This document shows positions 1 through 36,433 of a stretch of 36,433 nucleotides of DNA, piece after piece. The notes below the pieces were generated by a model. That model did not search any database. It was not told the origin of the DNA and was given only the letters and a program-made list of their open reading frames with translations. This stretch comes from a virus. The position numbers and the translations under genes were made by a program. Position 1 is the stretch's first letter, and every line of letters begins with the position of its first letter. The DNA is taken from the IMG/VR virus record IMGVR_UViG_3300046167_000148, positions 1-36,433 of that record; one strand, 5' to 3'.

Positions 1-7
1 TAATTAA

Positions 8-37
8 TAAGCACTGTGGCTCAGGTTGCAGTGCTTA
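8..37 (+). promoter_or_regulatory. 9-bp stem-loop upstream of the first gene
   Basis: TAAGCACTG (8-16) and CAGTGCTTA (29-37) are perfect inverted repeats around a 12-nt loop. No T-run follows, so it is not a standard intrinsic terminator. It lies 13 nt before the AGGAGAA ribosome-binding site of the gene at 62. If the contig is circular it also sits just after the stop of the gene starting at 36128. A processing or attenuation hairpin is the likeliest role. Similar hairpins precede the genes at 1581 and 2292. Confidence 0.55.
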
Positions 38-61
38 GATAATTAAACCAAGGAGAACAAA

Positions 62-253
62 ATGGTTGATAAGAGAGTATTAATTAATTTTAGTGGGGCG
101 CAACATGACGCCATCGCAGAGGCCGCCAATAAGTCGGGTCTAAGTTTTAGCGCATTTGTTAGGATGTCATCTATTGTGGCGGCGACAAAAGCTGGCGTTG
201 AAGTTGCCAAGCCAGAGACATCTGACGCTGAGAATATACAGGTTGTGGAATGA
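62..253 (+). CDS. small ribbon-helix-helix-like protein
   Basis: This is a 63-residue protein. A short N-terminal strand (KRVLINFSG) is followed by two helices (DAIAEAANKSG, then SFSAFVRMSSIVAA), the layout of Arc/MetJ or DUF1778-type ribbon-helix-helix DNA-binding proteins. The tail is short and acidic. A good SD (AGGAGAA, 51-57) fixes the start. The stop overlaps the next gene as ATGA (250-253), so the two are probably translationally coupled. It is likely an autorepressor or early regulator of the replication module. The fold call rests on pattern only, and no toxin partner is adjacent. Confidence 0.6.
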   Translation: MVDKRVLINFSGAQHDAIAEAANKSGLSFSAFVRMSSIVAATKAGVEVAKPETSDAENIQVVE

Positions 254-721
254 TAGTCATTGGTGTTGATTGCGGTTTCTCTGGAGCGATTGCACATTAC
301 TGCACACGCACTAAAGATCTAGATGTCGTGGATATGCCGACAGTGCTTAACTCTAAAAATAAAACGGAAGTTGATATATACACGCTCCTGCATATTTTTG
401 AGCCAGAGGCAAAGTTAAGAATGGCTGTGATTGAGCAAGTGGCATCGAGGCCAAATCAATCATCGGTTGCCACGTTTAGGTTTGGCATGGGATACGGATC
501 TTTGCTTGCATGTGTGGCGGCTAACAAAACGCCAATGCATTTAGTGACGCCTCAGAAATGGAAGAAACACTTTGGCTTGTCATCTGATAAGGATACCAGC
601 CGACAGTTGGCGATGCAGAGATTTCCTGACTATGCTGAGAAGTTTGTCAGGAAGAAAGATGATGGTCGCGCTGAAGGCGGCACTCATTGCGCTATATGGC
701 GCAGAAGTTTTAAACAAGTAA
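250..721 (+). CDS. RuvC-like Holliday junction resolvase (one +1 frame break)
   Basis: The N-terminus IVIGVDCGFSGAIAH has the first catalytic Asp of the RuvC/RNase H fold. AVIEQVASRPNQSS carries the second acidic residue, as in phage RuvC-like proteins that use VIE plus a downstream MGxxxG segment (here FGMGYGSLLA). The C-terminal DDGRAEA motif supplies the last acidic residue. After GAA at 673-675 one extra base (676) breaks the frame. Skipping it gives AALIALYGAEVLNK and a stop at 719-721, the normal family ending and a better fit to the next gene's SD at 725. The enzyme would resolve branched replication or packaging intermediates. As written, translation instead ends at 726 with a foreign tail. 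Confidence 0.8.
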
Positions 722-736
722 ATTAGGAGAATATAA

Positions 737-1533
737 ATGCAAATAATACCCAGCGAAGAGCTGTCAAATAAGGCATACCACGAACTGCCTGCAATTTCAT
801 CAAGCGCTGTGAAGACAGTCGCAACGTCATCATTGTACCACTGGAAGAATGCTAAGTTTAATTCTACACCAGCTATGATCTTGGGATCTGCGTTTCATGC
901 GATGCTGTTAGAGCCAGAGAAAAACTTGGTAACTAACTCTGGGTTGCAACGTCGTGGCAGTAAGGCTTGGAAAGATCAGGAAAATTTTCTAGGTGACGAT
1001 GAGATCCTATTGCCAGAGGGCGAGTATGAACAGTGTCAGAAAATGGTTGATGGTTGCCTGCAAAACAAAATGGCTAGAAATTTATTAACCAATGAAGATC
1101 TGCTGGCTGAATATAGCTTTATAGCTGAATGCCCAAAAACAGGGCTTGAGCTAAAATGCCGCCCCGATGGGCTGTTAAAAGAGGCTGGCTATAGTAATAG
1201 ACCTAAAGTCGTGCTTAGACGCATCCTATCGTGGTTTTGATAAGGCTGTGAGGAATTTCCGCTATGATTTGCAAAGTTGCGTATACCGCTACATCTTAAA
1301 GCTATGTGGAATTGAAACTACAAATTTTATATTTATTGCTACTGAAAAAAGGCTCATACGCTACAGCCTGCTATGAAATGTCAGATAAATATAACAAGTA
1401 TGCCGAGGACGAAATGTTTAAGACATTGCGAAAAATCAAAGTGGCACAAGATACAAACACTTTTGATACAGGCTGGCCTGAGCTGGATACGATTAGTCTT
1501 CCAGCTTATCTTGATGAAGACCACGGCTTATAA
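737..1533 (+). CDS. PD-(D/E)XK exonuclease, YqaJ/RecE-like (two +1 frame breaks)
   Basis: The N-terminal part (YHELPAISSSAVKTVATSSL, then MILGSAFHAMLLEP) is typical of the phage exonuclease family related to RecE and Cas4. The catalytic core reads KCRPDG followed, after correction, by VIDLKS, giving the D...DxK triad. Two single extra bases break the frame: T at 1190 after GCT GGC, and one A in the six-A run ending at 1350. Correcting both joins three reading segments into one protein of about 264 residues ending at 1533. The SD is AGGAGAA at 725-731. It would process DNA ends for recombination together with the SSB encoded next. Confidence 0.75.
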
Positions 1534-1542
1534 CTAATCCCA

Positions 1543-1559
1543 GCGTAGGGGTGCTACGC
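1543..1559 (+). promoter_or_regulatory. leader hairpin before the SSB gene
   Basis: GCGTAG (1543-1548) pairs with CTACGC (1554-1559) around a GGGTG loop. It lies between the exonuclease stop and the SD (AAAGGAG, about 1567-1573) of the next gene. There is no T-run. Its placement matches the hairpins at 8-37 and 2237-2270, and the flanking words AATCCCAGCG and TAAAAGGAG recur at the latter. Confidence 0.45.
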
Positions 1560-1580
1560 ATATTTAAAAGGAGTTGTAAA

Positions 1581-2225
1581 ATGCAACACATAATATCTGG
1601 CGTGAAGGCGCTATATCCAAGACTAAATCAAACATACAGATTTGATCAGGAAGAATACAAATCTCAAAAGTGTGAACCCACTGCTGAGGGGGCGGCTTAC
1701 GAGATGTCGTTTAACCTTACAGGTGAGCAGTGCAAGGAGCTGAACACGATCTGTATGCAAGCATATAAAAATGCGGCGGCGTTAGAGACAAGTAAGCGCA
1801 AGTGGCCTGAGCAACCATTAAGTTTGCCATACAAGCGTGATGACGCAAAGCAGGGCGATTGGATTGGCAAGGCTAAACTAAAAGGCGCTTACTCTGGCGA
1901 GGCCACAAACCCACCACGTCAGGTCGATGCATCACGTAAAAAATTACCTGATGGATTTGAGCTGACATCAGGGTCAACTGTGAATATCGCAGTGACAGTC
2001 GTGCCATACAATACAGGCACAATTAATGGCGTGTCATTGAGATTACGAGCAGTGCAAGTGCTAGAGCTGGCTGAGAAGCAGGAGAGTGAAGATCCATTCA
2101 CTGAAGTTGCAGGCGGATACTCTGGCGGTGCGGCGCAAATTAATGGTGTAGAGCAAGATCCATTTGGATTGCCACCAGCACAACCAGCTCAGTCAAATGA
2201 TCTGGAAGACGAAATACCATTTTAA
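1581..2225 (+). CDS. single-stranded DNA-binding protein (DUF2815/gp2.5-like)
   Basis: The protein has 214 residues. The ATG at 1581 is chosen over an upstream in-frame one because an SD (AAAGGAG) precedes it at good spacing. The middle is an OB-fold-like beta region with conserved basic and aromatic residues and a GSTVNIAVTVVPYN strand. The C-terminus is disordered, Pro/Gln-rich, and ends DLEDEIPF, the acidic-hydrophobic tip by which SSBs recruit replication and repair partners. It sits between the exonuclease and primase-helicase genes, as in many phage recombination/replication cassettes. It would coat ssDNA in the cytoplasm and support strand exchange. Family assignment is from layout and tail, not alignment. 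Confidence 0.75.
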   Translation: MQHIISGVKALYPRLNQTYRFDQEEYKSQKCEPTAEGAAYEMSFNLTGEQCKELNTICMQAYKNAAALETSKRKWPEQPLSLPYKRDDAKQGDWIGKAKLKGAYSGEATNPPRQVDASRKKLPDGFELTSGSTVNIAVTVVPYNTGTINGVSLRLRAVQVLELAEKQESEDPFTEVAGGYSGGAAQINGVEQDPFGLPPAQPAQSNDLEDEIPF

Positions 2226-2236
2226 ATTAATCACAG

Positions 2237-2270
2237 CGTTAGACAGAACTGATCGAGGTTTTGTCTAACG
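2237..2270 (+). promoter_or_regulatory. 9-bp stem-loop leader before the gene at 2292
   Basis: CGTTAGACA (2237-2245) and TGTCTAACG (2262-2270) form a perfect stem with a 16-nt loop, 10 nt upstream of AGGAGAA (2281-2287). It is not followed by a T-run. It is the third hairpin placed between a stop codon and an SD in this module. Confidence 0.5.
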
Positions 2271-2291
2271 TCCATATAAAAGGAGAATATT

Positions 2292-2582
2292 ATGACAAAC
2301 GGAAAATGGTCAAAAGAAAATTTTAAAATATACGATACGCAAAACCCACACATTTACGAGCAGTTTAAACATTTTGCACTGATTGTAACTGAGAAGCGTG
2401 AATATTACTCAGCAAAATGTATATTTCATAGGGTGCGCTGGGAGACAATGATGTCTGGAACTGGCGATCATAAAATTGATGATGGATGGATTAGCCATTA
2501 TGCTCGTAAATTCATGGACGAAAATCCAGAGCATGAAGGCTTTTTTAAAACACGTAATCGAGTAAATTCATATCACTCGTAA
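2292..2582 (+). CDS. conserved phage protein of unknown function
   Basis: The protein has 96 residues and is rich in aromatic and basic residues. Its central FHRVRWETMMSGTGDHKIDDGWISHYARKFMDENPEHEGFFKTR resembles a short protein commonly found in phage replication or recombination regions of many hosts, with no assigned activity that I know. The SD AGGAGAA (2281-2287) gives a clear start. It lies between the SSB and primase-helicase genes, and reads cleanly although its neighbours are frame-broken. A role in DNA metabolism is guessed from position only. Confidence 0.65.
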   Translation: MTNGKWSKENFKIYDTQNPHIYEQFKHFALIVTEKREYYSAKCIFHRVRWETMMSGTGDHKIDDGWISHYARKFMDENPEHEGFFKTRNRVNSYHS

Positions 2583-2598
2583 ATTAATAGGGGATAAA

Positions 2599-4489
2599 AT
2601 GCAAAACACGAAATACCCAAATGCAAACTGGGATCAGTATTCAAGTAAAATTATAAGTGCATTATCATTGAAAAAGACTGCCATTGGCGAATATCATGGG
2701 GCTTGCCCAGTATGCCAAGGTGTAGATCGTTTCTGGATCAGGGAAGATGCTCAGAACTGCGACGTGATGGTAGCTGTCAGTAAATGCTCATGACTTTGCT
2801 GGCATAAAGGACGCACTGAGAAACCAAGGATTGTGGCCTGATGAAAATGAGAAGCCAGTGACAAGAGAATACACAATTAGCTGGCCTGAGCCTGAGCCAG
2901 AGGCGTCGCATCCATACCTGATCAAGAAAAAGATCGGGCTTGGTAACGCTAAGATAGATGGTAACTTGCTGGTCATTCCTGTGATAAACTCTCAGGGCAA
3001 ACGTGTGGGCGTCCAGAATATTGATCCAGCAGGATCAAAGAAATTTTCTACTGGTATGCCAGTTGTCGGAAATTTTAGCGTTATTGGCGGAAAATTAGAC
3101 GATTTAATTTACGTTTGCGAGGGCTGGGCAACTGCAATGTCAGTGCATCTGGCTACAGGCAGGCCAACAGTATTCGCATTGTCTGCTGGTAATCTTACCT
3201 GCTGTGATAGGTGAGCTTTACGAGGCACGTCCAAATTTACGCATTGTGGTGGCTGGAGATAACGACGAGGCTGGCATGAAGGCCATTGAGAAGTGCGTTA
3301 ATGATCATAATGTGCAATCTGTTGTGCCTGACGTCGAAGGGCTGGGATTTCTCTGATATGTGGGTCAATCGTGGTAAAGAGGCTACGGCAAAGGCTCTGG
3401 AAATAAAGAGCCTGCTCGATCAGGTGTTCTTCCCTAATGATGCAGTCGCACAGCTCGATAGGAGCTACTTAGTGAAGGGCTGGTTTGGTCAGGGGCAGTT
3501 GTCGATGGTGTACGGCGCATCTAACGTAGGGTAAATCGTTTTTCGTGCAGGACATTGCGTGGCATGTATCTGCAAGCCAAGATTGGCACGGAAACAAAGT
3601 AAAGGGCGGCGTGGTGCTATTCTTGGCTCTGGAAGGCGGCACAACCACGCATAATCGTATTGTGGCGCTTAAACAGCAGTATCCAGAGCATAAAGACGTT
3701 AAGCTGGCTGTGAGGCCATTGCCACTCAATTTGCTGGATGGTGAAGTTGACGTGAATAAAATTTGTGATTTGTGTGACGAGATCAAAAGGCTGTATGGCG
3801 ACATTGCAATGATTGTTGTGGATACGTTATCTCGATCAATGCCTGCTGGCGATGAAAATTCTCCTGCAAGTGCAACTGCTGTGATTTCTGCTGTGGATAA
3901 GATTAGGGCTACAACGAGCGCACATCTCATGCTGGTGCATCACTCAGGTAAAAATCTGGAAGCAAAGGCGCGTGGTCACAGCTCATTACGTGCGGCTGTG
4001 GAAACTGAGATAGAGCTGAGTTATGACGAGGCGACAGGTCTGCGAACTGCTCTGGCTACCAAACAGAGAGATCTGGAAGGCGGCAGGAAGTTTCACTTTA
4101 AGCTGAAGGTGATTGAGCTGGGCAATGATATGGATGGCGATCCTGTCACGACTTGCGTGATTATTCCAGCTAGTGAGGGTGATGTCGATAAGGCTAACAA
4201 GAAAGCCATCAAGGGTAAGCAACAGATCCTATTTAAGACGTGCTTCCAACAGCTACGAGGCGAGGGTATTGGTAGGGCTAATCCATCAGGTTTAGGATAT
4301 CCTGAGCCAAGCACGTTCTGGATGATTGAGGAAGACGTCATAAAGAAGCATTTTTTAGGCAAAGTTTCTGGCGTATCTAATCCATCCAGCACATACAAGC
4401 AGGCAATAAATGGGCTGATATCTGGGGGTCATATTGTCCAAAATGAGGGCAATATTTGGTTCACTGATGATTTTGGTAAAATGAAGTAA
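2599..4489 (+). CDS. TOPRIM primase / RepA-like ATPase fusion (several +1 frame breaks)
   Basis: Joined from four reading segments, this is a primase-helicase of about 630 residues. A zinc-ribbon start (CPVCQG, then DRFWI) is followed by a TOPRIM domain with the catalytic Glu in YVCEGWATAMS and AGDNDEAG. Then comes a RecA/RepA-type ATPase with Walker A GASNVGKS (after correction), LFLALEGG, a Walker B-like MIVVDTLSRS and LMLVHHSGK sensor. A winged-helix-like tail follows (residues VIKKHFLG onward). Frame breaks lie near 2780 (at least one indel, obscuring the second Cys pair), at 3197 (A), 3342 (C) and 3532 (T, which creates TAA inside Walker A). Each is a net +1. The start has a weak SD (AGGGGAT). 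It would prime and unwind phage DNA. Confidence 0.8.
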
Positions 4490-4667
4490 TATTAGACCTA
4501 TTAATTACCTATTAATTAGCATTAATAATAACAATATCAATAACTTAGAGGACAACCTATTAATTCTAAATAGTATATCGTACCAAACCTATTATTATAT
4601 TATTATACCTATAGGTATAATATAATAGTAGGTAAATAATAGTAGGGGAAAATCGGGGTTAAGAATT
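4490..4667. other. AT-rich iteron/palindrome region, replication origin candidate
   Basis: This 178-bp spacer is mostly A/T. It holds three exact ACCTATTAATT copies (4496-4506, 4507-4517 in tandem, 4555-4565) and a shortened fourth starting at 4587. It also holds a perfect 20-bp palindrome at 4602-4621 centred on CCTATAGG, and two TAATAGTAGG copies (4623-4632, 4637-4646). It directly follows the primase-helicase gene. Iterons, a palindrome and an AT-rich unwinding zone beside the replicative enzyme are the usual signs of an origin. It could instead be an operator region for the gene at 4680. No other segment of the window has this organisation. Confidence 0.55.
4602..4621. repeat. perfect 20-bp palindrome
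   Basis: ATTATACCTA is followed directly by its reverse complement TAGGTATAAT. Its half contains the CCTA core shared with the flanking ACCTATTAATT repeats, so the same dimeric protein may bind all of them. Confidence 0.7.
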
Positions 4668-4679
4668 ATGGAGCATAAG

Positions 4680-5033
4680 ATGAAGAAAGAGATTAACATT
4701 AGAACGGCTGGTAGCAAGCGAGGGACGAGCGAGGGCGAGGGGGATCAAGCAATGGAAGAACAAAGTATGGTGAGGTCGGACATACTGTCGAAGGCAAACA
4801 TTCTCATAACAGGGGATCGTGCTAGGCAGTACGGAAGCGCAGAGGAGAACTTCAATTGTATTGCGACTATGTGGACGGCGTATCTCGGTAGGCATGTGTC
4901 GGCATACGACGTGGCAAATATGATGGCGCTGTTAAAGATTGCTAGGATGCGTAACGGCGTGCATCAGGATAGCTCTGTCGATGGGTGCGGTTATCTTGCG
5001 CTGGCTTACGAGCTATCAAATGAGGTCACATAG
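4680..5033 (+). CDS. DUF6378 domain protein
   Basis: The C-terminal 85 residues read ILSKANILITGDRARQYG, then NFNCIATMWTAYLG, DVANMMALLKIAR and DSSVDGCGYLALAYEL. This is the full pattern of DUF6378, a small helical phage domain often found near nucleotide-metabolism or replication genes. The N-terminal 35 residues are charged and low in complexity. ATG 4668 is also in frame, four codons upstream. Neither start has a strong SD (GGGG at about 4656), so the start is uncertain. Function is unknown. The all-alpha, MazG-like look suggests nucleotide binding, but this is conjecture. Confidence 0.75.
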   Translation: MKKEINIRTAGSKRGTSEGEGDQAMEEQSMVRSDILSKANILITGDRARQYGSAEENFNCIATMWTAYLGRHVSAYDVANMMALLKIARMRNGVHQDSSVDGCGYLALAYELSNEVT

Positions 5034-5045
5034 GCTTGAAACAAC

Positions 5046-5059
5046 GCCTCTCTTGAGGC
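5046..5059. promoter_or_regulatory. small tetraloop hairpin
   Basis: GCCTC, a TCTT loop and GAGGC form a compact hairpin just after the DUF6378 gene. It lies between a possible -35 (TTGAAA, 5036-5041) and a possible -10 (TACTAT, 5061-5066; 19-nt spacing). It could be a terminator for a minus-strand RNA, since GTTGTTTC follows it on that strand, or an operator. Confidence 0.35.
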
Positions 5060-5067
5060 ATACTATA

Positions 5068-5175
5068 GTCAGTGGGTTCTCCTCCCTCTAAACGTGTTGT
5101 TTTTGCATTTACAACATGTTTCCCACTGAACTAGACCGCGTAGCTTCTCCTCCTCTTCCGAGCTACGCGGTCACA
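5068..5175 (+). ncRNA. structured RNA with two anti-Shine-Dalgarno loops
   Basis: Two stem-loops fill this spacer. The first pairs TCAGTGGG (5069-5076) with CCCACTGA (5122-5129), with an inner stem 5091-5100/5111-5120. Its unpaired 5' side (5077-5090) reads TTCTCCTCCCTC. The second is a perfect 12-bp stem (5134-5145/5161-5172) whose 15-nt loop reads TCTCCTCCTCTTCCG. Both present TTCTCCTCC, complementary to Shine-Dalgarno sequences. TACTAT (5061-5066) could be the -10 of its promoter. Alphaproteobacteria carry small RNAs with CCUCCUCCC-type hairpin loops (CcsR/cuckoo RNAs), which this recalls. Transcription on the minus strand, giving GGA-rich loops like a CsrA sponge, cannot be excluded. Confidence 0.55.
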
Positions 5176-5192
5176 TTACAAGGTTAGATGAC

Positions 5193-5396
5193 GTGTCAGA
5201 GTTTAACATTAAATTAACGCTAGATCTTCACTGTAAGAATACTGACGAGAATGATCATGAGCTGGATATACTGTGTGACTTCATAACAGATCGATTGCAT
5301 ATCGTTGGAGCTGACGTTGTTATCCAATCGCTGGCAGAGGCACTCATTGAATTACACGATCAGAATGCAGAGGATAAGGCGAGGCAGTTGCACTAA
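5193..5396 (+). CDS. small protein of unknown function
   Basis: This 67-residue acidic protein starts with GTG. It is predicted as two strands (FNIKLTLDLHC) followed by helices (HELDILCDFITDRLHIVGADVVIQSLAEALIELHD). No SD stronger than AAGGTTAG precedes it, and its start lies about 20 nt after the anti-SD RNA element. Its stop overlaps the ATG of the next small frame as TAATG (5394-5398). I do not recognise the family. Confidence 0.55.
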   Translation: MSEFNIKLTLDLHCKNTDENDHELDILCDFITDRLHIVGADVVIQSLAEALIELHDQNAEDKARQLH

Positions 5397-5554
5397 TGTT
5401 GGTAGCATTGCTGTATAAAAAAGACATTGATGCGTCGTCGCAGGCGCGTGGGCGCGTAACAAATAGCAATTCTTATGTCAATCATTCGGATAATCTGAAA
5501 GTTAACATAATATACATTATCGGATATTATGGGCTAAATCCGCAGTATATCTAA
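5396..5554 (+). CDS. possible 52-residue ORF coupled to the gene before
   Basis: An ATG overlaps the previous stop (TAATG) and opens a 52-codon frame beginning MLVALLYKKDIDASSQ and ending GYYGLNPQYI. The tight stop/start overlap and the non-repetitive composition argue for a real gene. The lack of a separate SD and the AT-rich second half argue against it. No recognised domain. Confidence 0.35.
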   Translation: MLVALLYKKDIDASSQARGRVTNSNSYVNHSDNLKVNIIYIIGYYGLNPQYI

Positions 5555-5782
5555 TGAAATCAATAGGTTAGGCGATTTTGCAGTAAAATAAGGCTATTAT
5601 GAGCTATGCGTTGTTCCATTTATCCGAAACTAGCAGATTTGAGCAAAAAAATGACCCCCCCCACGTCTCGCCCAGCTAGGGGGAGTGTTATTCACATTTT
5701 CACGCACACGAATGACCCCCCCATACCCCCTTGCAATATAATGCTTACCTATTGTAAAATTTAAAAAAATTGGAGAATATTA
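5555..5782. other. noncoding region before terminase; C-run repeats, packaging-site candidate
   Basis: No convincing gene. It contains ATGAC followed by eight C (5651-5662), ATGAC followed by seven C (5712-5722) and a further ATACCCCC (5723-5730). A GGGGG run at about 5679 could pair with the first C run. TTATCCGAA (5620-5628) is an inverted copy of TTCGGATAA (5485-5493). The position directly upstream of terS is where many phages carry the pac or cos site that TerS recognises. A possible promoter lies at 5731-5760. Confidence 0.4.
5731..5760 (+). promoter_or_regulatory. possible promoter for the packaging/structural operon
   Basis: TTGCAA (5731-5736) and TAAAAT (5755-5760) are spaced by 18 nt, about 22 nt before the terS ATG. 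TATAAT at 5737-5742 is an alternative -10 but has no good -35. The sequence is AT-rich, so chance matches are likely. Confidence 0.3.
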
Positions 5783-6283
5783 ATGGCTGGCAAGGCATTA
5801 CGAAGGAAGATCCTCGCAGATGTTGAGAAGAAAGGCGGCGTAGATTACTTGTTTGAGCAAATCGCATCAGGTAATACTTTGACGAAAATGGCTGTAGAAT
5901 ATGGCTGTTCCAGACAATATCTTGGCTCATCACTGAATAAAGTGCCAGAATATGAGAAGGCCATGAACGAAGCCAGACGCCACGCCGCAGATGCCCTAGT
6001 CGAGCAAGGCTTAACAATGGTAGATGATTTGGATGGCGGCTCGACAAGCAGTGAGATAGCCGCAACGAGAGAGAAGGTGCAATGGCGTAAATTTATGGCA
6101 AGCTCGTATAACCAAGATAGATATGGAACGAGGCCACAGACAAACGTAAATATCTCAGTTGGCGACATGCATTTAGACGCCTTACGCAAAGTTAATTCTG
6201 ACTTGGCGGCTATCCATAAGGAAGATCAGGAGCGCGAAGCCAAGACGATTGACGTGGATTATGAGGATGTAACCGATGAGTGA
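5783..6283 (+). CDS. terS: terminase small subunit
   Basis: The protein has 166 residues. An N-terminal helix-turn-helix (GNTLTKMAVEYGCSRQYLGSSL, about residues 30-52) resembles the DNA-binding region of phage small terminases. A central helical segment (EARRHAADALVEQGLTMVDDL, then EIAATREKVQWRKFMASSYNQDRYG) would form the oligomerisation core. The tail is acidic. A clear SD (TGGAGAAT, 5771-5778) fixes the start, and the stop overlaps the terL start by 8 nt. It would recognise the packaging site on phage DNA, probably in the C-run spacer just upstream, and load the large subunit. Confidence 0.85.
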   Translation: MAGKALRRKILADVEKKGGVDYLFEQIASGNTLTKMAVEYGCSRQYLGSSLNKVPEYEKAMNEARRHAADALVEQGLTMVDDLDGGSTSSEIAATREKVQWRKFMASSYNQDRYGTRPQTNVNISVGDMHLDALRKVNSDLAAIHKEDQEREAKTIDVDYEDVTDE

Positions 6284-7676
6284 TAACCCGTTAACAGAAT
6301 TTGTCCTGCGTTATCGTGACGATCCAGTGCTATTTGTTAAAGAGGTGCTGGGCGCTACGCCATATAATTATCAGGAAGAGTTTCTCGATGCTATAGCTAA
6401 TGGCGAGCGTAAGATGTCTGTCAGGTCTGGGCATGGTACAGGGAAATCAACGTCGGCATCTTGGGCAATGCTTTGGTACTTGCTCCTGCGTTTCCCAAAT
6501 AAGGTTGTAGTCACAGCGCCCACGTCCAGCCAATTGTTTGACGCATTGTTTGCCGAGCTAAAACGATGGATTAACGAGTTGCCACCCCATCTACAGCAAT
6601 TGCTAACTGTTAAGTCAGATCGTGTAGAACTAACGTCAGCCGCTTCCGAGGCATTTATATCAGCCAGAACGTCACGCGCAGAAACGCCAGAGGCATTAGC
6701 TGGTGTGCATTCCGAAAATGTTTTATTGGTAGTTGATGAGGCATCTGGTGTGCCTGAGAAAGTTTTTGAAGCGGCGGCTGGGTCAATGTCTGGTCACAGC
6801 GCAACCACGCTATTGCTAGTCAAACCCGACGAGATCCTCTGGCACATTTTACGAAAGCCAAACCAGAATGTCCAAGAGCTGGTGGACGAGGCGCTGGTCG
6901 TGCGTCGATAGCCCACTTGTGTCTGACTGAGTTTGTCGAGGAAATGCGTGAGCGATACGGCGAGGAAAGCAATGCATTCCGAATACGTGTACTTGGCGAA
7001 TTTCCTATGGCTGATGACGATACGATCATACCATTTCACCTAGCCCAGAGCGCGACGCATCGTGATATTGAGATGACGCCAGATATAAAACCAGTGTGGG
7101 GCTTGGACGTGGCGAGGTTTGGTACTGATAAAACTGCGCTTTGCAAAAGATATGGCAACGTCGTCACAGATATTGAGGCGTGGCAGGGATTAGACTTAAT
7201 GCAAACTGTGGGTCGAGTTATGGCGGAATATGAGGGATTACAGCCCAGCATGAGGCCATCAGACATACTGGTCGATAGTATTGGCGTTGGCGGCGGTGTA
7301 GTCGATAGATTGCGTGAGCTTGGCCTGCCAGTGCGTGGAGTTAATGTTGGTGAAGCACCAGCGCTTGGCAAGACCTACATGAATTTACGAAGTGAGCTGT
7401 GGTTTAAGACAAAAGGCTGGCTCGAAGATAGATCCTGCAAACTGCCAAAGGATGACCAGCTCTTGGCTGAGTTAACCAGCATTAGGTACAGCTTTACATC
7501 GTCAGGGCAAAATGAAAGCCGAGAGCAAGGACGCAATGCGAAAACGTGGCCTAAAATCGCCAGACCTTGCAGATGCACTATGCCTGACAATGGCATCGGA
7601 CGCGACGACTGCATTATCTGGCAATAATAATAACTGGAATAAATCCATTAAGCGCAATTTAAAGGGAATTGCATGA
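6276..7676 (+). CDS. terL: terminase large subunit (three +1 frame breaks)
   Basis: The ATPase half has an adenine-binding start (YNYQEEFLDAI), Walker A GHGTGKST, PTSSQ and Walker B LLVVDEAS. The nuclease half has GLDVARFGTDKTAL, VDSIGVGGGVVDRL and, after correction, SPDLADALCL, giving the three RNase H-like acidic residues. Extra bases near 6819-6822, at 6928 (T, creating TGA) and at 7508 (C after GGG) split it into pieces. Skipping one base at each gives about 466 residues ending at TGA 7674-7676, which overlaps the next gene's ATG as ATGA. That overlap supports the corrected frame. It translocates DNA into the prohead and cuts concatemers. As written, no full-length protein is made. Confidence 0.88.
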
Positions 7677-7858
7677 AAAAAAAATTTTTAAATTTGTCAC
7701 CTAAGATGAAAAATTTATTAATGGCTAGATGGATAAAGGAATATGTGCAACGCGGATTATCCTTGCAGGATGCACAACACGCCGCGAGGTGGAAGGCTGG
7801 CGAGTGGAAGCTCTCAGAAAGAATGCGTAACATACTGGCGTCAATAGATGAATTGTGA
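7673..7858 (+). CDS. small basic helical protein
   Basis: This 61-residue protein is rich in Lys/Arg and has two predicted helices (MKNLLMARWIKEYVQRG; QDAQHAARWKAGEWKLSERMRNILASI). It starts inside the corrected terL stop (ATGA), so it is coupled to terL. No family recognised. Its size and place suggest a virion morphogenesis or DNA-binding accessory. Confidence 0.55.
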   Translation: MKKKFLNLSPKMKNLLMARWIKEYVQRGLSLQDAQHAARWKAGEWKLSERMRNILASIDEL

Positions 7859-7893
7859 TATGGTCGCATAATATACAGCAATGAGGTTTTATC

Positions 7894-7974
7894 ATGAAAA
7901 CGTGCAAGGGATGCCCTACCAAGTCAAACTGCAAGGCCAAAGGTATGTGCTTAAATGGCGGCTATGGTAAATAG
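7894..7974 (+). CDS. 26-residue Cys-rich microprotein
   Basis: The frame reads MKTCKGCPTKSNCKAKGMC and then a short Gly-rich tail. Four cysteines in C-x2-C-x5-C-x5-C spacing suggest a tiny zinc knuckle or redox peptide. An SD-like GAGG (7883-7886) stands 7 nt upstream. The 3' end overlaps the start of the next gene by 20 nt. It is the only reading of this spacer with protein-like composition. Confidence 0.45.
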   Translation: MKTCKGCPTKSNCKAKGMCLNGGYGK

Positions 7975-8524
7975 AGGCGTACTAAACTTCCTCAATCAAC
8001 TTGATGAGGGCAAGCGATCCAGACGTAACAGCTTTGCGGAGCGTGTGGCTAATTTCCTGACGCCTAATGACGAGTTTGAATATCGCGGCGGATTATTGAC
8101 TAATATGGACGGCACATCCGCAATGGATCGTATTGGTGAAAAAACAAGCTACGGCACGTTAGGACAAGCCAATTTTGCTGGCAATGATCCCATTACGTCG
8201 TTTCCTAATCAGATGCCACAAGGCACAACAGCTAGACGCGCAGATGGTACAGGTGGCGAAATAGTGGGTAGCCTGATATTGCCAGTTGATGTCATGCAGA
8301 CGATTATGTCATCAAATCTTGCGAATAAGCAGGGATTTGTGGAGATGTTAGAGTACAAGATGAATAACGAGCCTGAGAGTTACAGGAGAGTTATGTCAAA
8401 CCCAAATGGCTTATCTGAGTTAATGTATTTATACGCCGCAACAAATGAGCCAACAACACCCAGCGAGGAAATGTCACCTAGATTGCAACAAATGCTAGAT
8501 GGAATTTTTAATGGGACTGCTTGA
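7955..8524 (+). CDS. structural-region protein of unknown function
   Basis: The protein has 189 residues and is mostly polar. It starts AMVNRGVLNFLNQLDEGKRSRRNSFAERVANFLTPNDEFEYRGG. ATG 7964 is an alternative start three codons later. The C-terminal half is helical (VMQTIMSSNLANKQGFVEMLEYKMNNEP). It is not recognised. It lies in the virion gene run and its stop overlaps the next gene by 14 nt, so it may be a cofactor or partner of the 545-residue protein that follows. Confidence 0.55.
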   Translation: MAAMVNRGVLNFLNQLDEGKRSRRNSFAERVANFLTPNDEFEYRGGLLTNMDGTSAMDRIGEKTSYGTLGQANFAGNDPITSFPNQMPQGTTARRADGTGGEIVGSLILPVDVMQTIMSSNLANKQGFVEMLEYKMNNEPESYRRVMSNPNGLSELMYLYAATNEPTTPSEEMSPRLQQMLDGIFNGTA

Positions 8525-10148
8525 CCAGAATACATACCAAGGTGGGACAAACGCTGAATGGGCTGACTATGTAGATAGCTTAAAGGTAACGCCAATGAGC
8601 TTTACCCCAATGGACGCCGTAAAATTTATAGCTGAAGCCACGCCGATTATTGGTGATGCTATGGCGGCTAAGGAAATTTACGACGAGCTACAAAAGCCAG
8701 AGCCTGATCTTGGGTATGTTGCTGTTTTGGGCGGCGCGGCTTTACTAGGTTTAATTCCACTTATTGGTGACGCGGCTTCCCCTGCCATTAAGAAAGTAGG
8801 CAAGGGCTTACTTGATATGGCAGATCGTATTGAGGTTGATCCAAGTGTAATGGGATCTAACTTTAGTAATTTTAAATTCAAAAAACCAGCGCCAGATGTT
8901 GGCAAACCATATGAAATGTCTGGAGAAAAACTTGCAGACGAATTGGAAAAAACACCAACTGCGTTTGGTTTTTTAAACCCAGATCAAGCATTGCCAGTTG
9001 GAGCAAAGTATACAAGTATTGAAAAACAGCAACCAACAGCATTGAGAAACCACACAAGTGCAGGGTTATTGTCAACAGAAACTGTAGAGCCAGAAATTGG
9101 AAGTATTTCAGATTTATATGGCAGAAACGTAATGTCTATTGTTGGTGATCAAACTGACAGAAAAACTGTTACTCACCAAAATGGTAAACGCCTATTAAAT
9201 CCCGTTAAATCTATGGCAGGATTTAGATATGCAGATGTTGATGGTCAGGGTTATGCTGGAGCTAAAACAGCCACAAACAGTAAAATTAATGAAGCTATGA
9301 AGCACGACAAACCATACTTTATGTCTGCAATGATGGGAGATCAATCTGGAGATTTTGCTCAACATCAGGGAGATATGTTTGGTGAGGCGTGGAATCAACT
9401 ACAAAATAGCAATAGCGCAATAACTGGCGAAAACGCTGTTAAAATAAATAATCATATAAAAAATATAAGTGTTCCTAAAAGTGTTACAGTTAAAGATGCC
9501 AATGGTAATATATTAAAAAACGCTAAAGGAGAAAATGTTAAAAAAACAATCCAATCCAAGCCATTTAAAGATTTAGATGTTGATGTTGAAGACCCAATGG
9601 CAATATTTAATTTACTAAATATGTTACCATCAGGTTCTCAAAGAGGATATTTTTTAAAAGGTATGGATAGGGCTGGGTTGTTTGATATGGGCGCTCCAAC
9701 AGTTTTTGATGCCCGACTTGCAGTTGCAGATGCAAACCAAATAGGCATGGATTGGGGATCAGTTGGGTATCGAGGATTTACGCCAGATTTAGAAAAAGGT
9801 GTATTCCCTACAAATATTCAAAATTCTACAACGTATGACACTGGATATGATAAAATAGGAAATGCTCAAACATTTTTGCAAGGATCTCGTGGAATACCAG
9901 CCGCATTAATTTACAGAGATTTAGGTGCAGAACTACGCAAAAAAGGTACAGGCGGCGGTCTTTTAATGACTCCACCATTTTATAAAGTTTTAGAAAGTAG
10001 CCCTAAAAGAGCAATACAAAAAATTGATGATGAAATTTCAGAGGTTGGCGATACATTTTTAGAGATAGAAAGAACAAAAGGCAGAAGAGAAGCATTAGAA
10101 TATGCTAACAAAATTTTATCTGGTGGGTATGGGCTACTATCTCGTTAA
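8511..10148 (+). CDS. large protein with pre-toxin-like hydrophobic segment; putative internal/ejected virion protein
   Basis: The protein has 545 residues. ATG 8511 (MGLLDQN) is preferred, though 8499 is in frame. Residues about 35-90 (ATPIIGDAMAAKEIYDEL, then VAVLGGAALLGLIPLIGDAASPAIKKVG) match the hydrophobic linker found before effector domains in polymorphic toxins and in large ejected phage proteins. The remaining 450 residues have no motif I can name. From about 8880 the DNA becomes visibly more A/T-rich, with different codon choice from its neighbours, suggesting a swapped-in C-terminal region. It lies between terminase and adaptor genes. It could be an ejected internal protein or an effector delivered with DNA. 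Function is unproven. Confidence 0.5.
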   Translation: MGLLDQNTYQGGTNAEWADYVDSLKVTPMSFTPMDAVKFIAEATPIIGDAMAAKEIYDELQKPEPDLGYVAVLGGAALLGLIPLIGDAASPAIKKVGKGLLDMADRIEVDPSVMGSNFSNFKFKKPAPDVGKPYEMSGEKLADELEKTPTAFGFLNPDQALPVGAKYTSIEKQQPTALRNHTSAGLLSTETVEPEIGSISDLYGRNVMSIVGDQTDRKTVTHQNGKRLLNPVKSMAGFRYADVDGQGYAGAKTATNSKINEAMKHDKPYFMSAMMGDQSGDFAQHQGDMFGEAWNQLQNSNSAITGENAVKINNHIKNISVPKSVTVKDANGNILKNAKGENVKKTIQSKPFKDLDVDVEDPMAIFNLLNMLPSGSQRGYFLKGMDRAGLFDMGAPTVFDARLAVADANQIGMDWGSVGYRGFTPDLEKGVFPTNIQNSTTYDTGYDKIGNAQTFLQGSRGIPAALIYRDLGAELRKKGTGGGLLMTPPFYKVLESSPKRAIQKIDDEISEVGDTFLEIERTKGRREALEYANKILSGGYGLLSR

Positions 10149-10186
10149 TAAATATGATATATAGAAATAAAACTAGGGGCTAGACA

Positions 10187-10807
10187 ATGCCAATAACAAC
10201 ATACGCAGAATTAAAGACGACACTCGCAGATTTTCTTAATCGTGATGATCTTACTTCTGTGTCTAGTACATTTATAACTTTAGCAGAGGCTGATCTAAAT
10301 CGCAGATTACGCCACTGGAAAATGGAAGCCAGATCCACTGCTGAGATTGATACGAAATACAGCGCGATCCCAGCAGATATGTTAGAGCCTATCCGCTTTC
10401 ATATTACGAGTGGCGAGACAAACCCACTGGAATTAATATCGCAAGCAGAATTATTAGACAGGCAACAAAGAGCTGGCAACGTGTCAGGCAACCCAAGATA
10501 CTACGCAATGACTGCTGGCGAACTACAAGTACACCCAGCGCCAGATGGCGTATACAATGCAGAATTATATTACTACCAGAAAATTCCAGCATTATCTGAC
10601 AGTAATACAACCAATTGGCTTCTGGGCGAATATCCAGATGCTTATTTGTATGGAGCTTTGGTACACTCAGCCCCATATTTAAAAGAAGACGCTCGAATTA
10701 CGACTTGGGCGGCTTTGTATCAAAGCGCTGTTGACGCAATTAATGCAGTCAGCGATCAAACTAAATACGGCGGCTCTGGTCGTCGAATGAAAATAAGGGC
10801 ATATTAA
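10187..10807 (+). CDS. head-tail adaptor protein (P22 gp4/SU10 adaptor-like)
   Basis: The protein has 206 residues. It starts ITTYAELKTTLADFLNRDDL, followed by FITLAEADLNRRLRHWKMEARST, then DMLEPIRF and PRYYAMTAGELQVHPAPDGVY, YYYQKIPALSD, WLLGEYPDAYLYGALVHSAPYLKEDAR. This order of motifs is characteristic of the phage adaptor proteins that assemble under the portal in short-tailed phages. The SD is AGGGGCT at about 10176. It is distant from the portal gene (22223), an unusual order. It would form the dodecameric ring linking portal and tail hub. Confidence 0.75.
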   Translation: MPITTYAELKTTLADFLNRDDLTSVSSTFITLAEADLNRRLRHWKMEARSTAEIDTKYSAIPADMLEPIRFHITSGETNPLELISQAELLDRQQRAGNVSGNPRYYAMTAGELQVHPAPDGVYNAELYYYQKIPALSDSNTTNWLLGEYPDAYLYGALVHSAPYLKEDARITTWAALYQSAVDAINAVSDQTKYGGSGRRMKIRAY

Positions 10808-10808
10808 A

Positions 10809-11189
10809 ATGAGTTTTTCAAACGATTTCGAAACAAGAGTATTAAACTACGTGTTTACTACATCATCAGTGACACGTCCTACTGCGTGGCATATTGCATT
10901 ATACACAGCCGCGCCAAGTGATACTGGTGGTGGTACTGAAGTATCTGGCGGAGCATATGCTCGTCAGTCGGTTGCATTCACTGTATCTGGTAACACTGCA
11001 TCAAATACTGCATCTGTTGAATATCCTACAGCTACTGCATCATATGGTACAGTTACACACGTTGGCGTATTTGATGCGGCTTCTGGCGGTAATTTAATAG
11101 CATACGCGGCTCTAACGACAAGCAAAGCAATTGATACTGGTGATGTATTTAGATTACCAGCAGGCGATCTTGATATTACGTTAGATTAA
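10809..11189 (+). CDS. short tail-fibre/virion decoration-like protein
   Basis: The protein has 126 residues, all beta in appearance. It starts SFSNDFETRVLNYVFTTSS, then AWHIALYTAAPSDTGGGTEVSGGAYARQSV, and ends LPAGDLDITLD. This pattern is common in small phage tail-fibre-associated proteins. It is Thr/Ser/Ala-rich with no charged core. It begins 2 nt after the adaptor stop and is followed 3 nt later by another low-complexity gene, so it belongs to the tail operon. Confidence 0.6.
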   Translation: MSFSNDFETRVLNYVFTTSSVTRPTAWHIALYTAAPSDTGGGTEVSGGAYARQSVAFTVSGNTASNTASVEYPTATASYGTVTHVGVFDAASGGNLIAYAALTTSKAIDTGDVFRLPAGDLDITLD

Positions 11190-11192
11190 TAG

Positions 11193-11792
11193 ATGGCTGA
11201 ATATCGTGGTGGATTTGGACAAAGTACATACGGCTCATATAACTTTGGGTTAGATGGATTTGTCACTGATGGAGCTGGTGCAGTTGTCGCTGTATCGGCT
11301 ACAGCCTCTTCTGCTATACGCGCCAGATTAAGTGGATCAATTGTAATCACAGCGTCAGGCACGACTGCATCTGCTGGACGTGATAGGAACGCAAGCGCAA
11401 CAGCGTCTAGCACATTATCTGGTGGAGCTACGTTTGTATTTGACGTTGTTGGCTCGTCAACTATTGCAACAACGGCAAGTGCCACAGCCACATCTAATAG
11501 AGTGCAAAGCACTGGGTCGACAATAGCCGCATCCGCAACAAACACGTCAGGCATGGAACGTGTGCGTGAAGTTGCGTCAAACAATGTTGTTGGCGTATCT
11601 AGTACGGCGTCCAGTGGGTCTGATGTTAATCAGTCTGGCGCAACAATAACTACAACCTCATCTGTCACTGCGACGTGCAATAAAGTTATGTCATTTTCTG
11701 GTGCAACATCTGCATCCACGACGACGACGTGCAACGCAATTGAAAAGTGGGAATTAATACCAAAAGTAACAGAGATATGGACAGCCGCATGA
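11193..11792 (+). CDS. Ala/Ser/Thr-repeat virion protein
   Basis: This 199-residue protein starts AEYRGGFGQSTYGSYNFGLDG, a form seen at the N-termini of phage tail-fibre-like proteins. It continues with loosely repeated units of about 25-30 residues rich in SATASS and ending in an Arg/Lys/Asn spacer (for example TATSNRVQSTGSTI, TATCNKVMSFSG). It is almost free of acidic residues and probably a beta-solenoid or extended fibre segment. It ends EIWTAA. The minus strand of the same stretch is also open, but that frame lacks an SD and is a composition shadow. Confidence 0.55.
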   Translation: MAEYRGGFGQSTYGSYNFGLDGFVTDGAGAVVAVSATASSAIRARLSGSIVITASGTTASAGRDRNASATASSTLSGGATFVFDVVGSSTIATTASATATSNRVQSTGSTIAASATNTSGMERVREVASNNVVGVSSTASSGSDVNQSGATITTTSSVTATCNKVMSFSGATSASTTTTCNAIEKWELIPKVTEIWTAA

Positions 11793-11900
11793 TGTTGCAA
11801 TTTAAGCATTTTTGTGGCAGTATGCGATCAGCGCCTACTGCGTCTTTCTCTTACATTGATGAACGATACTAGGCCGCAAGGCCAAACATAGGAGTTAATT
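11793..11900 (+). promoter_or_regulatory. spacer with a GCAA-tetraloop hairpin before the fibre gene
   Basis: The 108-bp spacer holds GGCC-GCAA-GGCC (11872-11883), a compact GNRA-loop hairpin 7 nt before the SD ATAGGAG (11888-11894). A 27-codon frame overlaps the previous stop, but I see no support for it being a gene. Confidence 0.3.
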
Positions 11901-13304
11901 ATGGCAGATACTACAACAACCACATATGGTCTGGTAAAGCCAGAAGTCGGAGCGTCCGAGGATACTTGGGGTACAAAAATAAATACCAATTTGGATAACG
12001 TCGATAATTTGTTGGATGGTACGACGCCTGTAACTGGCATTGATATTAACTCTGGATCAATCGATGGAACGCCAATTGGTGCAAACTCTGCGTCAACTAT
12101 TGCAGGGACAACAATATCAGGTACAACTGGTACGTTCTCAGGTGCTGTATCAGGTACAACTGGTACGTTCTCAGGTGCTATAACATCTGGTGGTAATATT
12201 ACTGTTGGAGGCACTAACAATTTAATCGTCAATGATAGTGGCGCGGCTATATTTGGAAATGACGGAGATTTATCAATAGGTAACTCTGGTGTAAATGGTA
12301 TTATATCTGCACCTAACGGCGACTTAACACTAGATTCCGCAGGGGAGATTATTCTTGATGCGGATGGTGCTGATATCATTTTTAAGGATGGTGGATTACA
12401 CTTTGCAAGTATTAGAAGAAATGGTGAAGATGCTGTTTTTAAATCTATAATCCAAGACAAAGACATTATTTTTAAAGGTAATGACGGTGGCGTAGAAAGA
12501 GAAGTCCTTCGTCTTGATATGTCTGATGCTGGACAAGCTCTCTTTAACAAAGGTGCATCTTTTCAAGACCATGTGTACTTGCAAGATAATGACGAGTTAA
12601 GGTTAGGAAACAGTGATGATTTACGGATTTACCATGATGGGTCTAATAGTTATGTGCAAGATAGCGGCACTGGTGAATTAAGAATTGATACAAATGGTAC
12701 TGATGTTCGCATTACAAAAACAGATTCCGAATATATGGGTAAATTTATCGCTGATGGTGGGGTAGAGCTATACCATAACAACTCCAAGAAATTTGAAACA
12801 ACATCAAGCGGTGTCACAGTAACAGGCAAAATCAACAGCGGCGACTGTCGTGGTGAGGTTGAGAAAATTGGACGTGATACCAGTGATTTTATTTCTGTTG
12901 AAAGCACGATGATAGACTTTGCTCTTGATGGAGCTACCGACATGCGCCTATATAACAGTGGCGATTTACACGTTGAAGGCAACGTCATTGCTTACTCTAC
13001 AACAATCTCTGATGAACGTCTAAAGAAAGACATCGTGAAGATAGACAATGCCTTAGATAAAGTATCACAGCTAAATGGTTACACATTTGAATACCTAGCT
13101 GATGGCAAAAAGTCTGCTGGTGTTATAGCACAAGAAGTTGAGAAGGTAATGCCAAGTGCAATTACTGAAAGCACGTTGCCCCTCAAGATGGGTGAAGATG
13201 ATAAGACTGAATACAAGACAGTGCAATACGATCAACTTCATGGATTAATGATTGAAGCAATCAAAGAACTTAAAGCTGAAATCGAAGAACTAAAAGCGAG
13301 GTAA
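11901..13304 (+). CDS. tail fibre with C-terminal S74 intramolecular chaperone
   Basis: The protein has 467 residues. The N-terminus (TYGLVKPEVGASEDTWGTKINTNLDNVD) is a virion-anchor start common in marine phage fibres. The centre is Gly/Asp-rich beta repeats (NDELRLGNSDDLRIYHDGSNSYVQDSG). The last 100 residues are a peptidase S74 domain: TISDERLKKDI with the catalytic Ser-Lys region, AGVIAQEVEKVMP, then YDQLHGLMIEAIKELKAEIEEL, a trimerising coiled coil. In this family the domain folds the fibre and is then cut off. A 33-bp tandem duplication lies at 12115-12179. It probably recognises the host surface. Confidence 0.85.
   Translation: MADTTTTTYGLVKPEVGASEDTWGTKINTNLDNVDNLLDGTTPVTGIDINSGSIDGTPIGANSASTIAGTTISGTTGTFSGAVSGTTGTFSGAITSGGNITVGGTNNLIVNDSGAAIFGNDGDLSIGNSGVNGIISAPNGDLTLDSAGEIILDADGADIIFKDGGLHFASIRRNGEDAVFKSIIQDKDIIFKGNDGGVEREVLRLDMSDAGQALFNKGASFQDHVYLQDNDELRLGNSDDLRIYHDGSNSYVQDSGTGELRIDTNGTDVRITKTDSEYMGKFIADGGVELYHNNSKKFETTSSGVTVTGKINSGDCRGEVEKIGRDTSDFISVESTMIDFALDGATDMRLYNSGDLHVEGNVIAYSTTISDERLKKDIVKIDNALDKVSQLNGYTFEYLADGKKSAGVIAQEVEKVMPSAITESTLPLKMGEDDKTEYKTVQYDQLHGLMIEAIKELKAEIEELKAR
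12115..12179 (+). repeat. 33-bp tandem duplication within the fibre gene
   Basis: Two 32-nt identical copies (12115-12146 and 12148-12179) have a period of 33 bp, encoding an 11-residue repeat, SGTTGTFSGAV/I. It keeps the frame, so it would change fibre length by slippage. Confidence 0.8.
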
Positions 13305-13309
13305 GTTAG

Positions 13310-14413
13310 ATGGCATTACAAACTTCTGGTCAAATATCTTTAAATGATTTGCACGTTGAGGCTGGCGGTTCGTCTGGGAGCGAGTGTTCTTTTAATGACA
13401 CTGATATTCGGGATATGATTGATAAAAGCTCTGGCTCACAAAGCTCAATGAGTGAGTTTTATGGGGCAACTTCTGGAAATGAAGTAGAAGGCGCACACTT
13501 ATTTGTTCAAGACCCAACAGACAGTAACGAAAACCAGCATTTAGGGTCTAGCAGTTACACGTTTACAGTACCTACTGGTGTATTAAATATATCAGTTGTT
13601 TGCATAGGCCAAGGTGCATTTAGCAACACTAACCCCAACACCTACAGAAAATACTATTATCAAAGTAATGGAGGCGGCTTTGGCGGTGGTGGACTAGCCT
13701 ACAAAAACAACATAGATGTTGTCGCTGGTCAGACATTTTCAGTAACATTGAATGATAGTTATGCAAGATTTTATAGGGCTGGTGTTTGTGATGTAAGAGG
13801 TAATGCCGCTAGTTTAAGAAGTGGTGGCACTTACTCAGGTGGAGATGGGGGCGGAAACGGCGGAAACGGCGGATTTAACAATGCAGGCTCTAACAATGAT
13901 GTAACTTTTTATGTAGGATCAGGCGGCGGCGGTGCTGGGGGATACGGCGGATCGGGCGGTGCAGGTGGTTCGGCTTATGCTCCACCTAACGCTACTCAAA
14001 ATGGTGCTAATGGCTCAAATGGTGGCGGAGGTGGAGGCGGTAATGTTATTGACCTCAATCAAGGCTCTGGCTATGGCGGTGGTATGACTGGTGGTGGCAC
14101 TGCTCCCTTTGGCCAAGGTTCAAATGGATCGGGTGGTTCTGGTGATACCAATACTGGTAGCGGTTTCAATGCCACTAGAGGTGGGGGCGGCTCTGGTAAT
14201 ACCACAAACTTCCCATCTACAAGTGAAAGTAATGGCAATTTGGTCTTCTTTGGTGGCGGATATTGGGGTGGTTATGTAGACTTAAATGGGGGTGGAAGCT
14301 ACGCATCAAGAAACACTAGAAGGGGATGTGTCCGCGTTGTCTGGGGTTTGGGGAGTGGACAAGCATTCCCATCAACTGATGTAGCATATAGAGATGGAGA
14401 GAGTACAAACTAA
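13310..14413 (+). CDS. Gly-rich tail fibre tip/adhesin
   Basis: The protein has 367 residues. The N-terminal 55 residues (QTSGQISLNDLHVEAG, then IRDMIDKSSGSQSSMSEFYGAT) are a frequent attachment domain in marine phage fibres. From about residue 110 it is dominated by glycine runs (GGGFGGGGLAY, GGGGAGGYGGSGGAGG, GGGGGGG), the composition of polyglycine-II sandwich adhesin tips such as T4-like gp38. It ends RGCVRVVWGLGSGQAFPSTD, the usual closing strand of this class. It follows the S74 fibre gene after 5 nt. It likely binds the receptor at the fibre tip, and the Gly-rich loops would be the variable part. Confidence 0.75.
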   Translation: MALQTSGQISLNDLHVEAGGSSGSECSFNDTDIRDMIDKSSGSQSSMSEFYGATSGNEVEGAHLFVQDPTDSNENQHLGSSSYTFTVPTGVLNISVVCIGQGAFSNTNPNTYRKYYYQSNGGGFGGGGLAYKNNIDVVAGQTFSVTLNDSYARFYRAGVCDVRGNAASLRSGGTYSGGDGGGNGGNGGFNNAGSNNDVTFYVGSGGGGAGGYGGSGGAGGSAYAPPNATQNGANGSNGGGGGGGNVIDLNQGSGYGGGMTGGGTAPFGQGSNGSGGSGDTNTGSGFNATRGGGGSGNTTNFPSTSESNGNLVFFGGGYWGGYVDLNGGGSYASRNTRRGCVRVVWGLGSGQAFPSTDVAYRDGESTN

Positions 14414-14601
14414 TGTATACCGATGCAGAAAATAAAGTAATAGAATTAATTCGTGTTAAACGAGATAAAATCTTAGAAGAGACAAGTGGCTGGGAAGGAT
14501 CGGGAACTAATGAGCAATTAGCTTACCGCCAAGCTATTGCAGATATTGAAGACCAATCTGAATACCCATACTCTGTGGCTTGGCCTACAAAGCCAGAATA
14601 A
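14413..14601 (+). CDS. tail-fibre assembly chaperone-like protein
   Basis: The protein has 62 residues. The motif LAYRQAIADIEDQSEYPYSVAWPTKPE matches the C-terminal signature of phage tail assembly chaperones (YRQALRDI...P...WPxxP). Its start codon overlaps the stop of the adhesin gene (TAATG), consistent with co-translation with the fibre it would help fold. Confidence 0.65.
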   Translation: MYTDAENKVIELIRVKRDKILEETSGWEGSGTNEQLAYRQAIADIEDQSEYPYSVAWPTKPE

Positions 14602-14609
14602 AGGTTGTA

Positions 14610-14639
14610 TTGTCCATAACGCCTAAAATATGCTATAGT
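14610..14639 (+). promoter_or_regulatory. sigma70-like promoter before the tail-hub gene
   Basis: TTGTCC (14610-14615) and TATAGT (14634-14639) are separated by 18 nt, and the -10 is preceded by TGC (extended -10). This 65-bp spacer is one of the few gaps in the structural run. Confidence 0.45.
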
Positions 14640-14666
14640 AACAGCAACTTATGAAACGAGGTAAAT

Positions 14667-16148
14667 ATGCCACTAATACCATTAGACATTCCTGCTGGCA
14701 TTTACCGCAATGGCACTGAATTACAAGCGTCAGGTCGATGGCGTGACGCTAACTTAATTCGATGGGTCGATGGCACAATGCGTCCAATGGGTGGCTGGCG
14801 TACCCGATCAGACACGGCGGCTAATGCTAAAATTCGTGGCATGATTACTTGGATTGCGAATGACCAAGATCGATACATTGTTGGCGGCACATATAATAAA
14901 CTTTACAGTTGGACATCTCAGGGTGTGCGCCACGATATAACGCCATCTGGCCTAGCTAATGGTCGTGAAGACGCCGAGGCATTTACAGGATATGGCGGAA
15001 GTTACTTTGGCCAGTATGCCTACGGCGTAGCTCGTCCAGACACAGCGAGAATACAGCCTGCAACGTCTTGGTCGCTTGATACGTGGGGTGAATACCTTGT
15101 CGCCTGTAATGAAGATGATGGAAAAATTTATGAGTGGCAGTTAAGCAATTCCACACCAGCCGCAGTATTAGCAAATGCGCCTACAAGCAATGAGAGCATC
15201 GTCGTAACTGAAGAGCGATTTTTGTTTGCATTAGGCGCAGGCGGAAATCAACGCAAGGTGCAATGGTGTGACAGGGAAGATAGCTCTACATGGACGCCAG
15301 CCGCAACAAATGAAGCTGGCGACTTAGAGCTTAACACAAGTGGCAGAATTATGGCTGGCATACGTGTGCAGGGTCAAACACTAATACTCACAAGTATGGA
15401 CGCTCACGTAGCAAATTACATTGGTGCGCCATATGTCTACGGCATCGAGCGTGTCGGAGCGAGCTGTGGATTAATAGCAAACAAGGCCATAGCATCAGTT
15501 GATAAGGGCGCGTTCTGGATGGGTAATCACTCATTTTATGCATACGCAGGCGGCGCAGTGCAACAAATTGAAAGCGAAATATCAGACTATGTATTCTCCG
15601 ATATAAACCGCGCACAAATATCAAAAACTTTTGCAGTAACAAACAGCACATACGGCGAAATATTCTGGTTCTACCCATCTGGATCAAGCACAGAAAATGA
15701 CAGATATTGCGTTTATAATTATGTTGAGAATACTTGGTACATTGGTGAGCTAGGCAGAACTGCTGGTTATGATATGGGTACATACCGACAGCCTATTTGG
15801 GCAAGCGCAGAAAACAACAAGTTGTACGAGCATGAGATTGGCTTTGATTACGGCACACTTACGCCATTTGCTGAAAGTGGCTCGATTGCATTAGGTACTG
15901 GCGAGAATGTAATGTCAGTTACAGAAATGATCCCAGATGAGAAGACGCAGGGCGACGTCACAGTTACATTTAAGACGAGGTTTTACCCTAACGGCCAAGA
16001 GCGCTCATATGGTGCGTTCTCTATGTCAAATCCAACGTCGCTGAGATTTACAGGCAGGCAAGTTAAACTCAGGATTGACGCGGCTAACTTAGCTGATTGG
16101 CGTGTCGGTATAAATAGACTTAATGTTACGGCTGGTGGAGCGAGATGA
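14667..16148 (+). CDS. tail hub / stabilisation protein (P22 gp10-like)
   Basis: The protein has 493 residues. The N-terminus PLIPLDIPAGIYRNGTELQASGRWRDANLIRW followed by MRPMGGWRT is diagnostic of the phage stabilisation protein family that includes P22 gp10. The rest is a beta-propeller-like sequence with repeated aromatic-rich blades (KLYSWTSQG, KIYEWQLSN, RFLFALGAGGNQRKVQWCDRED, FWFYPSGSS, NTWYIGEL). It attaches beneath the adaptor ring and closes the virion, and carries the spike or fibres. SD GAGGTAAAT. Its stop overlaps the next gene (ATGA). Confidence 0.82.
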   Translation: MPLIPLDIPAGIYRNGTELQASGRWRDANLIRWVDGTMRPMGGWRTRSDTAANAKIRGMITWIANDQDRYIVGGTYNKLYSWTSQGVRHDITPSGLANGREDAEAFTGYGGSYFGQYAYGVARPDTARIQPATSWSLDTWGEYLVACNEDDGKIYEWQLSNSTPAAVLANAPTSNESIVVTEERFLFALGAGGNQRKVQWCDREDSSTWTPAATNEAGDLELNTSGRIMAGIRVQGQTLILTSMDAHVANYIGAPYVYGIERVGASCGLIANKAIASVDKGAFWMGNHSFYAYAGGAVQQIESEISDYVFSDINRAQISKTFAVTNSTYGEIFWFYPSGSSTENDRYCVYNYVENTWYIGELGRTAGYDMGTYRQPIWASAENNKLYEHEIGFDYGTLTPFAESGSIALGTGENVMSVTEMIPDEKTQGDVTVTFKTRFYPNGQERSYGAFSMSNPTSLRFTGRQVKLRIDAANLADWRVGINRLNVTAGGAR

Positions 16149-16510
16149 GCGAACAGCAACAAAAAGCCCCAGACGTCATTGGCAACGATTGGCGGACGTG
16201 GGGTCGAAGGCTTGTTCAGCATTTATCACAAACTCGATCCACACTGGTTCAGCAGAACGGCGAGGAAAGTGCATCCGAAAATGGCACAATGATGTGGGAT
16301 AGGGTAAACCTATACCCAATTATAAGTAGATCAGGCGCTTTTCGTGAAATTATATTAAAGAATGCAATCCCTGCATCTAGTGTGGGTGTAGCTGGCGATA
16401 AGGCTGGATTAATATCTTGGGATGCATCATATATTTATGTATGCACTGCGGCTCACGATGGGTCGGCTCACATTTGGAAGCGCATAACATTGACAGGTGG
16501 TTCATGGTAA
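16145..16510 (+). CDS. small tail protein
   Basis: This 121-residue protein has a basic N-terminal helix (DWRTWGRRLVQHLSQTRS) and a beta C-terminal half ending ISWDASYIYVCTAAHDGSAHIWKRITLTGGSW. That ending is common where short phage proteins cap or attach fibres. It overlaps the genes on both sides (4 and 7 nt). Function is not established. A tail-needle or fibre-attachment role is inferred from its place after the gp10-like hub. Confidence 0.5.
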   Translation: MSEQQQKAPDVIGNDWRTWGRRLVQHLSQTRSTLVQQNGEESASENGTMMWDRVNLYPIISRSGAFREIILKNAIPASSVGVAGDKAGLISWDASYIYVCTAAHDGSAHIWKRITLTGGSW

Positions 16511-16872
16511 TTGATGAATTAATCGAAAATTGCAGGGAATGGATCGAGGCCGCATTAGAGTATTCTGGCGGCACTCACGATTTTATTCATGTAGTTGAAG
16601 GGATTAAGTCTGGCACAATGCAACTTTGGCCTACACCAAGGGGGTGCATAGTGTCTGAAATTGTGGTATATCCTAAAGTGAAGCAATTAAATATTTTTCT
16701 TGGCGGCGGCGAGTTGGATCAAATAATGGATATGCACACTGACGTAATTAATTGGGCAAAAGCTCAAGGGTGTTCAGCATTGACGATGACAGGTCGAGCT
16801 GGATGGAAAAAACCACTATCGGATCATGGCTGGGATCAGCTTCATTCGTCGTATATTAAGGAGCTAACATAA
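16504..16872 (+). CDS. GNAT-fold-like virion protein
   Basis: The protein has 122 residues. ATG 16504 overlaps the previous stop. The sequence ends INWAKAQGCSALTMTGRAGWKKPLSDHGWDQLHSSYIKEL. The GCSxLTMTGRxGWxKxLxxHGW pattern is that of GNAT-like proteins commonly encoded between tail and internal virion genes, such as T7 gp13-type internal proteins. I do not see enough of an acetyl-CoA loop to claim catalysis. The next gene starts inside its stop (TAATG). It is likely an assembly factor or internal protein. Confidence 0.6.
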   Translation: MVIDELIENCREWIEAALEYSGGTHDFIHVVEGIKSGTMQLWPTPRGCIVSEIVVYPKVKQLNIFLGGGELDQIMDMHTDVINWAKAQGCSALTMTGRAGWKKPLSDHGWDQLHSSYIKELT

Positions 16873-18257
16873 TGTCAGGCGGAAAAGGTGGACAAACCAC
16901 ATCAGAAGTAACAGTACCAGCATACATAGAAAATGCGGCAAAAGCTAATTTAGCAAAGGCAGACGCAATATCTCAAGTTGGATACACACCATATTATGGC
17001 GCAGACGTTGCGGCTTTTAATCCAATGCAACAGGCATCATTCCAGAATACGGCTGATAGTGCTAACGCATTTGGTATGGCTACACCGACAAGCCCAACAG
17101 ACATTATGGGCAATATGGGTGCGCCACAAACTTACGCAAATGGTGTGACAGGTTACTCATCTGCGCCAATGTTCCAAGATGCAGTGGATACATTAGGTTA
17201 CTTTAGGCCAAACCAAAAAGCATTACTGGATAGTTTCTTTGTAAATCCTTACACTGGATTTGATCCAAGTGGCGCTTATTCAGCAAGCCCAGCAAGTGGC
17301 GTTGCTATGGAAATGCAAGGGCAAAACCCAAGTTTTAGGCCGAACACTACTGACTATGGGTCGAACAGCTCGTATTACAATAATCCAAATGGCGGATTTG
17401 CAAATGTTGTAATTGGATACGACGCAAATGGATCTCCAATCATGTCAACACAACCAGCCGCGTCAGGTGACTTAGGCGGAATGAATGTAGATCCAAATGC
17501 CGATTTAGATTGGGAAGCGATGAGGCGCAAATCTCGCAGTGATGATAATAGGCAAAGGCTTGAAGATTTAATGGCTTCGCAGACATCTTTTGGCGCAAGT
17601 CTGGGGGAGCAAGAGATGCAGGATTTAGCTGACGTTATATCTCCAAACAATTATAATCCTAGAAGCGACACTATCGGCAATACAATGACGGCGGAGCAAA
17701 GAAATAATTTATCTCAAGCTCAAAGACTTGCACAGGAAGATATAGCTATGAATATGACAGGCGTAGCTAATATGGGCTTTGGTGATGGCATAAAAAACAT
17801 TACAAATATTACGCCAACAAGTTTTAATAACCCATCAAATGGTCGTTTCTTGCAGGGGTTTTATGAAGATGAAAGCGGAAATTTATTACCGCGTCCAGAC
17901 AATGTTGGAGGCTCTTACGGCGGCTCTTTGATAAAAGGCAATATATCAAATCTAACAGGCATACCAAGTACACTCGCCAATATGGGTGCGGAAGTTGTTA
18001 GTGCGTTAGACTTTGGAAAAGGTGTTGATTTCCAAACTGCATACAATAAAAAACTTGCAGAAACAGAAAAGGCAAAAGCTGGAATAATCGCGGCTCAAGA
18101 GGCAGAAGCAAAGCGTCAAGCGGCGGCGGTTGCGGCGGCTCAAGCGGCAATAAATATAAGCCCACCAGCAACATCAAGTAGACGTAAAAAACAAAACTCA
18201 TTAGGTTACACGCCTGCGGCTGGCAAAAAAGCGGCAATGACAGGTTGGGATGAATAA
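16872..18257 (+). CDS. internal/ejection-type virion protein 1
   Basis: The protein has 461 residues, with low charge and rich in Asn, Gly, Ser and Met. The start SGGKGGQTTSEVTVPAYIENAAKANLAKADAISQVGYTPYYGADVAAFNPMQQASFQNTADSANAFG is a widespread opening in structural proteins encoded beside P22-like hubs. The C-terminal 80 residues are an Ala-rich helix (AGIIAAQEAEAKRQAAAVAAAQAAI) and a basic end. It is probably carried in the capsid and ejected, or part of the tail tube. The mechanism is not visible from sequence. Confidence 0.55.
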   Translation: MSGGKGGQTTSEVTVPAYIENAAKANLAKADAISQVGYTPYYGADVAAFNPMQQASFQNTADSANAFGMATPTSPTDIMGNMGAPQTYANGVTGYSSAPMFQDAVDTLGYFRPNQKALLDSFFVNPYTGFDPSGAYSASPASGVAMEMQGQNPSFRPNTTDYGSNSSYYNNPNGGFANVVIGYDANGSPIMSTQPAASGDLGGMNVDPNADLDWEAMRRKSRSDDNRQRLEDLMASQTSFGASLGEQEMQDLADVISPNNYNPRSDTIGNTMTAEQRNNLSQAQRLAQEDIAMNMTGVANMGFGDGIKNITNITPTSFNNPSNGRFLQGFYEDESGNLLPRPDNVGGSYGGSLIKGNISNLTGIPSTLANMGAEVVSALDFGKGVDFQTAYNKKLAETEKAKAGIIAAQEAEAKRQAAAVAAAQAAINISPPATSSRRKKQNSLGYTPAAGKKAAMTGWDE

Positions 18258-18289
18258 GATGACAAATTTTAAAAGAAAAGAGGCTTAAC

Positions 18290-19411
18290 ATGGCTGGTGG
18301 TGGACAAATGAGGCCGATGGGATCGGCGATGGCGTCAAACGTGATGAATACTATGTCTGGGAGTATGCCAGCCCCAGCGAAGATGATGAAAATGCCTACT
18401 AGCGGTCAAGATATAGGCACAAGGTTTCACAATACGTTACCTGATGGCACGCCTCGCCCTCAACTTACACCATCATTAGCCCCACAAGGTAACTTTAATG
18501 TTAACCAAGCGGCGGCTGGTGGATTACAGCAGGCGATGCAAGGCACTCAGGCGGCAATGGGCTACAGCCCAGCGCAGATACAAGCAACTGGATACAATCC
18601 AACTATGCAGTCATCTGTGGGTAATCAGCAGGGCTTTGGATACAACGCAGGACAACTTGCAGGATCGGATTTGTCTGCATACGAAAATCCATATGAAGAT
18701 CAAGTTGTTCAGAATACATTGCGAGATATTGGTAGCGCTCAGGAAATGTCACTTAATCAAATGGGCGCTCAGGCGACACAAGCCAATGCATTTGGCGGAT
18801 CTCGACATGGGATAGCTGAAGCCGAGACACGCAAAAACTTTGCAGATCAGGCATTAAATTCAGTTGCTGGGCTAAGACAGCAGGGCTTCAATCAGGCATT
18901 GCAAAACAGACAGTTTGATATTGGGCAACAAACGGCGGCAGATCAGTTTGGTGCAAATTCAGCTCAGGCGGCTCAAGCGGCGAATATTGCTAGATTGCAA
19001 AATATCAACGCACAAAATGCGGCGGCTCAAACTGGTGCTAATCAATATCTATCTAATAACTTGATGTCAGCTCAACAGCAAAACATTGCTAATCAAATGT
19101 CAAATCAAGGCGCAAGATTAGGTGCGGCAAATCAAATGGGTGCATTAGGTCAGCAGGCATTTAACACTGGTCAAGCAATCCAAAATCAACAAGCGCAACA
19201 AGGTATTCTACAACAGGGAATGCAACAGGCACTTATTGATGCGGCTAAAGCTCAATATGCAGGATACACTGGCTCACCAATGCAGGCACTATCTGCGCCA
19301 TTGGCGGCACTAGGCTCAGTACCTAACCAATCTAGCACAACTAACAGCATGAAACCTGGCCTTTTCAACTACTTACAGCTCGGAGCTAATGTAATCGGGG
19401 GTATGAAATAA
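18290..19411 (+). CDS. internal/ejection-type virion protein 2 (Gln/Ala/Asn-rich)
   Basis: The protein has 373 residues. The central block AYENPYEDQVVQNTLRDIGSAQEMSLNQMGAQATQANAFGGSRHGIAEAETRKNFADQAL is a conserved pattern in phage structural proteins of unknown role. The next 150 residues are an uninterrupted Gln/Ala/Asn helix-forming repeat (AQAANIARLQNINAQNAAAQTGANQYLSNNLM). The end is hydrophobic (FNYLQLGANVIGGMK). SD AGAGG at about 18277. Long amphipathic Gln/Ala helices fit a protein unfolded for ejection through the tail, as P22 gp7/gp16/gp20 are. This is inference from composition and place. Confidence 0.55.
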   Translation: MAGGGQMRPMGSAMASNVMNTMSGSMPAPAKMMKMPTSGQDIGTRFHNTLPDGTPRPQLTPSLAPQGNFNVNQAAAGGLQQAMQGTQAAMGYSPAQIQATGYNPTMQSSVGNQQGFGYNAGQLAGSDLSAYENPYEDQVVQNTLRDIGSAQEMSLNQMGAQATQANAFGGSRHGIAEAETRKNFADQALNSVAGLRQQGFNQALQNRQFDIGQQTAADQFGANSAQAAQAANIARLQNINAQNAAAQTGANQYLSNNLMSAQQQNIANQMSNQGARLGAANQMGALGQQAFNTGQAIQNQQAQQGILQQGMQQALIDAAKAQYAGYTGSPMQALSAPLAALGSVPNQSSTTNSMKPGLFNYLQLGANVIGGMK

Positions 19412-20577
19412 TGATCGGATTTCCGAATAAGACACTGCAAGAATTAGAATTGGAAAAGATGTACCCAGTGCAAGCCAATACAGGCATTGGATTTCCACAA
19501 GGTACGCCACAATCTATTGGCATGAATACAATGTACCCAGTGCAAAATAAGGCAGTTGAGGCAGTTGTTCCAGCCGTTAATTCAAATCAAGGTCAAATGC
19601 AGGGTCAGCCACAACCAAGAACTGGCATGGCTGGATTATTTGATAAACTTACCACAAGATCTGGCACAACAGGATTATCTGGGCTAGAAAATTTTGCGGC
19701 AAGTTTAGACCCATTAATATTACCAGAGCTAAGGGGTGGCGATGCTATTAGGCAACGTGGCGCACAAAGAGTAAAAGCTGGCAATGTAAATAAGACAATT
19801 GAATATTTAAAAGCTAATGGCATGGCTGACATGGCGGCAATAATTGAAGCTAACCCAAGCGCGGCTGGCAACGTATTATCTGCAATTGCGGCAAACAGAT
19901 TAAACCCTAAAGATAATAGAACAACTAAAATGAAAGATTACAAAGCGGCTAAGGATGGCGGCTTTGCTGGATCTTTTACTGATTTCTTAAAATTACAGCA
20001 GTCTACTACTAACATTGTTAATAAACAGGAGGCCGCGTATCAGAAGGGAATGGGAGAATTTGGTGTTAAGTTGGTTGAAAAAGTTAACGAAGACGCTGAC
20101 AACGCCGCAAATATATTAATGAGGACTAGGCAATTAGAAAACTTAATGGCAGACCCAAACTTTACATCAGGTGCGTTAACAGATGGTTTAGTTCAAATGA
20201 GAAAGATTGTGGAAACATTAGGTGGAGATCCAGCAAATGTTTCAAGTATGGAAAACTTTAAGGCCATTACTTCACAACTTGTTTTGGACAGTATGGGTGG
20301 ATCATTAGGGGCTGGTTTCTCCGAGGGTGATCGTGAGTTTGTTGTTAGCATACAGCCAGATTTAGGTAAAACTTTAGAGGCAAACGTAGCATTAATTGAT
20401 ATGCAAAGAAAAATTGCAAACAGAAAACTTTTAATAGCGGACATGGCGGCTCAATATATTAAAGAAAATGGTCAATTAGATTTGAATTTTAAAACTGAAT
20501 TACGCGCATGGAGTAGGGATAATCCTATTTTTAAAAAAGAAGACGCAGAAATTTATTTTCCAGAAAAAGGTACATAA
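19411..20577 (+). CDS. internal/ejection-type virion protein 3
   Basis: The protein has 388 residues. The N-terminal region contains two near-identical segments: MYPVQANTGIGFPQGTP and MYPVQNKAVEAVVP. The C-terminal half is helical: YKAAKDGGFAGSFTDFLKLQQSTTNIVNKQEAAYQKGMGEFGVKLVEKVNEDADNAANILMRTRQLENLM, then QLVLDSMGGSLGAGFSEGDREFVVSIQPDLGKT. That last motif (lgGkLGAGFSegDR.fi...P) is typical of phage structural proteins that degrade or traverse the envelope during ejection. Its start overlaps the previous stop (TAATG). No transglycosylase catalytic motif is seen. Confidence 0.55.
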   Translation: MIGFPNKTLQELELEKMYPVQANTGIGFPQGTPQSIGMNTMYPVQNKAVEAVVPAVNSNQGQMQGQPQPRTGMAGLFDKLTTRSGTTGLSGLENFAASLDPLILPELRGGDAIRQRGAQRVKAGNVNKTIEYLKANGMADMAAIIEANPSAAGNVLSAIAANRLNPKDNRTTKMKDYKAAKDGGFAGSFTDFLKLQQSTTNIVNKQEAAYQKGMGEFGVKLVEKVNEDADNAANILMRTRQLENLMADPNFTSGALTDGLVQMRKIVETLGGDPANVSSMENFKAITSQLVLDSMGGSLGAGFSEGDREFVVSIQPDLGKTLEANVALIDMQRKIANRKLLIADMAAQYIKENGQLDLNFKTELRAWSRDNPIFKKEDAEIYFPEKGT

Positions 20578-20579
20578 AG

Positions 20580-22214
20580 ATGGCTAATTTAGCAGAAAAA
20601 ACTATAGAAGAGTTGCAGACTGCCATTCAATTAGCCTCTAAAAACGATGACCTAATTAATGTAATGAAGTTTAAAGCTGAGTTGAATAGGCGGTCTAAAT
20701 CACAAGCCGACCCTGTCGGCGATACAAACATAATTGAGCAAGGAACGTCTGGTATAAATCAAGCCATAGCAAGCGGATTTGGCTTTCCTGTAGATATGGC
20801 GGCGGCTGGGTTAAGTAAGTTAGGCGTTGATGTAGGCGATGCACCATTTGGTGGTTCTGCAAGTATAGAAAAAGGAATGGACTATTTAACTGGTGGTAAT
20901 GCCATATCAGACGTTGCGCCTCAAACTACAGCACAGAAATATGTAAGATCTGGCGGCGAAATGATTGGTTCAATACCACCTCTAGTTGCGTCAGCACCTC
21001 TAGTTGCTGGGCAGAAGATCGGTCAAGTTGCACAACAATCTCCAAATATACTAAATGCGGCTAAGGAAATTGTAAAAGACACAGCTAGTTATATAAAAGA
21101 TAAGCCAGCACAATTTGTTGGCACTGAAGCCGCAATTGGCCTTCCTGCAAGTTTTGCTGGAACTACAGCAGAGCAAATATTTCCAAATAGCCCAACAGCA
21201 AAAATGCTGGCAGAAATTGTAGGTGCTACAGTTGGCGTTGGCGGTAATGCGTTCACAACGAAACTTTTAACTAAAAATCCAGACGCGCCAACAAATTCTC
21301 TTGAGTTAAGTCAGGCGGCAAGTCTTATATATGAAAAGCAAAAGCAAAAAGGCGTTGTAATTGTTGGAGATCAAACCCAAAAGATGTTTGATGCAGTTGA
21401 CCAAATGATGCGCCGTGAAGGGTTGCTAGACCCAGATCTTGGGTTAGACACTAAAATTGGTGCAGGGGCTAGTAACTTATATAATATGTTTAAAAACAAA
21501 GCTGGCAAGGCAATGGATGGCTCGGCAATGCTTACTTTTCGCAAAAACTTAAAGGCCAGATATTTAGATGCACTTAAACGTGCAGATGGCGGAACTGATG
21601 CTGGAGCAATAAGTAAAATATTAAATATTTTCGAGGAAGTTTCGGGGAATGTTAATAACGATATAAAAATAGCCAATGCCATGTACCATAGAGCTAGTAA
21701 GGCTGATACTCTCGATACAATAGTTGAGCTTGCTCGGAATAGATCTGACTCAAATCTTAACTTTGATAAAGCGCTTAGAAACCAATTTAGAACATTTACT
21801 AATCGCCTTATACAAGGAAAAGAGTTTGGCTGGTCGCCTGACGAAATTGAGCAAATGAAAAGCATTGTCCAAGGTGGAACAACAGAAAATATATTAAACT
21901 TTATAGGTAAATTTGCCCCAACAAACCCGACTAGCCTCATAGCAACTGGCGGCGGCTCTGCGTATGTCTTAGAAAAGGCAGGAATGGCAGATCCAACTAT
22001 AATTGGAGGCACTGTGCTAGGTACATCAGCCGCAACTAGCGGAGCAAAATATGCCGCAGGCAAGATGCAACAGCAAAATGTTGACGCATTAATTAAAAAT
22101 GTACTTGGTGGCAGGAAGTTAAGCGGCGTTGGACAGGAAAGAGCTGAAGCCGCATTAAGAGCTTATTTGATTAATAAGGGATTAATGACAGCCGAAGAAA
22201 CAGTTAATCAGTAG
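20580..22214 (+). CDS. internal virion protein with membrane-active segments
   Basis: The protein has 544 residues. An N-terminal helical segment (KTIEELQTAIQLASKNDDLINVMKFKAELNRR) is followed by GINQAIASGFGFPVDMAAAGLSKLGVDVGDAPFGGSASIEKGMDYL, then Gly/Ala-rich hydrophobic stretches (GEMIGSIPPLVASAPLVAG; GTEAAIGLPASFAGTTAEQIFP; MLAEIVGATVGVGGNAFTTKLL). This layout is common in large phage internal proteins that insert in the host envelope. The C-terminal third again has hydrophobic Ala/Gly segments (IIGGTVLGTSAATSGAKYAAGKM). It precedes the portal gene directly. It likely forms part of a trans-envelope conduit. This is inference. Confidence 0.55.
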   Translation: MANLAEKTIEELQTAIQLASKNDDLINVMKFKAELNRRSKSQADPVGDTNIIEQGTSGINQAIASGFGFPVDMAAAGLSKLGVDVGDAPFGGSASIEKGMDYLTGGNAISDVAPQTTAQKYVRSGGEMIGSIPPLVASAPLVAGQKIGQVAQQSPNILNAAKEIVKDTASYIKDKPAQFVGTEAAIGLPASFAGTTAEQIFPNSPTAKMLAEIVGATVGVGGNAFTTKLLTKNPDAPTNSLELSQAASLIYEKQKQKGVVIVGDQTQKMFDAVDQMMRREGLLDPDLGLDTKIGAGASNLYNMFKNKAGKAMDGSAMLTFRKNLKARYLDALKRADGGTDAGAISKILNIFEEVSGNVNNDIKIANAMYHRASKADTLDTIVELARNRSDSNLNFDKALRNQFRTFTNRLIQGKEFGWSPDEIEQMKSIVQGGTTENILNFIGKFAPTNPTSLIATGGGSAYVLEKAGMADPTIIGGTVLGTSAATSGAKYAAGKMQQQNVDALIKNVLGGRKLSGVGQERAEAALRAYLINKGLMTAEETVNQ

Positions 22215-22222
22215 GAAAAAAC

Positions 22223-24298
22223 ATGGAACTAAAACCAAAATCTATAATTGAAATCGAGGGTATAGTTTCGGATGCCATTGAGGATGCAGTTTCTTTTGTC
22301 GAAGGCGAGATTGCTGAAGATAGAATTAAGGCTCAGGAATACTACGACGGCGAGGTTTACTTAGGTCACGAAGATGGCCGCAGTAGTGTTGTGGCAACTA
22401 AAGTGCGTGACACAGTACGCGCTGTAAAGCCAAGTTTAATGCGTATTTTCCTTAGCACTGCAAAGCCAGTGGAATATATACCACGCGGCGCAGAAGATGT
22501 GGCTATGGCAGATCAAGCGACAGAATTTATGCACCACGAATTTACCAGATTAAATGGTTATCGCGTAATTAATGATGCGTTCCAAGATGCACTTGTAAAG
22601 AAACAAGGCATCGTAAAAGCGTATTGGATGACATACCCAGAAGTTGATATATTCACATATACAGATTTATCTGATGATGAATACACCTACCTGATCGAAG
22701 ACGATAGCGTGACAGTGCTAGAGCATAGCGTGGAAATGACTATTGAGATGGACGCGATGGGCATGGAAATGGAAATGCCTATTCACAGCGCAAAAATTAG
22801 CAGGCGAAAAGAAGCTGGAGAATTGTGCATTGAAAGTGTGCCACCAGAAGAATTTTTTATTAGCCGTGACGCACGTACATTAAAGGATGCGTATGTGGTG
22901 GCTCATAGAACAGAGATGAGAGCTGGCGACGCAATAGCGATGGGTTTTGATCCAGACGAAATTTTAGGTTTAGATAGCTTCGAGGGTGGCGGCGATACGT
23001 CATCTAGTGAGGAATTTGCTAGACGTGGATATGACACTGATTTTAGTGACGAAGACCCAGCAGACCCAGCAATGAAAAACGTGACAATTACCCAAGCATA
23101 TATGCGTATTGATGCGGACGGAACTGGCGTGCCAATCCTACACAAAATAACTTGTGGCGGCACAAAGTATAAAGTGCTGGATTTAGAGCCATGTGACGAA
23201 TGCCCATTTGCTAAGTTTGAGATAGATCCAGAGCCACACACTTTCTATGGTAGATCCTTAGCTGAGATAGTGATGGATGATCAGGACGCGGCAACATCAG
23301 TTTTACGTGGTATATTAGACAACGTGGCAATGACAAATAATCCACGTATGGCAGTGACATCTGGCGTTAATATCGATGATTTACTGAATAACGAAATTGG
23401 CTCAATCGTGCGTATGCAACAAATGGGTCAGGTTCAAGATTTATCAGTGCCATTCCACGCTGGGCAGACATTAAGTGCATTAACTTACTTAGATGGGCTT
23501 GTAGAGAGCAAAACAGGCGTCTCCAGAGCCTCTATGGGGTTAGACCCAGATGCAATGCAGTCTACTACTAAGGCGGCTGTGCAGGCCACAATACAGGCTG
23601 GAGCTGGTCAAACCGAAGTAATGGTGAGAAACCTAGCCGATGGCATGAAAGACCTATTTGGCCTTATGTTGCGCCTAACCCACAAGAATATTGATGAAGA
23701 GCAAATGATGCGAATGAACGGCTCGTTTGTGCCTGTAGATCCGCGCATCTGGGATGGCTCAATGGACGTGATGATAAACGTCGGATTAGGAACTGGCAGG
23801 GAAGAGGAAAAAGCAATTGCCCTTAACCAAGCCCTACAAATGCAACAATTTGTATATCAGACGTATGGCAGTCAAAATGGTCTAGTGTCGATGACCAATA
23901 TTCGCAATACATTAGCTGACCAATTGGCAGTTGCAGGAATACGCAATGCCGACAGGTATTTTGCGCCAATAACTGAAGAAATCGAAATGCAAATGCTACA
24001 ACAACAGCAGGCGGCACAAGAGGCTCAGGGACAACCACAAGATCCAAACGCGGCATTCTTGCAGGCAGAGCAAATGAAAGTACAAGCTAAGATGCAAGCT
24101 GACGCCGCTAAGTTGCAAGTGGATATGGCGAAGAATGCTCAGGCAGATGACTTGAAGCGCGATCAAATGGCGCAAGATTTACTTGTAGACGCCGCCAAGA
24201 TTTATGGTGAATATGGCACTAAAGTTGACGTTGCCAGAGTAAAATCAGAGCAAGATAGAAACCGCATGATTGGTGGCATTGCACAAGGAAATATGTAA
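22223..24298 (+). CDS. portal protein (P22/SU10-like)
   Basis: The protein has 691 residues, normal for P22-type portals. The N-terminal part (QEYYDGEVYLGHEDGRSSVVATKVRDTVRAVKPSLMRIFLS, then KQGIVKAYWMTYPE) is the strongly conserved portal opening. The middle has PPEEFFISRDA, PFAKFEIDPEPHTFYGRSLAEIVMDDQDAATSVLRGILDN and GVSRASMGLDPDAMQSTTKAAVQA, family hallmarks. The last 100 residues are a Gln/Ala-rich helix resembling the P22 barrel extension into the capsid. It forms the dodecameric DNA gate and docks the terminase. Here it is 15 kb from terL, an uncommon arrangement. Confidence 0.9.
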   Translation: MELKPKSIIEIEGIVSDAIEDAVSFVEGEIAEDRIKAQEYYDGEVYLGHEDGRSSVVATKVRDTVRAVKPSLMRIFLSTAKPVEYIPRGAEDVAMADQATEFMHHEFTRLNGYRVINDAFQDALVKKQGIVKAYWMTYPEVDIFTYTDLSDDEYTYLIEDDSVTVLEHSVEMTIEMDAMGMEMEMPIHSAKISRRKEAGELCIESVPPEEFFISRDARTLKDAYVVAHRTEMRAGDAIAMGFDPDEILGLDSFEGGGDTSSSEEFARRGYDTDFSDEDPADPAMKNVTITQAYMRIDADGTGVPILHKITCGGTKYKVLDLEPCDECPFAKFEIDPEPHTFYGRSLAEIVMDDQDAATSVLRGILDNVAMTNNPRMAVTSGVNIDDLLNNEIGSIVRMQQMGQVQDLSVPFHAGQTLSALTYLDGLVESKTGVSRASMGLDPDAMQSTTKAAVQATIQAGAGQTEVMVRNLADGMKDLFGLMLRLTHKNIDEEQMMRMNGSFVPVDPRIWDGSMDVMINVGLGTGREEEKAIALNQALQMQQFVYQTYGSQNGLVSMTNIRNTLADQLAVAGIRNADRYFAPITEEIEMQMLQQQQAAQEAQGQPQDPNAAFLQAEQMKVQAKMQADAAKLQVDMAKNAQADDLKRDQMAQDLLVDAAKIYGEYGTKVDVARVKSEQDRNRMIGGIAQGNM

Positions 24299-24300
24299 TA

Positions 24301-24543
24301 ATGGCGCAAGTTATAAGATTAGAAGCTGAAGAGGCCAGACGTTTAAAAAACGATACTGCTTTTCAAAAATTTGTAAAAAATGTTCGTGAAGATCAAATGA
24401 AGATCTTTGCAGAAAGTAGTGCATCAGACGTTGATGCGCGTGAGGAAGCTCATTCAATAGTGAGGGCTTTAAACCAGATCGAAGTAATTCTCGACGCAAA
24501 AGTAAATGCAGAGACTATTTTAGATCACAAACAAAGGAAGTAG
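24301..24543 (+). CDS. small helical protein between portal and scaffold
   Basis: This 80-residue charged helical protein (IRLEAEEARRLKNDTAFQKFVKNVREDQMKIFAESSASDVDAREEAHSIVRALNQIEVILDA) starts 2 nt after the portal stop and ends 5 nt before the scaffold start. Short helical proteins of this kind sit in the same place in other SU10-like phages. Role unknown. Head assembly is the reasonable guess. Confidence 0.55.
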   Translation: MAQVIRLEAEEARRLKNDTAFQKFVKNVREDQMKIFAESSASDVDAREEAHSIVRALNQIEVILDAKVNAETILDHKQRK

Positions 24544-24548
24544 CACCG

Positions 24549-25535
24549 ATGGCATCGACTACCCTAGAAGAAGCTGTAGACAGCATGATCGTATCACCTG
24601 ACGCGGAAAATGATCAGGAACAAAATTTGGACGAAGCTCCAGAACAAGTGGAAGCAGTTAGCGACGGCGAAGCTGAAGAAATGGAAGCTGAAGACGAGGG
24701 TTCAGATGACGCTGAAGAGCTATCCAGCGATGATGATAGCGAAATCGACTACGAAGACCCAGAGGCAGATGACACTGAGCCAAACCAAGAAAGAATGATC
24801 GAAGTCACAGTAGACGGAGAGAAGCAGTATTGGACAGAGGCTGAGTTACAACGTGACGCCGCAGGACAAAAGGCGATTAACAAAAGGTTTCAAGAAATAG
24901 CCCAAGTGCGAAAGCAGTTTGAGCAGAAAGAAGCCGAAATAGCGAAGCGAGAAGCGCAAGCTCTTGGTTTAGCAAATCAGATACAAAATGGATCGTTGGT
25001 AGCACCTACGCCCCCTAGCTCTGAACTTTTTGAAAGTGATCCAATCGGATACATGGAACAAAAAATGAAGTACGACGAGGCGAAGACTGCATATGATCAA
25101 TCGATGTATCAGGTTCAAACTTTACAACAGCAACAACAGCAAGCTCAGGCGCAGGCGCATCAGTCGTATCTGCAAGAGCAGGCCGAGGTGCTTAGAAAGC
25201 GTATTCCAGAAATTGCAGATCCTGTTAAGGGTGAAGCATTAAAACAATCGCTTGTTCAAACTGGTGTGGCTTACGGATTTACTGAAGACGAAATGTCTAT
25301 GGTAACTGACGCGAGATACATCGAGGCATTGAATGATGCGAGGAAATATCGGGAATTGAAATCTAAGCGTAAGGCTACGCAGACAAAAGGCGAGAAAGCT
25401 CGTCCTGTCGTTAAGGCTGGCGTAAAGAAGCGAAAATCAACTGGCATTCAAGCGGAGCAACAAAAGGCGCAACAGCGCTTAATGAAAACAGGTTCAATCG
25501 ATGATGCATTGAGCCTGATGTTAAACAATGATTAA
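24549..25535 (+). CDS. capsid scaffolding protein
   Basis: The protein has 328 residues. The N-terminal 80 are extremely acidic (EAEEMEAEDEGSDDAEELSSDDDSEIDYEDPEADD). The centre is a coiled coil (RFQEIAQVRKQFEQKEAEIAKREAQALGLANQIQ) with a Gln-rich helix (QVQTLQQQQQQAQAQAHQSYLQEQAEVLRKRIPEI). The C-terminus is basic (KARPVVKAGVKKRKSTGIQ). This acidic/coiled-coil/basic order, placed between portal and major capsid genes, is the usual scaffold signature. The basic tail is expected to bind the capsid protein. It would direct prohead assembly and leave before packaging. Confidence 0.82.
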   Translation: MASTTLEEAVDSMIVSPDAENDQEQNLDEAPEQVEAVSDGEAEEMEAEDEGSDDAEELSSDDDSEIDYEDPEADDTEPNQERMIEVTVDGEKQYWTEAELQRDAAGQKAINKRFQEIAQVRKQFEQKEAEIAKREAQALGLANQIQNGSLVAPTPPSSELFESDPIGYMEQKMKYDEAKTAYDQSMYQVQTLQQQQQQAQAQAHQSYLQEQAEVLRKRIPEIADPVKGEALKQSLVQTGVAYGFTEDEMSMVTDARYIEALNDARKYRELKSKRKATQTKGEKARPVVKAGVKKRKSTGIQAEQQKAQQRLMKTGSIDDALSLMLNND

Positions 25536-25576
25536 CATTAAGTTAGTCTTCTAAGTCTCTGAAAGGACACAATAAT

Positions 25577-26530
25577 ATGGCTCAGCCTAGTAATACGTTC
25601 GATTCAATCGATAACGCTAATAGTATCAAAGAGGACATCCAAGATATTATTTATAATATTTCACCAGACGAAACTCCATTTTTATCTGCGTGTAGAAAAA
25701 CAACTGCAAAATCAACTTTGCATGAATGGTCAACAGACACGCTAAGAGCGTCTGCGGCTAATGCTCATATCGAGGGCGATGACACAACTGCAACTGCGGT
25801 TGCTGGTGTTACTCGCCTTAACAATAGAACTCAAATTTTTAAAGACGCCATAATTATCAGTGATACTGATGAAGGTCTTTCAAAAATAGCCAAGGCAAAG
25901 GAGATGAGCTATCAAATCCTCAAAGCTGGGAAAACCATGAAATTGGATATTGAAAAGGCTCTTTTCGATAACAATGCTAAAGTTGCTGGTTCTGCAACTG
26001 CGGCTCGTGAGCTTGCTGGTGCGCCAACATGGTTAACATCGAACACTGTCAAAGGTTCTGGCGGCGCAGATGCTAATGGTACAGGTTCAAATGCTCGTAC
26101 TGATGGTTCACAAACAGTATTCACTCAAGCTAAGTTTGATACAGTGATGCAAAGCGTTTGGGAAAATGGCGGAACAGGTTCAAAGACTGCATATTTGTCA
26201 GCATTTAACATGACAAAATGTCTTGGATTTGCTGGTAACAACAACCAACGTGCAAACGTGGTTGGCGCTGATGAGCGTGTTATCAACTCAATTTCCATAT
26301 ATCTTACGCCGTGGGGCGAGATATCGCTGAGGCCAGTGAGAGAGAACAGATCACGCGATGTTTTCTTAATGCAGAACGACACATGGCAAGTGGCTACTCT
26401 ACGTCCAATGAAAAATGTTGAACTAAGTAAGACAGGGGATAATTCGAAAAGACAATTAACCACTGAACTCACATTGGTATGTACTTCAGAAGCGGCAAAC
26501 GGCATGGTTGCAGATTGCACAACTTCATAA
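25577..26530 (+). CDS. major capsid protein (DUF5309/SU10-like, HK97 fold)
   Basis: The protein has 317 residues. NSIKEDIQDIIYNISPDETPFLSACRKTTAKSTLHEWSTDTL and NRTQIFKDAIIISDTDEGLSKIAKAKEMSYQILKAGKTMKLDIEKALF are the conserved opening of the SU10-type capsid family. Further on, YLSAFNMTKCLGFAG and ISIYLTPWGEISLRPVRENRSRDVFLMQNDTWQVATLRPMKNVEL complete the P-domain-like region. SD GAAAGGACA before the ATG. A strong G/C hairpin follows the stop, as expected for the most highly expressed late gene. It forms the icosahedral shell. Confidence 0.9.
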   Translation: MAQPSNTFDSIDNANSIKEDIQDIIYNISPDETPFLSACRKTTAKSTLHEWSTDTLRASAANAHIEGDDTTATAVAGVTRLNNRTQIFKDAIIISDTDEGLSKIAKAKEMSYQILKAGKTMKLDIEKALFDNNAKVAGSATAARELAGAPTWLTSNTVKGSGGADANGTGSNARTDGSQTVFTQAKFDTVMQSVWENGGTGSKTAYLSAFNMTKCLGFAGNNNQRANVVGADERVINSISIYLTPWGEISLRPVRENRSRDVFLMQNDTWQVATLRPMKNVELSKTGDNSKRQLTTELTLVCTSEAANGMVADCTTS

Positions 26531-26539
26531 ACTAACTAT

Positions 26540-26565
26540 AGTAAGGGGGGGAAACCCCCCTTACT
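26540..26565 (+). terminator. G6/C6 stem-loop after the capsid gene
   Basis: AGTAAGGGGGG (26540-26550) pairs perfectly with CCCCCCTTACT (26555-26565) over a GAAA tetraloop. Only TATTA follows rather than a T-run, so it may act as a partial terminator or as a 3' stabiliser of the capsid mRNA. It is the strongest hairpin of the structural region. Confidence 0.7.
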
Positions 26566-26583
26566 TATTAATAGGAGTAATTT

Positions 26584-26835
26584 ATGGCAAAACCAAGAGC
26601 TGGCAAAGCAAAAGTAAAAGTAGTTAAGGGAAGAAAAATTAGCTACGGACAAGCTGGCCTAGCGAGTGATGGTAAGCCGAGAGTAAGAGCTGGCACAAAA
26701 AAGGGTGACGCATATTGCGCCCGATCTGCTGGTCAAAAGAAGAGATCTCCGAAGGCGGCTAAAAATCCAAATAGCCCATTGAATTTATCACGCAAACGCT
26801 GGAAATGTTCTGGCACTAAATCTAAGAGAACGTAA
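26584..26835 (+). CDS. small basic DUF6321-like protein
   Basis: This 83-residue, highly Lys/Arg-rich protein reads GTKKGDAYCARSAGQKKRSPKAAKNPNSPLNLSRKRWKCSGTKSKR, matching the compact DUF6321 pattern seen in many environmental phages. SD ATAGGAG at about 26573. It may bind DNA or condense the packaged genome, but no function is known for the family. A second small basic protein of related style is at 31173. Confidence 0.65.
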   Translation: MAKPRAGKAKVKVVKGRKISYGQAGLASDGKPRVRAGTKKGDAYCARSAGQKKRSPKAAKNPNSPLNLSRKRWKCSGTKSKRT

Positions 26836-26836
26836 T

Positions 26837-27136
26837 ATGGCAAGCTCAAAAATAGGCGAAAAAATTGAAATATCTGACAATGGCGAAATTAACATAAAAC
26901 GCACGTTTGATGGTAGCCAAATGATGCGTGACGCAGAATACGCTCGTCAAAATTCAGATAATACTTTTGGCTCAGATCATAAGCTAATTGCACAAGTTGA
27001 TGCGGCTTTGATTGGCGTCTGGCTTAAAGAGGCTGGCGTGAGCTGGAGTGACACAGAGGCGGCTAATCAAGTCGTTAAACGAAAATTAACATCTGGCGAA
27101 TTTGCGGATCTAAGAGTATGGCAGGGCAAATACTAA
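26837..27136 (+). CDS. small protein of unknown function downstream of capsid
   Basis: The protein has 99 residues. It contains GEKIEISDNGEINIKRTFDGSQMMRDAEYARQNSDNTFGSDHKLIAQVDAALIGVWLKEAGVSW, and ends VKRKLTSGEFADLRVWQGKY. Proteins with this tail (KLxSxEFxxLRVWxG) occur beside SU10-like capsid genes. I know no activity for them. It starts 1 nt after the previous stop, and its own stop overlaps the next start. It is possibly a minor head protein. Confidence 0.55.
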   Translation: MASSKIGEKIEISDNGEINIKRTFDGSQMMRDAEYARQNSDNTFGSDHKLIAQVDAALIGVWLKEAGVSWSDTEAANQVVKRKLTSGEFADLRVWQGKY

Positions 27137-27360
27137 TGGAAATGGCAGACTTATGGAGTGGCACGCTCACATTCGCATTGGCGTTTGTGGGTTTTGTTTT
27201 ACGAGGATATGTTTTAGAGTTGAATAGATTACAAATTCTGTTGAACAGAACGCGAGAGGAATATGTGACAAAAGTTGATAGCAGTGCGTCAATGAATAGA
27301 TTGTTCAGCAGGCTCGACGCAATAGACGCTAAGATGGATCGCATATTAGAACGGAAGTAA
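27136..27360 (+). CDS. single-span membrane protein with coiled-coil tail
   Basis: The protein has 74 residues from the ATG overlapping the previous stop. ATG 27118 is also in frame. One transmembrane helix (LTFALAFVGFVLRGYVL) is followed by a charged coiled coil (LNRLQILLNRTREEYVTKVDSSASMNRLFSRLDAIDAKMDRILERK). The topology fits an inner-membrane spanin-like or holin-associated protein. No lipobox partner is seen beside it. It heads a long set of membrane and exported proteins reaching to the endolysin. Confidence 0.5.
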   Translation: MEMADLWSGTLTFALAFVGFVLRGYVLELNRLQILLNRTREEYVTKVDSSASMNRLFSRLDAIDAKMDRILERK

Positions 27361-27361
27361 A

Positions 27362-27913
27362 ATGCTACGTTTTCTTATAGTAAGTTTTTTCATTATTTTT
27401 GGCAGTTTTGTTTACGCTGAAGATGACACAATAAATACGAATACTAATATAAATTCCAGTGGGTCTATGGATACAACTATACAAAGCCCACCACCATCAG
27501 CAATCTCACCACAAGTTAGCACAAGCGGATCTGACTTGTGCGTCGTGGGGATCTCAGGAGCAGTACAGACGCAGATATTAGGCATCTCTGGCGGCAAAAC
27601 TGTAAAGGACTTAAACTGTGAACGTATTAGGGCAAGCAAATTACTCAGCGATTTAGGAATGCGTGTGGCTAGTGTGTCACTGTTATGTGCCGATGATAGG
27701 GTCAAAGAGGCAATGAAAAACGCTGGCACGCCCTGCCCAATCAATGGAAAAATAGGAGATGAGGCCAGACTTGAATGGGAGATGAAAGCTGTGGAGGCGC
27801 GTATTAGCGAAGACCAGAAAAATCTAGTAGAAAGGCTGTTTGATGAACAAGCTGAAACAAAAGTTGGGCTGGGTGTCATCATTGGCACTCTGTTTATGTT
27901 ACTCTTACTCTAA
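27362..27913 (+). CDS. exported protein with C-terminal membrane anchor
   Basis: The protein has 183 residues. The N-terminal signal peptide (MLRFLIVSFFIIFGSFVYAEDD, predicted cut after YA) is followed by a Ser/Pro-rich linker, a domain with four cysteines (DLCVVGIS, LNCERIR, LLCADDR, TPCPING) and a helical stretch. It ends in a hydrophobic helix (VGLGVIIGTLFMLLLL) at the very C-terminus. Two disulphides in the periplasm are plausible. Its 3' end overlaps the next gene by 71 nt. No family recognised. Confidence 0.6.
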   Translation: MLRFLIVSFFIIFGSFVYAEDDTINTNTNINSSGSMDTTIQSPPPSAISPQVSTSGSDLCVVGISGAVQTQILGISGGKTVKDLNCERIRASKLLSDLGMRVASVSLLCADDRVKEAMKNAGTPCPINGKIGDEARLEWEMKAVEARISEDQKNLVERLFDEQAETKVGLGVIIGTLFMLLLL

Positions 27914-28718
27914 CGCAGAGCCATACAGTTATTGGGCAAGCACCAATGCCGCCAAAAATGGTTTAAGCTGGGGGATGTCATCTGTCTTACCATCAATTGG
28001 CGGCGTCGATATAAATGGCCTGATTTACAGATACACTACAGAAAAGGAAACAGACGCGGACATGAAGGTTACTGTGGGTAATCTAAACTTTGGCGGCGAT
28101 GGATACTTATTTAAGGAGACTGACGATTGGTCGGGCGTTCCATCAAATACAATCACGAAGTCATTTCCATTAAACAATATTCCGCTAGAAAATTGGGGTG
28201 ATGGGTCTATCACAGTTGAGGGCGAGGGTACTGTCAAAGATGCTACAGTTGTATATACATTCCGCGTTGACGAATGTTATGACCCACAGCTAAATCCAAG
28301 TTGCGCTGGGTATAAGAAACCTATCCCAGAGATCCCAGAGGTTGAGGTTTATAATGCACTGGAAGACGACGCAGTTGTCGATGCAATCCAAGAGGAAGAA
28401 TACGAATACCCAGACGAGGCTAAGATCCCAGAGGATGACGAGGACGACGATAAGCCAACAAAAATAGAGCTGGGTCTGATGTCGGCTGAGAATGCATTGA
28501 CTATGTTTCAAGATTATAATCAAAACGAGCTTATCAACATGATTAACAATCAAACCAATTTGCAATCATACTATGATCTTGCTCTAAATGGTGGTATATA
28601 CAAAGACAAGTATCAGCTAAGTCAAAACCAAATGCCAGATAATAAGAAGGCATTGCGTAATAATTTAGCACAACAACTAAAGCATGAACAAATGGTAGAC
28701 ATGCAGTACAATAAGTGA
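27843..28718 (+). CDS. exported protein with acidic domain
   Basis: This protein of about 291 residues starts at ATG 27843. A TTG one codon upstream is also possible. The signal peptide MNKLKQKLGWVSSLALCLCY ends at SNA-EP. The first half is beta-rich with aromatic turns (YWASTNAAKNGLSWGM, FGGDGYLFKETDDWSG) and one Cys pair (DECYDPQLNPSCAGY). The second half is very acidic (EEEYEYPDEAKIPEDDEDDDKPTKIELGL) and ends in a Gln/Asn-rich helical tail. It is not recognised. The signal peptide is encoded inside the previous gene's membrane-anchor codons. Confidence 0.6.
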   Translation: MNKLKQKLGWVSSLALCLCYSYSNAEPYSYWASTNAAKNGLSWGMSSVLPSIGGVDINGLIYRYTTEKETDADMKVTVGNLNFGGDGYLFKETDDWSGVPSNTITKSFPLNNIPLENWGDGSITVEGEGTVKDATVVYTFRVDECYDPQLNPSCAGYKKPIPEIPEVEVYNALEDDAVVDAIQEEEYEYPDEAKIPEDDEDDDKPTKIELGLMSAENALTMFQDYNQNELINMINNQTNLQSYYDLALNGGIYKDKYQLSQNQMPDNKKALRNNLAQQLKHEQMVDMQYNK

Positions 28719-28725
28719 GGTTAAT

Positions 28726-29217
28726 ATGAAATATTTAGCAATACCACTATTAGCACTAGCTACACCAGCTTTTGCAGATAGTGTCGATATAGTGGGCAAC
28801 GTGTCTGCAAAGTGTATAATTCAGACAACCAAAAGTGGTGTATTCGGATCTCCAACGGCAAATAAGTTAAGCACAAGCCCAAGTGATGGCGGAATACATC
28901 CAGAGGTTAGGATAGATGTGGCAATTGCAAACAGCTACACAGCTAATATTACGCATCCTACAACATTTACCTCATCACCATCCCTAAATGACACTGTGAC
29001 GTGGACAGGATCTGTCAGCGTCGTTAATACGAGTGACGCGGCTATGTCATCATATGATACCAACAAGACCACTGCTGGGGCTACTACAAGCTACTCGTTA
29101 ACGACTGCTGGCTCTACTTGGTTTGCAATATCAAGCGTTGCTGAATATGGTGGCGGCAAGCCGTTTACAGGCGGAACGTATACAGCTCAGGCTACAATAT
29201 CGTGTATACCTACCTAA
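28726..29217 (+). CDS. exported beta protein resembling spore-coat U/fimbrial subunits
   Basis: The protein has 163 residues. The signal peptide MKYLAIPLLALATPAFA is cut before DS. The mature part is all beta and Thr/Ser-rich, starts VDIVGNVSAKCIIQTTKSGVFG and ends FTGGTYTAQATISCIPT. The two cysteines at the ends could form the single disulphide typical of type 1 pilin and SCPU-domain subunits, and the ending YTAxxTISC is similar to that of such proteins. SD GTGAGG. The next gene encodes another exported protein that could be its partner. Confidence 0.55.
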   Translation: MKYLAIPLLALATPAFADSVDIVGNVSAKCIIQTTKSGVFGSPTANKLSTSPSDGGIHPEVRIDVAIANSYTANITHPTTFTSSPSLNDTVTWTGSVSVVNTSDAAMSSYDTNKTTAGATTSYSLTTAGSTWFAISSVAEYGGGKPFTGGTYTAQATISCIPT

Positions 29218-29594
29218 AAGCACTTGTAATCATTACGTTATTGGGGTCTGGCGTATCTGCTCACGAACAGACCCCAGCCTACCCAAAAAAGCAGTATTCC
29301 ACAGTGGATGGAATTGTTAAGTACGAGTTATCTATATTTAACTCAAGGGAAGAGGTAAAGTATTACCAAATTGGTGTATTTGATAAAAATTTTGTGGGTC
29401 TTCCATTTTCGTCAAAATATAGGATAATGAAAGTCGATTACAAAACGAGAGTAAATTTTGATGTATATGTTAGGAAAGTTGATTTGGATCGAGCAATGTA
29501 TATTTGCACAAAATCAAAATTACTAAAAGATAACAAATCTAAGCCATTTGTGTCATCTTTGATATGCTCAAAAATTATGGAGGGAACTAAATGA
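29202..29594 (+). CDS. exported protein, possibly pilus-chaperone-like
   Basis: This 130-residue protein begins with GTG inside the previous gene's 3' end (16-nt overlap). Signal peptide MYTYLKALVIITLLGSGVSA-HE. The mature part has alternating strands (VKYELSIFNSREEVKYYQIGVFDKNFVGLPFSSKYRIMKVDYKTRVNFDVYVRKVD, then RAMYICTKSK). It has one Cys pair (YICTK...LICSK) and resembles the N-terminal Ig domain of periplasmic pilus chaperones. The resemblance is by pattern only. Confidence 0.5.
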   Translation: MYTYLKALVIITLLGSGVSAHEQTPAYPKKQYSTVDGIVKYELSIFNSREEVKYYQIGVFDKNFVGLPFSSKYRIMKVDYKTRVNFDVYVRKVDLDRAMYICTKSKLLKDNKSKPFVSSLICSKIMEGTK

Positions 29595-29983
29595 AATATG
29601 CAATCATTCTATCTTTAATTGCTGGCAGTGCGTTTGCCGATAGCTCGTCACTGTCTCTGGCGTTACCGACGCCAAATCTGAATACACAATCCGACAGAAT
29701 AAGATCTGGCAGTATTGAATGCTCAAACTCTATCTCAGGCTCGACACTTTTGGAATACGGCTTAACTGGCCTGCTGTCTGGCCTTAACACTGACGCGAGA
29801 GGCAAAGATATTGGCGTTTATGCTCGCATTGTTATTCCACTGAATGCACCAAAAAAGCGTATTGAGTGCCAGAAACTATTTGAGGTGGAGCTGTTGCAAC
29901 GCAAAATGGAAATTCGCATGTTGCAGGAAGAGCTGGACGCCATGAAAAACTTGCAATCTTCAGAAATGGAATTTGAGAACTAA
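29591..29983 (+). CDS. exported protein with C-terminal coiled coil
   Basis: The protein has 130 residues. Signal peptide MKYAIILSLIAGSAFA-DS has the same AFA-DS site as the protein at 28726. The mature part is SGSIECSNSISGSTLLEYGLTGLLSG, then VYARIVIPLNAPKKRIECQKLFEVELLQRKMEIRMLQEELDAMKN. A beta domain with one Cys pair leads into a coiled coil. SD GGAGGGAAC. It overlaps the next gene by one base. An outer-membrane or periplasmic location is likely. Function unknown. Confidence 0.55.
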   Translation: MKYAIILSLIAGSAFADSSSLSLALPTPNLNTQSDRIRSGSIECSNSISGSTLLEYGLTGLLSGLNTDARGKDIGVYARIVIPLNAPKKRIECQKLFEVELLQRKMEIRMLQEELDAMKNLQSSEMEFEN

Positions 29984-30495
29984 TGGTCGATACAACTAAA
30001 ATTGCAGATGGTATTGATGGTTTAGCTGACCGCCAACTTAAAGCTGGGGGCATGAAGTTGACGGCTGGCTCTATACTAGCAATATTTGCATTCCTGTCTA
30101 CAGTTGGCTCTGGCTTATATGGTGGCCTGCTGATGTGGCAAAAGATCGAAGAGCTGGCTAATTTAGACATATCCGCATACCAACAGCAAATGGATGTGAT
30201 GGATGCAAAAGTTACAGGCATATCAGAGAAGGTCGAGGAGAGCGTAGAATATAGCCGTGATATTAAAAATAATTTACGTGATGATCTATTGCGCGTTGAA
30301 CAGCAATCAGATCGGATTGAGACAATGGTTCGTAAGACTGAGGATAAAGTCAGGGAAATGATTGATAAGGCTGAGGTGCGCTTTGAAAATCAACGAGAAC
30401 GTGTTAGAGTTTCACAAAGCGGCGAGATGAAAGAACTTGAAGATAAATTAACGAAGAAACTACAAAGGGCGCTAGACAACCCTCTGGCGGATTAA
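29983..30495 (+). CDS. membrane-anchored coiled-coil protein (lysis region)
   Basis: The protein has 170 residues. An N-terminal amphipathic segment (IADGIDGLADRQLKAGGMKL) is followed by one transmembrane helix (LTAGSILAIFAFLSTVGSGLYGGLLMW, about residues 25-50). Then come some 115 residues of charged coiled coil (DVMDAKVTGISEKVEESVEYSRDIKNNLRDDLLRVEQQSDRIETMV). Such proteins are frequent before phage holins and may act as i-spanin or holin regulator. It is adjacent to the EF-hand membrane protein and holin genes. Confidence 0.5.
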   Translation: MVDTTKIADGIDGLADRQLKAGGMKLTAGSILAIFAFLSTVGSGLYGGLLMWQKIEELANLDISAYQQQMDVMDAKVTGISEKVEESVEYSRDIKNNLRDDLLRVEQQSDRIETMVRKTEDKVREMIDKAEVRFENQRERVRVSQSGEMKELEDKLTKKLQRALDNPLAD

Positions 30496-30496
30496 C

Positions 30497-30814
30497 ATGG
30501 ATGAATTTAAAAAATTTGACGTAGATGGTAATGGATCAATTGATCAGGCAGAATGGGATCGCATGGCGCTGGAAGATAGGCGTTTACGGATGCAGGATGA
30601 GGATATGCAAAGGGACACGATTAGGTCAATGAGTTGGTTCGCATTGTTTGGAATGTTGCTTTATCCATTTGCTGTGATTGGCGCAGAAGTTTTAGGATTA
30701 ACAGAAGCCGCTAAAATTTTAGGATCTATGGCGAGTATATACTTTGTAAGTGTAGCGGCCTTAGTATCTGTGTTCTTTGGAGCATCAGCTTTAACGAAAG
30801 GAAAAGATAAATGA
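30497..30814 (+). CDS. EF-hand two-span membrane protein
   Basis: The protein has 105 residues. A complete EF-hand loop sits near the N-terminus: D8, D10, N12, S14, D16 and E19 in DVDGNGSIDQAE. Two transmembrane helices follow (MSWFALFGMLLYPFAVIGAEVLGL; MASIYFVSVAALVSVFFGASAL). Similar short EF-hand membrane proteins are common beside holins in marine phages. The calcium-binding residues are all present, so calcium or Mg sensing is plausible. Its stop overlaps the holin start by 4 nt (ATGA). Confidence 0.65.
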   Translation: MDEFKKFDVDGNGSIDQAEWDRMALEDRRLRMQDEDMQRDTIRSMSWFALFGMLLYPFAVIGAEVLGLTEAAKILGSMASIYFVSVAALVSVFFGASALTKGKDK

Positions 30815-31173
30815 TAGCTGGACTAGGATTGTTAGGTAAAGTTGCAGATCTTGCTGGAACTATGATCGAGGGCAAGACTGCTGTGAAGCAGGCTGAAGCC
30901 CAAACAAAAATGAAAATAGCGACAGGTGAGCTTGATTGGGATCTAGCCGCCATGAAAGCTACAGATAATAGCTTGAAAGATGAGTGGATAACTCTGCTCT
31001 TCTCGATACCATTAATTTTAGCATTTTGTGGTGATTGGGGTAATGAAATTGTGCAAGATGGTTTTGCCGCACTATCTAATATGCCTGATTGGTATCAATA
31101 TAGCCTTGGTGGCATTGTGAGTGCATCAATTGGGATGCGTGGTGTAAGTAAATATTTTGGGGGTAAAAAATAA
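30811..31173 (+). CDS. holin (3TM family)
   Basis: The protein has 120 residues. IAGLGLLGKVADLAGTMIEGKTAVKQAEAQTKMKIATGELDWDLAAMKATDNSLKDEWITLLFSIPLILAFCGDW and then YQYSLGGIVSASIGMRGVSKYFG match the three-span holin family known from gene-transfer agents and alphaproteobacterial phages. An amphipathic first helix, a linker ending in SLKDEW and two membrane helices are visible. It permeabilises the inner membrane so that the endolysin encoded at 31340 reaches the wall. Confidence 0.75.
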   Translation: MIAGLGLLGKVADLAGTMIEGKTAVKQAEAQTKMKIATGELDWDLAAMKATDNSLKDEWITLLFSIPLILAFCGDWGNEIVQDGFAALSNMPDWYQYSLGGIVSASIGMRGVSKYFGGKK

Positions 31174-31337
31174 TGTCAAAAACAACAAAAGCGGCAAAAG
31201 GCTTGTGGACGAATATTCACAACAAGCGAAAAAGGATCGCGGCTGGTAGTGGTGAGACAATGCGTAAAAAAAATGCTAAAGGTGCGCCGACAAATGAGGC
31301 GATTAAAAAATCACAAAGAAAAAAGAAAAAGGCATAG
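31173..31337 (+). CDS. 54-residue basic protein
   Basis: The frame begins MSKTTKAAKGLWTNIHNKRK and continues with an AAGSGETMRKKNAKGAPTNE segment and a Lys-rich end. The sequence is about one third Lys/Arg. Its ATG overlaps the holin stop (TAATG). Short proteins with the GLWxNIHxKRxRIxxGSGExMR pattern are widespread in environmental phages, often near a DUF6321 gene as here (26584). Nucleic-acid binding is likely. Function unknown. Confidence 0.7.
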   Translation: MSKTTKAAKGLWTNIHNKRKRIAAGSGETMRKKNAKGAPTNEAIKKSQRKKKKA

Positions 31338-31339
31338 CT

Positions 31340-31957
31340 ATGACAGAAGCAATGAAAAAACTTCAAGATAGAATTGGAGTTGGGGCAGACGGACATTTTG
31401 GGAAGAACACGGCTAAGGCCATTGCCCAGCACTTCGAGCTATCAAATGAACGAGCCGCCCACCTAATGGGTCAGGCGAGCCACGAAAGCGGTCACTGGCG
31501 GCATACAAGAGAAAATCTGAACTACAGCGCGGATAGTATGATGCGCGTCTGGCCTAGTCGATTTCCTGATCTGGCGTCCTGCGAGGGATATTCTCGAAAC
31601 CCAACAGCATTAGCTAACAAAGTTTATGGTGGTCGCATGGGCAACAATACTGAAAATGATGGCGCTTTATTTTCTGGAAAAGGTTATCTTATGATCACAG
31701 GGAAAAATAATTACAGGGCATTCAGCTCTGACATGGGCTTACCTGAGATTATGACAGATCCAGATCTGGTGGCTACAGATTATGCTTTTGACACGGCAAT
31801 GTGGTTCTTTAATAAAAACAAGTTATTCGACATTGCAGACGATGGTGTGAACGACGAAACAATATTGAAGATCTGTCGCCGTGTGAATGGTGGTACACAT
31901 GGTTTATTGGATAGAACTTCTGAGACAAACAAGATTTATGAGTGGCTCAACGCATAA
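31340..31957 (+). CDS. GH19-type endolysin
   Basis: The protein has 205 residues. The N-terminal 30 (KLQDRIGVGADGHFGKNTAKAIAQHF) resemble a short peptidoglycan-binding repeat. The catalytic domain has the Glu in MGQASHESGHW (about residue 49), NYSADSMMRVWPSRFP, YGGRMGNNTENDGALFSGKGYLMITGKNNYR, and ends RRVNGGTHGLLDR. Compared with usual GH19 lysozymes the QLTG motif reads MITG and the GRG reads GKG, small departures. No signal peptide, so it depends on the holin. It hydrolyses peptidoglycan for release. Confidence 0.85.
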   Translation: MTEAMKKLQDRIGVGADGHFGKNTAKAIAQHFELSNERAAHLMGQASHESGHWRHTRENLNYSADSMMRVWPSRFPDLASCEGYSRNPTALANKVYGGRMGNNTENDGALFSGKGYLMITGKNNYRAFSSDMGLPEIMTDPDLVATDYAFDTAMWFFNKNKLFDIADDGVNDETILKICRRVNGGTHGLLDRTSETNKIYEWLNA

Positions 31958-32330
31958 CAATAAAATCGGTAGAGCTGGTGAATTTTTAGCTCTATCGAGA
32001 TTATCATTCGCTGGCATTTCCTGCATTTTAGTCCAACATGAGATTGACGATGCATACTTGAAGACGCCAAGCGGTAAATTACTGACTTTACAGGTCAAAA
32101 CAGCCAGCAAGAAAACTGGAAATGCGAGGCAGTATAGGTGGAACACACAGCCTCTTGGCAATAATAAAAAATCTGATGTGTATGCTCTGGTGGCGTATGA
32201 CATTAAGAAAATTTATTGGGCTAGAGGTGACGATCCCATAATAAAGAAAACGTCAACACGTTTGTATCCAGATCAGTTTGTAGATGAAGAAAAATTATTA
32301 AATCAAGTAATAAACAGCTTTATAGATTAA
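31938..32330 (+). CDS. PD-(D/E)XK nuclease-like protein
   Basis: This protein of about 130 residues starts at ATG 31938, inside the endolysin 3' end (20-nt overlap). KIGRAGEFLALSRLSFAGISCILVQHEIDDAYLKTPSGKLLTLQVKTASKK carries the catalytic pattern of PDDEXK group-5 proteins: E in AGE, D in EIDDAY and QxK in LQVKTA. The C-terminal part (YALVAYDIKKIYWARGDDPI) completes the fold. It is the last gene before the convergent terminator. A role in host DNA breakdown, resolution or exclusion is possible, and none is shown. Confidence 0.75.
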   Translation: MSGSTHNNKIGRAGEFLALSRLSFAGISCILVQHEIDDAYLKTPSGKLLTLQVKTASKKTGNARQYRWNTQPLGNNKKSDVYALVAYDIKKIYWARGDDPIIKKTSTRLYPDQFVDEEKLLNQVINSFID

Positions 32331-32370
32331 ATAAACTTCTTGATGATTTGCGCTGTTAGATTTATTTAGA

Positions 32371-32406
32371 CGTGTGGGTAGTATCGGGCATGAAACTACC
32401 CACACG
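32371..32406. terminator. bidirectional terminator between convergent operons
   Basis: CGTGTGGGTAGT (32371-32382) and ACTACCCACACG (32395-32406) make a perfect 12-bp stem with a 12-nt loop. ATATATTTATTTTA follows on the plus strand. CTAAATAAATC follows on the minus strand. It separates the late plus-strand genes from the minus-strand operon. Confidence 0.8.
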
Positions 32407-32412
32407 ATATAT

Positions 32413-32724
32413 TTATTTTAGCTTGAAGTAAACGTAACGCAGAGACTTAGCGCCAGCGTTGCCAATAATTGGCGTTGTTTTCTCGTAAGCACGATCAACT
32501 AATTTTTGACGATACATAACATTAAGCGTCCACGCCACATCAGATACACCAATAGAACTGCTTAACGCTATCATAGTTGTCGTGTATCTTTTATAACTTT
32601 TCATATGCTTTAGAATAGCGTCATACTTCTTTTTCGGAATAGGCTTGATCTTACGAAGATCGCTATCAGGTAATAAAATTTTTGTGTGAAGGCTTGTTAA
32701 CTGTAATCTGGCGCGGCCTCTCAA
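32413..32724 (-). CDS. last gene of the minus operon, helix-turn-helix-like protein
   Basis: The frame is 103 residues from a TTG start. The next ATG is 40 residues in. The protein-like part is LHTKILLPDSDLRKIKPIPKKKYDAILKHMKSYKRYTTTMIALSSSIGVSDVAWTLNVMYRQKLVDRAYEKTTPIIGNAGAKSLRYVYFKL. MIALSSSIGVSDVAWTLNVMYRQKLVDR has the spacing of a winged helix (recognition helix plus wing). The weak start, and the 59-nt overlap with the preceding frame, suggest either an overlapping gene or one gene split by a +1 change near 32680-32724. Confidence 0.5.
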   Translation of the reverse strand: MRGRARLQLTSLHTKILLPDSDLRKIKPIPKKKYDAILKHMKSYKRYTTTMIALSSSIGVSDVAWTLNVMYRQKLVDRAYEKTTPIIGNAGAKSLRYVYFKLK

Positions 32725-32833
32725 AAGTTTTATTTATTTTATTTCTGAGGCCACGCTTGATTTGCTCTTGCTCAAAATTGTATAGCAAGTGGGAATACAT
32801 GATCTCATATTTAAATGTAGGCTCATCCCTCAT
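32666..32833 (-). CDS. small basic protein (possibly N-terminal part of the following gene)
   Basis: The protein has 55 residues from an ATG overlapping the previous stop (ATGA, 32830-32833). MRDEPTFKYEIMYSHLLYNF, then EQEQIKRGLRNKINKTFERPR. It is helical and charged. Shifting by +1 near its end runs into the helix-turn-helix-like frame at 32413. The upstream extension of this frame (to 33079) is a shadow of the neighbouring gene. Confidence 0.45.
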   Translation of the reverse strand: MRDEPTFKYEIMYSHLLYNFEQEQIKRGLRNKINKTFERPRQITVNKPSHKNFIT

Positions 32834-33027
32834 TGCTTGGGCGACTTGTTCTTTCGTCGCATAAGCGAAAGCTGGTGTTCGAGGTTGTTCAATATTGCAA
32901 GTTGCTCCTGCATCATCCAGATGTAGAAGCTCCTCGTCCGAACTTCCTTGCCCTTCAGATCTTCCTGCACATTTTCGTTGAGCTTGATTGCCCTCGTCAC
33001 GGCTTGGTAACAATCTTTGGTTTTCAT
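32830..33027 (-). CDS. small helical protein
   Basis: The protein has 65 residues. MKTKDCYQAVTRAIKLNENV, followed by QEDLKGKEVRTRSFYIWMMQEQLAILNNLEHQLSLMRR. A strong SD (GAGGAGAA with 6-nt spacing) fixes the start at 33027, in preference to the longer overlapping frame. No family recognised. Confidence 0.6.
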   Translation of the reverse strand: MKTKDCYQAVTRAIKLNENVQEDLKGKEVRTRSFYIWMMQEQLAILNNLEHQLSLMRRKNKSPKQ

Positions 33028-33038
33028 TTAAATTCTCC

Positions 33039-33263
33039 TCATTCATCATTTTCACGCCTAACAAATTTTCCTTGATCATCCAGCGCTGGGATTAGCCTGT
33101 TAGGTTTTTCTGGCATCTCTGGAAGTATTAAACCAGTGCCAGCACAATTTGTGCAATCAGCCTTTTCGTACAGATAAGTTTCATGAAAGATATTATAATC
33201 TTTTTCAAATAGCGTTTCGCCTGCGCCATCACATTCTGGGCATGGGTAATATTTACTTGCCAT
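33039..33263 (-). CDS. DnaJ-type zinc-ribbon protein
   Basis: The protein has 74 residues. Two CxxCxGxG-type pairs, CPECDGAG (about residue 8) and CTNCAGTG (about residue 37), are spaced as in the DnaJ cysteine-rich zinc domain and in many tiny phage zinc proteins. The rest is charged and ends EKPNRLIPALDDQGKFVRRENDE. The start at 33263 follows AAGGGA. The longer upstream extension lacks an SD and is a shadow. It probably binds zinc, and a partner is not evident. Confidence 0.65.
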   Translation of the reverse strand: MASKYYPCPECDGAGETLFEKDYNIFHETYLYEKADCTNCAGTGLILPEMPEKPNRLIPALDDQGKFVRRENDE

Positions 33264-33477
33264 TGGATAATCCCTTCGGTCTGAGTTTTGGTACAATAAA
33301 TGACGAGCTGATGTAGCTTGTCTCGATGCACTGAGCCATGCTATCCATTTTCTCGTATGGCTTGTAGACTGCTGGCAATGCGTCGCCACACTCACGCGCA
33401 CTGCGGTATAGCGTGGTGTCTTGTAGCTCCACGCCGCCAATGACATATGTGAGAACGAGTGTTGTGTAAAATGTCAT
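33253..33477 (-). CDS. small protein with hydrophobic N-terminus
   Basis: The protein has 74 residues. MTFYTTLVLTYVIGGVELQD, then LYRSARECGDALPAVYKPYEKMDSMAQCIETSYISSSFIVPKLRPKG. The N-terminal hydrophobic stretch may be an export signal. The two cysteines (RECGDALP and AQCIET) could pair. Proteins with the pattern ECGxALPxxY...SMAQCxET...P(R/K)xRP are familiar from phages of marine alphaproteobacteria, without known function. It overlaps genes on both sides (4 and 11 nt). Confidence 0.6.
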   Translation of the reverse strand: MTFYTTLVLTYVIGGVELQDTTLYRSARECGDALPAVYKPYEKMDSMAQCIETSYISSSFIVPKLRPKGLSNGK

Positions 33478-34295
33478 ACTATTTCCCTTTTCTTAACAAA
33501 TAAGTAATCGTTCTTTTTGTTATGCAAATTAAAAGATTTTAATGTTTCATATTTAATATCTTTTAAATCTGTATTTAACTGTAAACCAAATTCACTTAAA
33601 TATAATTTAAAATCGGTTAATGATTTTTTACCAAAGTTTGGAAAACTTAAAAAAAATTTATCGGATCTCAATATTACATCATAAAAATATATAGGGTTAC
33701 GAATGCTTTTATTTTTTTCTGGTTTGCTATATGAAAACAAACTATTACCAACCATATGATTTAAGCATCCCCAAACGCGATTTGGGAAAAAACCTTGCTC
33801 AATCGTGCTAAATAATAATTTATATAAATATGGATCTGAGCTTTCAAGATTATGAAATAAAAATATTTTAAGGCTTAATTCATCTAAACTATTAATTGCA
33901 GATATAGTTTCAATGCGATCTGTGTAAACTTTATTTTCAATTACTAATTCGCCCTTATCAACTGTTGGCTCAAACGATGGAACAAATGGTGTTTTTGTTG
34001 GGGAAATTGTCTCTATAACTTCACCTAATTTTTCCCTGACACTGGCAACATAAACTGGATCAAACCTATCAATAGTAATGTAAGTGCAAATGTACTTACA
34101 CCCACCATCTAATTTATCTTTATAATTTGGTATAATTTTTGCATACACCTCATCTGCTGGTTCTATCCAATCCAGATGCTTAAAATCTGCTAAAAGTTTT
34201 TTAGGCAAAAACACTTGGTCATGCTCATCTTTGGTAAAAGCAAAACCAAAGCCATGCTCATGTATTGATTTAATAATTAATGTTTGCATAGTCAT
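33474..34295 (-). CDS. OB-fold plus RNA polymerase alpha-CTD-like protein
   Basis: The protein has 273 residues. Residues 5-75 look like an S1/cold-shock OB fold (IKSIHEHGFGFAFTKDEHDQVFLPKKLL). Residues 201-241 align without gaps to the C-terminal domain of bacterial RNA polymerase alpha. DVILRSDKFFLSFPNFGKKSLTDFK corresponds to E. coli [25 protein letters not shown], keeping the G-K-K-S-L hairpin that contacts UP-element DNA (Gly296, Lys298, Ser299), with Asp for Glu302. The Arg265 position is Lys or unclear. The middle is helical. AT-rich DNA. ATGA overlaps join it to both neighbours. It likely acts on host RNA polymerase or promoter DNA; that is inference. Confidence 0.65.
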   Translation of the reverse strand: MTMQTLIIKSIHEHGFGFAFTKDEHDQVFLPKKLLADFKHLDWIEPADEVYAKIIPNYKDKLDGGCKYICTYITIDRFDPVYVASVREKLGEVIETISPTKTPFVPSFEPTVDKGELVIENKVYTDRIETISAINSLDELSLKIFLFHNLESSDPYLYKLLFSTIEQGFFPNRVWGCLNHMVGNSLFSYSKPEKNKSIRNPIYFYDVILRSDKFFLSFPNFGKKSLTDFKLYLSEFGLQLNTDLKDIKYETLKSFNLHNKKNDYLFVKKREIV

Positions 34296-34558
34296 CTCCC
34301 TAGCTCCTTTGCAGTAACTGTTTTCATAAAGGTGTCTTGCTTACTGAAGATATGAATAGGCTTCTTTGTGTACTTGCAGAAATCTTCAGCTTGCTTGAGT
34401 GCATCAGCCTTATGTTTATAAAACCTCTCCCAATCCCAAGGCCAATAGTTATCGACACCTAGCTCATCGACTTCGCCTACTTTCCAAAGTCCCTTATTAT
34501 TCCAGACAACTAATGCGTTAGTCATCCAGTGATCTTCTCTTTTATCACCTGTCTGCAT
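34292..34558 (-). CDS. small protein of unknown function
   Basis: The protein has 88 residues and is Trp-rich (WMTNALVVWNNKGLWKVGEVDELGVDNYWPWDWERFY), followed by KHKADALKQAEDFCKYTKKPIHIF, an alpha/beta ending like the compact DUF2188-type fold (strand, helix with AxxxAxxF, strand). SD TAGGAGAA fixes the start. Coupled to the alpha-CTD-like gene (ATGA). No activity known. Confidence 0.5.
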   Translation of the reverse strand: MQTGDKREDHWMTNALVVWNNKGLWKVGEVDELGVDNYWPWDWERFYKHKADALKQAEDFCKYTKKPIHIFSKQDTFMKTVTAKELGR

Positions 34559-34559
34559 T

Positions 34560-34679
34560 TTATTCTCCTAAGTTAATGTTAATAAATTGATCCAGAAAAA
34601 CTATAATCTCTGGAAGGTGAATGCAGGCTAGGGCAAATAATGCCATAGCCACTCCATCTTTGATCATTGTGATGTTCAT
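34560..34679 (-). CDS. 39-residue membrane peptide
   Basis: The frame starts MNITMIKDGVAMALFALACI and continues HLPEIIVFLDQFININLGE. One hydrophobic helix of about 20 residues is clear. Its ATG overlaps the previous stop as ATGA (34676-34679), and its end contains the SD for the next gene. These are strong marks of a real coupled gene. Confidence 0.6.
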   Translation of the reverse strand: MNITMIKDGVAMALFALACIHLPEIIVFLDQFININLGE

Positions 34680-35197
34680 GCCGCCACCAACTTTTTAAAT
34701 TCTTTTACAACATTGGCTTTTTGACGTGTTCTAATCATTATGTAATCGGCTTTTTGCTTATCACTGTCAGGCATTTCATCAGCCTCTTTGAGAAGTTTTA
34801 TCGTTTCCATGTATAGATTATAAAGCTCTGATACTTGAACATCTATGTTCTCTGCTTCCATCTCCTCAATTTTAGCATCTACAAATTCATTTGCTTTCTT
34901 TGCCGCATAAAAAGCCATTTCGATAAGGACATTCAAGTCATTTCTATTAACGCGCTTGTTTCTAGTCATTTTCATTAATTTATCTGCGGCATAATTTGAA
35001 AGACTGCCATAAGCCATTATTGCTCCTGACTTACAAATCCCTGCATCTACAGCTTCATTTATTCTTTTATCAGCTAAATATTTTGCATTAACTGCACCAT
35101 TTTGATTAAAGCAATGGAAGTGAAGACGATCTTTTAATTTTAATCCATCGTCTGTTTTTATAGTTTTGCAAATTTCTTCAAATGTATATTTAGGCAT
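34676..35197 (-). CDS. helical protein of unknown function, first large early gene
   Basis: The protein has 173 residues. The start at 35197 (MPKYTFEEICKTIKTDDGLKLKD) is chosen over 35209 because a GGAG lies 6 nt before it and the leader aligns with those of the genes at 35966 and 36128. The protein is almost all helix (NVLIEMAFYAAKKANEFVDAKIEEMEAENIDVQVSELYNLYMETIKLLKEAD). No family recognised. It is transcribed from the promoter at 35231-35258. Confidence 0.6.
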   Translation of the reverse strand: MPKYTFEEICKTIKTDDGLKLKDRLHFHCFNQNGAVNAKYLADKRINEAVDAGICKSGAIMAYGSLSNYAADKLMKMTRNKRVNRNDLNVLIEMAFYAAKKANEFVDAKIEEMEAENIDVQVSELYNLYMETIKLLKEADEMPDSDKQKADYIMIRTRQKANVVKEFKKLVAA

Positions 35198-35230
35198 GTT
35201 AATCTCCATTTGTGTTTATGTTATTTAAGT

Positions 35231-35258
35231 AATTTAACAGATTATGAGATAGGGTCAA
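35231..35258 (-). promoter_or_regulatory. sigma70-like early promoter B
   Basis: Read on the minus strand: TTGACC (35258-35253), a 16-nt spacer and TAAATT (35236-35231), followed by the common leader TAACATAAACACAAA. The sequence upstream of the -35 is identical to that of the promoter at 36002-36029. The -10 is weaker than in the other two copies. Confidence 0.65.
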
Positions 35259-35285
35259 GCGGAAAATATATCTTTTATATATCAT
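35253..35285 (-). repeat. UP-like element, copy 1 of a 33-bp direct repeat
   Basis: These 33 bp are identical to 36024-36056. They contain the -35 and, upstream of it on the minus strand, AGATATATTTT, which matches the bacterial UP-element distal consensus AAAWWTWTTTT at 10 of 11 positions, ending 4 nt from the -35. An imperfect palindrome (TATATCTTTTATATA) is also present, so an operator role is possible. Confidence 0.7.
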
Positions 35286-35437
35286 AATGGTGTAAATGCG
35301 AGGAGAGTTTCAACGTCAGATATTGTAGTACGTTTAATATCCTTTGGATAACTCCGCCCTCTCTCGCTAACGACAATTACGTGCCGAGATACTTCTATCG
35401 AGCCTTTTGTTGTGACTGCTACATCACTTCTCATCAT
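35282..35437 (-). CDS. 51-residue protein
   Basis: The frame starts MMRSDVAVTTKGSIEVSRHV and continues IVVSERGRSYPKDIKRTTIS, then DVETLLAFTPL. It is protein-like with alternating strands and a helix. Its two start ATGs overlap the end of the preceding frame (TGA inside GAAGTGATG), which suggests coupling. Its stop lies in the UP-like repeat. Function unknown. Confidence 0.5.
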   Translation of the reverse strand: MMRSDVAVTTKGSIEVSRHVIVVSERGRSYPKDIKRTTISDVETLLAFTPL

Positions 35438-35642
35438 ATGGGATTTGCTGACCCATACTATCTGGTGCTACCCAGAACGTCCCTTTAGGCGCTTACCGCC
35501 TATACCTGTACCAACCCCCAATTTTGCCTAAATGCAGAAAGTAAGTACCCTTATCTTTAATAAAGAAAAATTTAAATCGTTTTTTTGGAGCATAGACAAA
35601 CGACATTTCGTGATTACCAAATGTAAAAAATTTGCTTTTCAT
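35438..35642 (-). CDS. small basic protein with in-frame TAA or paired frame errors
   Basis: The ATG (35642-35640) directly follows the previous gene's TAA. The frame gives 49 residues (MKSKFFTFGNHEMSFVYAPK, then KRFKFFFIKDKGTYFLHLGK, then IGGWYRYRR) to TAA at 35493. The same frame then continues APKGTFWVAPDSMGQQIPYDEK to TGA near 35424, overlapping the next start. An alternative local reading (GGKRLKG) across the TAA hints at one extra and one missing base. The true product is probably about 71 residues. The stop at 35493 could instead be read through. Confidence 0.45.
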
Positions 35643-35966
35643 TTACGCACCCCCCTTCTGCTCAGCTAGACCCAGCTTGAGCATTTTGATTGCCTCATCT
35701 TTTTCGCCCATAATCAATTTACCCAATGCCCAAGACACCCAGCTTTTTGATTTTTTGTTAAGCTGACCATAATCGCCTTTTGGCTCAGGCGCTGGCTCAG
35801 TGCTGGTTTGCTGGCTGATGCCACCAACCTTATTATCGTTAAGCCAGTTAAGTAAATCTAGCTTAGATGTTGGGACGTTAACCTCAACCCATTCTCTAGG
35901 TGAGTTGCGACGTGCCTCAGCTTGTGTGCCAAACCATTGTCCTGCATTATTTTTATAAAGTCTCAT
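35643..35966 (-). CDS. first gene of the minus operon, unknown function
   Basis: The protein has 107 residues. A beta-type N-terminal segment (MRLYKNNAGQWFGTQAEARRNSPREWVEVNVPTSKLDLLNWLND) resembles small phage proteins that open RLYxxxGxWxGTQxEAR. A Pro/Glu linker and a helical C-terminal part (KSKSWVSWALGKLIMGEKDEAIKMLKLGLAEQ) follow. SD GAGGAG. It has the same 32-bp leader as the divergent gene at 36128. As the first gene from promoter A, it is expected to be expressed very early. Confidence 0.6.
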   Translation of the reverse strand: MRLYKNNAGQWFGTQAEARRNSPREWVEVNVPTSKLDLLNWLNDNKVGGISQQTSTEPAPEPKGDYGQLNKKSKSWVSWALGKLIMGEKDEAIKMLKLGLAEQKGGA

Positions 35967-35995
35967 AACAAATCTCCTCGTTTGTGTTTATGTTA
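35964..35995 (-). repeat. 32-bp mirrored leader, left arm
   Basis: It contains the SD and start codon of the minus-strand gene, and is an exact inverted copy of 36099-36130, which serves the plus-strand gene. A shorter match (15 bp) lies at 35209-35223. The same mRNA 5' end is thus fused to three early genes. Confidence 0.85.
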
Positions 35996-36001
35996 CACCT
36001 C

Positions 36002-36029
36002 ATAATAGCAGATTATACGATGCGGTCAA
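36002..36029 (-). promoter_or_regulatory. sigma70-like early promoter A
   Basis: Minus strand: TTGACC (36029-36024), a 16-nt spacer, TATTAT (36007-36002), and then the mirrored leader. The UP-like AT element is directly upstream of the -35. The match is strong for a host vegetative sigma factor. Confidence 0.75.
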
Positions 36030-36056
36030 GCGGAAAATATATCTTTTATATATCAT
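36024..36056 (-). repeat. UP-like element, copy 2 of the 33-bp direct repeat
   Basis: Identical to 35253-35285. Here it lies between two divergent -35 boxes and could serve both promoters. Confidence 0.7.
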
Positions 36057-36063
36057 TATGTTG

Positions 36064-36091
36064 TTGACGCCATCTGAATACCTGTTATATT
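36064..36091 (+). promoter_or_regulatory. sigma70-like divergent promoter
   Basis: TTGACG (36064-36069), a 16-nt spacer and TATATT (36086-36091), followed by the leader beginning TAACATAAACAC at 36099. Spacing and design equal those of promoters A and B. Confidence 0.75.
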
Positions 36092-36098
36092 GAGTAAA

Positions 36099-36130
36099 TA
36101 ACATAAACACAAACGAGGAGATTTGTTATG
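36099..36130 (+). repeat. 32-bp mirrored leader, right arm
   Basis: An exact inverted copy of 35964-35995, with SD GAGGAG and the start codon of the gene at 36128. Confidence 0.85.
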
Positions 36131-36433
36131 GATACAATTAAATTAGGCTTTACAATCAAGGCTTCAAAAAAAGATCGTCAATACTTCAATAGTGAAATTG
36201 ATAACTTTTATATAATGGTTGATGAAAATGAGGGAAATCTTTCAAGTAAAGATTTGGAAATTAGATACTTGGAATTTTTAAAAGATGTCATGGAAGGCAA
36301 GGCTCTTACCAAAGAGTATGGCGTTGATGTTATAAAAGAATTTATTGCTGATTTAGATAATCGCTATGATATTGACATTAACCATCGTGACGAGCCTTAT
36401 GCTATCAGGGGCGCAGAGATGCTCAAGAAACTT
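36128..36433 (+). CDS. early protein of unknown function, cut by the window end
   Basis: 102 codons are visible: MDTIKLGFTIKASKKDRQYF, then NSEIDNFYIMVDENEGNLSSKDLEIRYLEFLKDVMEGKALTKEYGVDVIKEFIADLDNRYDI, ending GAEMLKKL. It is acidic and helical with no known domain. It has the best promoter and leader of the window. The window ends exactly on a codon. If base 1 follows, the next codon is TAA, giving a complete 102-residue protein upstream of the replication genes. Confidence 0.6.
   Translation, partial: MDTIKLGFTIKASKKDRQYFNSEIDNFYIMVDENEGNLSSKDLEIRYLEFLKDVMEGKALTKEYGVDVIKEFIADLDNRYDIDINHRDEPYAIRGAEMLKKL

Follow-up and report, generated by a model that had tools for sequence, protein, structure and literature searches.

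A conserved two-hairpin phage RNA as a candidate antisense regulator of early replication genes

The plus-strand segment 5071-5172 of IMG/VR virus record IMGVR_UViG_3300046167_000148, which was analysed over its full 36,433 bp and is referred to as the window, probably encodes an antisense RNA that acts in trans to repress early (replication) genes of the phage itself. As seen from the sequence, the RNA has a conserved structure on a defined strand, and its conserved loops find their matches with a bias towards early gene starts.

Genomic setting and architecture of the RNA

A portal gene of the SU10 type and a small terminase gene (terS, at 5783) are present in the window, whose relatives come from IMG/VR contigs. 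Among isolated phages, the portal has its best match in Octadecabacter virus 2, and the primase in Roseobacter phages CRP; given also that a Rhodobacteraceae metagenome bin (G001) includes a contig from this phage group, a Rhodobacterales bacterium is the most likely host. A DUF6378 gene (4668-5033) precedes the RNA locus and a 67-aa conserved ORF (5193-5396, plus strand) follows it; the genes for resolvase, exonuclease, SSB and primase/helicase lie upstream of the locus, and terS lies downstream. The 67-aa ORF is found 3' of the RNA in all clades (also at L174:6776-6979 and L199:5495-5692), starting with GTG, TTG or ATG; it shares 61-64% identity between subgroups of the window's clade (clade A) and has no match in Pfam or PHROG. 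The gap between the RNA and terS varies among relatives from about 0.6 to 1.3 kb, and is larger in the L174 subgroup because a 198-aa ORF reading like an HNH endonuclease (L174:7394-7990) sits between the 67-aa ORF and terS. In the window, ATGACCCCCCC(C) occurs twice in the segment 5653-5730 between these two genes, with C- and G-rich stretches behind the copies.

Several genes of the window appear to be split. The exonuclease (737-1530) and the primase/helicase (2599-4489) are distributed over several frames, with matches to intact homologues jumping between frames; these breaks resemble uncorrected indels of a long-read assembly, and relatives have intact copies. The large terminase region (6276-7627) also looks split. 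In addition, the 61.9-kb contig IMGVR_UViG_3300025570_000015 (loci L153 and L172) carries at least two different versions of the terS/RNA region, which suggests a chimeric or concatenated assembly.

The region 5060-5180 of the plus strand folds with -47.9 kcal/mol, compared to -19.3 kcal/mol in shuffled sequences (z = -8.6; 0/200 shuffles as good); the minus strand also folds (z = -5.3). Hairpin 1 is composed of an outer stem P1a with the arms AGUGGG (5071-5076) and CCCACU (5122-5127), an anti-Shine-Dalgarno bulge UUCUCCUCC (5077-5085), an inner stem P1b (5090-5100 / 5111-5121) and a 10-nt apical loop UUUUGCAUUU (5101-5110). Hairpin 2 (5134-5172) has a perfect 12-bp stem (5134-5145 / 5161-5172) and a CU-rich loop with a second UUCUCCUCC (5145-5153). 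The two stable hairpins, one of them with a perfect 12-bp stem, that a preliminary description of this DNA had noticed are thus confirmed. It had also placed a shared motif in both loops; both copies of TTCTCCTCC (5077-5085 and 5145-5153) are indeed present, but that of hairpin 1 forms a one-sided internal bulge rather than an apical loop. Two features had been overlooked, namely the complementarity of the apical loop to early-gene starts and the place of the RNA between the early and late modules. The heptamer CTCCTCC alone occurs at chance frequency (2 observed versus 1.9 expected); it is the structure and its conservation, rather than this motif, that exceed chance.

A promoter-like pair precedes the RNA, with the putative -35 element TTGAAA (5036-5041) 3 nt past the stop codon of the upstream gene and the putative -10 element CATACT (5059-5064; CATA[C/G/A]T in the family). 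TTGA is invariant in 39 aligned relatives, always 17 nt ahead of the -10 element (TTGA..-N17-CATA[C/G/A]T). The start implied by this pair is A5071, which is also the first base of the always-formed pairing. The RNA may therefore be a discrete transcript from its own promoter, with A5071 as predicted 5' end and a 3' end at or beyond 5172. An imperfect palindrome GCCTCTCTTGAGGC (5046-5059) within the promoter-like spacer varies between members, and may represent an operator or an additional short hairpin; as a third hairpin of the RNA it was rejected, since some members do not preserve the pairing and the palindrome sits inside the spacer.

Conservation, strand and extent of the family

Loci collected via terS and via a pattern combining the bulge and the apical loop yielded 28 distinct RNA sequences of clade A. 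These are close relatives, mostly metagenomic, and the following counts are not independent: across the 28 sequences, the 30 pairs of the structure defined in the window are formed in 96.1% of cells, 15 of the 30 pairs are altered on both sides, and 104 cells are compensatory, compared to 33 in shuffles. The covariation score was reached by 0/500 shuffles, and pairing falls to 24-36% once the partner is slid by one base. From A5071 inwards, P1a is paired in 100% of the sequences, its 3' arm being supported by covariation, whereas its outward extension is less consistent, with pairs outside A5071 failing in up to half of the sequences. P1b shows changes on both sides in 5/8 counted pairs, and the stem of hairpin 2 (helix 3) is paired in 100% of cells with 7/11 pairs compensatory. 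The apical loop UUUUGCAUUU stays fixed in all clade A sequences (28/28) while the stem around it covaries; GGGUUCUCCUCC in the bulge is nearly invariant, and the loop of hairpin 2 is variable but keeps UCCU(C/U). The pattern that the preliminary description had proposed looking for, stems changing by compensation around fixed loop motifs, is therefore found in the 28 relatives. Among wobble-type cells, GU/UG outnumber AC/CA by 51 to 11, and the selected molecule is therefore the plus-strand RNA.

A covariance model built from the alignment, which includes the window sequence itself, matches the window RNA over its full length with 145.8 bits. The model provides a search tool for a family that has no Rfam match at Rfam thresholds: at gathering thresholds, Rfam gave no match anywhere in the window, and blastn of the RNA region against isolated phages gave none either. 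A search of 296 host-family genomes returned no copy except the phage contig in G001, and no convincing copy was found in Octadecabacter virus 2 or in Roseobacter phages CRP-831, -811 and -406. A scan with the 67-aa ORF revealed a sister clade C (L461-L464, later L470-L472), which is recognized by the model with 38-41 bits (E < 1e-6) and keeps GCGGGUUCUCCUCCUCCC with a different apical loop. The L187 contig also carries a clade C copy; L186 and L188 share the exonuclease start of L187 and were treated as clade C type. In a further group D (L199, L465-L469), the interval from the DUF6378 gene to the 67-aa ORF holds two hairpins, whose loops include ACCCUCCC and UCUUCCUCCC. As L199 scores only 12.3 bits, their homology rests on position and layout; their CCUCCC-type loops are closer to the CcsR motif than those of the window, and they are possibly diverged homologues.

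Pattern searches contributed to a varying degree. The bulge-plus-apical-loop pattern found family members, about half of its distinct sequences being unrelated coding DNA; an apical-hairpin pattern found no further member. A double-motif scan of viral contigs gave mostly chance matches, and the long contigs L473 and L474, which have the bulge motif, were rejected as chance matches.

Complementarity of the loops to early gene starts

Gene families were grouped over 13 loci, with starts taken from a simple rule of Shine-Dalgarno sequence plus ORF, and 'late' refers only to genes downstream of terS. The bulge UUCUCCUCC fits early ribosome-binding sites better than late ones (mean -9.8 versus -7.4 kcal/mol, p = 7e-4), whereas a 16S tail does not differ significantly between the two classes (p = 0.11). 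An equally large early-late difference was given by only 2/300 shuffled bulges. AGGAGA or GGAGAA sites are present in 7/17 early but 3/37 late families (p = 0.007), although terS itself has a GGAGAA site, which counts against the early-gene reading. The Shine-Dalgarno matches quoted in the preliminary description are real, with AGGAGAA at 51, 725 and 2281, and GAGGAGAA ahead of the minus-strand gene starting at 33027. That description had further suggested that the RNA might sequester ribosomes, which does not follow: the loops imitate the 16S tail, and would thus bind mRNA, not ribosomes.

The exonuclease, SSB and primase genes carry AAAUGCAR at their start codons, as in AAAUGCAAAA, and the apical loop UUUUGCAUUU is complementary to it. 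On the plus strand of the window AAATGCAA occurs seven times, four of them at or just inside early starts (exonuclease at 735, SSB at 1579, primase at 2597 and 2619). The predicted target at the exonuclease start, AGGAGAA UAU AAAUGCAAAU (725-745, plus strand), is complementary to both elements, its site AGGAGAAUAUAAAUGCAAAU fitting the bulge as well as the apical loop; the same holds for the minus-strand gene starting at 34558, with the predicted target UAGGAGAAUAAAAUGCAG (34553-34570). Complementarity to the apical loop also predicts targets at the SSB start AAAGGAGUUGUAAAAUGCAAC (1569-1587, plus strand, AUG at 1581) and at the primase/helicase start AUAGGGGAUAAAAUGCAAAA (2588-2607, plus strand), the latter with a second site AAAUGCAA at 2619-2626.

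Across families, starts of the AUGCA[A/G] type are found in 5/17 early and 0/37 late families. The early count has a binomial P of 2e-4 at a Gln frequency of 3.4%, or 1.8e-3 without SSB, and 0/300 shuffled apical loops fitted five early families. The mean apical-loop energy of all early versus all late genes shows no significant difference (p = 0.14), and the signal is confined to this subset of five early families.

The same start matches are found in the clade A relatives examined, which additionally have them at other genes, including a Mom-family gene and a homologue of the PAPS-reductase type. AAAUGCAR is found at the exonuclease start of two subclades, although one of the two starts lies 18 codons earlier. 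All primase starts have the sequence AAAUGCAAAA, the second codon being CAA and never CAG in a search that allowed either. In clade C, where the apical loop is changed, the exonuclease starts with AUGACU and the primase with AUGAUA, and the PAPS-like gene is without an AUGCAR start. Similarly, in CRP-831, -811 and -406, in which no RNA was found, AUGCAR starts are absent from the exonuclease, the primase and, where seen, the PAPS-like gene. SSB is not informative as a target, because its AUGCAA start (AUGCAACAU in most of these phages) encodes the same MQ beginning with or without this apical loop.

Two further early-region observations concern individual relatives. The Mom-family DNA modification gene lies at L135:708-1349 and starts with AAAAATGCAAAA. 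At L131, about 1291 nt upstream of terS, there is a tiny conserved ORF (MQPTNYLLISIS..., 30-35 aa), whose start is AAAATGCAA in many clade A phages.

Proposed mode of action and its alternatives

Antisense RNAs that cover the Shine-Dalgarno sequence or the start codon block initiation, as established for many small RNAs. Such a block has been described for the ar14 RNAs (PMC3927594, PMC10746234). In the phage RNA, the bulge UUCUCCUCC would have Shine-Dalgarno sequences of the AGGAGAA type as its partners, the apical loop UUUUGCAUUU would pair with start codons in an AAAUGCAR context, and hairpin 2 would offer a second CU-rich loop. If the inner stem opens, the order around the outer stem, 5'-antiSD...antiAUG-3', would match the 5'-SD-AUG-3' order of the mRNA in a three-way junction, so that one RNA could cover both parts of a start site and exclude the ribosome. 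By geometric reasoning rather than computation, the stem would be the point at which the Shine-Dalgarno sequence, with its 3' end, and the AUG, with its 5' side, come together. With the inner stem closed, the two contacts would be separate, and simultaneous pairing of both elements might be strained. Since the RNA is placed between the early genes and the terminase genes and has a promoter-like sequence of its own, it would, once transcribed, be expected to pair with early mRNAs in the cell, repress them and thereby damp early translation as the phage turns towards packaging. Taken further, and only tentatively, a single hairpin may recognize, through a three-way junction, the Shine-Dalgarno sequence together with the first two codons; unrelated replication genes may have converged on AUGCAR for joint control, and the RNA may serve as an early-to-late switch.

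The 67-aa ORF starts about 20 nt past hairpin 2 behind all 132 RNA copies inspected, and might thus be the gene that the RNA serves. No T-run follows hairpin 2 in the window's own subclade, and therefore the RNA may be a 5' leader of this ORF. As such it could act in cis on the ORF and the late genes, as a stabiliser, a protein-binding site or a regulatory leader, with CU-rich loops that are not antisense. In clade C (GCUUUUU) and in L090, an outlying member of clade A (GUCUUUU), however, a terminator-like T-run separates hairpin 2 from the ORF. Pairing of the bulge with the ORF's own Shine-Dalgarno sequence was rejected, as the latter differs between groups (AAGG or GGAG) whereas the bulge is constant. 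Moreover, a leader leaves the start-codon and Shine-Dalgarno matches to early genes elsewhere in the genome unexplained, and we consider it unlikely.

A trans-acting RNA might also be directed mainly at host mRNAs, as a phage imitation of host CcsR/cuckoo RNAs with only secondary matches in the phage. CcsR-like RNAs, often in tandem arrays, are found in 31/41 sampled genomes of the likely host family (three above the Rfam cut-off), and the whole ar14 / NfeR1 model (RF02344) is weakly matched by all three clades, with 22.3, 21.7 and 19.1 bits in clades A, C and D versus a gathering threshold of 58.8. Nevertheless, the Shine-Dalgarno bias separates the phage's own early genes from its late genes, and the apical loop, without a counterpart in described CcsR/ar14 RNAs, fits phage start codons. 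Host mRNAs are thus rather improbable as main targets, though conceivable as an added role.

The position upstream of terS and adjoining the replication genes would also suit hairpins that act in DNA or in packaging, such as an origin, a single-strand initiation site, a pac site or a pRNA-like packaging RNA by terS, and stem covariation alone cannot tell RNA from single-stranded DNA. The excess of G-U over A-C pairs points instead to RNA of one strand, the distance to terS is variable, and the identity of the loop tracks the start codons, which leaves such functions very little probability. The least probable reading, a CsrA-sponge RNA with GGA loops on the other strand as raised in the preliminary description, is rejected: both hairpins of the reverse complement contain GGAGGAGAA, and this strand folds as well, but the wobble pairs are broken on it, and CsrA was found in 0/41 genomes of the likely host family, whereas it was detected in the control genomes E. 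coli, B. subtilis and T. maritima.

Comparison with known RNAs

The preliminary description had likened the element to the CcsR/cuckoo RNAs, and this resemblance is real but weak; its reading as a conserved plus-strand RNA of the phage that displays anti-Shine-Dalgarno sequences is supported. The CcsR1 model (RF02791) gives 22.5 bits versus a gathering threshold of 65.3 (E = 0.0013 in a 211-base search) and covers hairpin 2 only. Similar to CcsR1-4 of Rhodobacter, the phage RNA occurs in an alphaproteobacterial context and exposes CU-rich anti-Shine-Dalgarno loops on strong hairpins; its stems vary around a loop that is kept, and it is associated with a short gene, which in the case of CcsR is ccaF1 of 71 aa (PMC10253847). 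It differs in that one motif lies in an internal bulge, in its extra start-codon loop and in being phage-encoded. The exact CCUCCUCCC loop of CcsR1 is absent, the loops being UUCUCCUCCCUCU and UUCUCCUCCUCUUCC in the window and UUUCCUCAC and AUCUCCUCUUCC in other members. Co-transcription with DUF1127, a trait of CcsR1, was not seen at this locus, where the neighbours are the DUF6378 gene and the ORF without a Pfam or PHROG match.

The phage RNA is also similar to ar14 / NfeR1, being predicted to act in trans through repeated anti-Shine-Dalgarno hairpins, which in ar14 / NfeR1 block ribosome-binding sites (PMC10746234, PMC3927594). The layout of the ar14 promoter, CTTAGAC-N17-CTATAT (PMC10746234), resembles that of the promoter-like pair. 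However, ar14 has three hairpins with identical CCUCCUCCC, compared to two conserved hairpins with variable loops in the phage RNA. The best reading is that the phage RNA would work like the CcsR/ar14 RNAs but falls outside these families by score, motif, hairpin number and neighbouring gene.

The phage regulatory RNAs described so far mostly have a single phage gene as their target, in cis, or else host mRNAs. Like lambda OOP, P22 sar, VP882 VpdS and lambda PreS, the RNA described here would be a phage-encoded RNA that steers phage development. According to part of a review on phage-derived sRNAs (PMC12197685), sar keeps translation of a phage gene from being initiated, OOP and sar each act as cis-antisense RNAs on one phage mRNA, and PreS is described as targeting host dnaN; the RNAs covered there are cis-antisense or host-targeting, and none uses Shine-Dalgarno together with start-codon loops against several phage genes. 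Unlike OOP, sar and PreS, the present RNA is predicted to be a single trans-acting molecule for several phage replication genes via these two kinds of loops. If this holds, one RNA controls a set of the phage's own replication genes, whose start codons seem adapted to it, including a gene whose start has moved by 18 codons. Early-gene shut-off would then become testable at the RNA level in phages of the abundant marine Rhodobacterales, and the anti-Shine-Dalgarno loop design would have found a second, independent use in bacteria that carry CcsR RNAs.

Follow-up and report, generated by a model that had tools for sequence, protein, structure and literature searches.

A conserved and mobile block of six genes in marine phages, with a predicted PapD-like chaperone domain among its exported proteins

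The periplasmic chaperones of the chaperone-usher systems, such as PapD, FimC, Caf1M and SafB, are proteins of two domains, and the pilus subunits carry, as one of their marks, a Gly at position -14 in the C-terminal motif. Spanins include the two-component type (Rz/Rz1) and the unimolecular type, the latter having a lipobox and a C-terminal membrane segment. An F1-G1 disulphide is among the marks of FGL chaperones listed in the part of PMC4133393 consulted, and the curli (T8SS) of pelagiphages and methylophages are described, in the parts consulted of PMC9599517 and PMC9004378, as an exported multi-gene module that moves between phage families. No description of the six-gene block A to F considered here was found in the literature searched, including the consulted parts of PMC9599517, PMC9004378, PMC4133393 and PMC9636201, and no phage-encoded PapD-like chaperone is described in the titles and abstract openings of the open-access papers retrieved.

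The block lies on the + strand of the window, which is the whole 36,433-nucleotide stretch of viral DNA analysed here and itself an IMG/VR virus record; among named phages, Octadecabacter Antarctic DB virus 2 has the capsid protein nearest to the window's (58.5%). Gene A (27362..27913) encodes an exported protein with four invariant Cys, a phrog_20531 domain and a C-terminal hydrophobic segment, and is followed by B (27843..28718), an exported protein with an N-terminal domain, an acidic linker and a C-terminal tail ending ..QMVDMQY... The next three genes encode C (28726..29217), exported and pilin-like in its sequence pattern; D (29202..29594), an exported single-domain protein of 130 aa with a GTG start; and E (29591..29983), exported, with two amphipathic strands followed by a predicted coiled coil. 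Gene F (29983..30495) encodes an N-terminal membrane segment and a long coiled coil. The first-pass annotation had placed A to E at these starts, overlapping or nearly touching, and coordinates and reading frames agree: A and B overlap by 71 bases, B and C are 7 bases apart, C and D overlap by 16, D and E by 4, and E and F by 1. Its picture of a cassette for five exported proteins, lying between the capsid and the lysis genes, holds for export and position, but the number must be raised, as F also belongs to the block. A small protein with an N-terminal membrane segment and then a coiled coil (27118..27360, +; phrog_462 at 2e-5, and hydropathy) directly precedes A in many loci, yet falls outside the strict block.

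Export was judged with a home-made rule that asks for a positive n-region, a hydrophobic h-region and small residues at -3 and -1. The rule passes 4 of the 49 window genes, which are exactly A, B, D and E, and none of the other 44 non-cassette genes; among distinct relatives it passes 56/84 for A, 97/101 for B, 73/89 for C, 87/90 for D and 90/93 for E, against 0/74 for F, 0/70 for the endolysin, 0/21 for the capsid protein and an antisense noise of 4/47. The window's own C fails because of prolines in its h-region, so the earlier claim of Sec signals on all five proteins stands by this rule for A, B, D and E, and for C only through its relatives. The Cys pairs claimed at the same time are found throughout, as in every alignment from A to E the cysteines of the mature protein come in pairs and do not vary (four in A, 18/18 rows; two each in B, 13/13, C, 42/42, D, 50/50, and E, 11/11). 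For A to F, pN lies well under pS in every pair computed, and these are therefore real genes under purifying selection.

Scans of IMG/VR gave 229 related stretches for C and 429 for an alignment of E, so that contigs of marine viruses with the block or its E gene number in the hundreds. From each search the top 80 were kept, and a set of 187 loci was fetched, some of which share one contig. The genes stand in the order A-B-C-D-E-F in 155 of the 187, so that the synteny expected of a cassette is borne out in viral contigs; a further 28 hold a contiguous partial block that reaches the contig end, and the last four are Vibrio phages, all with E and two with a detectable C. The same contiguous order is kept, as far as the contig extends, in all 183 non-Vibrio loci. 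Among 39 longer records, selected by the presence of the cassette, the window-type capsid protein is present in 12 and absent from 27, while a portal match was obtained in 13, one of them marginal (1e-4). The 27 cassette records lacking the window's capsid protein indicate that the block moves between phage lineages. Overall, A-F is a conserved, mobile unit in marine phages of several unrelated lineages. In a collection of one genome per species (84,980 species), E was found on two contigs; both come from one Rhodobacteraceae metagenome bin and are possibly viral contamination.

The block is also composite, in that A-(B-like)-F and C-D-E have separate histories. Relatives of A occur in 11 named phage records, namely six pelagiphages, two roseophages and three others. 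In the pelagiphage-type records HTVC202P, HTVC023P, HTVC033P, Mosig and S28-C10, A is accompanied by a large B-like protein and then by an F-like gene, which follows directly or after one tiny gene, and C-D-E is missing; likewise, four capsid-clade relatives of the window (L293, L296, L303 and L305) have A and F and lack C-D-E, the gene between A and F, where read (L293 and L303), encoding a B-like protein. Since A-(B-like)-F is found without C-D-E, the triplet has the look of an insertion placed between B and F. The B-like proteins of the pelagiphages and of L293 are similar to the window's B in layout alone, as no homology was detected between window B and pelagiphage B (hhalign E 0.24).

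Conversely, the C-D-E triplet occurs without A, B and F in the Vibrio phages Brizo, vB_VhaS-tm and PS14A.1, and the Klebsiella phage Eowyn has a D-like gene and E, followed by a C-like gene that does not align. The kinship of E across phages is firm (hhalign 3e-12; profile matches to phrog_37374 at 4.4e-9 for the window, 1.2e-75 for Brizo and 1e-7 for Eowyn), and C of the window matches Vibrio phage C well (hhalign 6e-8). The match of D to Vibrio D is weak (hhalign E 0.019, probability 2.4%); their kinship is argued from the shared Cys pair and from the way the genes are ordered and overlap, and is unproven by sequence. With tblastn, C, D and B found no match among 50,697 named phage records, and Eowyn E as query found no relative in IMG/VR. 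No Pfam family scored above its cut-off for A to E or for those relatives from Vibrio phages, Eowyn and pelagiphages that were scanned, nothing at a meaningful level was found with 50 members of D, and searching PDB sequences with profiles of A, B, C, D, E and Vibrio C yielded no credible match; a literature search on Thalassavirus found no paper. The separate histories of the two modules are what one would see if the genes encoded unrelated small exported accessory proteins that merely share a late operon, but the contiguous order kept in all 183 non-Vibrio loci, and in several lineages, makes this the least likely of the readings weighed here.

Protein D provides a structural clue. Its AF2 model, built from a 50-row alignment, is a one-domain beta sandwich (mean pLDDT 84.3, pTM 0.74), and in a Foldseek search of this model against the PDB, fimbrial periplasmic chaperones, including SfaE, FimC, Caf1M, FaeE and SafB, fill 17 of the first 19 rows (E 7.7e-4 to 8.3e-3), the exceptions being a FixG-related protein at rank 1 (6.2e-4) and a superoxide dismutase at rank 5. 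With VIA, in which a fold missing from the list was not counted as evidence against that fold, the model reaches Z 10.4 to Caf1M (4b0m) and 10.1 to FimC (4dwh), and chaperones occupy 31 of 50 rows; because equally high Z values go to an Ig domain of the exo-chitosanase CsxA (10.4) and to the MOSPD2 MSP domain (10.2), D is assigned only at the level of the PapD-like/Ig superfamily. In several VIA alignments, residue 20 of D, beside the predicted mature start, falls on chaperone residue 1. In the model, Cys102 and Cys122, invariant in 50/50 rows, lie on the last two strands; one strand ends at 107 and the next starts at 116, leaving a short loop, and V117, I121 and L125 alternate with S119 and S123 along the last strand. 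Against a library of viral models, the best match is a 133-aa protein (4.6e-5), and a 116-aa protein of Eowyn ranks ninth. As modelled, D thus has the fold of a PapD-like chaperone domain, corresponding to domain 1 only.

C has Gly at -14 in 42/42 rows and, at -12, Tyr in 41 and Phe in one, with a Cys pair at 30/160 and no penultimate Tyr; an AF2 model from a 10-row alignment failed (pLDDT 42.2), and it is the sequence pattern that suggests a pilin-like protein. In E, two strands of alternating hydrophobic residues stand between the invariant Cys44 and Cys93, before a coiled-coil-like end (helical by eye), and this alternation hints at outer-membrane insertion, a pore or a donor-strand role. 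All 15 aligned rows of F, including five that come from pelagiphage-type records, end in NPL, and the hydropathy and sequence of F suggest the layout of an inner-membrane anchor and coiled coil seen in i-spanins. The statement that none of the exported proteins resembles spanins is therefore right for A to E, which have no lipobox, and needs amending for the adjoining F.

The resemblance of D to chaperones that deliver surface subunits would suit a surface coat, in which D delivers C to the outer surface, E serves as anchor or pore, and C masks receptors, with the possible effect that superinfection is blocked and progeny are kept from re-adsorbing to spent cells. Consistent with this, three Vibrio phages have a large gene, tail-fibre-like by eye only, immediately before C-D-E; genes of this sort also stand ahead of the block in loci whose genes were read individually, and the B-like proteins of two phages are annotated as carbohydrate-binding. 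However, the usher family PF00577 was matched in 0 of 40 records (the window and the 39 longer records, some of which may be fragments), while an Escherichia coli control matched; the late position by the lysis genes would leave little time for exclusion; and PADLOC gave no match, its library covering defence systems and not superinfection exclusion as such. A coat of this kind is possible, and only slightly less probable than the lysis reading given below. Nothing observed here favours the earlier suggestion that virions are decorated once released. Fibres of C might alternatively trap sibling cells, or E might form an open pore, as parts of a curli-like aggregation or secretion organelle. 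Phage curli modules are likewise exported, common to podo- and myoviruses and widespread at sea, according to the consulted parts of PMC9599517 and PMC9004378, but no curli family appears in A to F (Pfam, E up to 1) and no repeat-type fibre protein was noted by eye, so such an organelle is quite unlikely.

The position of the block points elsewhere. On its 3' side, the window encodes a possible holin with an EF-hand-like motif and membrane segments (30497..30814, +), a membrane protein of phrog_2524 that is holin-like by position (30811..31173, +) and an endolysin of the GH19 chitinase/lysozyme type (31340..31957, +; phrog_181 at 4e-45, PF00182 at 8e-7). The block usually lies upstream of holin-like and endolysin genes; of six loci whose genes were inspected one by one, L155, L139, L061, L143 and L179 have an endolysin-like gene within a few genes after the block, and L161 does not. 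In the Vibrio phage vB_VhaS-tm and in Eowyn, no recognisable lysis genes adjoin C-D-E and D-E, respectively.

Lipoproteins are scarce beside the block. A home-made rule of partial sensitivity detected no ORF with a lipobox on the window's coding strand, and it gave no credible lysis-region lipoprotein on the strand of the block in the window or in 14 further cassette records. The rule was applied to 78 cassette loci that differ in their downstream sequence and to 24 cassette-free capsid relatives with at least 4.5 kb downstream; coding-strand candidates were found in 9/78 and 13/24, respectively (Fisher p 4e-5 on raw counts), for groups that differ in phylogeny. By eye, five of the nine cassette candidates are C's own signal peptide, three are one odd 52-aa ORF and one is convincing (L194), against about 9 of the 13 in the cassette-free group. 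Opposite-strand noise amounts to 16/78 and 3/24. In the capsid-relative set, the one cassette locus owes its score solely to the signal peptide of A, and relatives with A alone or with A and F have a candidate in 3/3. Eleven of the 24 cassette-free relatives have neither cassette nor detected lipoprotein, although in one of them (L257) the rule overlooked a match to DB2 gp33. Because the rule recovers a lysis-region lipoprotein in only 2 of 7 isolates without the cassette, and overlooks the spanin annotated in phiM5, absence of a lipoprotein is weak evidence. Octadecabacter DB virus 2, the closest isolated capsid relative, has none of A-F; its lysozyme gene is followed by genes for a membrane protein and an overlapping lipoprotein. 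Sulfitobacter phage phiGT1 has an annotated o-spanin. Strict exclusivity of cassette and lipoprotein was considered and rejected, as Brizo has C-D-E with an adjoining lipoprotein, a lipoprotein ORF lies immediately upstream of the A relative in the roseophages CRP-207 and CRP-810, and both cassette and lipoprotein are missing from many relatives.

Together, the position of the block and the paucity of neighbouring lipoproteins suggest a role at the lysis step, and it is this place and the lipoprotein contrast that put lysis narrowly ahead of surface masking. Host-envelope remodelling is the best broad label for the block; within it, we tentatively propose that A-F is a late envelope-assembly cassette for a lipoprotein-free outer-membrane step of host lysis. 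Replacement of the o-spanin by the cassette is likely enough to lead with, but is not proven. In such a scheme, D would receive C, a pilin-like subunit, in the periplasm and prevent its early aggregation or polymerisation, and E would be the outer-membrane partner by way of its amphipathic hairpin, with a coiled coil able to make contact with F. After removal of the wall by the endolysin, an F-E-C assembly would link or disrupt both membranes in place of a spanin pair, while A and B, as the presumably older and more widespread part, may be an adaptor between envelope layers. A narrower version, which we consider unlikely, makes C-D-E a minimal and essentially phage-only chaperone-subunit pathway in which E replaces both usher and lipoprotein and a periplasmic structure ruptures the outer membrane at lysis.

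If the lysis reading is true, phages have a further outer-membrane route beside the two-component and single-protein spanins, and if the coat reading is true, a phage-made pilus-like shield. Under either, a pilus-type chaperone domain enters phage biology, together with a testable three-protein system.

Compared with known systems, the block shares its lysis-region place with two-component spanins, and F seems to share their anchor and coiled-coil layout, but A-F has no lipoprotein and brings five extra exported proteins. A resembles unimolecular spanins in its C-terminal hydrophobic segment but has a type I signal. By sequence, A and E belong to PHROG families 20531 and 37374, respectively, and are known only as these numbered families without known function, whereas the fold of D is already known. 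Phage curli are likewise exported and mobile, but A-F has no match to CsgG, CsgF or CsgA and has a PapD-like chaperone domain instead. The Cys pair of D is placed on the last two strands as in FGL chaperones, although D is without the long F1-G1 loop and the N-terminal extension given for these in the consulted part of PMC4133393. Unlike the two-domain chaperones of chaperone-usher systems, D is a phage-borne protein of one domain, with no Pfam match and no usher in the records searched; with PapD, FimC, Caf1M and SafB, its model shares both the fold and the extent, which runs from where the mature protein begins to where domain 1 ends.

Between F, the envelope gene encoding a membrane anchor and a coiled coil, and the holin-like gene lies a further conserved gene (window 30497-30814), a position that it also takes in many other loci. 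Its product combines an EF-hand-like N-terminus with membrane segments, and a role as a calcium-responsive lysis protein is conceivable. For E (phrog_37374), the only matches in a collection of bacterial genomes, with one genome for each of 84,980 species, were two contigs (L202 and L203) of a single Rhodobacteraceae metagenome bin, which hint either at the host group or at viral contamination of the bin.

Several records are irregular in themselves. A tandem duplication lies inside the D copy at 1852-2352 of L028, and this copy was excluded from the alignment used for folding D, the gene with the PapD-like chaperone domain fold. In L031 (G007, 61867 bases) the portal gene occurs twice, one copy being 82% and the other 80% identical to that of the window, and the presence of both in one record suggests a joined or chimeric contig. 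The capsid and portal genes of L040 (G009) are in several pieces, with stops within portal; these splits are probably sequencing errors.

Annotation also differs from the reading frames seen here in known phages. In phage ctXG6705, a relative of A (L106 5848-6351) is present and unannotated, the site being annotated instead as two small ORFs on the opposite strand. For E of the Vibrio phages vB_VhaS-tm and PS14A.1 (L129 and L130; both 3995-4282), the annotated start is internal and the export signal is thereby lost; the annotation of E in Vibrio phage Brizo is likewise too short. Similarly, the annotated start of gp33 (L104 14692-14928) in Octadecabacter Antarctic DB virus 2, the closest isolated capsid relative, leaves out a lipoprotein signal, and an upstream start regains a clear lipobox (LTAC), which makes gp33 an unannotated o-spanin candidate.
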